Source: Monosporascus cannonballus
Lineage: Eukaryota; Ascomycota; Sordariomycetes; Xylariales
NCBI GenBank assembly: GCA_004154925.1
Contig: QJNS01000068.1
Coordinates: forward strand, 186,001 to 250,000
DNA: 64,000 nt
Reading direction: 5' to 3'
Shown: piece after piece, positions 1 to 64,000 of the stretch
Layout: every line of letters starts with the position of its first letter
Position numbering within the stretch: position 1 is the stretch's first letter
Made by a program: the position numbers and the translations under genes
Notes under the pieces: model-generated
Databases searched by the model: none
What the model was told of the DNA's origin: nothing
The model's input: only the letters and a program-made list of their open reading frames with translations

Positions 1-258
1 AATAAATTAATTAACGAAAACCTTATTATAAAAAGCTGTTACATATTTTCAAATACAATTAAAATTAAAGATATTACGAAAATCTTTATATAGATAAACA
101 CTGCCTTATATATAGTTTTCTAATTAAGTAGTTAATTATAAAGATATCATAAATACTAAAATATTATTATTATAATTTTTTAAAAATATTAAATATTAAT
201 AAATAACATTTGGAAAATTTTAAGGCATTAAAAGAGCATATTGGCTAACCAAATGTGC
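1..258 (+). mobile_element. Left part of old '+' Gypsy relic Z
   Basis: Very AT-rich sequence with no open frame. It is the left flank of element B; because B has a matching 5-bp target duplication at 259-263 and 13,806-13,810, this stretch and the sequence from 13,806 onward were once contiguous. The right part aligns by eye with the gag-pol of element 1 in '+' orientation, so this is probably gag-region sequence of the same relic. No motif is visible in this piece alone. Confidence 0.4.
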
Positions 259-263
259 TTTAG

Positions 264-316
264 TGTGACGGCTGTGCGGTTTAACCAATTATTAAACTTA
301 AGTCGTACGAGTTTAT
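264..316 (-). repeat. 3' LTR of element B, outer piece
   Basis: Starts TGTGACGGCTGTGCGG, matching the conserved LTR terminus TGTGACGGCTAGGCGG elsewhere in the window, and breaks at TTTAT, where element 1 inserted. It continues at 7,217. Confidence 0.85.
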
Positions 317-713
317 TGTTATGACCTAACGGTCTTGGCTTCCTTACGGACGGTCGGGCCCACGAAGAAGATAAGCCCCGACTACCGCCAAGAAGTTACG
401 TAACCGGCTTCAAGATCTTAAGGCGCTAAGCACCTTAAGCCCCTTGAGCCGGCAAAGGAGTTCAAAGGGCTTAACGGGCTTAAGGGTTTAAGCCGCTTAA
501 GCACCTTAAACCAAAATAAGGATATATACGCTTATTATTTCTATAATCTAAATAATACCAGTTTGCAATAAAGATTCGTTACTGAAGGTACTTTTAATAT
601 TACAAAACGTAATACAATTACTGTATTTATTATTTAGATTTTTACGATATTTCTATTAATATAAATCTGTATAATTAAAATTTAATAATTAGTTAAACCT
701 TAAATTCGTTATA
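317..713 (+). repeat. 5' LTR of element 1
   Basis: 397 bp, the same length as the 3' copy. The U3 part (about 400-530) carries AAGCC/CTTAA repeats. The last half matches the shared R-U5 block of every LTR of this family. The terminus is CGTTATA where the 3' copy keeps CGTCACA, a C-to-T difference. Confidence 0.92.
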
Positions 714-770
714 TATTGCAAACTTTTATTTCGTAATATTGTTAAATTTTAAATAATATCGATTAATATT

Positions 771-1001
771 ATGTTTACTAGCAAACAGCCCGAACAGCCC
801 ATTTACCAGATTCCCGATTACCTGGACATTAAAATGGAATCCGAGGAGGAAAAGAAGAAACTTCGCCTTTTTCGCGAAAAAGTTCTTCGACGACTGGATG
901 CCATAAACCAACGTATTTTTCAGCTTAAAAGAGATAATAATAATTTGACGACGTTTTTTAAACCACTTATAAAAAGCTTAAAAAAAAACTCCCGAAATTA
1001 G
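771..1001 (+). pseudogene. Gag N-terminus of element 1
   Basis: A 76-codon open piece beginning MFTSKQPEQP, 58 nt downstream of the 5' LTR, where gag should begin. A charged segment at residues 20-55 looks like a coiled coil. The same start (MFTSKQPEQP) occurs on the '-' strand at 54,237 in element G, directly inside that element's 5' LTR, so the start is conserved between copies. Gag-like sequence continues with stops to about 2,120. A conserved block before the protease reads RMPYIVDNENIPITKKK at about 2,067-2,117 and is matched in elements D and G. The protein would form the virus-like particle. The frame is a remnant. Confidence 0.75.
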
Positions 1002-2879
1002 GAAGATTTTTCGAATAAGTCAAGTTATTTAATTAAATTCTACCAAAAAACTAAAAAAAGTTCTTAAACCTTTTAAGCCAGAACTTTTTAACGGAACCTT
1101 AATTAAGTTCTAATTGTTTTTAACTTAGTGCCGAATATACTTTAAGTACTTTTTTATTTAATTTGTTACGTTTATTATACAAGTTGAATTTGTAATCGGA
1201 AGACTTACTAGAAATACGGTTATTTAGTTCGAATCCGTTATAAGAAAATACGTTACCGTATTAATTAAAAAAACGAAACTTAAAAATAATGCGAATTTAA
1301 AACAATTACAAACAATTTAAATAAATATTAATAAAGGTTTTCGAAATAATAAACGAAAAAACGAAAGGCGAAATACAAATTTAATAATTATGCCAGAAAA
1401 AATCAATATCCAATTACGGCAGTACTTTAGTTCAATTAGCCGCTAAGCTAAATTAAGGACAAAAAGCATTAATAACTAAGTTTTTCGACAGCTTGAAAAA
1501 AAATATAAAAAAAACTTTTTAAACTTAATCGGCCAAATTATTTATCGGATTATATCGTTATGATAATTAAGATTAATGATCGACAATACGCATAACGTAT
1601 TAAAAGTACCCAAGGGAAAAATAATAGCAAGCCCTAATATATAGCTAATACTAGCGCTTTTCGACGCAATAACATTTTTTACGATATAAAACCAAGACCT
1701 ATGGAATTAAAAGTTATTCGTAAAAAGGACTGGAGTTAAACTAAGTATTATAATTGAAACAAAATATGATATAAGATATCGTAATATAAAGCATTTAATA
1801 AACCCCGTTAAAATAATTGAAAACCAGTACTTAAAGGATAATCCAAAAAAAATTAAAACGACAAAGGCAAATTTGTTAACATAATTTAGCCTAAATATAA
1901 ACCAGGTCCCCCATGGCAAAAGGTTTAACGAAAAATGCAAAAAGCTAGAAAATTGGCTTAATAAATATCGCCAATATAATAAAAGGTATTATAAGAATAA
2001 TTTCGCAAATATTAAGATTGAAGGGAAAAGGTTTATCCCGGAATCCTTAATCGATACGGCAAAACGCATGCCATATATTGTCGATAACGAAAATATCCCG
2101 ATTACAAAAAAAAAATAAAATATTTACGCGCGAATTACCCGCATGTATTATAAAGGATTCGATTTTTCAAATCGTACCGAAAATAATAAGGACGATAAGT
2201 AATGGTATCGATAATTTCGAACCATAGTTTTAAAAGATGTCCAATAACTGGCCGAAATAAAAAGCGAGCTCGAAAAAAAGTAATATCCGTAGAAAAACCC
2301 CGTTTATTATTATGGATAATATAATTATCAAACGAAAAAAAAATTAATTTAAAGTATAATAAAAAGATATTGCTAGAAAATTATTACGAATTTTTATTTC
2401 TAATTAGCATTTATTATTAATTCCCAGAAAAAAAGTTATTAAGGAAAAAATACGTTAATTAAGAGGAGATATTTAGAATAATAATTAAGATAACATATAA
2501 TGAAATATAATCGCAAAGGTAAAAAATAGTTTATTCGATAAAAAAAGGAATTATAAGGAAATTAAAAATAATTAATACCAATCGAAAAAACAGTACGCCG
2601 GCAGTAACGACAGATATAATAGCTTAACGCGTTAAACGAAAAAAGATAAATAAGGCTTAATAAATTCGCATAGGAATAAAAAAGTATTATATATAAAAAG
2701 CCGCAAAATAACGAAACTTAAAGGAATTAAAAGGAACTTTCGAAAAAGGTTTTAAACGAGACGATAAAAAAAGTTAATAACTTTATTACTTTAGATATAC
2801 GAATTAAAACATATTAATATACTGTAATAATAAATTACGGAGCTTTAGGCGGAAATTATATTTTACCGAATATGGTTAA

Positions 2880-5800
2880 TAAGTTCAAACTGTTATAAAA
2901 ATATAAGTTAAAACCTTATACAGTAACGAATGCCAAAAATTAAGAATTCGCTTATGATAACGGAAAATTATATGCGAAATTAATTACTTCGAAATTTTTG
3001 TCCAAGGACGATACCAAACGGTTAGTTTCGATATCGTTTTATTTAAAAATTACGATATAATCTTAGGATTACCATAAATACGTTAATACGGAATTTTGAT
3101 TAATAACGGGATTAGCCAAGTAAGGTTCGCCGTATATCCTATTAACAGATAAAAAGAAATTAAGATCTTAATATTCGATCGATAATAACAATAAATACAA
3201 ATATAAGAATACGATAAAAACCTTATTACTTATAAAAATAAAACATAAAAAAAACAGATATTAAAAGAATACAATATATCGTTATTATTATTAAAGTAAA
3301 ATTAAAATAATTCAATAAAGATTTAAAACAATTCAATAAGAATATAAAATAGTTTAATAACGATTTAAAATAATAAAAATAATAACTTCGAAAATTGGAA
3401 AATTTAATTAATATGTTATTATACTATTCTAAATATAAATAAATTATTAAACAAAAGATTCGATATAATATTATTAAAATATAGCGTATAAGATTACGAA
3501 ATAATCTTTAAAAAAAGATCTTTAACGACGTTTTACCTTATTTATAATTTTAATAGAAAGGAATGTTGTATTTTCAAAAAATACTTAAAAAATCAGCTAT
3601 AAAAAATGAATTCGATTTTCGAAATCATTAATAAACTATTTAATATTCTTTACGCAAAAAAAACGAAAAATTATAACTTATAATTATTTATTGATAATTA
3701 AACGATATTACTATTAAGGATCGAATATTATTACCTTTAATTACGGAAATAAAAAAATACTTTTACGGAATTAAATAATTTATATTACTCAATTTTAAAA
3801 ATAAATATTCCTTTATTAAGATTAAAAAAAAACATAAGAATAAAAAAATTTTAAAACGAAATATAAATTATCTAAATATTTGGTTATATTAATGGAATTT
3901 ATAAATGTATTAATGGACTTTTAACGAATAATAAATTATATATTTCGAAAATACCGCGATATATTCGTTATTTGTTATTTTAACGATATATCTTTTCAAA
4001 AACGGAAAAAATATATGTAAAATACATTTATAAGGTTTTTTACGTTTCATAAAATGTAAAGTTATTTATTAATATTAAAAAAGTTACTTTTATTACTATT
4101 AAATAAAATATTTGGAATATATTATTATCCTAGAATATATTAAAATAAACTTTAAGAAAATCGTTGAAATTATAAAATAATAAACGCTAATAATAATTAA
4201 GAAAATATATGTATTTTTTAAATTCGTTATTTATTATACGAACTTTATTTGTTATTTTAATAAAATAATTATATTTTTAATAGATTTTAGGAAAAAAATT
4301 AAAATAAATATTAAATATGGAAAAAGTGTTTTAAGATATTAAAAATACGATTACTAGCAAACTAATATTAATTAAGTGCGATTTTAACCGCCTTATTAAA
4401 TTAAAAACCGATATTTCGGATTATGCGTTAAATGTAACAATTAAATAATAAAATAATTAAGGTAAATTATACCTTATAATATTTTTTCTTATAAGCTGAA
4501 AAAAGCTAAATTTAATTACAGTATTTTAAATAAGGAATTTCTACTTATTATTATGGCATTTTGCGAATTTAAGGACTTTTTAAAAGAAAATTTATTTCAG
4601 ATTAAAGTTTATACGAATTATCAAAACTTTACCCGATTTATTACGATTAAAAGATTTCTAAAACGATAATTAAAATATACGGAAAAATTGGGGAATTTTA
4701 ATTTTGTAATTATTTTTGGGACAAATCCAAAAAATAACAAAATAAAGATTTTAAGCAGGCGACCTAATTTGGAAAAGAAATTAATTAAAATTAATTATAT
4801 TATTTTCGATATTATTATAAAAGGAAATTTACCCTCATAATAAATTACGACAATTTGGATAATACCTTTCGATATATACTAGAAGATTTAGCAATATAAC
4901 GATAATTTCTTAAAACATCTAAAAACGGATAAGATATAAATTCTAAAAAAATATTAAAATGATTTAGTACCAAAAATAGACGAATATTAGTTATACGGAT
5001 ATCTAAGAATTCATAAAACCTTAAAAAGGTTTTAACCTATATATTTTTTTCTTAAAATAAAATTAACGATATAAAAAATTATACGGTAATACGATATTTG
5101 TACTAAAGCAAAAACTTAATGCTATAAGTTATACGGAAAATGATAGCTATGATTAATTGTAAAATAATTATAGTATTTAAGTATATTTAACTGTATTATT
5201 AAACTTTATATATAAGAAAATCCAGTTACAGAAATATATTACGATAATATATTCGTAATTATTAATTAATTTATGAAATCTTCTTATTTTTTATTATATT
5301 ACGAAAATATAGACGCCGAACAAAGAGCATATATTTTTTTTTCATCATATGTGTAGCATATATGGATTATTAATAGAAATTATCTTAAATAAAAAATCGA
5401 TATTTATATTTGAGTTTTGGCAAGGTCTTATATTATAAATTGGCCTAAATTATAAGGTATTTAACGTATTTAAACCTTAAACTAATAAATAAATAAAATA
5501 AACGAATTAAATCTTAGAAATTTATTTACGATATTATATTAATTATAAACAAAATAACTGGGTTAAAAATTACTAATTACATAATTAACTTATAATACCA
5601 GTTATTACGAAAATATCAAAATAATATTGGGGAACGTTAATTTTGGTTTTACGCCAGAAATTTATAGAAAAATACGTGATAACGATATACTTATTATTAA
5701 AGCAATTTTTATATCAGAATAATTACGATAATTATAACAAAAAATAAAAATAAAACTAAAATTCGGACGTAATTAAATAAGTAAATACTATAATTAAAAA

Positions 5801-6260
5801 AAGTTAAAAGGATTAACTTCCGAAAAAGGGAAAATGGTTTTTTTTCGTTCCAAAAAATATTTAAATAAAACGATTTAATAAAGAATTCGATTTTAAAAAT
5901 ATCGGTTTATACAAAATTATTAAGGAAACTTTAAAAAATAATTCTTAATTAGAATCTTTGCTAAAAAGTAAACTTTATTTAATTTTTTACGTTTTTTTAT
6001 TCAAATTAATAATGGATATAATCAAAGTATATACGGTATAAAATAATACGGGAATAAAAAACGCATAAACATATGAAATAAAAAATTTTTTCGACATACA
6101 AAAACAAAACGGACTTATCTAGTACTTAATAAAATGGAAAAAATACCCGGATTTCGAAAATACCTAGGAATTTGCTAAATATTTTATTAATGCTTAATAT
6201 CTATTAAAGAACTTTTATTAATAACGACGGGCACGTCCCAGTTAACAGTTAATTAATTAG
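2880..6260 (+). pseudogene. Pol of element 1 (PR-RT-RH-IN-chromodomain), RIP-inactivated
   Basis: Reading through stops and small frameshifts gives: protease end YDIILGLP (from 3,051); RT active site as CYFNDIS (about 3,970, D-to-N); RNase H with LKTDISDYAL (about 4,405), FFSYKLKKAKFNYSILNKE (about 4,490-4,545) and ILSRRP (about 4,750); integrase C-terminal half with IFEFWQGLIL (about 5,400) and a degenerate HPQTNGQTER block (about 5,456-5,515); and chromodomain YLIKWKKYPDFENT (about 6,123-6,165). The order PR-RT-RH-IN is that of Ty3/Gypsy, and the chromodomain marks a chromovirus, in which it steers integration toward modified chromatin. Most internal stops lie where Gln or Trp is expected. 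Confidence 0.85.
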
Positions 6261-6800
6261 TAACCAGCGTATCGGGCCAGTTGGCCGCGGCCTATGCTAA
6301 TATAATAACCGAGATAGCGGCCTTTAATTATTTTGATTTTTTTTCAAAACGCTTAAATTTTTTTATAATCTCCGCACTCTTAATACCTCGACGAAGCATT
6401 TCGATATTAAGACAACGGAATAATCGCTTTTATGTTTGCAAACGATTTAATTTGTTAGCAGCTGTTCGCAACGTTCGCAAACCTGTTTTTTTTTTACGTT
6501 TTAAACGATCTTTTTTATTCAGAAATTTTTGATGTTCAATTTTGGAAAAACCGAAAACATTATAAGGACCGCCATAATAAATATAACGCGCATATTTTAA
6601 GGAATCCGGAGTAACTTTGTATACGGCACTTTCTTTTTTATAACGGGAACAAAAAGGTATTTTAAAAGAATAAAAATATTTATATATTTACGAAAACGAG
6701 ATTTTTTTTACAAGATTTAACATAACGAAAGTACCGAAAAAAAGATTACGTACCAAAAATAATAAACGAATAATTTGATCTTTAAAGACAAAGATATTGG
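6187..6800 (-). pseudogene. Antisense Zn2Cys6-like ORF of element 1
   Basis: On the '-' strand, between pol and the 3' LTR. Codons at 6,651 down to 6,562 give C-x2-Y-x6-Y-x8-Y-x2-Y-x6-Y, where each Tyr replaces a Cys expected from sister copies, by G-to-A on the coding strand. A basic, leucine-containing stretch follows (KDRLKRKKKTGLRTLRTAA), likely a coiled coil, and the C-terminus LTVNWDVPVVINK ends at a stop at 6,187. The spacing fits fungal Gal4-type Zn(II)2Cys6 domains. The 3' end overlaps the chromodomain end of pol tail-to-tail. The start is uncertain. In this copy only the first Cys survives. Confidence 0.7.
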
Positions 6801-6814
6801 AAAGGGGGAAATTA

Positions 6815-7211
6815 TGTTATAACCTAATAATTTTGGTTTTCTTACGGAGAGTCGGGCCTACGAAAAAGATAAACTCCGACTACTGCCAAAAAGTTACGTA
6901 ACCGGCTTAAAGGTTTTAAGGCGCCAAGCACCTTAAGCCCTTTAAGTCGGCAAAGAAGCTTAAAGGGCTTAATGGGCTTAAGGGTTTAAGCCGTTTAAGC
7001 ATTTTAAGCCAGAATAAAGATATATACGCTTATTATTTCCATAATCTAGATAGCACCAGTTTGCAATAACGATTCGTTACTTAAGGCACCCTTGGTATTA
7101 CGAGACATGATACGATTACTGTATCTATTGCTCAGATTCCCACGATACTCCTGCCAACATAAACACGTACGACAAAGGTTTAATAGTTGGTTAAACCCCA
7201 AGCTCGTCACA
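6815..7211 (+). repeat. 3' LTR of element 1
   Basis: 397 bp, TGTTATAACC to CGTCACA. The U3 cassette of AAGCC/CTTAA repeats at about 6,895-7,010 matches the 5' LTR. It is followed immediately by the TTTAT target duplication. Confidence 0.93.
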
Positions 7212-7543
7212 TTTATGTTAGCAGGAATATCGTGGGAATCTGAGTAATAGATATGGTAACTTATTTCGTTTCGTAATGCTAAGAGTATTTTGAGTAACGA
7301 TATTTTATTGCAAGCTGATGTTATTTATATTATAAAAATAACCAACGTATATATAGTTTTAATTATTTCATTCATTACAATTAATTATGTTCCTTATAGT
7401 AATTAAAACTTGCCGGAATTTTAATTGTTTTTTGGTAATTATTAACATATTATTGATTTCTTATTACGTAATTTACGAAATAGACCGTATTATCTTCATC
7501 GTTACGGCCGTTTTTGTAGGCCTAAGCTTATCAGATTATAATA
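7212..7543 (-). repeat. 3' LTR of element B, inner piece
   Basis: Continues the LTR broken at 316 (TTTATGTTAGCAGGAATATC) and ends GATTATAATA before internal sequence starting CGATTTTTT. The U3 block holds GGTAATTA-type repeats also seen in B's 5' LTR. Confidence 0.88.
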
Positions 7544-7639
7544 CGATTTTTTTTCTTAATGCCTTTTTCAAGATTTCGTAAATCAATGTTTTTATATATA
7601 TTATTTTTTAATATATTGTTCGTTATTTCTAACGCGCGT

Positions 7640-8252
7640 TATAGATTTCCTATTTTTACCGTTCGTCGTATTAACTTAATAAAACCTTTTAACGAATTCG
7701 AATTTAAAATTGTGTTTTGTTTTTAATATTTTTGTAAAAAAGCTTAAAATTCGACAGGAAAGAAAATATTTCGCGATATAAGAAATATATAATTTGTAGT
7801 CGTTTTTGAAATAGTCCCGGCATCCTATTATATTTAGTTTGAAATATTTATTGCGAACATTAACGCCTTAAACAGAAAGAAATTTTAGCAGAAAAACGTT
7901 TACAAAAATTTTAAAGTCGTTAATTCCAGATTTAATGCTATCGCTGAAAGGAAATAAATAAGGGTTTAACGTGATTTGTCCGTTTACGTAAACAAAAATC
8001 CTTAGCTCGTTCGAAAAGCGTTATAATAGTATAACGTAATTTTTAATCTCGAGATTAGTTAAAAGAATAAGAACGAAAAACAAAGCAAGCTGCCGCCGAA
8101 GCCGCCGTAACCGCATTAACGCAAACTGCCATCGTATTGGATTTATCCAGTTTTAGTTATTTGACTAACCTTTTTTCGACATTAACTACAATACCTTTTT
8201 TAACGATTTCGTTATTATTAATAAAAGCTTTTTAAGAAATGCTAGGCGTTAA
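7640..8252 (+). pseudogene. Antisense Zn2Cys6-like ORF of element B
   Basis: Lies between B's 3' LTR and its pol, on the strand opposite pol. Upstream of the Cys cluster it reads RRINLIKPFNEFEFKI, matching IEAFNEFSYEVIP of element H. The Cys cluster is partly visible (one Cys, then RIP-derived Tyr) and needs a frameshift near 7,760 to continue as SRYKKYI. It ends with INKSFLRNARR and a stop at 8,250-8,252, matching the C-terminus of the other copies. The overlapping open stretch at 8,239-8,451 is only the complement of the pol chromodomain. Confidence 0.55.
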
Positions 8253-8259
8253 TAAGATT

Positions 8260-11200
8260 TTTAGCGGGTTTTTAAATTTTCTCGGAATCCGAGTACTTTT
8301 TTCATTCTACCAGGTATTAAATAAGGCCGTTTTTCTTATTATGTCTAACATTTCTTTTATTTTATATACTATATTATCTGTTATTTTCACAATATTTTAT
8401 ACCGTATATATCTTAATTATATCCGTTATTGAATTCAATAAAAAGAAATAAAAAATTAAATAGGATTTAACATTTAGTTACTGTTTTAATTAATAAGTAT
8501 TTTCTAAGTTTTTAAATAATTTTATATAATTCAATATACTTAAAATCGAGTTTCTTTTTAGGTTTTTTCATTTGAATATTTTTTGGTGACAAAATAAATG
8601 ATATTCTTTTCGAAAGTTAATATTTTAACAATTTTTCGTTATAGTATATATTTATTTGATTTTGTACGAATTTTCATTCCGTTTTGAATTTCTAGTATAA
8701 TTGTTTTAATTATTCCGATTCAAAAATTACTGTAATATAAATAGGTTTATCGTATGTATTTCTGTAGGTATTTGTTATAAGCTCAAATTTATATATATTA
8801 AAGTTATTTTCATATTTTCGCAATAATTAATATTATAAGCCACCTCAGTAGTAAATAAGCCTTTTATCTGATTATTTTATGCATAATCAATATAATATTA
8901 AAAGTGTAGTTTTATTATTTATTTTAACCGTTTAATTTGTTTCTCCGTTTACTGTTTAAATTTGTTAAATAACTTATAATTTAAGCTTATTTAAAATATA
9001 AAGCTTTGAAAAAAGTTTGAAACGGACATTATGTCTTTATTTAAAATAGTCTTATATAATAAGCTATATATGTTCAAAATATTTTTAAAATGATATATGT
9101 TATATATTATATCTTAACATCTTTATAGTAATGGAAAAAATATAAAAGTTTCATAAATTAATTAACAATGACGAAAATACTATCGTAATACATTTCTATT
9201 GCTGGAATTTCGAATAAAAAGCATTAAATGATAAAATATCTAATAATCGAATTCTATAATTTTTTTAAAACCGAGAATAATTATAATTTTCTATAAGACT
9301 TATATCGTTGCCCTTTAATGTTGTTAGAAAGGTTATATTATCGTTATACTTTTTAAACTTTTATTTTTACTTTAAAAAAGCAATAAATATATTAAAATTA
9401 TGTTAAGGTTTCGTAAACCTCTCGATATCCTTATAATTAATATTTAGATATTTGGCGTGCAAGGTTTATTCGATATATTTTTTTAAAAGTGTGTAATATC
9501 TTTATTTCTGCCGTTTTTTTAATACACTATTATTATATTTTTTGATTTTTTCATATGTATCATGTAATATAACCCGTATAGTTATAATCTAACGCAGATA
9601 TATTTATTTTTTAAAGTAATTTTAAAAATCGTATAATTACCTTTAATTAATCCTTTAAGATCTGGTTATTTATTTAAAATATCGATTTTCTCGTTTTTTT
9701 AAGCCTGTCGTGTAAATAAAAACGAAATTAAAGTTTACCATTGTGTTTTTGAATTTTATAATTATTATCTTATACATTTCTTAGTTGTAATAAAACGGGT
9801 AAAATTTTCATAATCCGTATAAACTTTAACCTAATAGAAATCTTTTTAAGAAAATATCTAAACTTTAGAAATACTATAACTATGGCCATAAATTCCTTAT
9901 TTGGGATACTGTAATTACATTTGAGTCTTTGTAGTTTATATAAGAAAAATACGATAAAATATCATTTACTTCAATTATTTCGTTATTTGATTACCGCGTT
10001 TAATACCTAATGCGAAATATTAGTTTGTAGCTTGACAAGGCGTACTAAATCATATATAATTAATATTGGCTTAATAATCATTATATTTTTAACGTTCTAG
10101 ATCTCTATTATTACTAATAGTGTTTATATTAATTTTTTTTCTTAATAAAATTAAATAAGTCTATAGTAATTTTTACAAAATCTTCGAATAAACGTTTTAT
10201 AATAATTAATGAATCGCAGAAATATTTGTATTTTTTAACCGTAATTAACATTCTCTATTCTCTAATTATAACGAACCTTTTTAAAGTTTAACTTGATATA
10301 TTTTAAAATACAAATATATTCTAGATATTTCTTTTTTTATGTTTTAAATTAACTATTTTCTGAGTTAACTAATAATTTCGCGATTGATAAAGTTCAAAAA
10401 CCTGAAAAAAGTATTTTATATATATCTTTTCCGTTTTTGAAAAAGCAAACATATCGGTAAAATAACAAAGAACAAATCTATCGAGAAACTTTCGTAATGT
10501 ATAATTGATTATTCGTTAAAAGGTTACCGAAAGGCTCGTAAGTTTTATTAATATAACTAAATGCTTTAACAATCCGTATTTCTTTTTGAAAACTATTTTT
10601 TATTTATAGTCTTTTTTAATTTTAATAAATATATATTTATATTTAAAATTCAATGCTATAAATTATCGAGTTTTAAACAGTCGGTTTTTTATTTTCGTAA
10701 ATGAACATAATCATTCTCGATCTTTAACCGTCATATAATTTAATCATCGGCAGTTAATTATAAGTGGCAATTTCTTTTATATTTCTTAAGTACGAAAAGT
10801 ATAGTGTATTTTGCTAGTAATTTCAAAAGTCGAATTTAGTTTTTACAGCCAATTTGTCAACTATTCTTTAAAAACGTGTAATTCGTTTTTATTAAGGTTA
10901 TAAAAATCTTAAAATTTCGTCGATAAGCTTTTTTTAAAAAGTTATTTCGTAATACTATTCGTTATATTTTAGTAATTTCCTATCAAAAGCTTTTTTAAAA
11001 GGTTACATATATTTAAAATATTATAATAAAAGATTAATTTCGGTTTAATAATAATAATATTATGCTGTATTTTTTAATACTTATCTCTTCATATTTTGTC
11101 TTTGTGAACAATAAAATATTTATTGTATTTTTATGTTTATATTACTTCTTATCATATATTAAATATTAAAATTTTAAATCTTTTTTTATTTGTTTACAAA

Positions 11201-12100
11201 ATATAAAATAAGTTCTACTTAATAAGTCTTTTATTAATTAAAATTCCATATTAATGTATCTATAATAATTTTAAGATTTTATAACGATTCTTAAACAAAA
11301 CAATATCGAAATAAATTATGCAATATCGGTTTTTAATAAGAATTTAAAATAAATAGTTTTGCGTTTAGTTCTTTAGTTATTATAAGCGACATCCTAATTT
11401 TTAGCATTTATTGTTATATAACGTTTTAACTTATACTTTTATAATAATTTAAACGTATTAACCATAATTAGTATAATATGAATTCCGCTTAAAGCTCGGT
11501 AATTTATAATTACAATATACTAATATATTTTTGTTCGTATATTTAGGATAATAAGATTATTAACGGCTTTTATCGTCGCGTTTAAAGTCTTTTTAAAAAA
11601 TTACTTTTAATTTCTTAGGGTTCGTTATTCTGCAGCTTTTTTATAGATGACTTATTTCTTTTTCTTCTTTTTAAATTTATCGAATTTTATTTATACTTTT
11701 TTGTATAACGCGTTAAATCTTTATATTTATTGCTTCTGCCCGCGTATTATGCTTTCGAACTATATTAATTCTTTTTAATTTTGTTATAATCTTTTTATAT
11801 TAAATAAATTCTTTTTTGTATAGCGTATATCGTTTTATTGATCTTTCCAAAATTTATCGTTATTTTAATCAAGTATTTATATTAATTATTTAATTTTCTT
11901 TCCTAAAATTTAATTTTCTTTTAAAGTTTATAATAAATGCTAATTAAAAATAAATATTTATAATGTTTTAACAATATTTCTTTTTAGTATGCTAAAGCGA
12001 ATCTTTACCAATTTAACAATTATATTAATTACAAAAGTCAAAATGTTATTTTTATGAACATTAGGTTTATGTTATAAGCTAAAAATTCGAAAATATCGAT
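8260..12100 (-). pseudogene. Pol of element B, heavily decayed
   Basis: Complement of the chromodomain at about 8,239-8,450, then integrase, RNase H, RT and protease upstream to about 12.1 kb. Position-by-position similarity to the '-' pol of elements G and E was followed by eye (for example near 8,500-8,760, 9,780-9,900 and 10,430-10,560). No reading frame longer than about 60 codons remains, and residual C/G are mainly in CpG. Confidence 0.6.
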
Positions 12101-13421
12101 ATTACCGTTTAGATATCTTGCTATTATCAGTTTAATTAAAAAAATTCAAATTATATATATATATATTCAATACGTTAATAAATACATTTTTACTCGCGAT
12201 AAGGTAAATAATAACGTTATTTGTAGTATATTACAGGCAGATTATTATATTAATTAAACGTTTTAATATAAATATCTTTTATTTATTTTAAATATTCTTT
12301 TCAATATTTACTAAAAACGGTTTATTATTTTTTTAAAATATCTTTTAGGTTAGACTTTTGGTTTTTCGTCTCTTTTATTAAATCCTTTTATTGTAATAGC
12401 CTTATCTTATATTACATTCGAATTATATTAACAATATTTTATCGCTTTTTTATCGTCTTAAGGCTATTTTTTAAATATTGGCATTCACTTATTTTACGGT
12501 AATCTTTTGAGCGAAAAATATTTATAAACTTCATATTCTTTTTTTCTTTTGCAGTTATAATATTTAATCTAATTTTACTTCCTTTTGTAAATGGTCCCAA
12601 ATTTCATAAATCATGGCTTAATACTATAAGCCGTAAACGGCGTATTATTTTTTTCCTTAATTAGCCTTTGGCATTTATATCTAGGAATATTATATTTTTT
12701 ATACGTCGTTCGTATAATTTCTTATTACTTTTATTTATTTCAATAATATAACGGTTTAAATACAAAAGTTTCAAAAATTTAATAATTTTATTTTTAACGA
12801 TATTTTGATATTTTTCTAAACATTTTCATTTAATTATTTTTTTTAATTTATGCATTCTTTTTTAATTAAAAAGTTTATAGGAATAATAACAAATTTCGAA
12901 ATAAGTCCTTTTTGCTAAAATCATGGAATTTATTACGTAACTCTTCGTTTTTCGTCCGAATTTTCAACATTAATTTTTAATCTTTTCTTAAAATTTACGT
13001 AATTAAAACAAAGTTCTTATAACTTTTTGTTAATTATATTTAAAGTTTTTCAAATAAATTTCTATAATTTATTCCAATTAATTCTGAGCATTTCGCATAA
13101 GAAAGGATATTACGGCGAAAAATTTATCCGCCAATTTAATCAAATTTTAAAATCGAAAATATATTCGTATTTAAATACAAAAGCTTTTTATATTCCTTTT
13201 TCTGTAGTAAGGCTAAGGTTGGTTTTTCCTTATATCGTATTGTAATAATAAATATTAGAATAAATAACGTTTATTTTATAAGCTATTAAATTTATTTTTT
13301 ACGTTTCTTAATTCTAGTTGAGAATTACGGCATAATAAAAAATAAATAGGTACTAATTAATATCTTAATTAAAAGATATTACTTAAACTTGAGCGATATT
13401 TTTAAATAAAAACTTATAATG
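12100..13421 (-). pseudogene. Gag of element B, heavily decayed
   Basis: Lies between pol and the 5' LTR on the '-' strand. The order matches elements D and E: pre-protease linker, zinc-knuckle region, capsid region, leader. The leader next to the LTR keeps AACTTATAATG, a decayed form of the AAGCTTRTAACG leader of the other copies. The small open stretch at 13,027-13,245 on the '+' strand appears to be a shadow. Confidence 0.45.
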
Positions 13422-13805
13422 TATAACAACTTTGCGATTTAACTAATAATTAAATTTAAACCTTACGAATTTATATGAATAAAAATATTATAAAAGCTTA
13501 AATGATAAATATAATATCTTAATACGTCTCGTACTTTTAAAAGCATTTTAAGTAATAAAATATTATTATAGGCAAATGTTAATTTTATAATGAAAGTAAC
13601 GAATATATATATATATATATGTAATTATTTTAAATATTATTAATAATTATGTTCCCTATTATAATTATAATCCTTCGTAATTTTAGTTATTTTTTAGTAA
13701 TTACGAATATACTACTAATTACGTATCACGTAATTTATAGGATAAACCGTATTATTTTTATTGTTAGGGCGGTTTCCCCAAATCTGGGCCTAATAAATAG
13801 TAATA
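13422..13805 (-). repeat. 5' LTR of element B
   Basis: Starts TATAACAAC (from TGTAACGGC) and carries the same U3 block of GTAATTA-like repeats as the 3' LTR. The end near 13,805 is followed by TTTAA, matching TTTAG at 259-263. It contains a short AT microsatellite near 13,605-13,620. Confidence 0.75.
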
Positions 13806-16800
13806 TTTAAATATTAAATACAAAAAAATACATTTAATTAAAGTACATATATTGCGTTATTAAATTAATCAAAAAGAAATCAGATAAATGATATACCAAA
13901 ACAAATAATAATAAGATAAAAAGATTTATAATAATTTATAAAGAGAATATAATAATAAAACGAATTTAGAAATAATTAAATATATTATAGATAAAAATAA
14001 CACTATAATTTAAAAATTTCAAAATATAATATATAAAAGTTATTTATAAAAAAGTCGTAAAATAACGATATTTAAAACGATTTTTAAAACAAATAGATAA
14101 GAAAATTTCAAAGATCAAAATAAAAATAATTTTCAACTGTAAAATTTTAAATATATAAATCAGAGGAAATTAAGATCCTGTAATAATAAATTATAAGTTT
14201 TATATTAATATAAACGCCAAATACCATAATTTCGCTTACGGCAAATGTAAAATTAAACATAAAATTAATTAATTTTAAATTTCTAATTAATAATAATATT
14301 AATAAATAAAGCCCGTTATTATTTTATTTACTAATTACGATACAATATTTTAAAAAAATTATAAATGCATAATTATAAACCTCTAATCGACGAAACGATT
14401 ACATATATAAAAGTTGTATTGTATTTTATTAATAAAGAAATACTTTCTTTTAAAAACACCTAAATATTTAATTACAAATACAGGCTAAGACTTATATAAA
14501 AATTCGATAAATATTTATTATTTAAAGACCTAAATACAAATAAATAAATATTATAAATTATAATTTATGATAATTATTATATTTAAACTTGAAGTATTAG
14601 AAAGTAACGTATAATAATAATTCGACAAATTAAAATATGTAACAAATATGTTATTATAATATTACAAACATTAAAAATAAATTAAAACGGGTTTAATAAG
14701 AATTGTGAAATAAAATAAATGGAAATATGAAATATATTTTAGGATTATTTATTTATAAAGTTTTACTTTATATTTAAAAAAATTAACTTGAACCTTTGAA
14801 TTATGGACGAAATATAATAGATTTTTCAAATTTAAAAGGTTTTTAAAAAAATCATTTTATAGTTATTTAGGAATAATTAATAAAAATAAACAATATTAAA
14901 TATTTTTACTATTAATAATTAAAATAAAGTTCTTATTTAGAAATATAATAGTTTTTAATATTTAACTTTAAATATGAATATAATTATTTTAAAATAAAAA
15001 TACAGATAAATAGAAAATGCATTTTAAAATAAATAAATTTATTTAAGTATTATCTTGCAAAATAAGTATTTTAAATATATTAATACCTTTTTTACAAATA
15101 TTAATTTCATTATATTAGAAATATATCAATATATTTATTACGTTAAAATCTAAATATATATATAAAAAATTTATATTATGTAATTAAATTTATGAAATAT
15201 GAATTTATTAATAAAGATAGGAAATATCTTGTTTTAATAAAAAATATATTTAAAATATAATGTTAATTTAAAAGACTTTAAAATTTTTTACAAAAGTCAT
15301 AATATATATAAAATAATACACGCTTATTACGGTTAAAAATCAAGATATTTTTCTTTTGCGAATTATTATAAAAAGTTTAACTTTAATTTTGATAAAATGA
15401 TATTGTTCTTATTTAAGTTTATAAAAAGAATTAAACGAAACTAATAAAGAGTAAAAACCTTAAAAAGTATACAACGTTAGGTAATTAATAAATTAAAATT
15501 GATTATATATAATATAATACGTTTTATTAAACTAAAAGCTTAATTTTTGAATTAAACGTTAAATGTTATAACCGTATAAACAAACAATATAAATACATTA
15601 TTTCTTATTATATCCTTATTATATGAATTTAATAAAATTTAATTAAATTAGAATATTATAAAACCAATTTATAATTATTATGATAATGTTAGGATAATTA
15701 ATTATTTTTCAATAGAATTTAATTTAAGATTTGTATATTTTAACTAATTTTTACCCATTTTATTGCGGTTAAAATGCTTACGATCTCATAATTACAAATA
15801 GCCAAAAAAACAGTTACTTTCGGTTTCGTTATAATTTACCAAAAAGGCTTAAAAATAGCAAAATTAATCCCTTACGCAAATATTTAAATTTTAGACAAGT
15901 AAATTAAGGTTAATTATATAATTTGCGACATTATTTAAAAAGAATACATATATATTGATTAAATTACAACTCTGCGAACTATTCTATTCGACGTATTGAA
16001 TGAAAACTTAATAAACTATAATAATAATATATTTGAAAATTAAAAAGTATTTAAATTATAAATTTAGAAAAATATTAATAATATTTATACGCTATGTATA
16101 TAAAAATAAAGTAAAACTTATTACAAACTTTGAAAATCTTGAATATAACGTTAATATATTTAGTATTTCCTTAAAATATATATAATATTTTATAAATTAT
16201 AATGATAATATAATTTGTATAACAAAATCAAAAGATACTTATGCAAATTTTTAAAAATATTATCTATTACGAGTTTTAACACAAATATATAACATAGATG
16301 TTGTAAACTTTATTATTAAAGTCTATTATTTTAAAGATCTAATAACAAAAATATATTGCGATAATATTTTCAAAATCGTAAATAAAAATCCTAAAACTTT
16401 CTTTTTTACTTTATTAATAATTATTAATATAATATCTAATATCTGTATTTTTCAAAAATATTTTTATAACATATAAATTATTATATAACAATATGTTCCG
16501 TAAGAGGTTACGTATATATTAAAAATGTAAACGAATTTTAAAATAAAAAATAATATATATTTTCACATTATTAAAAATTAAATACATAAAATAATTCAAG
16601 TAAGTATTAAATATTATCTTATAATATTATATTAATTATAAAAAGAGTATTTTAAGCAAGAATATTACGTATTGCGAAATAAAGTATTAATATTAATATT
16701 AAAAAAATGTAACACCTATTTAATAAACGTTATTATTAATTCTGTATTTAATGTTTTTAAAAACACATATTATAAATTTTTAAATATTAAAATATTGTTA

Positions 16801-17254
16801 TTTCAAAATATTTTATATAATTATATTAAAAGTTTAATGGAAAAATTAAAATTTGTAAGCAATATAATAAATAAATGTTAAAATACAAAAATGAAAGAAG
16901 TTAATTTTTTTAAAAAAAAAGAAAATAAATTATTTTATTAAAAACGATATTTAAACAAAATAACTTAATAAAACCCACATTCTGGAGTATATGTATTAGT
17001 ATAGAAATTCTAACAAGGCTTCAAAAATTAAGTACTAATTAAAATTTCTTTTTAAAATTTAAATTTAAGTTTTTTTCAATTTCTATTTTTAACATTTATA
17101 ATATATATTATACAAATATATGCGAAAGAAAATAATGTAAAAACAAAAGACGAAATTATATTCAAAATAAAGAAAAGTCTTTCACTTGTCAAAGAGACTT
17201 AATATTTAACTAACTAAAAAAAGGATATAAATTTTAAAAATACTAAAAACCTGA
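13806..17254 (+). mobile_element. Old '+' Gypsy relic Z, gag-pol part
   Basis: More AT-rich than elements 1 or B and almost without CpG. The stretch 14,040-14,230 aligns by eye with element 1 at about 2,700-2,870 (the linker before the protease), and 15,745-15,990 with its RNase H to early integrase region, so it runs in '+' orientation with pol order kept. No active-site motif remains. The open piece at 16,672-16,881 is AT-rich and shows no recognisable domain. The end of the element is not visible. Confidence 0.45.
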
Positions 17255-17259
17255 TAAAA

Positions 17260-17389
17260 TGTTACGGCTTGGTCCACCGTAAGAGCTCCAATATATATGC
17301 AGCTGTAAGCACCAGGATGATTGCCACAATTGCGATCATTCCACCGATCTTTTGCCCTGGTGGCGTAATGATATAGTGCAGCCATAACA
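17260..17389 (+). repeat. 130-bp solo LTR (short-LTR family), copy 1
   Basis: Begins TGTTACGGC and ends GCCATAACA, with perfect 5-bp duplications TAAAA at 17,255-17,259 and 17,390-17,394. Base composition is normal, in sharp contrast to the AT-rich surroundings. It contains an inverted repeat ATGATTGC ... GCGATCAT and CCACC ... GGTGG. A near-identical copy lies at 55,539-55,668. TG...CA ends and a 5-bp duplication indicate an LTR left after recombination. No internal region of this family is seen here. Strand is arbitrary. Confidence 0.85.
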
Positions 17390-17394
17390 TAAAA

Positions 17395-20067
17395 GGTTTG
17401 ATAAAATCTTAACGCGTATTAATACTTTTTTTATTAATAACAACGAATAAAAAACTAGCATTTTGATTAGCGACTTCCAAATAACCTTAAAAAATTCCCT
17501 AAATTTTAATCTATTAAATTTATACCTTCAAATGTTTAAGTTTTTCCTGTCGCTATAATTATATAGAAATTCAAGTAATTAAAATCATTTATAAATTAAA
17601 CAATACTATTGATAAATTTAATGTTTTGCGCTTTATATTAATACTATTAGTAATAAATACAGAAAAGCCAATAAAAAAACCTAAATAAAGCTATTTTGAA
17701 AATCCAGATTTTTAAATAATAGAATTAAGCTATATAATAATTAATCATAGAAATAAAAATATTTATTTTATTATATAACCAATTATAATGTATCAGTTTT
17801 TTATTTCGAAAAAGGTTTGATATTATTTAATAAATCAAAACCATTTTTAAAAATATACAAAATACTGTATAACTACTTTTGAAAAGAGATTTATTTTCTA
17901 AAATTAAATAAAATATGACGTTATTAGATTTTACAAAATTAACGTTTAAAAATATAATCTAACATAATTGAAAAAAATAGAACTTAATGGAAAAAGAAAC
18001 TAAAAAATAGGATTTTTTTTAAAAGAAAAGCCAATTTGTGTTACTAATTAGCAAGTTACGACTTTTTAAAACAGTTATAATAAAGAAAGCTAAGAAAATT
18101 AAATAAATTAAATTATATTATAATTTATAAACTTTTTCGCAATAAGTTAATAAACTAGATTAGTAACTTATTAATAATAAGTTGATACGCTAAAATAAAT
18201 ATACTTAGTATATCGATAGCTGTAATGATTTTAATATATACTTTATATTTTTGTGATTTAAAATATCCTTAATATTACGAAGAATAATAAGGTATTTAAT
18301 TACTTCAATTCCTACAACGTTTTTATTAATATAGGCTCGTATAATTTAAATTTAACAATTAATTAAGCTTTTAGATATTATATTATTTTTAAAAATAATT
18401 TTTATATTCTTTAATTTCTTATAAAGCTTTTTTAACTTATTATATCACGTTTTATAATATTACTTTGGTATTATTGTTTTTTAAGTTTTATATAAAAATG
18501 CAAGTTTTTAGTGTAATATTTTCCTAATTTTTTCCCTTTATAAGAAATATTAATTAAATATAATAATTAATAATACATTTGTAATAATATTATAATATTA
18601 TTAGCTAAATTCTTTCCTTTTATCTATAAATATATTAATTAAAAGAAAATATTTATTACTGTTATTTTTCTTTAAGTAAGTTTAATAAAATTATTTATTT
18701 ATTTATTTTATCTCATAAATATATTAATTGAAAATATTAGTATTATTATTTATTAACTTTATACATTTCCGATTTAATATAAATATACAACCTGTTTTGA
18801 TATATACGCATAATATATTAATGACGGCAGTTTTATTAACAGTTATATATTAGATATTTGTATCAAATATTGTAAGCGGTATATGTTACGCCGTAATAAT
18901 ATAAAATTTCAAAATAAACGTTTTTTATTCGCTTTTAATATTTTTTATTTTAATTTCCAGAACTTTTATCATTTCTTAAATGTTTTTAAGCTAATCGTTT
19001 CGCCTTTCGTATTTTGTATCGAATGTTTTATTTTAAAATCTTTTACACGCAATAAATTTAAATTATATTAATAAATCGGCTATCGTTTTTGTACTTACCT
19101 TTAAACTATTTCTGGAATATTAATATCCAATTAGGTTATACAGACTTTTTTAATATCCCTTGTTAAAAAATGTCATATTTTTTGGTTGTAATTAAATCTT
19201 TAAATTTTGCTTTAATTCTATTTTTAAGAAATTTCAAATCTTACAATTTTTAATACTGTAGTATATTAGATATTTTACGCGTTTTACTCTGTTTAAATCA
19301 ACTACGTAAATATCCTGTTTTATAACGTCCCTTTTCCTCTTTTTTATACGATGTATATATTTTAAATTATTACTCTTAACTGCTTTCCATATCTATTAAT
19401 TTGATGTAATTAAATGAAATAATTTAACAAGTTTGTTTTTTTAATTAGATTTCTACATTTTAATAAAATAGATATTTTAAATCCTTGCGTTTTTTAACGG
19501 TTTATCTTATTTGAGTTATACACTTTTTAAATCTAATCGCGTATTTCGAAGCAGGTTTTTATCGTAATTATAAGATTGGTTACATAGTAAAACGTTTTTC
19601 ATTTAAGTTGTTAAAATTAACTTTTAATATATTTTCGATGTTAATATAATGGGAAAATCTTTTTTAATATATTTCTTCTAATTAGTTTTATCTTTTTTCA
19701 ATTACTCTTTTATAACCAATTTATATGAATTTAAAAGAATTCTTTAAAAAATATTATAATAATGTAGATTTAATTTAAGGGTTTGTTTAAATTCTAGAAC
19801 TTAAAATAAGTTTCTCCTGAGCTTAAAATATTTTAAACATTTTGGTCTTAAGATAAAATTCAGGTTTTGTAAAATTATATTTTAAGAGATTCATTTGTAT
19901 TACAGTAACATTTACTTAAATCCCACAACAATATATTTAGCGTTTAAGCTTTATAGCGTTCCTTTAAAATTAAGCTGTTATAAAAATTCTATTACTACAG
20001 GTTAGTAAATTAATTAAGAAATATTGTTTAATATTTAACGATTTAATTAAAATAAAAACTTATAACG
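17395..20067. other. AT-rich transposon relics, no gene recognised
   Basis: No gene or catalytic motif found. The part adjoining the LTR-like sequence at 20,068 is probably the gag side of a '-' element, because it ends in AACTTATAACG, the leader form found next to 5' LTRs of this family. The open piece at 18,883-19,071 is lysine/asparagine/phenylalanine-rich and looks like a chance frame in AT-rich DNA. Confidence 0.4.
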
Positions 20068-20440
20068 TATAATAGGTAAAACATTCAACTTATTCTTAAA
20101 TCTCAGTCGTGCGAATTTATATTAGAAAAAGATATTGTAGAAATTCAAGTAAAAATAACTTTAATTACGTTTTATAATGCCAAAAGTATTTTAAGCTACG
20201 AAGTTACAAATCTTAATAATTATTTAAAATTGATATTATTTGAATTGTAAATTTAATCAACATATATATTTATCTAGATAAATTTAAATCTTTATTAAAT
20301 AGTAAAATCGTTCTAAATTCAATTTTTTAAATACATATAGTGCTGCTTAAATATAACTGAATCCTAACGCTAAGAAAAATTCAATTTATATAACTTGAAA
20401 TTATGGATGTAATTGTTTTCTTAAACTATTTTAATTAGGT
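20068..20440 (-). repeat. Decayed 5' LTR-like fragment
   Basis: TATAATAGG after the AACTTATAACG leader, then stretches matching the family R-U5 (CGTGCGAATTTATATTAG; TAATGCCAAAAGTATTTTAAG). The outer boundary is unclear and is given approximately. Confidence 0.5.
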
Positions 20441-22100
20441 TGTAACATTTATTATCGTATTTAAATTTAAAATTTTGAAGTTTTAAGCGTACTATGAATT
20501 ATTAATATTAATTATTATTCTCATTTAATTAATTAACATTTCAAGTTAATTTATTTTGAAAAGGAATTAGTTTAATTTCAAAACTAGTTAAATTAAAATG
20601 CTGCTGGAACTAGTTATAGGTTTTTATATAGTAATTTATTAAGTTGTATTTCGGTTTTCACTTTTTTAATTATTAATTCGAACAAGATTTTGTTATAAGA
20701 ACAACAGTTTCTGTTTTAAAAAGACCTGCTTTTGAGGCCTAACGTAGATTTGCTACGGCTAAACTTCGAAAAACGAAATTCGCCTACAACATGATTTAAA
20801 TATTCTAAATAATCGGGACCAGATTATATAACTTATATAAATTTACGATATATTTATTTTTAAAAAATAGGTATATAGTTATTGGGATTTTTATATAAAT
20901 AACACATATTTATTTTCGTCCTTCAGATATTAATTTAAGCGTTTACTTAAATAAAATATTGTTTTTAATTAAAATGAAATTTATAAACCTTTTTAATAAT
21001 AGATTATTAAATTACTTTTCACTTAATTATTATTTGTATATCAAGACTGTATTTTAAATAACATTCATATTTCTAAATATATATAAAATAAATTTATTAT
21101 ATTTTAAAAGTTCTTAAATTAATAACAAATATATTACGTAATTCATAACATATTCTTTACTACTTAATTAATACGATCATTTTATCCGTAATTTTACTGT
21201 AATACAATGTGTTTTTTTATAAATTTTAATAATAATTCTTATTTATAAAGAAATATTAAGATATAAAAATTGTAAAAGAAATTCTAATAAAAGGCCAGAC
21301 AGGTTTAAAAAACTCAGAATAAAATAACGGTTTACATATAAAAGATTTAAAAATTAAAAATCAACGATTAACGAATATTATATATTATAATCGCCAAAGT
21401 TAAGGCGTTAAAAAGAAAAACGTCAAATACGCTTAATAATAAAACATCATAATTCGGTTATTATTAGAAATTTATTAATTATGCGACAATATTATTTTAT
21501 TTCTTAGTTATGATAAAATATTAGGTGTTTAAAGTTACAAGTTAATTTATTCTAAACATTATAATAAAGTTATTAATATAAAAGCATTTTAATTTAGGCT
21601 AAATTTTATTTAAAATTTACAAAGGGTTTATACCTAAAAATTATCACAAGATACTAATTATTATATAGTTATTAACCGAATTAATACTTTTAAAGTTTGA
21701 ACATATTATACGAGAATATTTGTAAAATTATTTAAATACAGCTTCGTATATAATTAATAATATTTTTAACAAATATAATTTTTTTAAATAAATACGAAAT
21801 TTGTTAAAAAGCGTGAATAAGAAATAATATAGAGTTAAATAATTTGTTTGTTTTAGTAAATTAAGTTAATATTTATATTTTTAACTTAATTTAATTATGT
21901 AGCAATAATTTCAAATTCATCAAAAACGTCTTGGTTTATTGCATTTATAATAAATTTAAATCTGAAGTTAAAAACGAGCTTTATACAGTATTTAAAGTTT
22001 GACTTTTATAACATATATCGATAAAAGCATTATCGCCAATAAACGTACTTTTAATCAATGCTTTAAAAACCGAATTACTACATAATATAGCAACAAATAT
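20441..22100. other. AT-rich stretch, no gene recognised
   Basis: Dense stops in all frames. A more CG-containing patch near 20,725-20,790 has no recognisable protein or repeat. It may be upstream sequence of the Copia-like relic that follows. Confidence 0.35.
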
Positions 22101-22189
22101 TTTCATCGCTGAATTTAAAACAGTAAAGACAACCCTTAACAAATTATTCTTTTTTTGAAAAAGGTTAAGAAAAATCAATTAAATTTAAA

Positions 22190-23000
22190 ATGCTTTAATT
22201 ATGGTAAAAAGGATATTTTAAAAACCAGTATCGTTTGCTAGCTAAGAAAAAATCTAAAGAAAAATTCTTTAATCATAGAAAGAAATAAAACGGTTAAGCA
22301 AAAAAATAAATAATAAGGCCAAAAGAAACTTAATTCAATGTTTTTCTAGTTAGAATTTATTATTATTATGATTATATAAGTTTAAAGCAATTTTTTAAAA
22401 TACAAAAATTATTTTACATATCAAAGGTTAAAACCAAAACTTATAACTACTATTTAAAATAAACGGTTTTTATCATAATTATAAAGCTGAAATACATTTA
22501 TTATTTCGATAAATAAAATATAGGATATATGATCAAGACGGCCAATTTCGGCTAGATATTAATAATTATAAATATTTTTTTCCGAATTTTATAAATTCCT
22601 TAAATATATTATATATTTAAAAATGGACATTTAAAACGTCCTTATAATTGTTATATTTTTAACGGTTATAACGATAATTGTTTACTTTATTTATACGCTA
22701 AGAGAAATAATAATTTTTAGCTTTAATGAAAAAAAAAGTGATTATAAAATTAAAGGATAAATATAAATACATTAAACATTTTAATAACTATAATATCTAA
22801 GGTCCTATTATTTACAGCCCAAATTATAATAGAATTACAAACTATATTATAAAAATATTGATGTTATCTTCTGATATTTTGCATATAATAAGAACTTTTA
22901 AACATAAAATTTATTTTTTCGAAAATTTACACTTTTAATTTTATACCAAGAAAATGCAAAATTAACGGTTATATAAAAAAGGAACAGTTCGTTTTTAATG
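22190..23000 (+). pseudogene. Possible Copia-like gag-protease relic
   Basis: A zinc-knuckle-like run at 22,191-22,233 reads CFNYGKK and, after a one-base shift in an A run, GYFKNQY. This fits CX2CX4HX4C with Cys/His replaced by Tyr. Downstream (about 22,515-22,580) RIYDQDG...NNYKYFFPNF resembles the Asp-x-Gly...Asn pattern of Copia protease, and about 22,605-22,690 vaguely resembles the segment after it. The assignment is weak: the frames are broken and no RT was found. The open piece at 21,981-22,178 on the other strand lies next to it and looks like a shadow. Confidence 0.3.
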
Positions 23001-24078
23001 CTCGTTCGGCAGTAAAAAGTGATGAAAATGTATAAATAATCATTATATTAAATACGCCATTAAAATAGTCTAAAAATAGAGGTCTTTTTTTATAAACATA
23101 TTATATCAATTAAAAAATAGCAAATGTTTTCAAATGAAGATATTAAGAAGTCTTATTATATGAAGTCTTCAGCGAAATTACGAAAAGATTACGTAATTAA
23201 ATTAAAATCTCCATTTAATAAAAAGATAAAGCATAAAAAGGTATAATTAAGTTAAAGCCGAACGGAATTTTAATTTTATTATAATAATATAAATATATTA
23301 ACTTCTTGAAAATATAAATTAAAATGTTACAAATTGTATATAATAAATAAGAATCTATTTATTTACTTAAACGAACCAATATTAAGAAAAGGAAAAAACT
23401 TTTATAATAAATCTGAAATACTAAAAACGAATTTCTTTCAATATCGTTAAATATCTGATTATAATATTTTTTAAAAATTCTTTAATTTAGTCTTTTAGTT
23501 AACAAATTAATTAATAAAGTTAAAATTTTTTAAAATAATAAATTTTTTACTAAGACCTTTCACGAAATTTCCTATATAATTAAAAAATAAATAAATCTTA
23601 GATTAAAGTGTTACTATATTTTCGAAATACTATATATTTAAAAACCTATTTAAAAATATAAAAGATTACAAGTTATTACTTTACTGTTAATAAAATCATG
23701 AAATATCTTTTAAAATACTATATTAAATTTCATGAAAACTTATATTATAAATTTTATAACGTTAAAGGCGTTGTAAAAGAGCAAATAACAGGATTTAAAA
23801 AAGGTTATATTGAATTTTTTAAGTTTCTAACAGATTGCCCTGTCCTTATAATATCTCAACTTAAAAATATTAAACACAAAATTAAGTAAAATAGAATTCT
23901 CGTTTATTAATATAACGCATCGGATACGTTTATTGGATAAATAAGTTTATCGAATAGTGTTTAACATCTTTGAATTACTCAACTTTAATTAATTATTTTT
24001 AATATTAATAATATAGAACGGCTTAAAAAAGAAGTAAAAATAAACAGAGCTATCTAGGCTAAAAAATGAAACCCGACA
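23001..24078. other. AT-rich stretch, no gene recognised
   Basis: Stops in all frames except an open piece at 23,698-23,889 (63 codons, Lys/Ile/Phe-rich) without recognisable domains. It may be the tail of the Copia-like relic or flanking DNA of the pogo element. Confidence 0.35.
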
Positions 24079-25692
24079 TTTAGTTACATAATATCCAGTT
24101 CGATTTATAAAATCGCGTATTTTGCTTTATATAAACGATATGCCGGTAAATCTTCCAAAACCGATATTATTTGTAATTTGCGAAAATTAACGTTAATCGA
24201 AAAGAAATCGATTATCGACTAAATTCTTAATTAAGATATACGAACGTTTTCTGTCCGGCTTTAATATATTGAAAATATGGCGAATATATTGCTTGTTTAA
24301 CTTATTACGGGATGTATCGGGGTTAAATACGTATCGAACTTTGTTAAACTGAAAGAAAATCCAAAACGCGTTTAAATCGAAAAATCGAGTAATAAAAGAT
24401 ATTATACGACGAATCTCGAATATTTTTACAAGTGGTTTAACCTTATTCGGGTTATAATCGTTAAATACGATATTATAAAAAAGATATTTATAATTTTGAC
24501 GAAACGAGATTTTAATACGGTTTCTTATAGTAACGTGTATGGCAATTACTAATTTTAAAAAACGTAAAAATCTTATATAAGCGTAATAAAGGAATAAGGA
24601 ATAGATTATAGTTATATAGACTGTTAATTTACAAAGTTAGATATTGTTGTTATTTATTATTTTCGCTGAGAAAAATCATCTTAATTTTTGGTATCGAAAG
24701 AATTTATTATTAGTTGATTAAAAGATCGTGTTAAATAGTAATAATTGAATAACGAACAAATTAGGTTAGAAATGGGTTTAATACTTCGATAAATATATCC
24801 GAATACGTACAAAAAAATCGGAACGTTTTTTTATCTTTAACGGTTACGAAAATTTCTATTCGATGGAATTCGAAAAATATTGCGCAAATAACGGTAGTAT
24901 TACGCTTTGTATACCTGCTTATTTTTCTTATCGACTTTAAATTTTCGACGTATTTTGCTTTTTTATCTTAAAATGCGCTTATTAGTTTTTTACCGACAAT
25001 TTGATAGGACGTTACCATACTTATATTGCAAAAGAAGATTTTTTTGGCCGGTTTTTACAACCCGTTTAAAACTGCCAAAACATTCGAAAATATTAAAGCC
25101 GGATTTGCAAAAGCTGGGTTTGTTTTATTCGATCCTAATAACGTTTTATCCGATTTGGAAATTCCTCCAGTTATATTTATATCGACCGTATTGACGTTTA
25201 CTTCCGCCTTTTCCGTTTTTACTCTTTTTGCAAAATTTCTTCAGAATATTTGCGAAGTAATAAAACAGCGACGTTATTTGCAAAAAAGTATTAAAAATTA
25301 CTAAAGTAACTTGCTGGCAAAAATAATTAAATCGGTTGATTTTTTTAACGAGAAATGTCTTAAAGTTATTGTATGAACATACTTTTTTAAATGAAAAAAA
25401 TAGTTATTTATGTAAAACGAACTATATGCTTAAAAAATATGAAAAATTAAAATAAACGGCTTTAAAAATGAAAAATACTTATTATATAACAGAGATCAGT
25501 TTTTCTGGCCGAGAAAAAAGGTAATAGTAAAAATATGCAGCTAATAGCGGCTGAAGATAATCGTTATAAAAGGTTAAGACAAAGGAGCGAAAATGCGGCG
25601 TTTGCAACAAGCCCGAACATAATGCGCGTAATTTTAAAGAAGTTATAGATATATTTAACAAAAAGAAATCCGATAAATTTGTGTTATTATGA
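24079..25692 (+). pseudogene. Fot1/pogo-type (Tc1/mariner) DDE transposase relic
   Basis: Reading across frameshifts gives the pogo/CENP-B layout. There is an N-terminal helix-turn-helix region (LTLIEKKSIID, then YIENMANILL, about 24,190-24,285). The first catalytic Asp is in NFDETRF (24,492-24,512). The second Asp block is decayed to FNGYEN (Asn codon 24,839-24,841) followed by MEFEKYCANNGSITLCIPAY. The C-terminal FENIKAGFAKAGFVLFDPNN is at about 25,085-25,145, and a knuckle-like KCGVCNKPEHNARN at about 25,591-25,632 precedes a stop at 25,690. The open frame 25,026-25,304 is the largest intact piece. It would have been a cut-and-paste transposase. Terminal inverted repeats were not identified. 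Confidence 0.8.
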
Positions 25693-26655
25693 TATGTTGT
25701 AGTTGATTAATTTGAATTTGGTATCAAGAGGTGCCACAAATTATCCGATAAACTTGTTTATTCGATGAGCTTGTCTAGGACGTTATACTTAATTATAAAT
25801 AATTAAATAATAGTATTATTAAAAACGGATATTCTTTAACCCTTAGAAATGCTTCAAAAGAAAAGATCAAAAAAAAAAGTTTACAGCACTTAATTTTCGA
25901 AACAGTTATTTCTTTATCAAGGTAACCGAAACAAAATAAAAGAAATTAAAATAATATTTAAATATTACTAATATCCCATGATAGTTCTAGACTTAATTAA
26001 TGCCTTAATAAGTTTCCAGCCACTAATTATAATTACTTTTAAAAGTTTTATGAAGAATTTTATATTAGTATATCCCGATAAGATATTTACTTTTTCAGAA
26101 ACTTTTAAACAATTGTAAAAAATATATTATTTAAAGGTTTTGAATTCTAAATAATATAAATTATAGCATTGACTTTGGAGACAGAATGTTGTATACGTAA
26201 AAGTTAAAGTGTTTAAGATTTATTTTCATTTTAGCTAAATTTAAAATCAATATTTCAAATTAAAACTGATTAAGAATGAATATATCCTTGATAAGACGAA
26301 CATTATAAATATCCGGCTAATCTTAGGATGTATAAATTACGTACATAACTTTCTTAAAGAACACAGTAATATAATTAAATAATTCACAAAATTTATTACC
26401 AAAAAATATAACGGAAAAAATTCGAATTTTTTAAAAAAGCTTAAAAGATTTTCCAACAATATAAAAACAAGATTACAAAAATACGAATAATAAAATTACC
26501 TAGCGCCGATAAAAGAAAACGCGTAAAAAGAGACGTTTTAAATTATTTTTCAAGTGTTATTCATAAATAATTCAAAAAAGATATTTAATTGCTTATTATT
26601 TTGAAGCTGTTCGATTTTCAAATTCAAATAGCTGATTTATAACAAAAAGGTATTA
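25693..26655. other. AT-rich stretch between pogo relic and element C
   Basis: No gene recognised. The last part is the flank into which element C inserted. Confidence 0.4.
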
Positions 26656-27035
26656 TGTAACGGCTAGGCGGTTTAACTAACTGTTAAACCTAAATCGTAC
26701 GAGTTTATATTAGCAAAAGTATCGTAGAATTTTAAGTAATATCTATAATAAGTTATTATATTTCGTACTACTATAAGGGTTGTAAATAATAAATCATTGT
26801 AGTAAATTAATATTATTTAAATTGTGAAAGTAATAAACGAATATTAAACTCTTTATTATTTTATTAATTATTTCCGCATATGTTATTTATAAAAAACATC
26901 TTTTTAATAATTATAAATATATTTTGATAATGACGGATATATTATTAATTATTAGTTTTGTAATATATAAAGCAAATTGTATTATTTTTATTATTACGAT
27001 CGTTTTGGTATACCTAGGCTTATTAGATTATAATA
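26656..27035 (-). repeat. 3' LTR of element C
   Basis: TGTAACGGCTAGGCGGTTTA to AGATTATAATA, followed by internal sequence CGTTTTTCC. 380 bp, like B's LTR. Confidence 0.85.
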
Positions 27036-27089
27036 CGTTTTTCCTTTTCTCGAAATCTTATTTTAAAGTTTTTTGTAATAAGTAAGTTT

Positions 27090-27630
27090 CATTTAATTAC
27101 ATTTTTTCGTATTTTTAAAACTTATTATACGCCTCGTTTTTTTACAATTCGTCGTATTAATGCAATAAAAGGTTTCGAAATATTTAATTTCGAAATTATG
27201 CCTTATTTTTAGCATTTTTCAAAAGGTTTCTAATGCGAAATAATAAAAAGAATTTTGCGTTATAGGGAATATATAATACGCGGTTAATTTTATAATAAAA
27301 TAGATACTTTATTATTTATTTTCGAAAATATTTACTGTTAGTATTAACTTTTTAAACGTAAAAGCGTTTAGCGGAAAAACGTTTCTTAAATCTTGAAGAT
27401 TATTAGGTGAAAAACTATTATGAATATTAAATTTTCTTTACGCGATTTATTAGTTTAGGAAAATAAACATCGTAAATTCGTTTTAAAAGTATTATAATAA
27501 AATGCGGTAATTTATAATCTTTAACTAAATTTAAAGTGTTAAAATAAAAGGTAATATAAGTTATTATTAAGACTGCAGTAATTATATTAGTACAAATTGT
27601 TATAATTCTGATATATTTAATGTTGATTTG
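27090..27630 (+). pseudogene. Antisense Zn2Cys6-like ORF of element C
   Basis: Reads RRINAIKGFEIFNFEIMPYF then Y-x2-H-x6-C-x8-Y-x2-Y-x6-Y, in register with the C-x2-C-x6-C-x8-C-x2-C-x6-C pattern of sister copies. Only the third Cys survives, and the second position is His. The C-terminal part (VIIKTAVIILVQIVIIL) is a decayed match to VAVTAAILAHIAAGW of element H. Coding strand is opposite to gag-pol. Confidence 0.6.
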
Positions 27631-27639
27631 TTAAATTAA

Positions 27640-30600
27640 GCTTTACGTATTTTAATTAAAATACTTTTTGAATTTAAATATTTATTTTATTTCGTTTTAA
27701 ATAAATTCAGTTTTTTTATATTAAAAAATTCTTTATTTTATATAAAACTTCGATTTCAATTTCTATATATTTTTATTTTATATATATTTTATTAATATGC
27801 AATATAAATTAAAGTAATAAAATATAAGAAATTAAATAAAATTCAATTTTTGGAAAAGATTTATAATATATCATTATTTTCTGAAATTAGTTTAGCAATA
27901 TTATATAAAGTGCTATATTTGAAATCAAATTTTCTGTGAGAATTTGTGTTTATCTAGTTTTATAGTAAAATAAAGTATTTTTCCTTTTTAAAAAATTAAA
28001 CTTTTTAATTTTTTTAATGATAATATTTGTTTACTTAAAAACGGACCAATTTTATTTTTAGTTTTTAATTATTAATATAATTATATAAATATTGTCAATA
28101 TAAATATTATCTTAACGTTAATAAGTTTACTATATATATTTTTATAAATACTTTATATAAAATTAAACATTTTACTTATTAAAATCCTTTCAACATTTTT
28201 TGTAATGATTAATATTATAAGTTAATTAAATAATAAAAAGGATTTTTCTTTTTTATTTTATTTATACTTAATATTATATTTTAAAAACAAGTTTTAAAAT
28301 TTAACTTAATTGTTCTCTTTATAGATCAGTAATAGGAATAAATACCTTAAATAAGTTATAATTTAATTAGATTTATATTGTAAAGCTTTCGTAAAATTTC
28401 GTAATAAGTAAACTTTTTTTCTCGAAAATAATTTCGTACGATAATCCCTATATGTTAAAAACGCGGTTGAAAAAAATATATGGTATTTATTTAGCATTAT
28501 TATATTTTTACAAAATAAAAAAGAGAAGATCTTCGTAAATTAGCTGATTGTTTTACAGATTATATTATAATATATCTTTATTTTTGAGGTTTTTAAAAGA
28601 ATTAATAAAAATATCCATAATTATAAAATGGTATAGTTTTGTTTAAAACCGGTAATAGTTCTATTTTCGCCATATTATAAAAGCTATATTTTCATTTTTT
28701 AAAACTAATTGTTATTGTATAGTTTTATAAATCCTTAAATATTTATATATATCTTAGCTTAAATTATTTTATGTTTTTTCAAATATTAATCATTTATTTT
28801 TTATAATAAATTATTATTATATTTTTTGATTTCTTGACATATATTGTAAAATATAAACTATATCTTATAATTCTATGTAAAGATAAACATTGTTTTATAA
28901 TGATACCGGCAGTAATATAATGTATTTTAGTTAACTAGTTTCAAAATTTAATTTTTTACTCAAAATATTTAATTTACCTTTTTAAATTCTCTTTGTAAAT
29001 AATAATGATATCGAAATATACAATTTCTTTTACACATTATAATTACTATTTCGTAAATATTTTGTTCATAATTAATCGATTAAAATCTTAATAATTTATA
29101 TAAATTTCAACTTAGTAAAAATTTCTTTTAAGAAAAACATTAAAGTTTCGAAAAACTATAACAATAATTATGAACTTTTTCTTTAAAATAAAGTAGTTCA
29201 GTTCGGCTATTTTGATTTGACTAAAAAAATACGATACTGTATAATTTATCTTAAGTACGTCGATAGTTAATTCTTACGGTTAATATATCGTCTGAAAAAT
29301 TGGTTTTTAATTTAACGATATAATTTAAGTCGTATATAATTCATATCAATTGAGTAATAACCGTATTTCTGAATTCTTATAATATTTGTTTCATATATAA
29401 CGTTTATTTACATTTTTTCATTAGTAAAATTAATTAACGATATAATACTGTTATTAAAATTCTGAATAAACTTCTTATAATTATTTACAAATTTAGCAAA
29501 TATTTGTAAATATGTAATTACTTTTAATATATATTGTTTTATACTTATAACTATTTTCTTAAAATATATTTTAACGTATTTCACAATAATTATATATTTT
29601 TAGTATTTTACTTTTTATTTGAGAAATGAAGTTATTTGCGTTAATTAATAACTTAACGTTTTATAAAATTTAAAAATCTTTATAAACTTATTTTGTATAT
29701 ATCTTTCCAGTTGTTGAATATATAAAAATAAAGAAATACTCTCATAATATGTAATTTACTATTTATGATAAGATCATTAATATATTCGTAAATCCTATTA
29801 ACGTTATAGAATACTTAGATAGCTTGGATTCTGTTTTAAAAGATATTATATACTCGCATTATATGTTAAGTTGAATAAAATTATATTTATTTTTAGCATT
29901 TAATAATATATATTGTTCAGTTACATATGACTACCTTTTTATTTTAATTGTTAAAAATAAAAACGTTTAAACTTTAATAATAGTAACGTTTAATTATCGG
30001 CAATCGATTATAAATCTTAATTTGATATATTTTTAAGTATAAAAAATATAAGATATTTTAAAAATAGTTTCCGTAATCGAATTTATTTTCTTAATAACCG
30101 ATTTTCTAGAATTTATTTAAAAACGCGTAATATGTTTCTGTTAACATTTTAAACAATATAAGGCTTCGTAAAACAGGTATTTTTTAAAAAAATATGTTAC
30201 AACTTTATTTATTATAATTTAATTATATCGCATTTAGATTTCTTTCCAAAAGCGATTTATAATAATAATATTGTAATATTTTCATAATCAAAGTTTTTAA
30301 TATTTGAATGTGTTATCTTAAATCCTTATTTAATTACCTAAAGTTTGCTCTAATAATAATAATAATACGTCATCTTTTAATATCCGTTCTTCTTTTTTGT
30401 ATTTTATTTTTTTAGATTAGAAAATATTTATTATATTTATATATATATAATGGTTATTATTCTGGATCGAGTATTTATATTCTATTTTCTTCGCATTTTA
30501 TATATTTAATAACTTTATCAATTAAAAGTGTACATTAATACACTTATAGTATTTTAAAGTTATATCGTAATTTTTCATCAATATCAAATTAAAATTAATT

Positions 30601-32642
30601 ATTTAATACTTTTTTTAAATAAAGTTTTTAAAATAATTACTTTTACATCAAAACCTTTCATTTATTTTAAGTGAAATGTGGATTTTATATGTTCGTAATT
30701 ACATTAGATTTTAACTTATATTTTCATAATACTTTAAATTTATTAGTTATATTTAATATAATATAATTTTTATTTAATGATCCGCAATTTGTTATTAAGA
30801 TATTTTAATATATTTCGATTGATATTTTTAAACTAGTAAACTTATAAACGGGTTTTATTTTCTCGTTAAAAGCTGTTTTTGCGAATTCCTCTTTATTTTT
30901 TTAAATTTGGTTATTTTGCAGCTTTTTTATAAGTACTCTTTTGTTAATAATAGTTTCGGATAATGGGTTAAATTATTATTTTTATAATTCTTTCCGGCGT
31001 ATTTGCCCTGCGAATTATTTGAATTACTTTTAATTAATTTAAGATTTTTTACTTTATGAAGTAAAATATTTTTTTTATACTATGCGGTATTTTATTAAAC
31101 ATTTTGCAATTTATTATTCTTTTTTAGAAATATATTTTCTTCATGATTTAATATAAATATTAATTAAAAATCAAAGTTTATAATAACCTTTTTGTAATAT
31201 TCCTTTGCGATATATTAATATCATCTTTTTCAAGAGTAATAAATATGTTAATTAGAAATATAAATAAATAACTTTTATAGACATTATTTTATTTTAGTTA
31301 TTTCCTAAAATAATTCGTTTATTAATGTCCTTTTATAAAATATTAATGTAAAAATTTTAATACAAATGTTTATATATTTTGATATTTTTAATTTACTTAA
31401 AAAATCCAATTTTCTTTATATTTACGTGCGATACTTTAGTCAGTAAATTTCTTCAGTTAATATATATTAAGAACTTTTATTATTAATAATATATTTCATA
31501 TATTAAATTAGATTAATTCAAAATTCCGATATTAGCGTTTTGTATTTATTGTTAATATTTTTCAATTATTTTTTCAACATGTATTATTATTTTCTCGACA
31601 TTTTATAACTTTATTTTCATGTATTTTATAATTCGTGTTTAGCTTTATATTTTAATAACTTTTATTCGTATTAAGCTTAAATTTCTTTAATAATATTGCT
31701 ATTATTTATTTACTTGTTTTTATATTAGCTTTTAAATATTAATACTTTGTTATTTTATTAAAGGATTTTCATCTTTTTGAAAATATTTTAATAATATCTT
31801 ATTTTGCTACAGTTATAATATTTCATTTATTTTTTATTTTTTTATTAAACCGTTTTAATATTTGTAGGTTTTAATGTTATATTTTATAATACAAGTAGTA
31901 TATTACTCTTTGTCTTTAATTAGTTAATTAATTGTCATACCTTTTGACAAATTATATAGCGGTTATAAACATTTATTATCAATTTTATTAATTTCTTTAG
32001 TATAATAATTTTATTTTTAATGCTGTATTTTAATTTTTTTTAAAACATGTATATATATATATCTTTTTGATAATATTATTTTATTTTTTTAATAATAAAA
32101 ATTTAAATATAATACAAAATTGTTGAATAAGTGTTTCGTTTGGGCATACTTAAAAACTATTATATTATTATATCTTTTAGGTTGGCATTTTCAAATGTAA
32201 ATCATAATGTATTTTAAAATTTTATATAATTACAAAAAAGGCTTTTAATAAATGTTTTTAGTGGGTTTCTGTAAATTTTGAATTGTTTTCTATTATGAGT
32301 TTAAATCAGTTAAAAATGTTTTTTATTAAAAAGTAACGTAATAGCAAAAGTGTTTTCCGTCGATCTTTCGAATCTATAAACCTGAAGATAAAATTTTATT
32401 TCAAGAAAAACTTTTATATATTATTTTTTCCGTTTTAAGATTAGCCTTTTTTGATCTATATTTTAGTATATTTAAATATATCAAATTTAATATATATTAT
32501 TATATTTAAACACTTAGTTTATATATTTCATTTCGAAGTTAAACTTTTATTAAAAATATCATGTTTTATTTAATAAATAATATAGTAATTATAGGTGTAT
32601 TATTTAAAGATTAACGATAATATTAAATGCAGTTTTATAGCA
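27640..32642 (-). pseudogene. Gag-pol of element C, decayed
   Basis: The body matches the order of elements B and G on the '-' strand, with stops in every frame and very low C/G. Assigned by position between the LTRs and patchy alignment (for example near 28,980-29,110 with 9,660-9,830 of B). The open piece at 32,604-32,795 spans the LTR boundary and is not a gene. Confidence 0.5.
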
Positions 32643-33024
32643 TACAACAATGAAACAGTTAATAATTATTAAATATAAATCGTACTGATTTATATTAATA
32701 GAAATATAGTAAATTCTTAAGTAATAGATATAATAATATATTACCTTATATAATATTAAAAGCGTTTTAAATAACCAATTAATTTTAAAAGTCATTATTA
32801 TTTAAAGTATATAAATAATGAACGTATATATAGTTTTTTATAATTTTATTACCTATTTTCGATTAGATTATACGCTTTAATAATAATATTTGATAATTAC
32901 TGAAGTTTTTTTTATAATTACAGATATATTAATAATTACATGTTACGTAACTTATAAGGTCAGTTCTTTTATCTTTATCGTTGCAACTGTTTCAGCAAAT
33001 CTAGACCTGTTAGGTTCTAGTATA
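32643..33024 (-). repeat. 5' LTR of element C
   Basis: R-U5 stretch (AATAATTATTAAATATAAAT, then CGTACTGATTTATATTAATA) and U3 end TGTTAGGTTCTAGTATA align with 26,656-27,035. The start is mutated (TACAACAATG). Confidence 0.7.
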
Positions 33025-33581
33025 TCTACAAGTAATAATGTCTTTAAAAAATAAAAGCCATTTTTAGCCGAATTAAAAACCATTTTAATACAAATTGTAA
33101 TTATCAAGGTTTTACTCCATTTATAAAAATATTAATTAAATAAATAATAAGATACGTAAATGACGTTTTAATCAAAATATAACTCTAAAATATATAATAT
33201 TAACAACTATTTAAACAAATATTCTTAAATATAAAGACAATTACGGCTTTAAAATTTTCAAAAGCAATTGTCAAATATTAAAATATATTAAAAATAATAC
33301 TCTATAATTATATAAAATAATAATGTACTTAACCGCTAAATAACTAAAACGATTCGGAATTCTTTCAATACAAAAATAAGAAAAATTAAACAGCTAAAAA
33401 GATAACAAAAACTTTAACCGTTTTATTATAACAAAATTTACATCTTTAAAGATAAGTAAAACCTTTCGTAAAAAGAATGCACTAAGGTATATTATACAAT
33501 ATTATTGTAATTTTAAAATTATCACTTTAGTATTTACAAAATATAACTATTAAACTTGTAATAAATAATTAAGAAAGTTAT
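33025..33581. other. AT-rich relic between element C and the short-LTR Gypsy
   Basis: No gene recognised. By nesting logic it should be either the continuation of element D or an older host element. It could not be aligned convincingly to either. Confidence 0.35.
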
Positions 33582-33773
33582 TATAACGAGCACGATACGT
33601 AGGTTGAACCGCAATACGGCCCAACAAAGGTTTATATTTAAGGTAAGGAGGGAAAGGGAGAAATAATTAGTCACCAGCAAGGTGGCTGCTCCTTATATAT
33701 ATATATAGATAAGCTCGGGCAAAGAAGTTCGCTCCGTAAGCCCGAGCTGCCGTATAGGCTTTAGCCTATAACA
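33582..33773 (-). repeat. 3' LTR of the second chromovirus
   Basis: 192 bp, TATAACGAGCACGATACG to GCCTATAACA. Contains GAGCTCGGGC-type and AGCCCGAGCTGCC inverted motifs and a TATATATATATATAG run. Confidence 0.9.
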
Positions 33774-33789
33774 TCACCCTTTTTTTGCC

Positions 33790-36700
33790 CTTAAGAAATA
33801 ACGAGGCTACGGCAAGGCGGCGGCGGCTTTATTTATACCTTTTTCTTTTTGTCCCTATTTATACTCTTACGTTTTCGCCAACCCCGTTTTTATTTTCGAA
33901 TAACTTTTTGAAATTATTAAAAATAACTGTATTTTCGAAGCTATTATATAATTCCTATATTATTTCGGCGTAACCTGCCTATTTTACGAATAGTTTTTTT
34001 CGGCGACCGCGGCTTATACGCCTAAATTCGGCCTTTAATATATATTTTATTACATAATTGTTTTCCCTTTTTTAATAGTATTTATAACGATTAACTATTA
34101 TTTAGGATTTAATTAGGTAACGGGTCTTTTATTATTAGTTTCAAAAGATTTACGTTAAATTTTGGGTATATTTTTAACGGTATATTTAATTTTGCGGTAT
34201 TATATAATATAATTATAATAATTTTTAAATAATTATAAAATAATTATACTTTTTATATTTAATTATATTAAATTCTTTATTTCGAAAAACGGTATTTACT
34301 TTTTAAAATTATTAATTAATTATTTTATCCGGGCTTATATTAACGTTATAACAATTTATATAAATTCCGTATTTTTTATAATATTTTGATAAAACTAATA
34401 ACCTTTTTTATTTCGGAAGTTAATTAGGGGGTTACCGGTATTTCGTTAATAAGTTTTATATCGTATCCTTAAATTGGGAAAAAAAGGTTTACTTTTAACG
34501 AAAAGGATTTGCCGTTAAAGGCCAATTATACTGCCTGTAAAAATTCGGCCTAATTATATTATACGTAATTTATGAAATTACGAAAATACGTAAAAACTTT
34601 TTAATTAATTGTTTCCGTAATTCAGTCCGTTTAAAAGTAAAAAGATATATTAAGATGTTATTATATATTTATTAGGTTATATAAATAAGTCCAGAATTTG
34701 TTCGTGTAATTACTTTTTTTTATTAAATATTAATCTTTTAAAAAAACCGTAATATTTTTAATAGTAGGTAATAAAACGTTAAGTATACGTTTTTGCGTCC
34801 ATATTAAGTATCGGTTTTAAGATAACCGTTTTCGTTAAACGATCGTAAAGTATTATAAGAAAATAAGGGTTTTTTTTTGCCTTGTTAGTAAGTTAATTAT
34901 AAAGTTTATTAAAAAATCTAAATATAATTAATTTAAAATAAGTAAAGGCCATAATAACCTTTTTTTCGTTTTTTTATACGTATAACCTGTTATATATATC
35001 GTAATTATGGCAAAAACGGCATATATTTTAAATTTATCCTAACTAATAATAATTATAGATTAATATTATTAACATAACGTTTTTTTTTAGGTAGCCGGTA
35101 ATATAAAAATTATATACTTATTAGGATAATAACGTCCGGAACGGTTTCTAAATAAGCATCTAAATACGTTTTTTAAATTATAAAAAACTTTTAAAGTTAA
35201 AAACTATTTTGTTATAAAGATTTTTATAGTACTTATAGCTAAGGGAAAATTACGTAAGTTTTGGGCTACGACGGTATATGCCATATTTAAGGTTTTATTT
35301 CTAATAATCCTTAAATCCTATATTTTTTAAAGGTTTTTTTCGAAAAATATTTTTTTGCCAAAAAGTATAACCAGTTATTTACTATTATTTTGCTTTAGGT
35401 AAATTGCGGCTATTAGAATTTTGTAAATTTGCGTTAATTCGTTAAATAAATATTTTCTCTTAATTAACCAAGTTATTTCCCTTTCAAGTTTAATATTTTT
35501 TTCGCCATAAAATACGTTTTATAACTTATAAAATATAATATCCGATTAATTCATTAACTTATTAAAACAATATTTAAATACGAAATTAAAGGCGAACAGA
35601 AAACCGGCTTATTAAATTTGCTTTTTAATAGATTTACGGATATTTATAAAATATTAAAGGTTCGCGTAATTTATTAGGATTATAAAAAAGCTAATTTACC
35701 TTTAAAGTTTTTTTTTCCATTCCGTTAACGTTTTGACGATATTTAACAGCTTTTTTATCGTATATTTCGTAATTATATTTAGCTGGCGATAACTTCTTTA
35801 AAAAAATACGCGATTGGTCATAATCGCCTTAACGAATCGAATTGGAATAAATATTTTCCAGTTATCCAGCCGGAATAATCTGCCTTTATTATTATTATTT
35901 TTCAGGGTTTTAATACGTAAAAATAGGCGTTATAATAAAAAACGTTTTAAATTGGTCGAAAACCTATTATTTCTTATTTTTTTAATGGAAAAGGATTTTT
36001 TTAATTAATCGTAAAAAGGAAGCTATTATCTTACTAAAGTTTTTGATAAAGATTTAGTAAAAATTAACGAACACGATAAAGCTTTTAACCTTTTTTATAT
36101 TAATAAAAAGTTTTTATTGCTGAATAATAATTACCTTTTTAAAATTAATTTTTAAACTTATTTTTATTTCGATAATATACCTTAAGTACTTTATTTTTTA
36201 AATTGCGAATTCGTATTTATCCGGGTCCAGTTTTAATTTTATTTTTATTAAATAATAAAATATTAATTTAACCTTAGTTATATAATTAATTCGAAAACCG
36301 GACGAATAAATTAATATATTATTTATATACGCAAAATAAAAAGTATTAAAATAAGGTTTTAATGTAATATTAATATAATATTAAAAAATAACCGGTATAC
36401 CGCTAAAGCCGAATAAGCATATTAATTATTTAAAAAACCCGAAACGTATACGGAATATAATTTTTTATTCGTTTTTCTGGCGGATATATAACCGGTAAAA
36501 AGTTATTTAAACGTTAAACTTCGTAAATTACCGGGCTTATAATAAGGTTCGTAACGTTTTCTTTATTAACGGAAAAAAATAGCAGTTTTATTTCGTAATT
36601 TTATTTATTTTTTATAATTTACGCAAAACTATAAATTCCTATTAAATTTCTTTACGAATAATATCGGAGCACTTATAAAAAACCTACTAATCCGAATTTA

Positions 36701-38976
36701 ATTTTTGTTAAATAAGTTTATAAATATTTTGCGTAAAACTAATAGTTTTTTTCTTAATATTTCGTATAAGGGTCCTTATAAGATTATTTTTTCTTAACCT
36801 GGAACATTTATTTTTTAATTTATCGTTACGTTATTATTATTATAATAAAATAATAATAACGAATTTTCGTTATTTGCAAAAGAGTTTCGGAATTCCCGTA
36901 CTTTTTTAAAAAAAAAATGTTTCGTTATATTTGTAAAGGTTAATTACGGCTTTATTTTTAAGGCTTTATTAAAAGTTTTTATAAAAATTACGAATAATTA
37001 TATCTTGTTTTTCCTGCGGCGGTTTTATTGCATTATTGCCGTAAAGGTTATAGCCGCTATTAAGCGGTTTTTTTTTGTATTTTTATAATCGTTTTTAAGC
37101 GGTTTTTAAACTTTTTAATAAACCATTTTTTTTGCATAATATGGGCGCGGTAACGTCGTCCGCGAAACGGATAAACCGTTATTTCGCTTCGTATACGATA
37201 TTATTATATTTTATCCATGGTTTTCCCAAAATAACAAGATAAAATAAGTGTTTAATTACGTACTCTTAGATTTGTTTTAAATGGCCGTTTAAATTTACAT
37301 TAATATAAGTAATATTTCGGATCGTAATTATTTTAAGTTTATTATTTTATGCCAGCCTTAATTAACGGAATTTAATACATATATATTATAATTTTAAACG
37401 GCAAATTAATTATTAATTAAACGCAAAATAATAAATATACTTATTATCGATTAAGATATTTATATATATAATATTATTAATTAAAGCGTTTAATATAAAA
37501 AAAGTATTATTTAATTTATTATTAATTTTTCGTAATTTTTTATTACGTCTTTTTCTTATTAGCGATTTTTAACAAAAGTTACTTTTTAAAATTTTCGTTA
37601 TCCAAATTGCTATTTCCGTTAACGCCATTCCGCAAATTCGTTGCCGTAACCTCCGTTTTAGCCGGACGAAGCCGCTTTGCGGGTTTATATTTAAGGTATT
37701 CCTAATTCGAATAACTTATAGCAGGATAACGGAAATATTGTTTTTTCTGTTTTTAAATTTTTATTTTATTATCGGAAAATTCTTTCGCATAAGGCCGGTT
37801 ATCTAAACCTTATCCTAAGCCATTTCCGGATCGGTTCCTTTAATTATTATGCTATTAGTCCATAAATTTAAAAATTAACATAATTAATTACGTAATATTT
37901 ATTATAAATATATTTCCTTAAACGTTTATTATTTAAGCCGGTTTATTAATTTGGCCGACATATTATTATTAGTTAACCGTTTCGTTTTTTTACCGCAATA
38001 TTAAGTTATTATTTTTTATTTATATAATAATCGGGCAAAACTTTTAAGCGATTAATTACTTTTTTTACCTTGCGTACTTAATAATTATAATCGTTATAAA
38101 ATATATTTTTTGCAATTAGCATATTATGGAATTATGTATTAATATTAGTATTTAAAAAAACCACCTTAATTATTAAGGGTTACGTTAGGCCTTTATATTC
38201 GGCTAATTTAAATTCAAAATCTAATAAATAATCTTAAAACCGTTAATTATTATCCTATTTTATACGTTATAATTATTCCTTGCCGGATTATACCGCTTAT
38301 TTATTTTCAAATTACTTTTTTATATAAAAAAGGAAATTATTGATATTAAAATTTTTTCGTAATTTTTTTATTTCGAATTAATAATTAAATTATAATTACT
38401 TTTCAGTAAGCATAAATATTATAATACTTAGGCAAATTATTATAAAAAAGCCGGAAATAAACCGGTTTTTTTTATTTTCGTACGAAATATGACAAAAAAC
38501 GAACGGAATGTTTTTTATTTTTTATTTTACGAAGGCCATTTTATAGGCTTATAATTCGTTTTTGCGAACGCGTTATTAAGCGGTAAGTTTACCGTAAGTT
38601 TTTGTCGAAACGGGTCCTGTTTTATAAAAGCTTTTTTTTTCATTTTCGTAAAAAGGTATTTTTTTACTTTCGTTGTCCGGTTAAGCAAGTTACTTATTAT
38701 TTTGTTATAGTTAAGAATTAGCTTAGCAAATTTTTTCTATTATATATTAAGGTTTTAAAATATGTTTATAAACGATTGGTGCTATAAGTTTTCCTTAATG
38801 GTTCCGAATAAGATTAGTACTGTAAGTTCGCCCATAATTTCGTCGGTTATATTATTTCGCAATTATTTTATTATAAAATTTTTTAAACTTATTATCCGTA
38901 ACCAGGGTATTTTTAGGAAATATTTCGCTTTTATTTAACTTCCTAAAAGTTATAATAAGTTATAACCTTAAATATA
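33790..38976 (-). pseudogene. Gag-pol of the second chromovirus, RIP-inactivated
   Basis: RT motifs are clear on '-': a degenerate RYGLFEWLVCPFGL block near 36,380-36,440 and VYINNILIYSSGF at about 36,300-36,345, the YxDD box with both Asp as Asn. The integrase C-terminal part reads GYDIKLINEIPVTP near 34,420-34,470. The post-integrase motif IYPKFNVNLLKP (about 34,150-34,190) is typical of Ty3/Gypsy. The chromodomain-like YVIKYILKAEFRRIS...LFVK-AGY is at about 33,975-34,060. Gag should occupy about 37.5-38.95 kb, where no motif is legible. Stops replace Gln/Trp throughout. The '+' open pieces at 33,785-33,973 and 35,814-36,008 are shadows. Confidence 0.8.
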
Positions 38977-39166
38977 TGTAACGGGTACGATACGTAAGTT
39001 AAACGGAGGTACGGCCTAATAAAGGTTTATATTTAAGGTGAGGAGGGAAGGGGAGATACAGCTAGCTACCAGCGAGGTGGCTGCTCCCTATATACATATA
39101 GGTGAGCTCGGGCTAAGAAGCTCGCTCCGTAAGCCCGAGCTGCCCCATAGGCTTTAGCCTGTAACA
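38977..39166 (-). repeat. 5' LTR of the second chromovirus
   Basis: 190 bp, TGTAACGGGTACGATACG to GCCTGTAACA. Less mutated than the 3' copy (keeps TGT and CCTGT termini). Confidence 0.92.
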
Positions 39167-40949
39167 ATATATATTTTTTCCGTTTCTAAAAAAATGAAAA
39201 ATCATCGAAATAACAAACGACAAAAATATTAAAGTATTTTCGTAATACGTAATTAACTATTCGCTGGAAGGTTGCTAATACGTTCGTAAGTTTTATTAAT
39301 ATAACCAAATACTTGAATAATCCGTATTTCGTCCTAAAAAATATTTTTTATTCGTAATATTCTTTTTAATTCTGATAAGGTTATATCTATTTTTAAGGTC
39401 GAATATTATAAATTATTTAATTCCGGAAAATCGGTTTTTTATTTTTGTAATTAGAAATAATAATATTCGATTTTGAACAGTAATATCGTTTAATTATTGA
39501 TAATTAATTACAAATCGTAATTTTCCATTTTTTTAAGTACGAAAAATATTAAATAATATAGTAATAATTTCGAAAGTCGAATTTATCTTTTTTGTAACCG
39601 ATTTTTTAGGTATTTTTTAAAAATACGTAATTCGTTTTTATTAAGATTATAAATAAGGTAAAACTTCGTCGAAAATCCTTCCTTAAAGATTATTTTATAA
39701 TCTTATTTATTATGTTCTAATAATTTCGTATCGAGTTTCTTTCTAAAGGGCTGCTTATATTTATAATATTATAACAATATATTAATTAAATTTTTGAATT
39801 CTTAAAACTATTATTTTTATTATTTTAAATCGTTATTTAATTATTTTAGTTTTATTTTGATAATAATAACAAGACGTCGTATTTTTTTAATACCCGTTTT
39901 TTTATATTTTATTTCTTTAAGTAATAAGGTTTCTATTATATCTTTATGCTTACATTTGTCGTTATCATCGATTAAGTATTAAAATCTTAATTTTTTTTCT
40001 TTCGTTTATTTATAAGGAATGAAATAATTTTATTTGGCCAATTCCGTCGTTAATGAAAACTCCGTATTAATTTATTTATAATAATCCTAAAATTATATCG
40101 TAATTCCCAAATAAAACGATATCGAAATTAACTGCTTAATATATTTTTTTAATAAAAATCTCGAAATAATTAATTTCGCGTATAATTTTTCCGTTATCGT
40201 AAACAAATTCCTAACTTTCGATATTCGTCGTTATATAAGATTTTAACTTATATTTCCATAATAATTTAAACTTATTAACTATATCTAGTACAATATAATT
40301 TCCGCTTAAAGCTTTGTAATCTACCATTACAGTATACCAATACGTTCCGATTCGTATTTTTAAAATAATAAAGTTATTAACGTTTTTTATTGTCGTATTT
40401 AAAGCCTTTTTCGGGAATTCTCTTTAATTTCTTTAAGTTTCGTTATTTTGTAACTTTTTTATAAATACTTTTTTTTTTAACTTTTACTCGAATTTGTCAA
40501 ACTTTATTTATATTTCTTCGTTTAACGCGTTAAGCTGTTATATATATCGTTATTGCCGGCGTATTATTCCTTTAAGTTATATTAATTATTTTTAATATTT
40601 TAGTAATTGTTTTCTTTATCGAATAAATTATTTTCTTATATTTACGATTGTAATCTTTTATACGTCGTTTTAATTATCGTTTCAAAGATTTTCCATAAAT
40701 TAACGTATTCTTTTCTTAATAATGTTTTAAAAAAGTTAATAATAAATATTAATTAAAAATGGAAATTCGTAATAACCTTTTAATAATATTTTTTTATTAT
40801 GCGCTAAATTAATTCTTTTTCTGTTTAATAATTATATTATCCATAATAACAAAAAGGGTTTTTTTATAGGTATTATTTTTTTAAGCCAGCTTTTTACCTT
40901 AGCTAATTGCTAGATATTTTCTGGGCTTATAATTCGAAAATATTAATAT

Positions 40950-42290
40950 TATTACTTATTATTTTTATTATTTCCGATACGGTTTAGAAAATCGAATTTT
41001 TCGTAATATATACGGGTAATTCGTTTGTAAATATATTATTTTTATTTTTCGTAATCGGGATATTCTCGTCGTCGACAATATATGGCATACATTTTGCCAT
41101 ATCGATTAAATATTTTGCGATAAATTTCTTTTGTTTAATTCTAATATTTGCGTAATTATTTTTATAATATTTCTTGCTATATTCGCAATACTTACTCAAT
41201 TAGCTTTTTAATTTTTTGCATTTTTTGTCGAATTTCTTATCGTAATCGTCTTTATTGGACCTTTTGTTATAAGTTTAATATATATTTAATTTCAATTATG
41301 TTAATAACTTTGCTATCGTTTTTTTAATTATTCATAAATTATTTTTTCGAACTAAAGATTTAATTATCTTATCGTGGCTTTTTAGGTTTTTTATATTTAT
41401 AAATTTTATATCTTATTTTGCTATAATTAAAATATTTAATCTGGTTTTAATTTTATCGGTAGGTAACGCCGAACTCCATAAGTTCTAATGCCGTTCCGTA
41501 AGAAATAAAAGGTACGTTTCGTTTGTTCCCCTAGTTAGATTTATTATATTCCGAATATAAAATATATTGTTCTTTTTTTGTCGTTTTTCAAATTGTGAAT
41601 TATTAATCCTTATTATTTTTATAATATACCGGTTTAAGGTAATAAATTGTTTAATTTAAATAATTTTATTTTTTATATTTTCTTTTAACCTTTTATAAAA
41701 TATATTGATAAAGGTATCGTCTTTATCGTCTCTTTATCCGGCCTTAGCTGCAAAACTTTTAAAGGTTACGGCATACTTGGACGCGGATCTTTTTTGTCAA
41801 AATTATAAAAATTGCTAGGCCGCCAAACATTTTTTATCTGGATTGTCGAAATTATTACGTTTTTGTTTTCGAAATTAATATAAAGTAAAAAGATTTTATT
41901 AATAAAATCTTTTTTATGCAGTTTTTTTATTTTTAAGAAAGTTTTTATAATGGGTTCAAACTAATTAACCGTATTTCCCGTTAGGTATGCTTTTATTATT
42001 AGGACTATATCCGCTGGATCGCTAAGGTCCAGAAAGCGAAAGTAAATTCGTATCTAAGTTAAAAAAGTTTGAAAGTTATTTTTCTTATCGTAAAGTTCCG
42101 GCTTTTTAGGCTTTATGCAGGCGAAAAAGGTTTAAATAAGTAACGTAACCTTAAGTTATTGAACTTTTTTTTCCAATTTCCAAATTCGAGCCTAAAGCTG
42201 CTATATAAGGGTTTCTTAAACGCTAATCGATATTTTGACAATATTAAATATTATTTAGAATTTAACGGTATTATTAAACAAAACTTTATA
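40950..42290 (-). pseudogene. Gag of element D
   Basis: On '-', the N-terminal coiled coil is near 42,150-42,240, the capsid block RFLDLSDPADIVLIIKAYL near 41,985-42,045 (retrotransposon gag family), and a zinc knuckle at about 41,390-41,436 with all Cys/His as Tyr (YFNYSKIRYKIYKY, fitting CX2CX4HX4C). The linker KCMPYIVDDENIPITKNK lies in the open frame 40,984-41,199. Gag packages the RNA. The frame is interrupted by stops and shifts; the open frame is only the C-terminal linker. Confidence 0.75.
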
Positions 42291-42293
42291 ACG

Positions 42294-42687
42294 TATAACG
42301 GCTAAGCGATTTACCTAATTATTAAATCTTAAATTAACGGATTTATGTTAATAGGAATATTGTAAGAATTTAAATAATAAATATAATAACGTATTACGTT
42401 TCGTAATATTAAAAGTACTTTAAGTAACGAATGGTTATTGCAAATTAAAGTTATTTAAATTATGGAATTAATAAACGTATATATCTTTGTTCTGGCTTAA
42501 ATTACTTAACCGATTTAAACCTTTAAGCCCTTTAAGCCCCTTAAGCCACTCGCTAGTTCAACCGGCTTAAAGGTGCCAAGCCTTTGAGTCCTTTAAGCCA
42601 ATCACGTAACCTTTTTGGCACGGTCGGGCTTGGATGCCCAGGCTCTCCGACCGTTTTTTGAGAAGCCAAGACCGTTAGGTCATAACA
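42294..42687 (-). repeat. 5' LTR of element D
   Basis: 394 bp, TATAACGGCTAAGCG to GGTCATAACA. The U3 block of CTTTAAGCCCCTTAAGCC repeats (42,490-42,610) is the same type as in element 1. The following CGTAA (42,688-42,692) is the candidate target duplication. Confidence 0.88.
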
Positions 42688-43262
42688 CGTAACCCTAATT
42701 TGTCGGATTTCTTTCTCCAGTTCCCAAATTCGAACCTAAAGCTGCTAAATAAGGGTTTCCTAAACGCTGATCGACATTTTAACAATATTGAATATTGTTC
42801 AGAATTTAACGGTATTACTGAACAAAAGCTTGTAACGTATAACGGCTTGGCGGTTTAACCAACTATTAAACCTTAAGTTAACGGGTTTATATTAGCAAAA
42901 ATATAGTAGGAATTTCAGCAATAAATACAGTAAAGTATTACGCCTTTTAATGCCTGGTTATTACAAACGATTAGTATTAATAAATATTGCAAATTAAAGC
43001 TATTTAATTATGGGATTAATAAGCGTATATATCCTATTCCTATTAGCTAGCTTACCACCAATAAATTAATAATCCGGCTTACTGGCTTACCACTAGTGAG
43101 TTGGTAATCCGGCTTATTGGCTCACCACCAGTAAGTTGGTGATCCGGCTCACTGGCTCACCACCAGTAAGTAAGTGATCCATCACGTGACCTGCCTACCG
43201 CGCACTTGTGGTTGGATCATGACAGACCGTTTCTGGAGACCGTGGCTCGTTGGGCCATGACA
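42688..43262 (-). mobile_element. Element F: gag start, leader and 5' LTR
   Basis: 42,688-42,837 matches the gag N-terminus and leader of elements D and E (CAAAAGCTTGTAACG next to the LTR). The LTR is 42,838-43,262 (425 bp, TATAACGGCTTGGCGG to GGGCCATGACA). Its U3 holds the CTGGCTCACCACCAGTAAG repeat block. Mutation is light toward 43,262, which is the border with normal-composition DNA. The rest of F lies to the left, displaced by D and the later insertions. Confidence 0.82.
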
Positions 43263-43462
43263 AGTTTACCTGGCTCTGTAGTGGACCCGGTGGAGGTTGC
43301 TAACAACACTCCTGTGAGTTGAATCATATGGAATATATGTAAACCACTTTAACCAAATCGATTCTTAACAGCTTGCGTTAGCGGCAAGCACTATATGAGA
43401 GAATGAAAGGGACTAGCCACTCCGCCACATAATCAAACGATCGGTAGTTCCAACGCAAGATG
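43263..43462. other. Low-copy DNA at the left edge of the island
   Basis: Normal base composition, no ORF of note. Contains TGGACCCGGTGGAGGTTGC at about 43,282-43,300, closely repeated at about 44,108-44,127. Confidence 0.5.
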
Positions 43463-43981
43463 TAGAGCGAGGAAATGGGTACCCGTGGGTCACCCACGAA
43501 TACCCACGCTAAATTTGGGTCACCCACGGGTCACCCACCGTTTTGATAGGTGACCCGTGGGAACCCACGCAAAAAAAAAATTCCCACGGGTTATCTATAG
43601 GAATTTTTTCAAATAATACAATACCAACGGGTTACTACTAAGAATTTTTATAAATTAAAATATATTTAAAAATTATTAACGATAAAAACAATATATTTAA
43701 TTATTAATGTATTCGTTAATATATATATTTATATAATTACCGATATAATTGTTAATATCGTTATTATTATTATATATGAACGTAGGTATTAATAAGTAAG
43801 TTAAAATTCCTACGGGTAACCCGTGGGTATTTTTGAATTCGGAAAAACTCCCATGGGTGACCCGTGGGTATTTTTGCATTTGAAAAAAACTCCCATAGGT
43901 GACCCATAGGAGTTGCGCGCTACCCACGGGACCCCACGGGTCCGTGGGTAAAAGTGCATGGGTGGGTATTCCCTCGCCCTA
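43463..43981. mobile_element. hAT-type non-autonomous element (MITE), 519 bp
   Basis: Flanked by a perfect 8-bp duplication, GCAAGATG, at 43,455-43,462 and 43,982-43,989. The ends TAGAGCGAGGAAAT and (reverse complement) TAGGGCGAGGGAAT match at 12 of 14 positions and fit the YARNG start of hAT inverted repeats. Both arms hold clusters of CCCGTGGG/CCCACGGG words, typical of subterminal transposase-binding repeats; the middle (about 43,590-43,800) is AT-rich. No transposase is encoded. The '-' open piece at 43,697-43,927 is part of the repeat arm, not a gene. It would need a hAT transposase elsewhere in the genome to move. Confidence 0.9.
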
Positions 43982-43989
43982 GCAAGATG

Positions 43990-45768
43990 GCATCGGAAGT
44001 CCTTGTCCGCATTTAAGCAGGGCGAGACCCTTACATACTAGCAAAAGGTCACTACATATTCATTCCCATACAAATTTGGACGGGATCCTATCCGGGCTGG
44101 AACTGGACCCCGGTGGAGGTAGCTAACTCAATATAACAACGTGACTTATAGCGTGGGGCTATGAAAGTGGAAATCATCGCGCCAAGGGCATAGCCGTCTT
44201 GGCGAATGCTTATCTCGAGTCGGAATCCTCGGCGCTTTCTAATGCTGTTTCCCCGCTATCTTCCTATATGAGTGTGCCTACGTACATCATGAAGTTAAAG
44301 GGAGGGAAAGCCAGTGGGTTTTTGATTTGAAGGGCATCGGACGATATGGGACGTAGAGTACCTTAAACGTACATGATCATAATTGGTCTAGGGAAGCAGA
44401 CACTTATTAATTATTATGCTCGTTGCATCATTTAAGCTCGTAGCTAACTGCTGTAGAGATCGTCTCCCACAACAAGCAGCACAATAAGGGGTGGATAACC
44501 CGGCACCAAAGAGTGGGCACGCTGGGCCACGGTTCAATGAACGATGACCAATGGAGGTGAAGATTACGCCTGGGGAGAGTGGAGCTCCGTTTCTGGGCCG
44601 GCAATTGTTGGGCCGGGTAATCTTGGCTGTGACAGCTGGACCAACTGCCTAGCAAAAGTTCCCTTGGCGATTCCGGGTGTTCAGCTTTCCCCTCGCTCTA
44701 CGTACATTCCTTCTTGACATGACAATCTTGCGGACCGAACTCCCAGATCTATTTTACACAGAGATAAACATGTTCGGTAACGTCCACTAATGGCTTCCAG
44801 TATTACCGAGTCTATGATAACCCGGTAGCACTTATATCAAGAGCTTCCGATACTGCGCTATCATTCACGATGATGCTTGACTTCTCTTTTCACATGATTG
44901 GAGAACCTTTGGAAACACAACTTCCGTTGTCATGGATTCTGAGCCATCAATGTAACCAGTCTCCAGCCATATCGGTTCTCCCGGGTTCCTTGACAAGATA
45001 ATGCCATATAATCCTTAGTGTCCAACAAGCTTACCTACACTCTCATATGAAACAATTTAGTCGAGACCGTTGGGGAAATGTATGATGGATCGTTGAGCAT
45101 AACTGCACCTGTTCAAAGTGATACGTCCTTCCGATTCGGTAAACCGGTTGGTCCTATTGCGAGTTAAAGACCTGTACGATCCTAAGGCTGTCAGCTGTGC
45201 TACGCAGCAAGTATCAGCCCATTGGCGCCACCCGTCGTCCGAGAACGCCACCATTTCTACCTTACTCCACTCCGTGAACTAAGATTTTTCATAGGATTAT
45301 TAACAATCCATAACCATATCGGCAAGATGAACTGCATCATAGTCTGTAAGAATGGCATTTCACCATATATGCTAGAACTGGTTATCTCTCCAGACGCATG
45401 ACTGCATGGTTTTGGCTATGATTGGCTATGCGCCCTCCCTCACCGGCTTTTCTTCTGCATAGAACCGCGGCCGTTACCAAATATCATCCCTGTCTTACGA
45501 TCCAAATGCGGAATTATAAGTAACCGTGTTCACATGAAGTTTCCTGTTGCTATTATGCCGACGGAGTCCACTTCTCTCCCGTCGGCCTGGACCATCCACC
45601 CTTGGCGAAGAATGTAATATGTTCCAGCCGTATAACTCCAGGATCAGTCCATATGGAGTCATATTTCATTGGTTACTTGGCTTCAAGACTCGCCTAATGC
45701 CATCCTGAAATCCTGAAATCCTTTAACGAGGTACATTCTTTTGTATCTTGCACATAGCATACTGCTTG
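43990..45768. other. Low-copy intergenic DNA, no gene recognised
   Basis: Normal base composition. Two short '-' open stretches (44,428-44,655 and 45,057-45,254) have no recognisable domain and neither is extended by an obvious exon. All three '+' frames contain scattered stops. It could be a decayed gene or long upstream DNA of the oxygenase gene; nothing in it supports a named function. Confidence 0.45.
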
Positions 45769-45779
45769 ATATATATATC
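45769..45779 (+). promoter_or_regulatory. TATA-like box upstream of the oxygenase gene
   Basis: GATATATATAT about 130-140 nt before the ATG at 45,910, the only such run near the gene in otherwise balanced sequence. A plausible core promoter element; not proven. Confidence 0.4.
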
Positions 45780-45786
45780 ACGGGTA

Positions 45787-45804
45787 TTCGCCTCTAGAGG
45801 CGAA
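45787..45804. promoter_or_regulatory. 18-bp perfect palindrome upstream of the oxygenase gene
   Basis: TTCGCCTCTAGAGGCGAA is its own reverse complement. It lies 105 nt upstream of the start codon and just after the TATA-like run. A dimeric regulator could bind here; a transcript from this site could also form a 9-bp hairpin arm. Function inferred from position only. Confidence 0.45.
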
Positions 45805-45909
45805 AGTGAGCAGGAACATGACAACCAGGCTTCAACACAGAATCAGCTTGCACCCTCATAAGATCTTATACCTGTAAAGAGAAAAAAATCTTCTTCACCA
45901 ATCAGCACA

Positions 45910-46791
45910 ATGGCCGCAGCTGCCATTATCGGTCGCCCAACCACGGGCATGTGTGGCATGTGGAACGGGACCAAGGACGATCAGGAGGCATATGTCGACT
46001 TCTCGACCGGTGACACGAACATCAACCCACCACTAGAGGTCAACTGCGAGGTCCAGGACCTCCGGATCACGAAGCCAACCTTCGCCGAGGCCGGATATGA
46101 GCTGGTGGACCACAAGACCAAGATGAGCCCTGAGGACTTCCTCAACGGCAAGGATGACAAGACGCTCCTCGAGAGCGTCTACTTCCAAGAGTGCAAAGAC
46201 CTCGTGCAGAGGACCACTGGCGCCAAGGTTGTCATTCCGTACATTTTCCGCCTCCGCCACCAGAGCGTTAAGCCCGGCGGCTTCGCGACCAAGGATGTCG
46301 GCGTCAGCTCGCTACCCATCGCACACTGCGACAGGGACCCCATCTCAGGGGCCTCGTCGCTCCGGGATGTGCTTGGTGCCGAGGAGGCCGAGCGCATGAT
46401 GAAGGCATACCCACGCTTCGCGCAGGTCAACGTGTGGCGCGGCATCGGGCAGACCGTCAGCCGGTGGCCGCTGTTGCTCATCGACACCAAGGAGTGCGAG
46501 AGCTGGGACTACGAGACGCACCTGGCCAAGATCTTCCCGACCAACGACCCGCGCGTGGCCATCCGCGGCCAGAAGCCGCACGACTCCGTCCTCAAGCACG
46601 ACCCGGGCTACCGCTACTTCTACGCCAGCGACATGCGCGTCGACGAGGCCCTCGTCTTCTCGTCCTTCGACTCCGTCAAGTCCAAGGTCGTGCCCCACGG
46701 CGCCTTCTGGGATAACAGCACGCAGGACGACGCGCCCGCGCGGCGGTCCATCGAGGTCCGCACATGGGCCTTCTTCGAGGATGCCGAGTGA
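45910..46791 (+). CDS. CmcJ/AsaB-like oxygenase (GA4-desaturase-like family)
   Basis: Intact, intronless, 293 residues, normal length for this family of fungal hydroxylase/desaturase-like enzymes (relatives of AsaB, GA4 desaturase and the CmcJ methoxylase subunit), which usually modify secondary metabolites as Fe(II)/2-oxoglutarate-type oxygenases. Visible landmarks: LRITKPTFAEAGYELVDHKT (51-70); HCD at 139-141 as the likely metal-binding HxD; QVNVWRGIGQTVSRWPL (172-188), the family's NVWRP-like block; YRYFYASDMRVDEALVFSSF (234-253); VPHGAFWD (261-268) with the likely distal His263; and RRSIEVR (278-284), the likely co-substrate-binding end. The start CACAATGGC is a good fungal context. No signal peptide or membrane segment. 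High GC at third positions, no RIP damage. No tailoring neighbours lie within the window, so its substrate is unknown. Confidence 0.85.
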   Translation: MAAAAIIGRPTTGMCGMWNGTKDDQEAYVDFSTGDTNINPPLEVNCEVQDLRITKPTFAEAGYELVDHKTKMSPEDFLNGKDDKTLLESVYFQECKDLVQRTTGAKVVIPYIFRLRHQSVKPGGFATKDVGVSSLPIAHCDRDPISGASSLRDVLGAEEAERMMKAYPRFAQVNVWRGIGQTVSRWPLLLIDTKECESWDYETHLAKIFPTNDPRVAIRGQKPHDSVLKHDPGYRYFYASDMRVDEALVFSSFDSVKSKVVPHGAFWDNSTQDDAPARRSIEVRTWAFFEDAE

Positions 46792-47454
46792 GGTTGACTT
46801 GTTATGGGGCGTTTTGGCCGGAAACTAGTTGTTAGACTACCTACGAAGTAAACCCATGAGGGTTTTGGCTACTATTTGTGAATAGTTTTCTCATTCTTGT
46901 AAGAAATTCATATATTAGACTACCTACAGCTGCTCTTAATCTTCCCGATACCATTCTGCACTCCAAGGAGATGAATACTCAGGATCACATCGACCACTAT
47001 AGTATCTGGAGTACTCCCCTATATTTCTATCTTCTGTCGGATTCAGTGGCTAGGGATCGGAAGGATTCGGGCCGGGTGTGGCTAGCGGGTGGAGGTCACA
47101 GGGGTGACAGCAAATTTATATAGGAGATTAATTCCATCAGCTCTGAAGGAATACGCGTTAGCCATTATTAATAACAATCACAGATAAAATGATTCGAGAA
47201 TACTTAATATCGTAATCTCAGACTGTTTAACAGTTATAAACCCGGTTTACAAGGTTTTTTAAAAAATTTTTATTTGACCCTAAAAACCCTTTTTGCTGTT
47301 AATAAATTAGGTGCCAAACAATCGAAAATTAGGATTACGATAAATAACAGTTAAGGATCCATTATAAAAACGAAGTTCGAAAAGCTAGGTAAATAGGATA
47401 CGTAATAGGAAAAGCTTTTTAGTTATGGGCTCGAAAATATCGTTAGGTTATTTG
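46792..47454. other. 3' flank of the oxygenase gene and transition to AT-rich DNA
   Basis: No convincing gene; the open piece 46,878-47,123 shows no domain. TTAGACTACCTAC occurs twice (about 46,832 and 46,915). From about 47,150 to the LTR at 47,455 composition becomes AT-rich although no repeat could be recognised, consistent with mutation spreading from the adjoining transposon. Confidence 0.45.
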
Positions 47455-47775
47455 TGTGACGGCTAGAAGGTTTAACCAACTATTAAACCTTAGTCGTACG
47501 GGTTTTTGTTAGCAGGAGTATCGTGGGACTTTGTAGTAATGAGATAACTTAGTTACGTTTCTTAATACTAAGGGTGCAAAAGTCGTATTATAAGCGATTA
47601 GTATTAATAAATATTGCAAGTTGAAGTTATTTAAATTATAGAAATAATTAGCGTATATATTTTAACCCGGCTTATTGGCTTATTACTAATAAGTTGGTAA
47701 TCCGGGTCACTGGCTTATTACTAGTAAGTTGGTAATCCGTTACGTAACCTGCTTTACCGCGTACCTGTGATTGGG
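47455..47775 (-). repeat. 3' LTR of element G, first piece
   Basis: TGTGACGGCTAGAAGG to GTGATTGGG. The interrupted continuation resumes at 48,166 and ends at about 48,211 (GGCCATAATA). The U3 repeats GGCTTATTACTAATAAG lie at 47,665-47,745. Confidence 0.88.
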
Positions 47776-48160
47776 TGTGGCGGCTAGGCGGTTTAACCAA
47801 CTATTAAACCTTAAGTCGACGGGTTTATGTTGGCAGGAGTATCGTGGGAATCTGAGCAATGGATACAGTAACGTGTCACGTCTCTTAATACCGGAAATGC
47901 CTTATTGCAAATGATTGGTATTGATGAGTGTTGCAAGCTGAAGCTATCTAAACTATAAAACTAATGAGCGTATATATCCTTCTCCTTCTTTGCTTGATCA
48001 CTCGTGATCACGCCGTTGGTGGTGATCACGATCACTTGGGATCACCTTTGATCACTGATGATCACTGGCTTGGCAGTGATCACCATCACGTGACTCGGGA
48101 GGTGGCCCGTGTGCTCCTGCCTGACCGTTTCTTGAGACCGGAGCTTGTTGGGTCGTAACA
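47776..48160 (-). repeat. 385-bp solo LTR nested in element G's LTR
   Basis: TGTGGCGGCTAGGCGG to GGGTCGTAACA with a perfect 5-bp duplication TTGGG at 47,771-47,775 and 48,161-48,165. The host LTR reads straight across it. Its U3 block (about 47,985-48,090) is an array of TGATCAC words unlike any other LTR here. Little RIP: many CpA and GC-rich stretches remain. The open frame 47,964-48,158 is a chance frame through this array. Confidence 0.93.
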
Positions 48161-48286
48161 TTGGGTCGTGGCAGACCGTTTCTAGAGACCGTGGCTCGTT
48201 AGGCCATAATACGATCTCCTCCTTTTACAAATTTTGCTCTTAAAATTTCCTTTTCTTTTCGGTAAGTTTTTTTGCATTTATCCAAT

Positions 48287-48861
48287 ATGTTTTTCGATAT
48301 ATTTAAGCGTTATTCTCGTAAATCCAAATAACGACTTGCTCTGGTTAATTTAATTAAATTCGAAAATTTTAACGCGATATTTTGTTTTTTCTATTTTGCC
48401 CGATAACTTAATTGCTAAATAATAAACGGGGTTTTTCGTTATAAAAAATGTGTTCGTCGAAATTATTCGTATAATGGGATAAGAATTCCTATTTTTATAA
48501 TTAATTACCATATCGTAAAGTCGAAAAGATTAAAAAAGGAAAAGCTAGTAGCCGAAAACTTTTTATCCGAAATTTTACGCGTTTTTTTTGTGTTATACGT
48601 CGTTAATGCTAATATTATTAATCCTAGGGTACGAAATATATTAAACGTATTTTTTAATTTTTGGACGATTTTAACGATTTTATTTATTTGAAGTCAGAAT
48701 TTATAGTCGAGGTACAGGCCTTAATTAAGATAAACGTTATTAATTGGAATACGGTAAACCAAGGATTTCCCTTTTTGGATCTTATGGGCTAAAATGTCAT
48801 TATTTCAGGTAGTTCCGTCGTTACTAATAAAAATTCTTTAATAGGCATTGGGCGCCAATAA
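48287..48861 (+). pseudogene. Antisense Zn2Cys6-like ORF of element G
   Basis: Begins MFFDIFKRYS at 48,287. Codons 48,383-48,472 read C-x2-Y-x6-C-x8-Y-x2-C-x6-Y: three Cys retained, three as Tyr, in the Zn(II)2Cys6 register. It continues with IVKSKRLKKEKLVAENFLSE, a basic coiled-coil-like stretch matching the other copies, and ends NSLIGIGRQ with a stop at 48,859-48,861 after at least one frameshift. About 190 codons. It overlaps the chromodomain end of the opposite-strand pol; the '+' open piece 48,848-49,039 is the complement of that chromodomain. Confidence 0.72.
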
Positions 48862-51800
48862 GATTCTTGGTAAGTTCTTAGGTATTTTCGGAATCCGGGT
48901 ACTTTTTTCATTTGATCAAGTACTAGATAAATCCGTTTTATTTCCGTATATCGAGGATTTTTTTCCACTTTATATGCTTATTTATTTTTACTTTTACGTC
49001 GTTTTACGCCGTACGTACTTTAATTATATCCGTTATTAACTCGAATAAAAAAATAAAAAATTTAATAAAATTTGACTTTTAATAAATGTTTTAATTAATA
49101 AGTATTTTCTAAGATTTTTTTTGGCGATTTTATATAAATCGATATATTTAAAATTAAGTTTTTTTTGCTAAATCGTTTTATTTGGATGTCTTTGATAATA
49201 AAAAAAAACCATTTCTCCTTTTTCGAAAGTTAATCTTTTTAATTTATTTTAATTATAATATTTGCTTTTTTGATTTCGTACGAATTTGAATTTTATTTTT
49301 ATTTCTTCGTATAATTATTTAAGTTATTTTGATATGAAAATTATTTTAACATTAATTTTATTATTATTACGTATTTTGTATAAATTTTTAAAACAAAATC
49401 AAAATTAATATTCTTTAATATTAATTTAATATTTTCGTAATAGCCAAAATTATAAGTTAATTAAATAATAAATAGTTTTTTAACTTAACTATTTTTTTCG
49501 TATTTAATATAATATTATAAATAAGTTTCCAAACTTTAATTCGTTCGTTTTATTTATTTATCTGTTTAAAATTTAAATACGTTAAATACCTTATAATTCA
49601 GATCGGTTTATATTATAAAGTTTTGTTAAAAATTTACATACAAATGTCGATTTTTTATTTAAAATAATTTTAATTAATAGTCCGTATATATGGAAAATGT
49701 GTTTGAAAAATGTATATGTTATTTATTCGATATTTACGTTTTGATAATATAGTAAAAAGTAAAGGATTTTCGTAAATCGATTAACGATTACGAAAATATT
49801 ATTGTAATTTATTGTTGTAATTAAATCTTTTGATATAAAAAATTTAATAATGAAATCGAATATAATTAAATATTATAATTACTTTACGACTAATAATAAC
49901 TATAATTTTCCGTATACTTTATATCATCGAATATTTAATTTAGCGCAAATATTATATTAGTAAATAATTTTTTGTATTATTAATTTTATTTTATAAAAAA
50001 TATATATACGTTAAAGCCGTTTTAAAGTTTTGTAAATCTCTGGATATCCGTATAATTGATGTTCGTATATGTTTCGTATTAAATCTTTTTGGTATTTTCA
50101 TAAAATGTGTATTTTATCCGTTCTTTGATTTTATTGGAAACCGTTCTTATGTTGCTAAATTTTCTGATACATATCAAAAGGTACTGCTTAAAATGTCGCA
50201 ATCGGTTGCGGGCGTAAATATCCTTTTCTAATAATATTAAAGATTATATGGCTAACTTTAACCAATATTTTTCGAAATTTGATTATTTGCTGAAGGCGTT
50301 TATTTTATTATTTTTAAGCTTTTTTATACATAATAACAAAATCGAAATTCGCTAATTCTTTTACATAATAAAGTTATCGTTTTATAAGTTGTTTTGTCGT
50401 AATAAAACGAATAAAATTTTAATAATCCGTATAAACCTTAATCTGGTATAAATTCTTTTTAGAAAAAATCTAAATTTTTGGAATACTATAATAATGGCCA
50501 TAAATTCCTTATTTAAAATACCGTAATTAAGTTCGACTTTTTTCGATTTATATAAAAAGCATATAATAAGGTATAATTTGCCTTAATTATTTCGCTAATC
50601 GATTATTACGCTTAATACATTATCCGAAACGTCGGTTTTTAATTGAATAAGGCGGTTTGAATCGTATATAATTAATATTGGTTCGTTAATAATTACATTT
50701 TTAATATTTTGAAATGCTTTTTCTGTTTTAAACGTTTATTTAAACTTTTTTTATTTTTTTCGTAAGATTCGTTATAAATATAATTATTTACTAAAACTTC
50801 GAATAAATTTTATATAATAATTAACAAATCCAAAAATGCCTATACCTTATTAGCTGCAATAAGTAACTGCTATTTTATAACTACAGCGAATTTTTAAGAT
50901 TTATCCTAACGTATTCTGAAATACTACTATATCTCAAATATTCCATATCTTCTATGTAAAATTAATTCTTAGTTACGTTAATAAATAATTTTACGTTTTA
51001 TAAAACTTAAAGAACTTAATAAACATATCCTAATATGCTTTTTCAGTTATTAAAAAAATAAAAATATCGTTAAAATAACATACGGTAAAACTATCGAAAT
51101 ATTCTTATAACATATAATTAATTACTCGTAAAAAATGACTAATATATTCGTAAATCATACTAATACAACCAAAGACTTAAATAATTTATATTTCGTCCTA
51201 AATGTTATTTTCTATTCGTATTCTTTCGTAATTCTAATAAAGTTATATCCATTTTTAGGATCGAATATTATAAAAATTTAGCTTTGTTAAATTAACTTTT
51301 CATTTCTGTAATCACGGGTAATAATATTCGATTTTTAATAATAATATTATTTATTTATTGATAATTAATTATAAGTCGCAATTTTCCGTTCTTTTTTGGT
51401 ATAAATAACATAAGATATTCTGCCGATAACTTTACAGGTCGAATTTATTTTTTGTAACCGATTTTCCAGGTATTCTTTAAAAACGTATAATTTATTTCTG
51501 TTAAAGTTGTAAATAAGGTAAAACTTTATCAAGAATTCTTTTTTAAGAACTATCTTATAATCCTATTCGCTATATTCTAGTTATTTCGTATTAAGCTCTT
51601 TTTTGAAAAACTGCTTATATTTATAGATTTATAATAATACATTAATTACATTTTCTCATTTTTTGGCTATTATTTTAGGTCGTTATTTAATTGTTTTAAT
51701 TTTACTTTAATAATAATATCGATATATCGTATTTGTTAATGCCTATTTTTTTAATGTTTTGTCTCTTTAAGTAATAAGGTCTTTGTCGTATTTTTATACT

Positions 51801-52700
51801 TATATTTATCGCTTTCTTCAATCGAATATTAAAATCTTAATTTTCTTTGTGTATTCTTTAATGGGATATAAAGCAAATCTTATCTAGCTAGTTTTTTCAT
51901 TAATTAAGATCCCGTACTGGCGTATCCATAATAATACTAAAATTATATCCTAATTCCTAAATAAAACGATATCGAAATTAAGTTTTTAATATCGACTTTA
52001 AATAAAAATTTCGCAGTAATTAATTTTATATATAATTTTCCCGTTATCGTAAAAAATTTCTAATCTTCGATATTCGTCGTTATATAAAATTTTAACTTAT
52101 ATCTCCATAACAATTTAAGCTTATTAATTATATCCGATATAATGTAATTTCCGCTTAAAATTTCGCAGTTTAATATTGCGGTATACCAATACGTTCCGAT
52201 TTGTATATCTAAAGTAATAAGGTCGTTAATGGTCCTTATTATTACGTTTAAAGCCCTTTTTAGGAGTTTTTTCTAATTTATTTAGGTTTCGGTATTTTAC
52301 AGCTTTGTTATAAGTAATATTCTTTTTAATGTTTCTTTCATTTTATCGAACTTTATTTATATTTATAGATTTAATGCGTTAAGTTGCTGTATTTGTCGTT
52401 ATTGCTGGTATATTATTTTTTCGAATTATATTAATTATTTTTGATTTTGTTATAATTTATTTCTTTATTAAGTAAATTGGTTATTTATTATTCCGATTAT
52501 ATCTTATTATATGTCGTATTAATTATTATTTTAAATTTCGCTTATAAATTATCGTATTTCCTTCTTAATACGTTTTTTTCGTATAGATTTATAATAAATA
52601 TTTATTGAAAACAAAAAGTTATAATATTTTCTTAATAATATCCTTTTATTATATACTATATTAATCTTTTATCCTTTTAATACTTATATTATTATTATTA
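48862..52700 (-). pseudogene. Pol of element G, decayed
   Basis: On '-', from the chromodomain (complement at about 48,850-48,960) through integrase, RNase H and RT (CYFND near 51,070) to protease near 52.1 kb. It aligns along its length with E (56.9-60.9 kb). Stops lie in place of Gln/Trp codons. Confidence 0.7.
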
Positions 52701-54237
52701 ATAACAAATATTTATTTACGGGCAGTATTATTTTTAATGCTAACTTTTTATTTCGACTAATTATTAAATATTTCCTAGGCTTATAAATCGGAAATATCGA
52801 TATTATTATTTATTGTTTTTATTATTTCCGGTTTAATTTGAAAAATCGAATTTTTTGTAGTATATACGCATAATCCGTCGGTAAATATGTTTTTTTTATT
52901 TTTCGTACTCTGGATATTTTCGTCGTCGATAATATATGGTATGTATTTTGTCATATGGATCAAAGATTCCGGGACAGATTTTTTCTGTCCAATCCTGGTA
53001 TTCGCGTAACCATTTTTATAATGCTTTTTGATATGTTCGCAATATTTGTTAAGTTAGCTTCCTAGTTTTTCGCATTCCCTATTGCACTTTTCGCTATAAA
53101 GGATCTGGTACGCACTTAAGCCGAATTATGTTAATAGGTTTATCTTTGTTTTTTTAATTCTTTTTGAATTATCCTTTAAGTACGATTTTTTAGTTATTAT
53201 AACGGGATTTTTTAAGTACCTTATATTACGTTATCTTGTGCTCCATTTTGTTATAATTAAAATATTTGGTTTAATTCCAGTCTCTTTTATAAGTGGCTTT
53301 TAGTTCTATGGGTCCTGGTTCTATGCTTTAAAAACTGTTATTACGTCGAAAAATGCTGGCATTAACCGTATATCGGGATTTATTATTATTATTTTTTGAT
53401 GCTCTTAATATGCTAAACGTATTATCGATCGTTAATTTTAATTATTGTAGCGATATTATTCGACAAATAATTAAGCCGATCGAATTTAAAAAAATTTTCT
53501 TATATTTTTTAAGTTATCGAAAAACTTAATTACTAATGTTTTTTATCTTTAATTTAGTTTAAATATTAAATAAACGAACGTACTGCCTTAACTGGATATT
53601 AATCCCTTTTATCGTAATTATTAGATCTATATATCGGTTTTTATTTTATTCGTTTATTATTTTAAAAATTATCGTTACTTTTTATTCGAATTATTCCTAA
53701 TTATTATAATTTCGTATTATTTTCGAATATCGTCTTTCGATTAATAAAATAACGTATTTTCTTATAATTAACTTTAATTAAATAATTATTTTTCCGGTAA
53801 GTTATCCGATTATAAATTTAACTCGTATAATATACGTAATTCATCAAATAAAAAATATTCGAAATATGTTTAATATTAAATTAAAATTAATTATAATTTG
53901 CTCGAAATTCCGTCGAAAAGCTTTTGTTTAAAAGGTTTAAAGATTTCCCCTGATTTCTTAGTAAAATTTAACTAAATAAACTGGCTCGTTCGAAAGGGTT
54001 TCTTAATTTCGGAAGCTTTCCCCCTTTTTTAAGCTCTTTATAGACGGCTTAAAAGCACGTCGTAAAATTATTATTGTTTTTTTAAGCTGAACGATACGTT
54101 CGTTTATAACGTCCAAACGTCGAAGAACTTTTTCGCGAAAAAAGGCAAAGTTTTTCCTTTTTTTCGGATTCCATTTTAATATTCGGGTTATTAGGGACCT
54201 GGTAAGTGGGCTGTTCGGGCTGCTTGCTGGTAAACAT
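52700..54237 (-). pseudogene. Gag of element G
   Basis: Starts with MFTSKQPEQP at 54,237, as in element 1, followed by a charged coiled-coil-like segment (REKVLRRLDVINERI). The C-terminal linker, with a YIIDDEN motif, is in the '-' open piece 52,781-52,963. The capsid part between is broken by stops. The leader between gag and LTR contains CAAAAGCTTATAAC on '+'. Confidence 0.7.
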
Positions 54238-54293
54238 AATGTCGGTGATGTTGCTCAAAGTTTGACGGTATTACTACACAAAAGCTTATAACA

Positions 54294-54696
54294 TATAACG
54301 GCTAAAGGGTTTAACCAATTATTAAACCTGAGTTGTACGGGTTTATATTAATAGAAGTATTATGGAACTTTGTAACAATAAGGTAACTTAGTTACGTTTT
54401 TTAATACCAAAGGTATAAAAGTCGTATTACAAGCAATTGATATTAATAAATATTGTAAGTTAAAACTATCTAAAACTATGGAAATAATAAACGTATATAT
54501 CTTAACCCGGCTTACTAGCTCACCACTAGTAAGTTAGTAATCCGGCTTACTGGCTCACTATCAATGAGGTGGTGATCCGGATCACTGGCTTACCACCAGT
54601 AAGTTGGTGATCCGTCACATGACCTGCCCCACCGCGCACCTGTGGTTGGGTCGTGGCAGACCGTTTCTGGAGACCGTGGCTCGTTGGGCTATGATA
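54294..54696 (-). repeat. 5' LTR of element G
   Basis: 403 bp, TATAACGGCTAAAGGG to GGGCTATGATA. The U3 repeat block (54,505-54,615) matches the 3' LTR. Light mutation in the U3 half. Confidence 0.9.
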
Positions 54697-54848
54697 GCTT
54701 GCAATAACAATTTGTTACCTAAGGTACCCTTAGTATTACGAAACGTAATACGTTATTATATCCATTGCTCAAAATCCCACGATACTTCTGCCAACATAAA
54801 CCCGTACGACTAAGGTTTAATAGTTGGTTAAACCCTTTAGCCGTTACA
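54697..54848 (+). repeat. LTR fragment in opposite orientation, abutting element G
   Basis: GCTTGCAATAACAATTTG to CCCTTTAGCCGTTACA is the R-U5 part of the same LTR family in '+' sense, without its U3. It directly adjoins G's 5' LTR, so G may have inserted within an older LTR whose U3 half is not seen to the left. Confidence 0.75.
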
Positions 54849-55538
54849 CTTTTATAATAAGGTTTTTACTTTCGAAAATTATAACATAAGTACCTTTCTT
54901 TACCGTCCTAATAAATAACTTTGATTTTTTCTGCCGTAAGAGTATTTTTAATAAAGTACGAATTTCTTTATTAACGATTTTATAAAGTAACTTATTAACT
55001 TTATTCCGAATTATTATTAACCGTAATTAATTTTCGTACTTTAATTTAAATAATATTATTATATTTACGCAATTATCTATATATTATAAGTCGATTAATT
55101 TTGAAATATTATATTTTGCAGCATTAACCATAGTTATATCCTATTTTTTAAGTTATTCGTAAAAGTTTTTTATTTTAACGTTTTTTCTTTTTTTAGAACT
55201 TTTCGATATTTAACTTTTGTAAATTTTACTGCTTTATCTGCACTTGTATCGGCGTATCACTTTAAGCTGTTAATTTATTCGCGTATCGGTTCGGTAGCTC
55301 TTAGGTAGGATAAATTCAATTTTTCGACAGAATAAAAATTATCAATTTTATAGCTATAAGGCTTTTTTATTAAAAATCGTATCGTTACTTTTCGATTTAA
55401 TGAATTTAAAAAAGGTTTTTATATTTCGTTACCTTTTCGTTATCGAATTCAACAGATAAATCCGCATATTAATTAACATTTACTAACGAAAGATAATTAG
55501 GTTCCGAAAAAGGTAATTTATTTAATTTGAAATCAAAT
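54849..55538. other. AT-rich stretch, no gene recognised
   Basis: Flank of the LTR fragment. On '-' it can be read through stops for more than 100 codons (for example EPNYLSLVNVNQYADLSVEF near 55,440-55,500), so it is probably a decayed transposon gene, but I do not recognise the family. Confidence 0.35.
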
Positions 55539-55668
55539 TGTTACGGCCTGGTCACTCGTAAGAGCTCCAGTATATATGCAGCTGTAAGCACCAGGATGAT
55601 TGCCATAATTGCGATCATTTCACCGATCTTTTGCCCTGGTGGCGTAATAGTATGGTCTAGCCATAACA
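55539..55668 (+). repeat. 130-bp solo LTR (short-LTR family), copy 2
   Basis: TGTTACGGCC to GCCATAACA, the same length as 17,260-17,389 and differing at roughly ten positions. Flanked by CAAAT (55,534-55,538) and CAAGT (55,669-55,673), a duplication with one G/A difference. Essentially unmutated next to AT-rich DNA. Confidence 0.82.
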
Positions 55669-55839
55669 CAAGTTGAAAGTATTTAAACTTATAGAAATAA
55701 CGAACGTAGATATCTTCTTTATTTTGGCTTAATTATTTGTAATTACTCATTCGGCGGTAATTATGATTACTGAAAATCATATTTAATTACTAATAATTAT
55801 TAACTTAATAATAATTACCGTTACGTAACCCGAAGGGTG
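55669..55839 (-). repeat. Partial LTR interrupted by element E
   Basis: Middle part of a family LTR (AACGAACGTAGATATC, then GGTAATTAT-type U3 repeats and ATTACCGTTACGTAACCC), matching 62,330-62,500. It ends at GGGTG where E's LTR begins; its remainder is not in the window. Confidence 0.75.
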
Positions 55840-56208
55840 TATGACGGCTAGGCGGTTTAACCAATTATTAAACCTTAAGTTGACGGGTTTATGTTAGCAG
55901 GAGTATTGTGGGAATCTGAACAATAAATACGGTAACATGTTATGTTTCGTAATATTAAAGGTACCTTAAGTAACGATATTATATTACAAACTGAAATTAT
56001 CTAAATTATGGAAATATTAAACGTATATATTTTTATAAATTAATTAAATCTTTATTAAACTTTGACGTTGTTAGAGATCTAATGTTATTGGATTCGGTTA
56101 GTTTTGTATGGATTTATTTGGATTTTGATGCCAAGAAAGATCCAAATTACGTGATTTTTTTTGTGGGTCCGCCCGTTTTCGTGGCCGATCTTGGGTTAGG
56201 TCGTAATA
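55840..56208 (-). repeat. 3' LTR of element E
   Basis: 369 bp, TATGACGGCTAGGCGG to GGTCGTAATA. The U3 block (56,070-56,150) is GGATT/GATCC-rich and differs from all other LTRs here. The open frame 56,082-56,420 runs across this U3 into the antisense ORF. Confidence 0.85.
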
Positions 56209-56276
56209 CGATTTCCCTTTTCGTAGGATCTTTATCCTTAAAGATTTTCCTTCCTAATAAGTTATTTTTTTTTACT

Positions 56277-56881
56277 ATGGCAGGTTATATTATTAACTGC
56301 AAACCTTATAATCGTCCCAATCAGAGAAAAAACCTAAATTCCCTGGCTACTTATCTTATCAAATTTGGTTTTAAAGTTATGCCGTATACGTTTTGTTTCG
56401 AAAATGCTACAAAATGTTAAATAATTAAAGAAATTTGTCGTTATAACGAATATATTAAGAACTATTATCGCTGTAATGTTTCTGGCGTCCTTATCGATTT
56501 CCTACGTCGTATTAAAAAGGAAAAGGATCGTTTAAATCGCAAAGAAATTGTTGTTAAAAAATACTTTTACGTTTTTAACAGGAATTAAAAAAGGATTTAA
56601 TACGCAAATAACGTAATATCGATAAGATTATTAATTGCTTTTTTCGTTTTCGTTATTAAAAAAAGTTTCTTTACGTTAAAGGAATTAAAATTATTAATTA
56701 CGGACTTTAGTTAATGGATGAACTGGATAAATAGAAACGTACGGAGGCCGAAATTCCGCTTCCCGTGCCATCTCTTATTTCCCTTAATTAATTTATTCCT
56801 AATAACCTTAACTAGGGGGCTCTTTTTGGTAATTCCGTTATCGCTGGTGAAAATTCTTTAATAGGCGCTAGGTACCAATAA
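56277..56881 (+). pseudogene. Antisense Zn2Cys6-like ORF of element E
   Basis: About 200 codons on the strand opposite pol. It starts MAGYIINCKP. Codons 56,385-56,474 read Y-x2-C-x6-C-x8-Y-x2-Y-x6-C: second, third and sixth Cys kept, the others Tyr. The downstream linker SGVLIDFLRRIKKEKDRLNR is basic and could form a coiled coil, as in Gal4-type regulators. It ends GENSLIGARYQ with a stop at 56,879-56,881; one frameshift and a few RIP stops interrupt it. It could instead be a small zinc-binding protein that is not a regulator; spacing is the only evidence for the family. Confidence 0.75.
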
Positions 56882-59800
56882 GGTTCTTGGCGGGTTCTCA
56901 GGTGTTCTCGGAATTTGGGTACTTTTTTTATTTAATTAGGTATTAAGTAAGTCCGTTTTGTTTTTGCATATCAAATATTTTTTTTATTTCGTATATTTAT
57001 TTGTTTTTTATTTTTACGTCGTTTTATACCGTATGCACTTTAATTATATTTGCTATTAATTCAAGTAAAAAAATATGAAAAATTACATAAAATTTGATTT
57101 TTGGTAAAAATTTTAATTAATAATTATTTTCAAAGATTTTCTTAACGATTTTATATGGACCGATATATTTGAAATCGAACTTTTTGCTAGGTCATTTTAT
57201 TTAAATATTTTTTATAATAAGGAAAACCATTTTCTCTTTTTCGAAAATTAATCCCTTTAATTTTTTCTGGTTATAATATTTATTTATTTGATTTCGTACA
57301 AATTTTAATTTTATTTTTATTTCTTAGTATAGCTATCGTAATTATTTTAATATAAAGATTATTTTAATATTAATTGAACCGTTATTACATATTTTTTTTT
57401 TATAAATTTTTAAAGTAAAACCAAAATTTACGTTCGCAGGTATTATCTTAATGCTTTTATAGTAATTGGTATTATAAATTAATTATGCAATTAGTAATTT
57501 TTAACCTAATTATTTTGTTCGTAATTAATATAATATTGTAAATAAGTTTTTAAAATTTAATTTATTCGTTTTGTTTATTTATTTGTTTATAATTTAAATA
57601 CGCTGAATAATTTGTGATTTAAACCGATTTATATTATTAAGTTTTATTAAAATTTAGATATAAATATCCATTTTTTATTTGATATAATTTTTATTAATAA
57701 TCCGTATGTATTAAAAATATGTTTAAAGAAAATATATACCAATTGTTCGGCGTTTATATCCTTATAATATGGTAAAAAATAGGAAAACTTTGTGAATCGG
57801 TCGACGATTACGAAAATGTTATTATAGTATATTTCCGTAACTGGATTTTCTAATATAGGAAGTTTAATAATAAAATCGAATATAACTAAATATTATAATC
57901 GTTTTACAATTAATAATTACTATAATTTTCCGTATAGCTTATGTTGTCGAGTCTTTATTCTGGCGTAAATATTATATTGCCGTATAATTTTTTATACCGT
58001 TAATTTTATTTTAGGAAAAGAATATGTACGTTAAAGTTGCTTTAAGATTTTATGGATCCCTGAATGTTTATATAACTGATGTTCGTATATTTTTCGTATT
58101 AAATCCTTTTGGTATTTTTTTTGGCATTTATATCTTATTTATTTTTTGGTTTTCTGGAAAATTATTGTTATACTGCTGGATTTTCTGGTACATATCGGAA
58201 GATATTGCCCGAATTGTCGCAATTTGTCGTAAGCATAAATATCCTTTTATGATGGTATCAAAAATTTTATGGTTAATTTTGACCAATTTCTTTTTCGAAA
58301 TTTGATCGTTTGCTTACAGTATTTATTTTGCCGTTTTTTAATCCTTTTTTGTAGATGATAATAAAGTCGAAGTTCGCCAATTTTTTTACGTATTTTAATT
58401 ATTACTTTGTAAATTCCCTGGTCGTAATAAATCGGGTAAAATTTTGATAATCTGTATAAACCTTAATTTGGTATAAATTCCCCTTTAAGAAGTGCTTAAA
58501 TTCCGAAAATGCTATAATAATAGCCATAAATTTCATATTTGGAATACCGTAATTAAGTTCGGCTTTTTTTAACTTATACGAAAAAAATATAATAAGGTGT
58601 AATTTGCCTTAATTATTTCGTTATCCGATTATTACGTTTAACGCGTAATCCGAAATATCGGTTTTTAATTTAACGGGATAATTTAGATCGTACATAATTA
58701 GTATTAGTTCGCTAATAATTATATCTTTTATATCCTAAAATACTTTTTCCGTACCTGGCGTCTATTTAAATTCGTTTTTTATAAGATTTATTAAGGGTAT
58801 AATTATTTTATTAAAATTTCGAATAAATTTCCTGTAATAATTAACAAATTCAAAAAATACTTGTACTTCTTTAATTATCGTTAATATTTGCCATTTTATA
58901 ACTGCAGTAATTTTCTTAAAATTTATTTTGATATGGTCTAAAGTAATAATATATTTTAGATATTTTATTTCCTGTATATAAAATTAATTTTCTTTTACAT
59001 TAATAAATAATCTTGCGTCCTGTAAAACTTAAAAAACCTTATGGACGTATTTTGCGTATATTTCTTTTATTTTCAAAAAAATGAAAATATCGTCGAGATA
59101 GCAAACGACGAAAATATCGAGGTATTTTTGTAATACGTAATTACTTATTTGTTAAACAGTTGCTAATATATTCGTAAATCTTATTAATATAACTAAATAC
59201 TTAAATAATTCGTATTTCATCTTAAAAACTGTTTTTTATTCGTATTTTCCCTTAATTCTAATAATGTTATATTTATTTTTAAAATCAAATATTATAAACC
59301 ATTTAATTCCGTAAAATCGGTTTTTTATTTCCGTAATTAAAAGTAATAATATTTAATTTTTCATAATAACGTCGTTTAATTGTTAATAATTAATTATATG
59401 TTGCAATTTCTTATTTTTCTTATGTACGAAAATTATAAGGTATCCTGCCGGTAATTTCGAAAATCAAATCCATTTTTTTTGTAACCGACTTTCCAGGTAT
59501 TTTTTAAAAGTATATAACTTATTTTTACTAAGGTTATAAATAAGGTAAAACTTTGTCGAAAATCCTTTTTTAAAAATTATTTTATAATCCTATTCGTTAT
59601 ATTTTGGTAATTTCGTATCGAATTTTTTTTAAAACACTGTTTGTATTTATGGTATTATGGTAATATATTGGTCAGATTTTTTAATTTTTAAAACTATTAT
59701 TTTTATTGTTTTCAATCGTTATTTAATTACTTAAGTTTCGCTTTAATAATAATAATAATATATCGTATTTTTCGTTAATACCCGTTTTTTTTCTTATATT

Positions 59801-60900
59801 TTATTCTTTTAGATAATAAGATATCTGTCGTATTTTTATGCCTATATTTATTGCCATTATTGATTAAATATTAAGATCTTAAATTCTTTTATTTATTAAT
59901 AGGGTATAAGGCGAACCTTATTTGGCTAATTCCGCCATTAATTAAAATTTCGTACTGGCGTATCCATGGTAATCCGAAAATTATATCGTAATTTCCGAAT
60001 AAAACGATATCGAAATTAACCGTTTAATATCGTTTTTAGATAAAAACCTCGAAATAATTAATTTCGCGTATAATTTTTCCGTTATCGTAAGCAAATTCTT
60101 AACTTTTAGCATTTGTCGTTATATAAAGTTCCAATTTATATTTTTATAACAGTTTAAATTTATTAACTATATCCAGTATAATATAATTTCCGCTAAAAAT
60201 TCCGTAATCCACCATTACGGTATACTAGTATGTTTTAATTCGTATTTCCAAAATAATAAAGTCGTTAACGTTTCTTATCGTTGCGTTTAAAGCCTTTTTT
60301 GGGAATTCTCTTTAATTTTTCCGGGTTTCGTTATTTTGCGGCTTTTTTACAGATAACTTTTTTTTTAATTCCTGTTCGAATTTATCGAGCCTTATTTGTA
60401 TTTTTATATATAACGCGTTAAACTGTTGCATTTGTCGTTATTGTCGGCATATTGTTCCTTTAAGCCGTATCAGTTTTTCTTAATTCTTTTATAATTCCTC
60501 TTTTTATCGAATAAATTATTCTTTTATATTTATAATTATATCTTATTATATGTTATTTTAATTATCGTTCCAAAAATATCTTATGAATTAACGTATCTTT
60601 TTTTAATAGCTTTCCTTTTGTAAAAGTTGGCCGTAAATACCAATTCAAAATAAAGGTCCGTAATAACTTTCTGATAATATTTTGTTACTGTACGTTAAAT
60701 TAACTCCTTTTTTGTTTGATAATTACATTATTATAGTAATGAAAAGGGTTTTTTTTACAGATATTACTTTTTTTCGGGTTAATTTTTCGTTTCGGCCAGC
60801 TGCTGAATATCTCTTAGGGTTATGGTTCGAAACTGTCGATACCATTATTCGTCGTTTTTGTTATGCCCGGTACGGTTTGGAAAGTTAAATCCTTTATAAT
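56882..60900 (-). pseudogene. Pol of element E
   Basis: On '-', the chromodomain is at about 56.87-56.97 kb, then integrase and RNase H toward 58.9 kb. RT has the intact box in VVCYLDDIFIFLK (about 59,074-59,112, YLDD codons 59,089-59,100). Protease is near 60.2 kb. Although the catalytic box survives, stops elsewhere prevent function. The '+' open pieces at 58,024-58,305, 60,682-60,888 and 60,863-61,048 are shadows. Confidence 0.78.
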
Positions 60901-62150
60901 ATATATAGGTAATTCGTACATAAATATATTGTTTCCATTTTTCGTAATCGGGATATTCTCGTCGTCGACAATGTATAGCATATATTTTGCCGTATCGATT
61001 GGGGGTTCCGGGATAAATTTCTTTTGTCCAGTTTTGATATTTGCGTAATTATCCTTATAATGCCTTTTATTATGTTTACGTTATTTATTAAGCCAGCTTT
61101 TTGGCTTTTCGCATTTTTCGTCGAATTTCTTATCGTAATAATCCCTATTGGACTTTTTGCTTAAGGCCTAATACGTATTTAGCTTAAATTATGTTAATAA
61201 TTTTACTATCGTTTCCTTAATTTTTCCTGGATTATTCCTCCGGTATAAGGATTTAATTATCCTATTATGGCTTTTTAGGCTTTTTGTACTTATAGGCTTT
61301 ATATCCCATTTTGCCATAATTAAAGCATTTAATCTGGCTCTAATTTTGTCTGTAAGTAATGCCAAATTCCATAAATTTTGGCGCCGTTCCATAAGAAGTA
61401 AAAAGTATATCTTGTTTTTTCCCCTGGTTAAACTTATAACTCGAATATAGGGCATATTATCTTTTTTTTTATCGTTTTTTAAATTATCGATTATTAATCT
61501 TAATTACCTTTATAATATACCGGTCCGGGGCAATTAATCGTTTAATCCGAATAATTTTATGTTTTATATTATCCTTTAGCCCTTTATAAAATATATCGAT
61601 AAGGGTATCGGTTTCGTCGTTTCCTTATCCGGCCTTAACCGCAAAATTTTTAAAGATTACGACGTATTTAAATACAAATCTTTTTTATCGGAATTATAAA
61701 AGTTATTAAACCGTTAATCGTTTTTTATCCGGATTGCCAAAATTATCGCATATTTTGTTTTCGAAATTAATATAAATTAAAAAATCTTATTAATAAATTT
61801 TTTTTTATTTACTTTTTTTATTTCCAAAAAGTTTTTTATAATAAGTTTAAATTAATTAACCATATTTTTTGTTAAATATATTTTTATTATTAGGATTATA
61901 TCCGCTGGGTTATTAATATCTAGGAAACGAAAGTAAATTCGTACTTAAATTAAAAAGGTTTGGGGGTTACCTTTTTTATTATAAGGTTTTAGCTTTTTTA
62001 GCTTTATACAGGCGAAAGAGGATTAGGCAGGTGGTATAACCCTAAGTTATTAAACTTTTTTTTCCAGTTCCCGAATTCAAATCTAAAACTGCTGAATAAG
62101 GGTTTTTTAAATGCTGGTCGATATTTTGACAGTATTGAATATTGTTCAAA
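60900..62150 (-). pseudogene. Gag of element E
   Basis: A '-' open piece at 61,189-61,455 covers the C-terminal gag. In a shifted frame the zinc knuckle reads CFNYGKMGYKAYKY (61,286-61,327), fitting CX2CX4HX4C with three ligands as Tyr. The capsid block lies upstream at about 61.5-61.95 kb, the N-terminus near 62.1 kb, and the leader CAAAAGCTTATAACG abuts the LTR at 62,185. Confidence 0.75.
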
Positions 62151-62184
62151 GTTTAACGGTATTACTAAACAAAAGCTTATAACG

Positions 62185-62557
62185 TATGACGGCTAAGCGG
62201 TTTAACCAATTATCAAACCTTAAGTCGACGGGTTTATATTGGCAGGAATATCATAGGAATCTGAGCAATAGATACGGTAACGTATTATGTCTCGTAATAC
62301 CAAGGGTGCCTTAGGTAACGATATTATATTATAAGCTAAAGCTATCTAAACTATGGAATTAATAAGCGTATATATCTTTATTTTTTTGGCTTAATTACTT
62401 ATAATTACACCGCTGGTAGTGATTATAATTGCTTGTAATCCCTTTTGATTATTTTTGATTATTGATTTAATAGTAATTACCGTTACGTAACTTATGGTGG
62501 TCCGTGTGATCCTTATTCGACCGTTTTTGAAGGCCAAAACCTGTAATGGTCGTAACA
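62185..62557 (-). repeat. LTR shared by elements E (5') and H (3')
   Basis: 373 bp, TATGACGGCTAAGCGG to GGTCGTAACA. Its U3 block is GGTAGTGATTATAATTG-type repeats (62,385-62,480). Left side adjoins E's leader and gag; right side adjoins H's internal CGATTTTTCTCC. Confidence 0.88.
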
Positions 62558-62629
62558 CGATTTTTCTCCTCTTAAAATTTTGCCCTTAACATTTTTTTTC
62601 TTTTCTTCGTTCGGTAAGTATTCTTTTTT

Positions 62630-63263
62630 TTGCTTTTAATTATATCGTCTCGTATTTTCAAAATTCGTTACGTTTCTCGTTCTTTTACCGTTTATCGTGC
62701 TGACCTCATAGAAGCCTTTAACGAATTTAGTTACGAAGTTATACCTTACTTTTATTGTTTGTCGAAAATCATAAGGTGTAAAATAATAGAAAATGTTTTA
62801 AGGTATAAAGAATATATTAATTAAGGTTGATCTTGTAATAATACAGGCATATTTAGTTTTTCTCTTTAAAATATTTATCGTAAATATTAATGCCTAAAGC
62901 GTAAGAAAACGCTTGCCGAAAAATAATTATTAAAACTTTAACGGTTTTACCTCAAAACTTAACGCAGATATCAAAAAAAAGATAAATAATGTTTTTTCTT
63001 ATTTCATTCGTTTACGGAAGCAAAAGGTGCTGGTTCGTTCGAAAAGCGTTACCATGGTATAACGTAGGCTCTAATTGTTAAACGAGCTGGAGAAACAAAA
63101 ATGTCGGGAACAGGAACAGTTAGAAGTTGCCGTTACGGCTGCCATATTAGCACATATCGCGGCCGGTTGGCCTGATATTCCGGTTACCGATTGGTCGGCT
63201 GTTAATTGGAACGCGTCCGTTGTTGCCAGTAAATGTTTTTTAACAGATGTTAAGCGCCAATAA
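62630..63263 (+). pseudogene. Antisense Zn2Cys6-like ORF of element H
   Basis: Starts MLLIISSRIFKIRYVSR at 62,630, then RADLIEAFNEFSYEVIP. Codons 62,747-62,836 read Y-x2-C-x6-C-x8-Y-x2-Y-x6-C. The last third is open at 63,075-63,263 (LEKQKCREQEQLEVAVTAAI ... VNWNASVVASKCFLTDVKRQ), probably the best-preserved C-terminus, with a charged coiled-coil-like stretch at its start. Stop 63,261-63,263. Frameshifts lie between about 62,840 and 63,070. Opposite strand to pol, overlapping the chromodomain end. Confidence 0.75.
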
Positions 63264-64000
63264 GGTTTTTGGCAGGTTCCCAGATATTTTTAAAGTCCGG
63301 ATGTTTTTTCCATTTAATCAGGTACTAAGTAAATTTATTTTGTTTTCGTATATCAAGGATTTTCTTTATTTTGTATATTTATTCGTCTTTTATTTTTATA
63401 TCATCCTATACCATATATATCTTAATTATATTTATTGCTAACTTAAGTAAAAAAATATAAAAAATTAAATGGAATTTAACTTTTGATAAGGATTTTAATT
63501 AATAACTATTTTCTGAGTTTTTCTTAGCGATTTTATATGGATCAATATATTTGAAATCGAATTTTTTCCTAGGTTTTTTTATTTAAATATTTTTTGTGGC
63601 AAGCAAAACCATTTTCCCTTTTTTGAAGGTTAATTTCTTTTAACCTTTTCTAATTATAATATTTGCTTATTTGATTATATATAAATTCTAATTTTATTTT
63701 TATTTCTTAATGTAATTATCGTAATTATTTTAACATAAAGATTGTTTTGACATTAATTAAACTATCGTTACGTATTTTCTTGTAAACTTTTAAAATAAAA
63801 TCAAAATTTACGTTTGTAAGTATTGTGTTAATGTTTTCGTAATAATTAATATTATAAGCTAATTATGTAATCGGTAATTTGTTAACCTAGTTATTCTGTT
63901 CGTAATTAATATAATATCGGAAGTAAAGTTTTAATATTTAATTTGTTCGTTTTATTTATTTATTTATTTATAGTTTAAATATGCTGGATAATTTGTAATT
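63264..64000 (-). pseudogene. Pol C-terminus of element H
   Basis: The chromodomain on '-' ends near 63,250 (KKHPDFKNIWEPAKNLIGA at about 63,260-63,315), with integrase upstream to the window end. It aligns with E from about 56.88 to 57.62 kb. The '+' open piece 63,247-63,441 is its complement. Confidence 0.72.

What the first reader, a model, noticed from the sequence alone, without database searches (positions are those of the whole stretch)
56277..56881. Antisense Zn2Cys6-like gene carried by a chromovirus family
Six elements in this window (1, B, C, E, G, H) hold an ORF of about 200 codons between pol and the 3' LTR on the strand opposite gag-pol. In five of them the ligand positions align as C-x2-C-x6-C-x8-C-x2-C-x6-C (with Tyr or one His at some), followed by a shared C-terminus (NSLIG...RQ or KCFLTDVKRQ types); a basic coiled-coil-like stretch is clearest in 1, E and G. 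The spacing is that of fungal Gal4-type Zn(II)2Cys6 domains. A retrotransposon with its own antisense DNA-binding regulator would be unusual.
Basis: partly seen in the sequence, partly recalled or inferred. Interest (0 to 1): 0.88.

Follow-up and report, generated by a model that had tools for sequence, protein, structure and literature searches.

The report
Retrotransposon carrying its own antisense regulator
Decayed copies of a fungal retrotransposon family carry, on the strand opposite their own genes, a gene whose relatives in other fungi keep the six-cysteine pattern of fungal DNA-binding proteins; it likely acts as the element's own switch, because it varies together with a repeat-rich stretch of the element's predicted promoter.

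Summary
The ORF is real and belongs to a chromovirus. In the window it is a mutated relic, one of many in this 88.8-Mb fungal genome (at least 150 scored places per piece). In 68 copies the six ligand columns are Cys or Tyr in 394 of 407 cells, the trace that repeat-induced point mutation (RIP) would leave on Cys codons. 52 of 61 relatives keep six Cys, 42 in exactly C-x2-C-x6-C-x8-C-x2-C-x6-C; modelled relatives add a long helix, and most end acidic. Of 23 copies picked by pol chromodomain, 21 hold the gene, best match antisense each time. Transversions gather at third codon positions (27/28/55), so the frame was selected. Antisense genes at this place are known (brtn of Boty, 2011); ten searches of the held library showed me no paper calling one a zinc-cluster protein. 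The new point: among 23 copies the gene varies with the U3 part of the LTR (partial r 0.44, p 0.001), not with chromodomain or R-U5, and 8 of 18 U3s repeat a short word beyond chance. I read this as a self-regulating protein inherited with its own binding sites. DNA binding, antisense transcription and control of U3 are untested; linkage alone could give the co-variation.

The parts
   Evidence: genome-wide copies
56385..56474 (+). six ligand positions (Y C C Y Y C in this copy), spacing 2-6-8-2-6
56475..56731 (+). region collinear with the long predicted helix of intact relatives, up to the DELD motif (56711-56731), read in two frames
56841..56993 (-). chromodomain at the 3' end of pol; overlaps the last 41 nt of the antisense ORF tail to tail
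   Evidence: PF00385 elsewhere in the genome
58408..58608 (-). RNase H piece of pol (PF17917, E 6.9e-12)
55838..56160 (-). 3' LTR of element G (inner end not pinned to the base; about 320 nt)
56023..56030 (-). TATA-like GTATATAT (as read on +) between R-U5 and U3
56032..56148 (-). U3 stretch (assignment inferred) that co-varies with the ORF across copies; its own word repetition is not significant in this copy (p 0.096)
56155..56276 (+). leader between U3 and the antisense ORF
48287..48861 (+). the same antisense ORF in element E (ligands 48383-48472), broken; its U3 holds eight GATCAC words
62639..63263 (+). the same antisense ORF in element H (ligands 62747-62836), broken
27204..27293 (+). 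ligand row of the antisense ORF in element C (Y H C Y Y Y)
7718..8252 (+). pieces of the antisense ORF in element 1 (two frames)

Best explanation
The ORF is the decayed copy of an accessory gene that this chromovirus family carries on the antisense strand between pol and the 3' LTR; it encodes a predicted Zn2Cys6-type, coiled-coil protein that likely binds repeat arrays in the element's own U3 and so would control the element's transcription. Shown here: antisense place next to the chromodomain, six-Cys pattern in natural relatives, Cys/Tyr ligand columns in the RIP-hit copies, third-position transversion excess, and co-variation of the ORF with U3 but not with R-U5 or the chromodomain. Predicted: the zinc-cluster fold, the long helix and, from it, dimerisation. 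Inferred and untested: that the stretch called U3 is the promoter part, transcription from the inner face of the 3' LTR, nuclear entry, binding to U3, and the sign of control (activation of its own family or self-limitation). Because the gene and U3 lie side by side at the 3' end of the genomic RNA, one template switch would move both, so subfamilies would inherit regulator and sites together, as phages inherit repressor and operators.
For: Ligands: 394 of 407 cells Cys or Tyr in 68 copies; 71 of 72 in the 12 of 23 chromodomain-picked copies whose row reads in one frame, by a pattern that also admitted His, Arg and Ser; one of them (L103) has all six Cys. Relatives: 52 of 61 with six Cys, 42 exactly 2-6-8-2-6; two carry the UniRef name Zn(2)-C6 fungal-type. 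Pfam Zn_clus is the family that most members match (16 of 24 at E up to 10, best E 1.7e-4). hhalign of 23 relatives against eight Zn_clus domains of the same genome: score 22.8, above all 100 column shuffles (best 16.35) and 97 of 100 that keep Cys in place. PDB profile search: the 7 hits that span the Cys region from its start are all Zn2Cys6 proteins. Foldseek's first PDB match of both models is Pho7. Place: 29 of 150 chromodomain places have the ORF within 1 kb, all opposite strand; 21 of 23 with intact relatives as queries. Selection. Cassette.
Against: Only 1 of 55 relatives scanned singly passes the Zn_clus cut-off, 26 of 55 match it at E up to 1; frames of four host copies give no Zn_clus match; Foldseek and PDB sequence E-values over the Cys region are 0.18 or worse. 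The CGG pairs found in seven upstream stretches lie mostly at the LTR start, not in U3. Co-variation may be linkage alone, since ORF and U3 are neighbours. A first 23-copy test with a length-biased identity measure showed none (r -0.12); the nine copies new after alone give p 0.096. Third-position excess is clear in one of three clusters. Word repetition in U3 is not significant in 10 of 18 copies, element G among them. No expression data.
Confidence: 0.55

Rival explanations
1. The protein is a nuclear accessory factor of the replication cycle (import of the cDNA complex or choice of integration site with the chromodomain), not a transcription regulator; it binds DNA in general.
For: A review of plant antisense genes at this place proposes a part in retrotransposition and reports nuclear place for one. 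Predicted zinc cluster plus long helix and a conserved place beside the chromodomain fit.
Against: It does not follow the chromodomain across copies (partial r -0.01) but follows U3 (0.44).
Confidence: 0.15
2. The protein acts on the host, for example by switching host genes or opposing silencing, and its tie to U3 is mere linkage.
For: Fungal Zn2Cys6 proteins are mostly gene regulators (recalled); linkage alone could give.
Against: Does not explain why 8 of 18 U3s repeat a short word beyond chance while R-U5 shows 0 of 18.
Confidence: 0.12
3. The antisense transcript, not the protein, matters: it pairs with gag-pol RNA and feeds RNA silencing or blocks expression; the ORF is a by-product.
For: Antisense place with a tail-to-tail overlap; LTR elements of Botrytis give small RNAs (PMC8365987, passages).
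Against: Third-position transversion excess and the Cys pattern kept in 52 of 61 relatives speak for selection on the protein.
Confidence: 0.06
4. The ORF is a host zinc-cluster gene caught once by the element and carried without use.
For: The genome has at least 111 Zn_clus matches.
Against: The gene sits in several divergent subfamilies, has its own family of relatives in many fungi, and was under selection.
Confidence: 0.04

Closest known systems
brtn, additional antisense gene of Boty-like retrotransposons (Botrytis cinerea; Zhao et al. 2011, Virology 417:248; paper not held, known to me here only from citations)
   Same: Antisense gene between pol and 3' LTR of a gag-pol element with a chromodomain; relatives reported in Sclerotinia and Monilinia.
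   Different: I could not compare sequences: neither the paper nor a BRTN-named protein came up. No Zn2Cys6 domain, coiled coil or U3 link is stated in the passages I saw.
Antisense additional ORFs of plant LTR elements (Grande, RIRE2, Retand, PvRetro13; review PMC7264820, passages and sections 5 and 7 read)
   Same: Same place and strand; nuclear role proposed.
   Different: The review says no clear similarity to other proteins has been described for these products, while naming an SMC domain and a transposase-28 domain in two; no zinc cluster is named in the sections I read.
Fungal Zn(2)-Cys(6) regulators (Gal4, Lac9, Put3, Hap1, Pho7; Pfam PF00172)
   Same: Six Cys in order with Gal4-type spacing, helix after the cluster, acidic end.
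   Different: Below the Pfam cut-off in 54 of 55 members scanned singly; the C3-C4 loop has a Pro, usual there (recalled), in only 7 of 52; short proteins without a further known domain; carried by a retroelement on its antisense strand.
Phage immunity regions (repressor with its operators; recalled, not tested)
   Same: Regulator and its neighbouring repeats vary together while flanks stay alike.
   Different: Retroelement of a eukaryote; binding and control not shown.

Membership tests
Fungal Zn(2)-Cys(6) binuclear cluster (PF00172) | six Cys as C-x2-C-x6-C-x5..12-C-x2-C-x6..8-C | tested here: met
   52 of 61 relatives with six Cys in loose spacing, 42 exactly 2-6-8-2-6; Cys or Tyr in 394 of 407 cells of 68 host copies
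Fungal Zn(2)-Cys(6) binuclear cluster (PF00172) | score above Pfam's gathering cut-off (21 bits) | tested here: not met
   1 of 55 relatives scanned singly is over it (P0022, 22.0 bits; next P0045 20.1); P0024 seen only inside, P0053 and P0058-P0061 not scanned; frames of four host copies no match
Fungal Zn(2)-Cys(6) binuclear cluster (PF00172) | profile similarity beyond the Cys spacing | tested here: met
   hhalign score 22.8; 3 of 100 Cys-kept shuffles reach it; modest
Fungal Zn(2)-Cys(6) binuclear cluster (PF00172) | two-helix zinc-cluster fold | tested here: inconclusive
Fungal Zn(2)-Cys(6) binuclear cluster (PF00172) | Pro in the loop between Cys 3 and Cys 4 (recalled as usual) | tested here: not met
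   7 of 52 six-Cys relatives have one
Fungal Zn(2)-Cys(6) binuclear cluster (PF00172) | binds two zinc ions and DNA | not testable with these tools
   needs purified protein
Chromovirus (Ty3 clade) | chromodomain at the end of pol, with RT/RNase H | tested here: met
   chromodomain on the minus strand in G, made out in E, H, 1, PF00385 genome-wide, RNase H PF17917
Boty/brtn type element | antisense gene between pol and 3' LTR | tested here: met
Boty/brtn type element | antisense protein homologous to BRTN | not tested
   BRTN sequence not held; no protein of that name among those listed

The most novel reading that the evidence does not exclude
Each chromovirus subfamily carries its own immunity-like cassette: an antisense zinc-cluster protein and, next door in U3, an array of the sites it alone recognises. 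Subfamilies swap or diversify the whole cassette on a common gag-pol and R-U5 backbone, so that each controls its own copies without heeding its relatives, a eukaryotic counterpart of phage immunity regions.
Probability: 0.3. Interest if true: 0.86.

Novelty: new variant of a known kind. Interest (0 to 1): 0.66.

Why it matters
Antisense genes between pol and the 3' LTR have been known in plants and in Botrytis for years without a function; the review read here says no clear similarity to known proteins had been described. A zinc-cluster identity gives one class of them a concrete activity to test, and the U3 words say where to look for the sites. If right, fungal chromoviruses bring their own transcription factor. 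It would also explain a set of fungal hypothetical proteins, some already labelled Zn(2)-C6, as likely transposon genes rather than host regulators, which matters for genome annotation.

Tried and rejected
Reading the region as chance or as a shadow of pol: rejected, because only the last 41 nt overlap the chromodomain and the rest has its own relatives. Window ORF against the LTR pair to date the insertion: left, as the elements abut and are partly nested. Viral contigs as a source of intact elements: one scan, 600 pattern matches, no relative. Pfam on host frames: no zinc-cluster match. First selection test on 68 copies (6/7/17 transversion columns, upstream 29/26/27): those copies had been picked by protein likeness, so I repeated it on chromodomain-picked clusters (4/1/3, 18/17/40, 5/10/12; window element H was added to the third). 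Co-variation: 14 copies r 0.57; 23 copies with identity divided by the shorter length r -0.12, which I trace to the longer U3s of L103 and L095 scoring high with everything; the same 23 with alignment score over the longer length and a fixed 103-nt U3 gave r 0.44, p 0.001, and the nine copies absent alone r 0.37, p 0.096. The change of measure was made. The U3 words were noticed by eye before one search tested them; one search used 18 of 23 copies, dropping five in which the script did not find both landmarks (L100, L106, L107, L116, win1). Palindromes in U3: 34 against 24.1 expected, p 0.025, but 15 of them are two words in three copies. CGG pairs at the LTR start: in R-U5, not pursued. Structure: Toxoplasma, CENP and potassium-channel chains rank above the zinc clusters, through long helices. 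Literature: 10 searches used; most listings were on other subjects; in PMC9694575 Zn2Cys6 occurs only in the reference list.

Full report
What is there. It is not open: the translation holds six stops and the homology changes frame about half way, ending at NSLIGARYQ-stop (56852-56881). The neighbourhood is AT-rich with RIP-type dinucleotide ratios, (CpA+TpG)/(ApC+GpT) 0.66 against 1.09 in the GC-rich island, TpA/ApT 1.08 against 0.87 (the meaning of these ratios is recalled). On the minus strand a chromodomain lies at 56841-56993 and an RNase H piece at 58408-58608. The same ligand row is in elements E, H and C, in part in element 1, and not recognisable in B.

Copies in the genome. Two pieces of the window ORF each match 150 scored places, a lower bound, in this 88.8-Mb genome. 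I aligned 68 distinct copies (80 loci, duplicates removed). The columns at codons 37, 40, 47, 56, 59 and 66 hold Y62 C3, Y39 C27, Y42 C24, Y62 C4, Y57 C9 and C35 Y30, that is Cys or Tyr in 394 of 407 cells. Arg columns behave otherwise (Arg with Cys, Tyr and His). One further column, codon 98, beyond the change of frame, also shows Y57 C9. Cys codons begin with TG, which RIP turns to TA, giving Tyr; this rule is recalled. So Cys is the likely older state at all six, without any consensus being built.

Relatives. An alignment of seven natural open frames found five proteins, three of those found 24, and a wider set 50; 61 different ones in all. 52 of 61 have six Cys in loose spacing and 42 exactly 2-6-8-2-6; the nine others are fragments, or have a changed or missing Cys, or wider spacing. 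They run MPC-x2-C-x6-C, a second C-x2-C-x6-C, then a long charged stretch and a DELD-type motif; the last 60 residues have a median net charge of -8 among the 52. Named sources are Monosporascus, Corynascus, Thermothelomyces, Apiospora, Metarhizium, Colletotrichum, Pyricularia, Neoarthrinium, Staphylotrichum, Cordyceps, Thyridium and Fusarium, as hypothetical or uncharacterized proteins, two as Zn(2)-C6 fungal-type. I could not read the DNA around them, so their antisense place is not shown here.

Is it a zinc cluster. In a joint scan of 24 relatives Pfam Zn_clus is the family that most match (16 of 24 at E up to 10, best E 1.7e-4). Of 55 scanned singly 26 match it at E up to 1 and one, P0022, passes the cut-off. 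hhalign of 23 relatives with eight Zn_clus domains of this genome aligns all six Cys; score 22.8, above 100 of 100 column shuffles and 97 of 100 with Cys kept in place. In a PDB profile search the seven hits that span the Cys region from its start are all Zn2Cys6 proteins (Lac9, Put3 twice, Cep3, Gal4 three times; E 0.29 to 9.6); other hits lie on the helix, Beclin-1 reaching into the second half of the cluster. Models of P0001 and P0022 have block pLDDT 93-97 over most of the cluster (79 for residues 71-80 of P0001) and a helix of 70 and 52 residues after it. Foldseek's first PDB match of both is Pho7 (E 1.4 and 0.18). No single line is significant by itself except the shuffles; together they make a Zn2Cys6-like domain likely (about 0.9), while formal PF00172 membership is not met.

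Place and spread. Of 150 chromodomain places, 29 have a match to one of the two ORF pieces within 1 kb, all 29 on the opposite strand; for the first piece 23 of 25 pairs lie 507-566 nt apart and one lies on the other side (one of 150 rows was left out in typing). Since the pieces see one subfamily best, I took the 26 best chromodomain places, fetched the 23 not yet held, and searched them with intact relatives: 21 of 23 hold the gene, the best match of each query always on the antisense strand, one of them weakly (L100, E 2.9e-5); two do not (L112, L115). The three already held are among the 29. Subfamilies differ strongly. L103 has all six Cys, L098 five of six. In the 12 copies whose row reads in one frame the six positions are Cys or Tyr in 71 of 72 cells (ten copies gave no row, and a match in L115, which lacks the gene, was set aside).

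Selection. RIP makes transitions, so I counted columns with transversions by codon position. In 68 copies codons 1-92 give 6/7/17 and the stretch upstream 29/26/27, but these copies had been picked by likeness of the protein. In three clusters of mostly chromodomain-picked copies the counts are 4/1/3, 18/17/40 and 5/10/12, pooled 27/28/55 (third position, p 2e-4). The signal rests mainly on the second cluster.

U3 and the cassette. Read outward from the ORF come a leader, a stretch ending near TTACGTAAC, a TATA-like GTATATAT, and an R-U5 that begins TGTGACGGC. The stretch between TTACGTAAC and TATA is where U3 signals should be (inferred). In 8 of 18 copies it holds a 6-letter word more often than dinucleotide shuffles do (p 0.05 or less); in R-U5 0 of 18 do (five of 23 copies dropped for want of landmarks). 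The words differ: GATCAC eight times in window element E, CTTAAG in L103 and L114, TAAGCA in L102, AGTAAG in L097. Element G itself is not significant. Across 23 copies, likeness of the ORF core goes with likeness of U3 (Spearman 0.60; partial r 0.44, p 0.001, given R-U5, leader and chromodomain), while U3 goes neither with the chromodomain (-0.01) nor with R-U5 (-0.04), both of which stay alike between subfamilies; the leader goes with both ORF (0.38) and U3 (0.24). Against this stand (r -0.12 with a length-biased measure) and the smaller sample of nine new copies (p 0.096). Physical linkage can explain co-inheritance; it does not by itself explain why gene and U3 differ so much more than their flanks, or why many U3s are built of repeated words.

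How it most likely works. A Zn2Cys6 protein with a helix for pairing and an acidic tail is the build of a fungal transcription factor (recalled). The simplest account is that it is made from an antisense transcript begun at the inner face of the 3' LTR, pairs, enters the nucleus and acts on the arrays in U3. Whether it activates or limits its family is open. Every step after the protein itself is inferred.

What is known. Antisense genes at this place are known in plants and in Boty of Botrytis (brtn). I saw the Virology 2011 title only as a citation, passages of PMC8365987, PMC4227169 and PMC5987419, and passages and sections 5 and 7 of the review PMC7264820. In PMC3248453 on fungal LTR elements a term search found no antisense and no zinc. 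Ten searches of the held library listed no paper that I could see linking these genes to Zn2Cys6 proteins or to U3; I saw listings and a few papers' passages, and subscription papers are mostly not held, so this is no proof of novelty.

Noticed in passing
window 43006-43186, 47599-47779, 54439-54619: Repeat family D5 comes in pairs shifted by 35 nt, a tandem duplication inside LTRs, apparently in the U3 part; fits the U3 arrays described.
   Followed up: partly
window 47435-47775: Two LTRs abut head to tail with almost no DNA between them, as if one element had landed at the very end of another.
   Followed up: no
window 45910-46791: Open 293-codon ORF in a GC-rich island between the decayed elements; it looks like an AsaB/GA4-desaturase type enzyme (recalled, not tested).
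   Followed up: no
L103 (C90:399460-400257): A less decayed subfamily: chromodomain in an open frame of 434 codons and an antisense row with all six Cys.
   Followed up: partly
L112 (C227) and L115 (C118): Two chromodomain copies without a detectable antisense gene; lost, or a lineage that never had it.
   Followed up: no
P0032, P0037, P0041, P0050, P0054, P0055: For these 6 of 50 relatives the longest contig is 6.1-6.5 kb, close to one element, as assemblies of repeated or circular element DNA would be; other lengths range from about 0.5 kb to megabases.
   Followed up: no
window element E, U3 at about 47979-48086: In one search this U3 clusters with those of L107, L110, L117 and element H while its antisense ORF stands alone: a possible exchange between U3 and ORF.
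   Followed up: no
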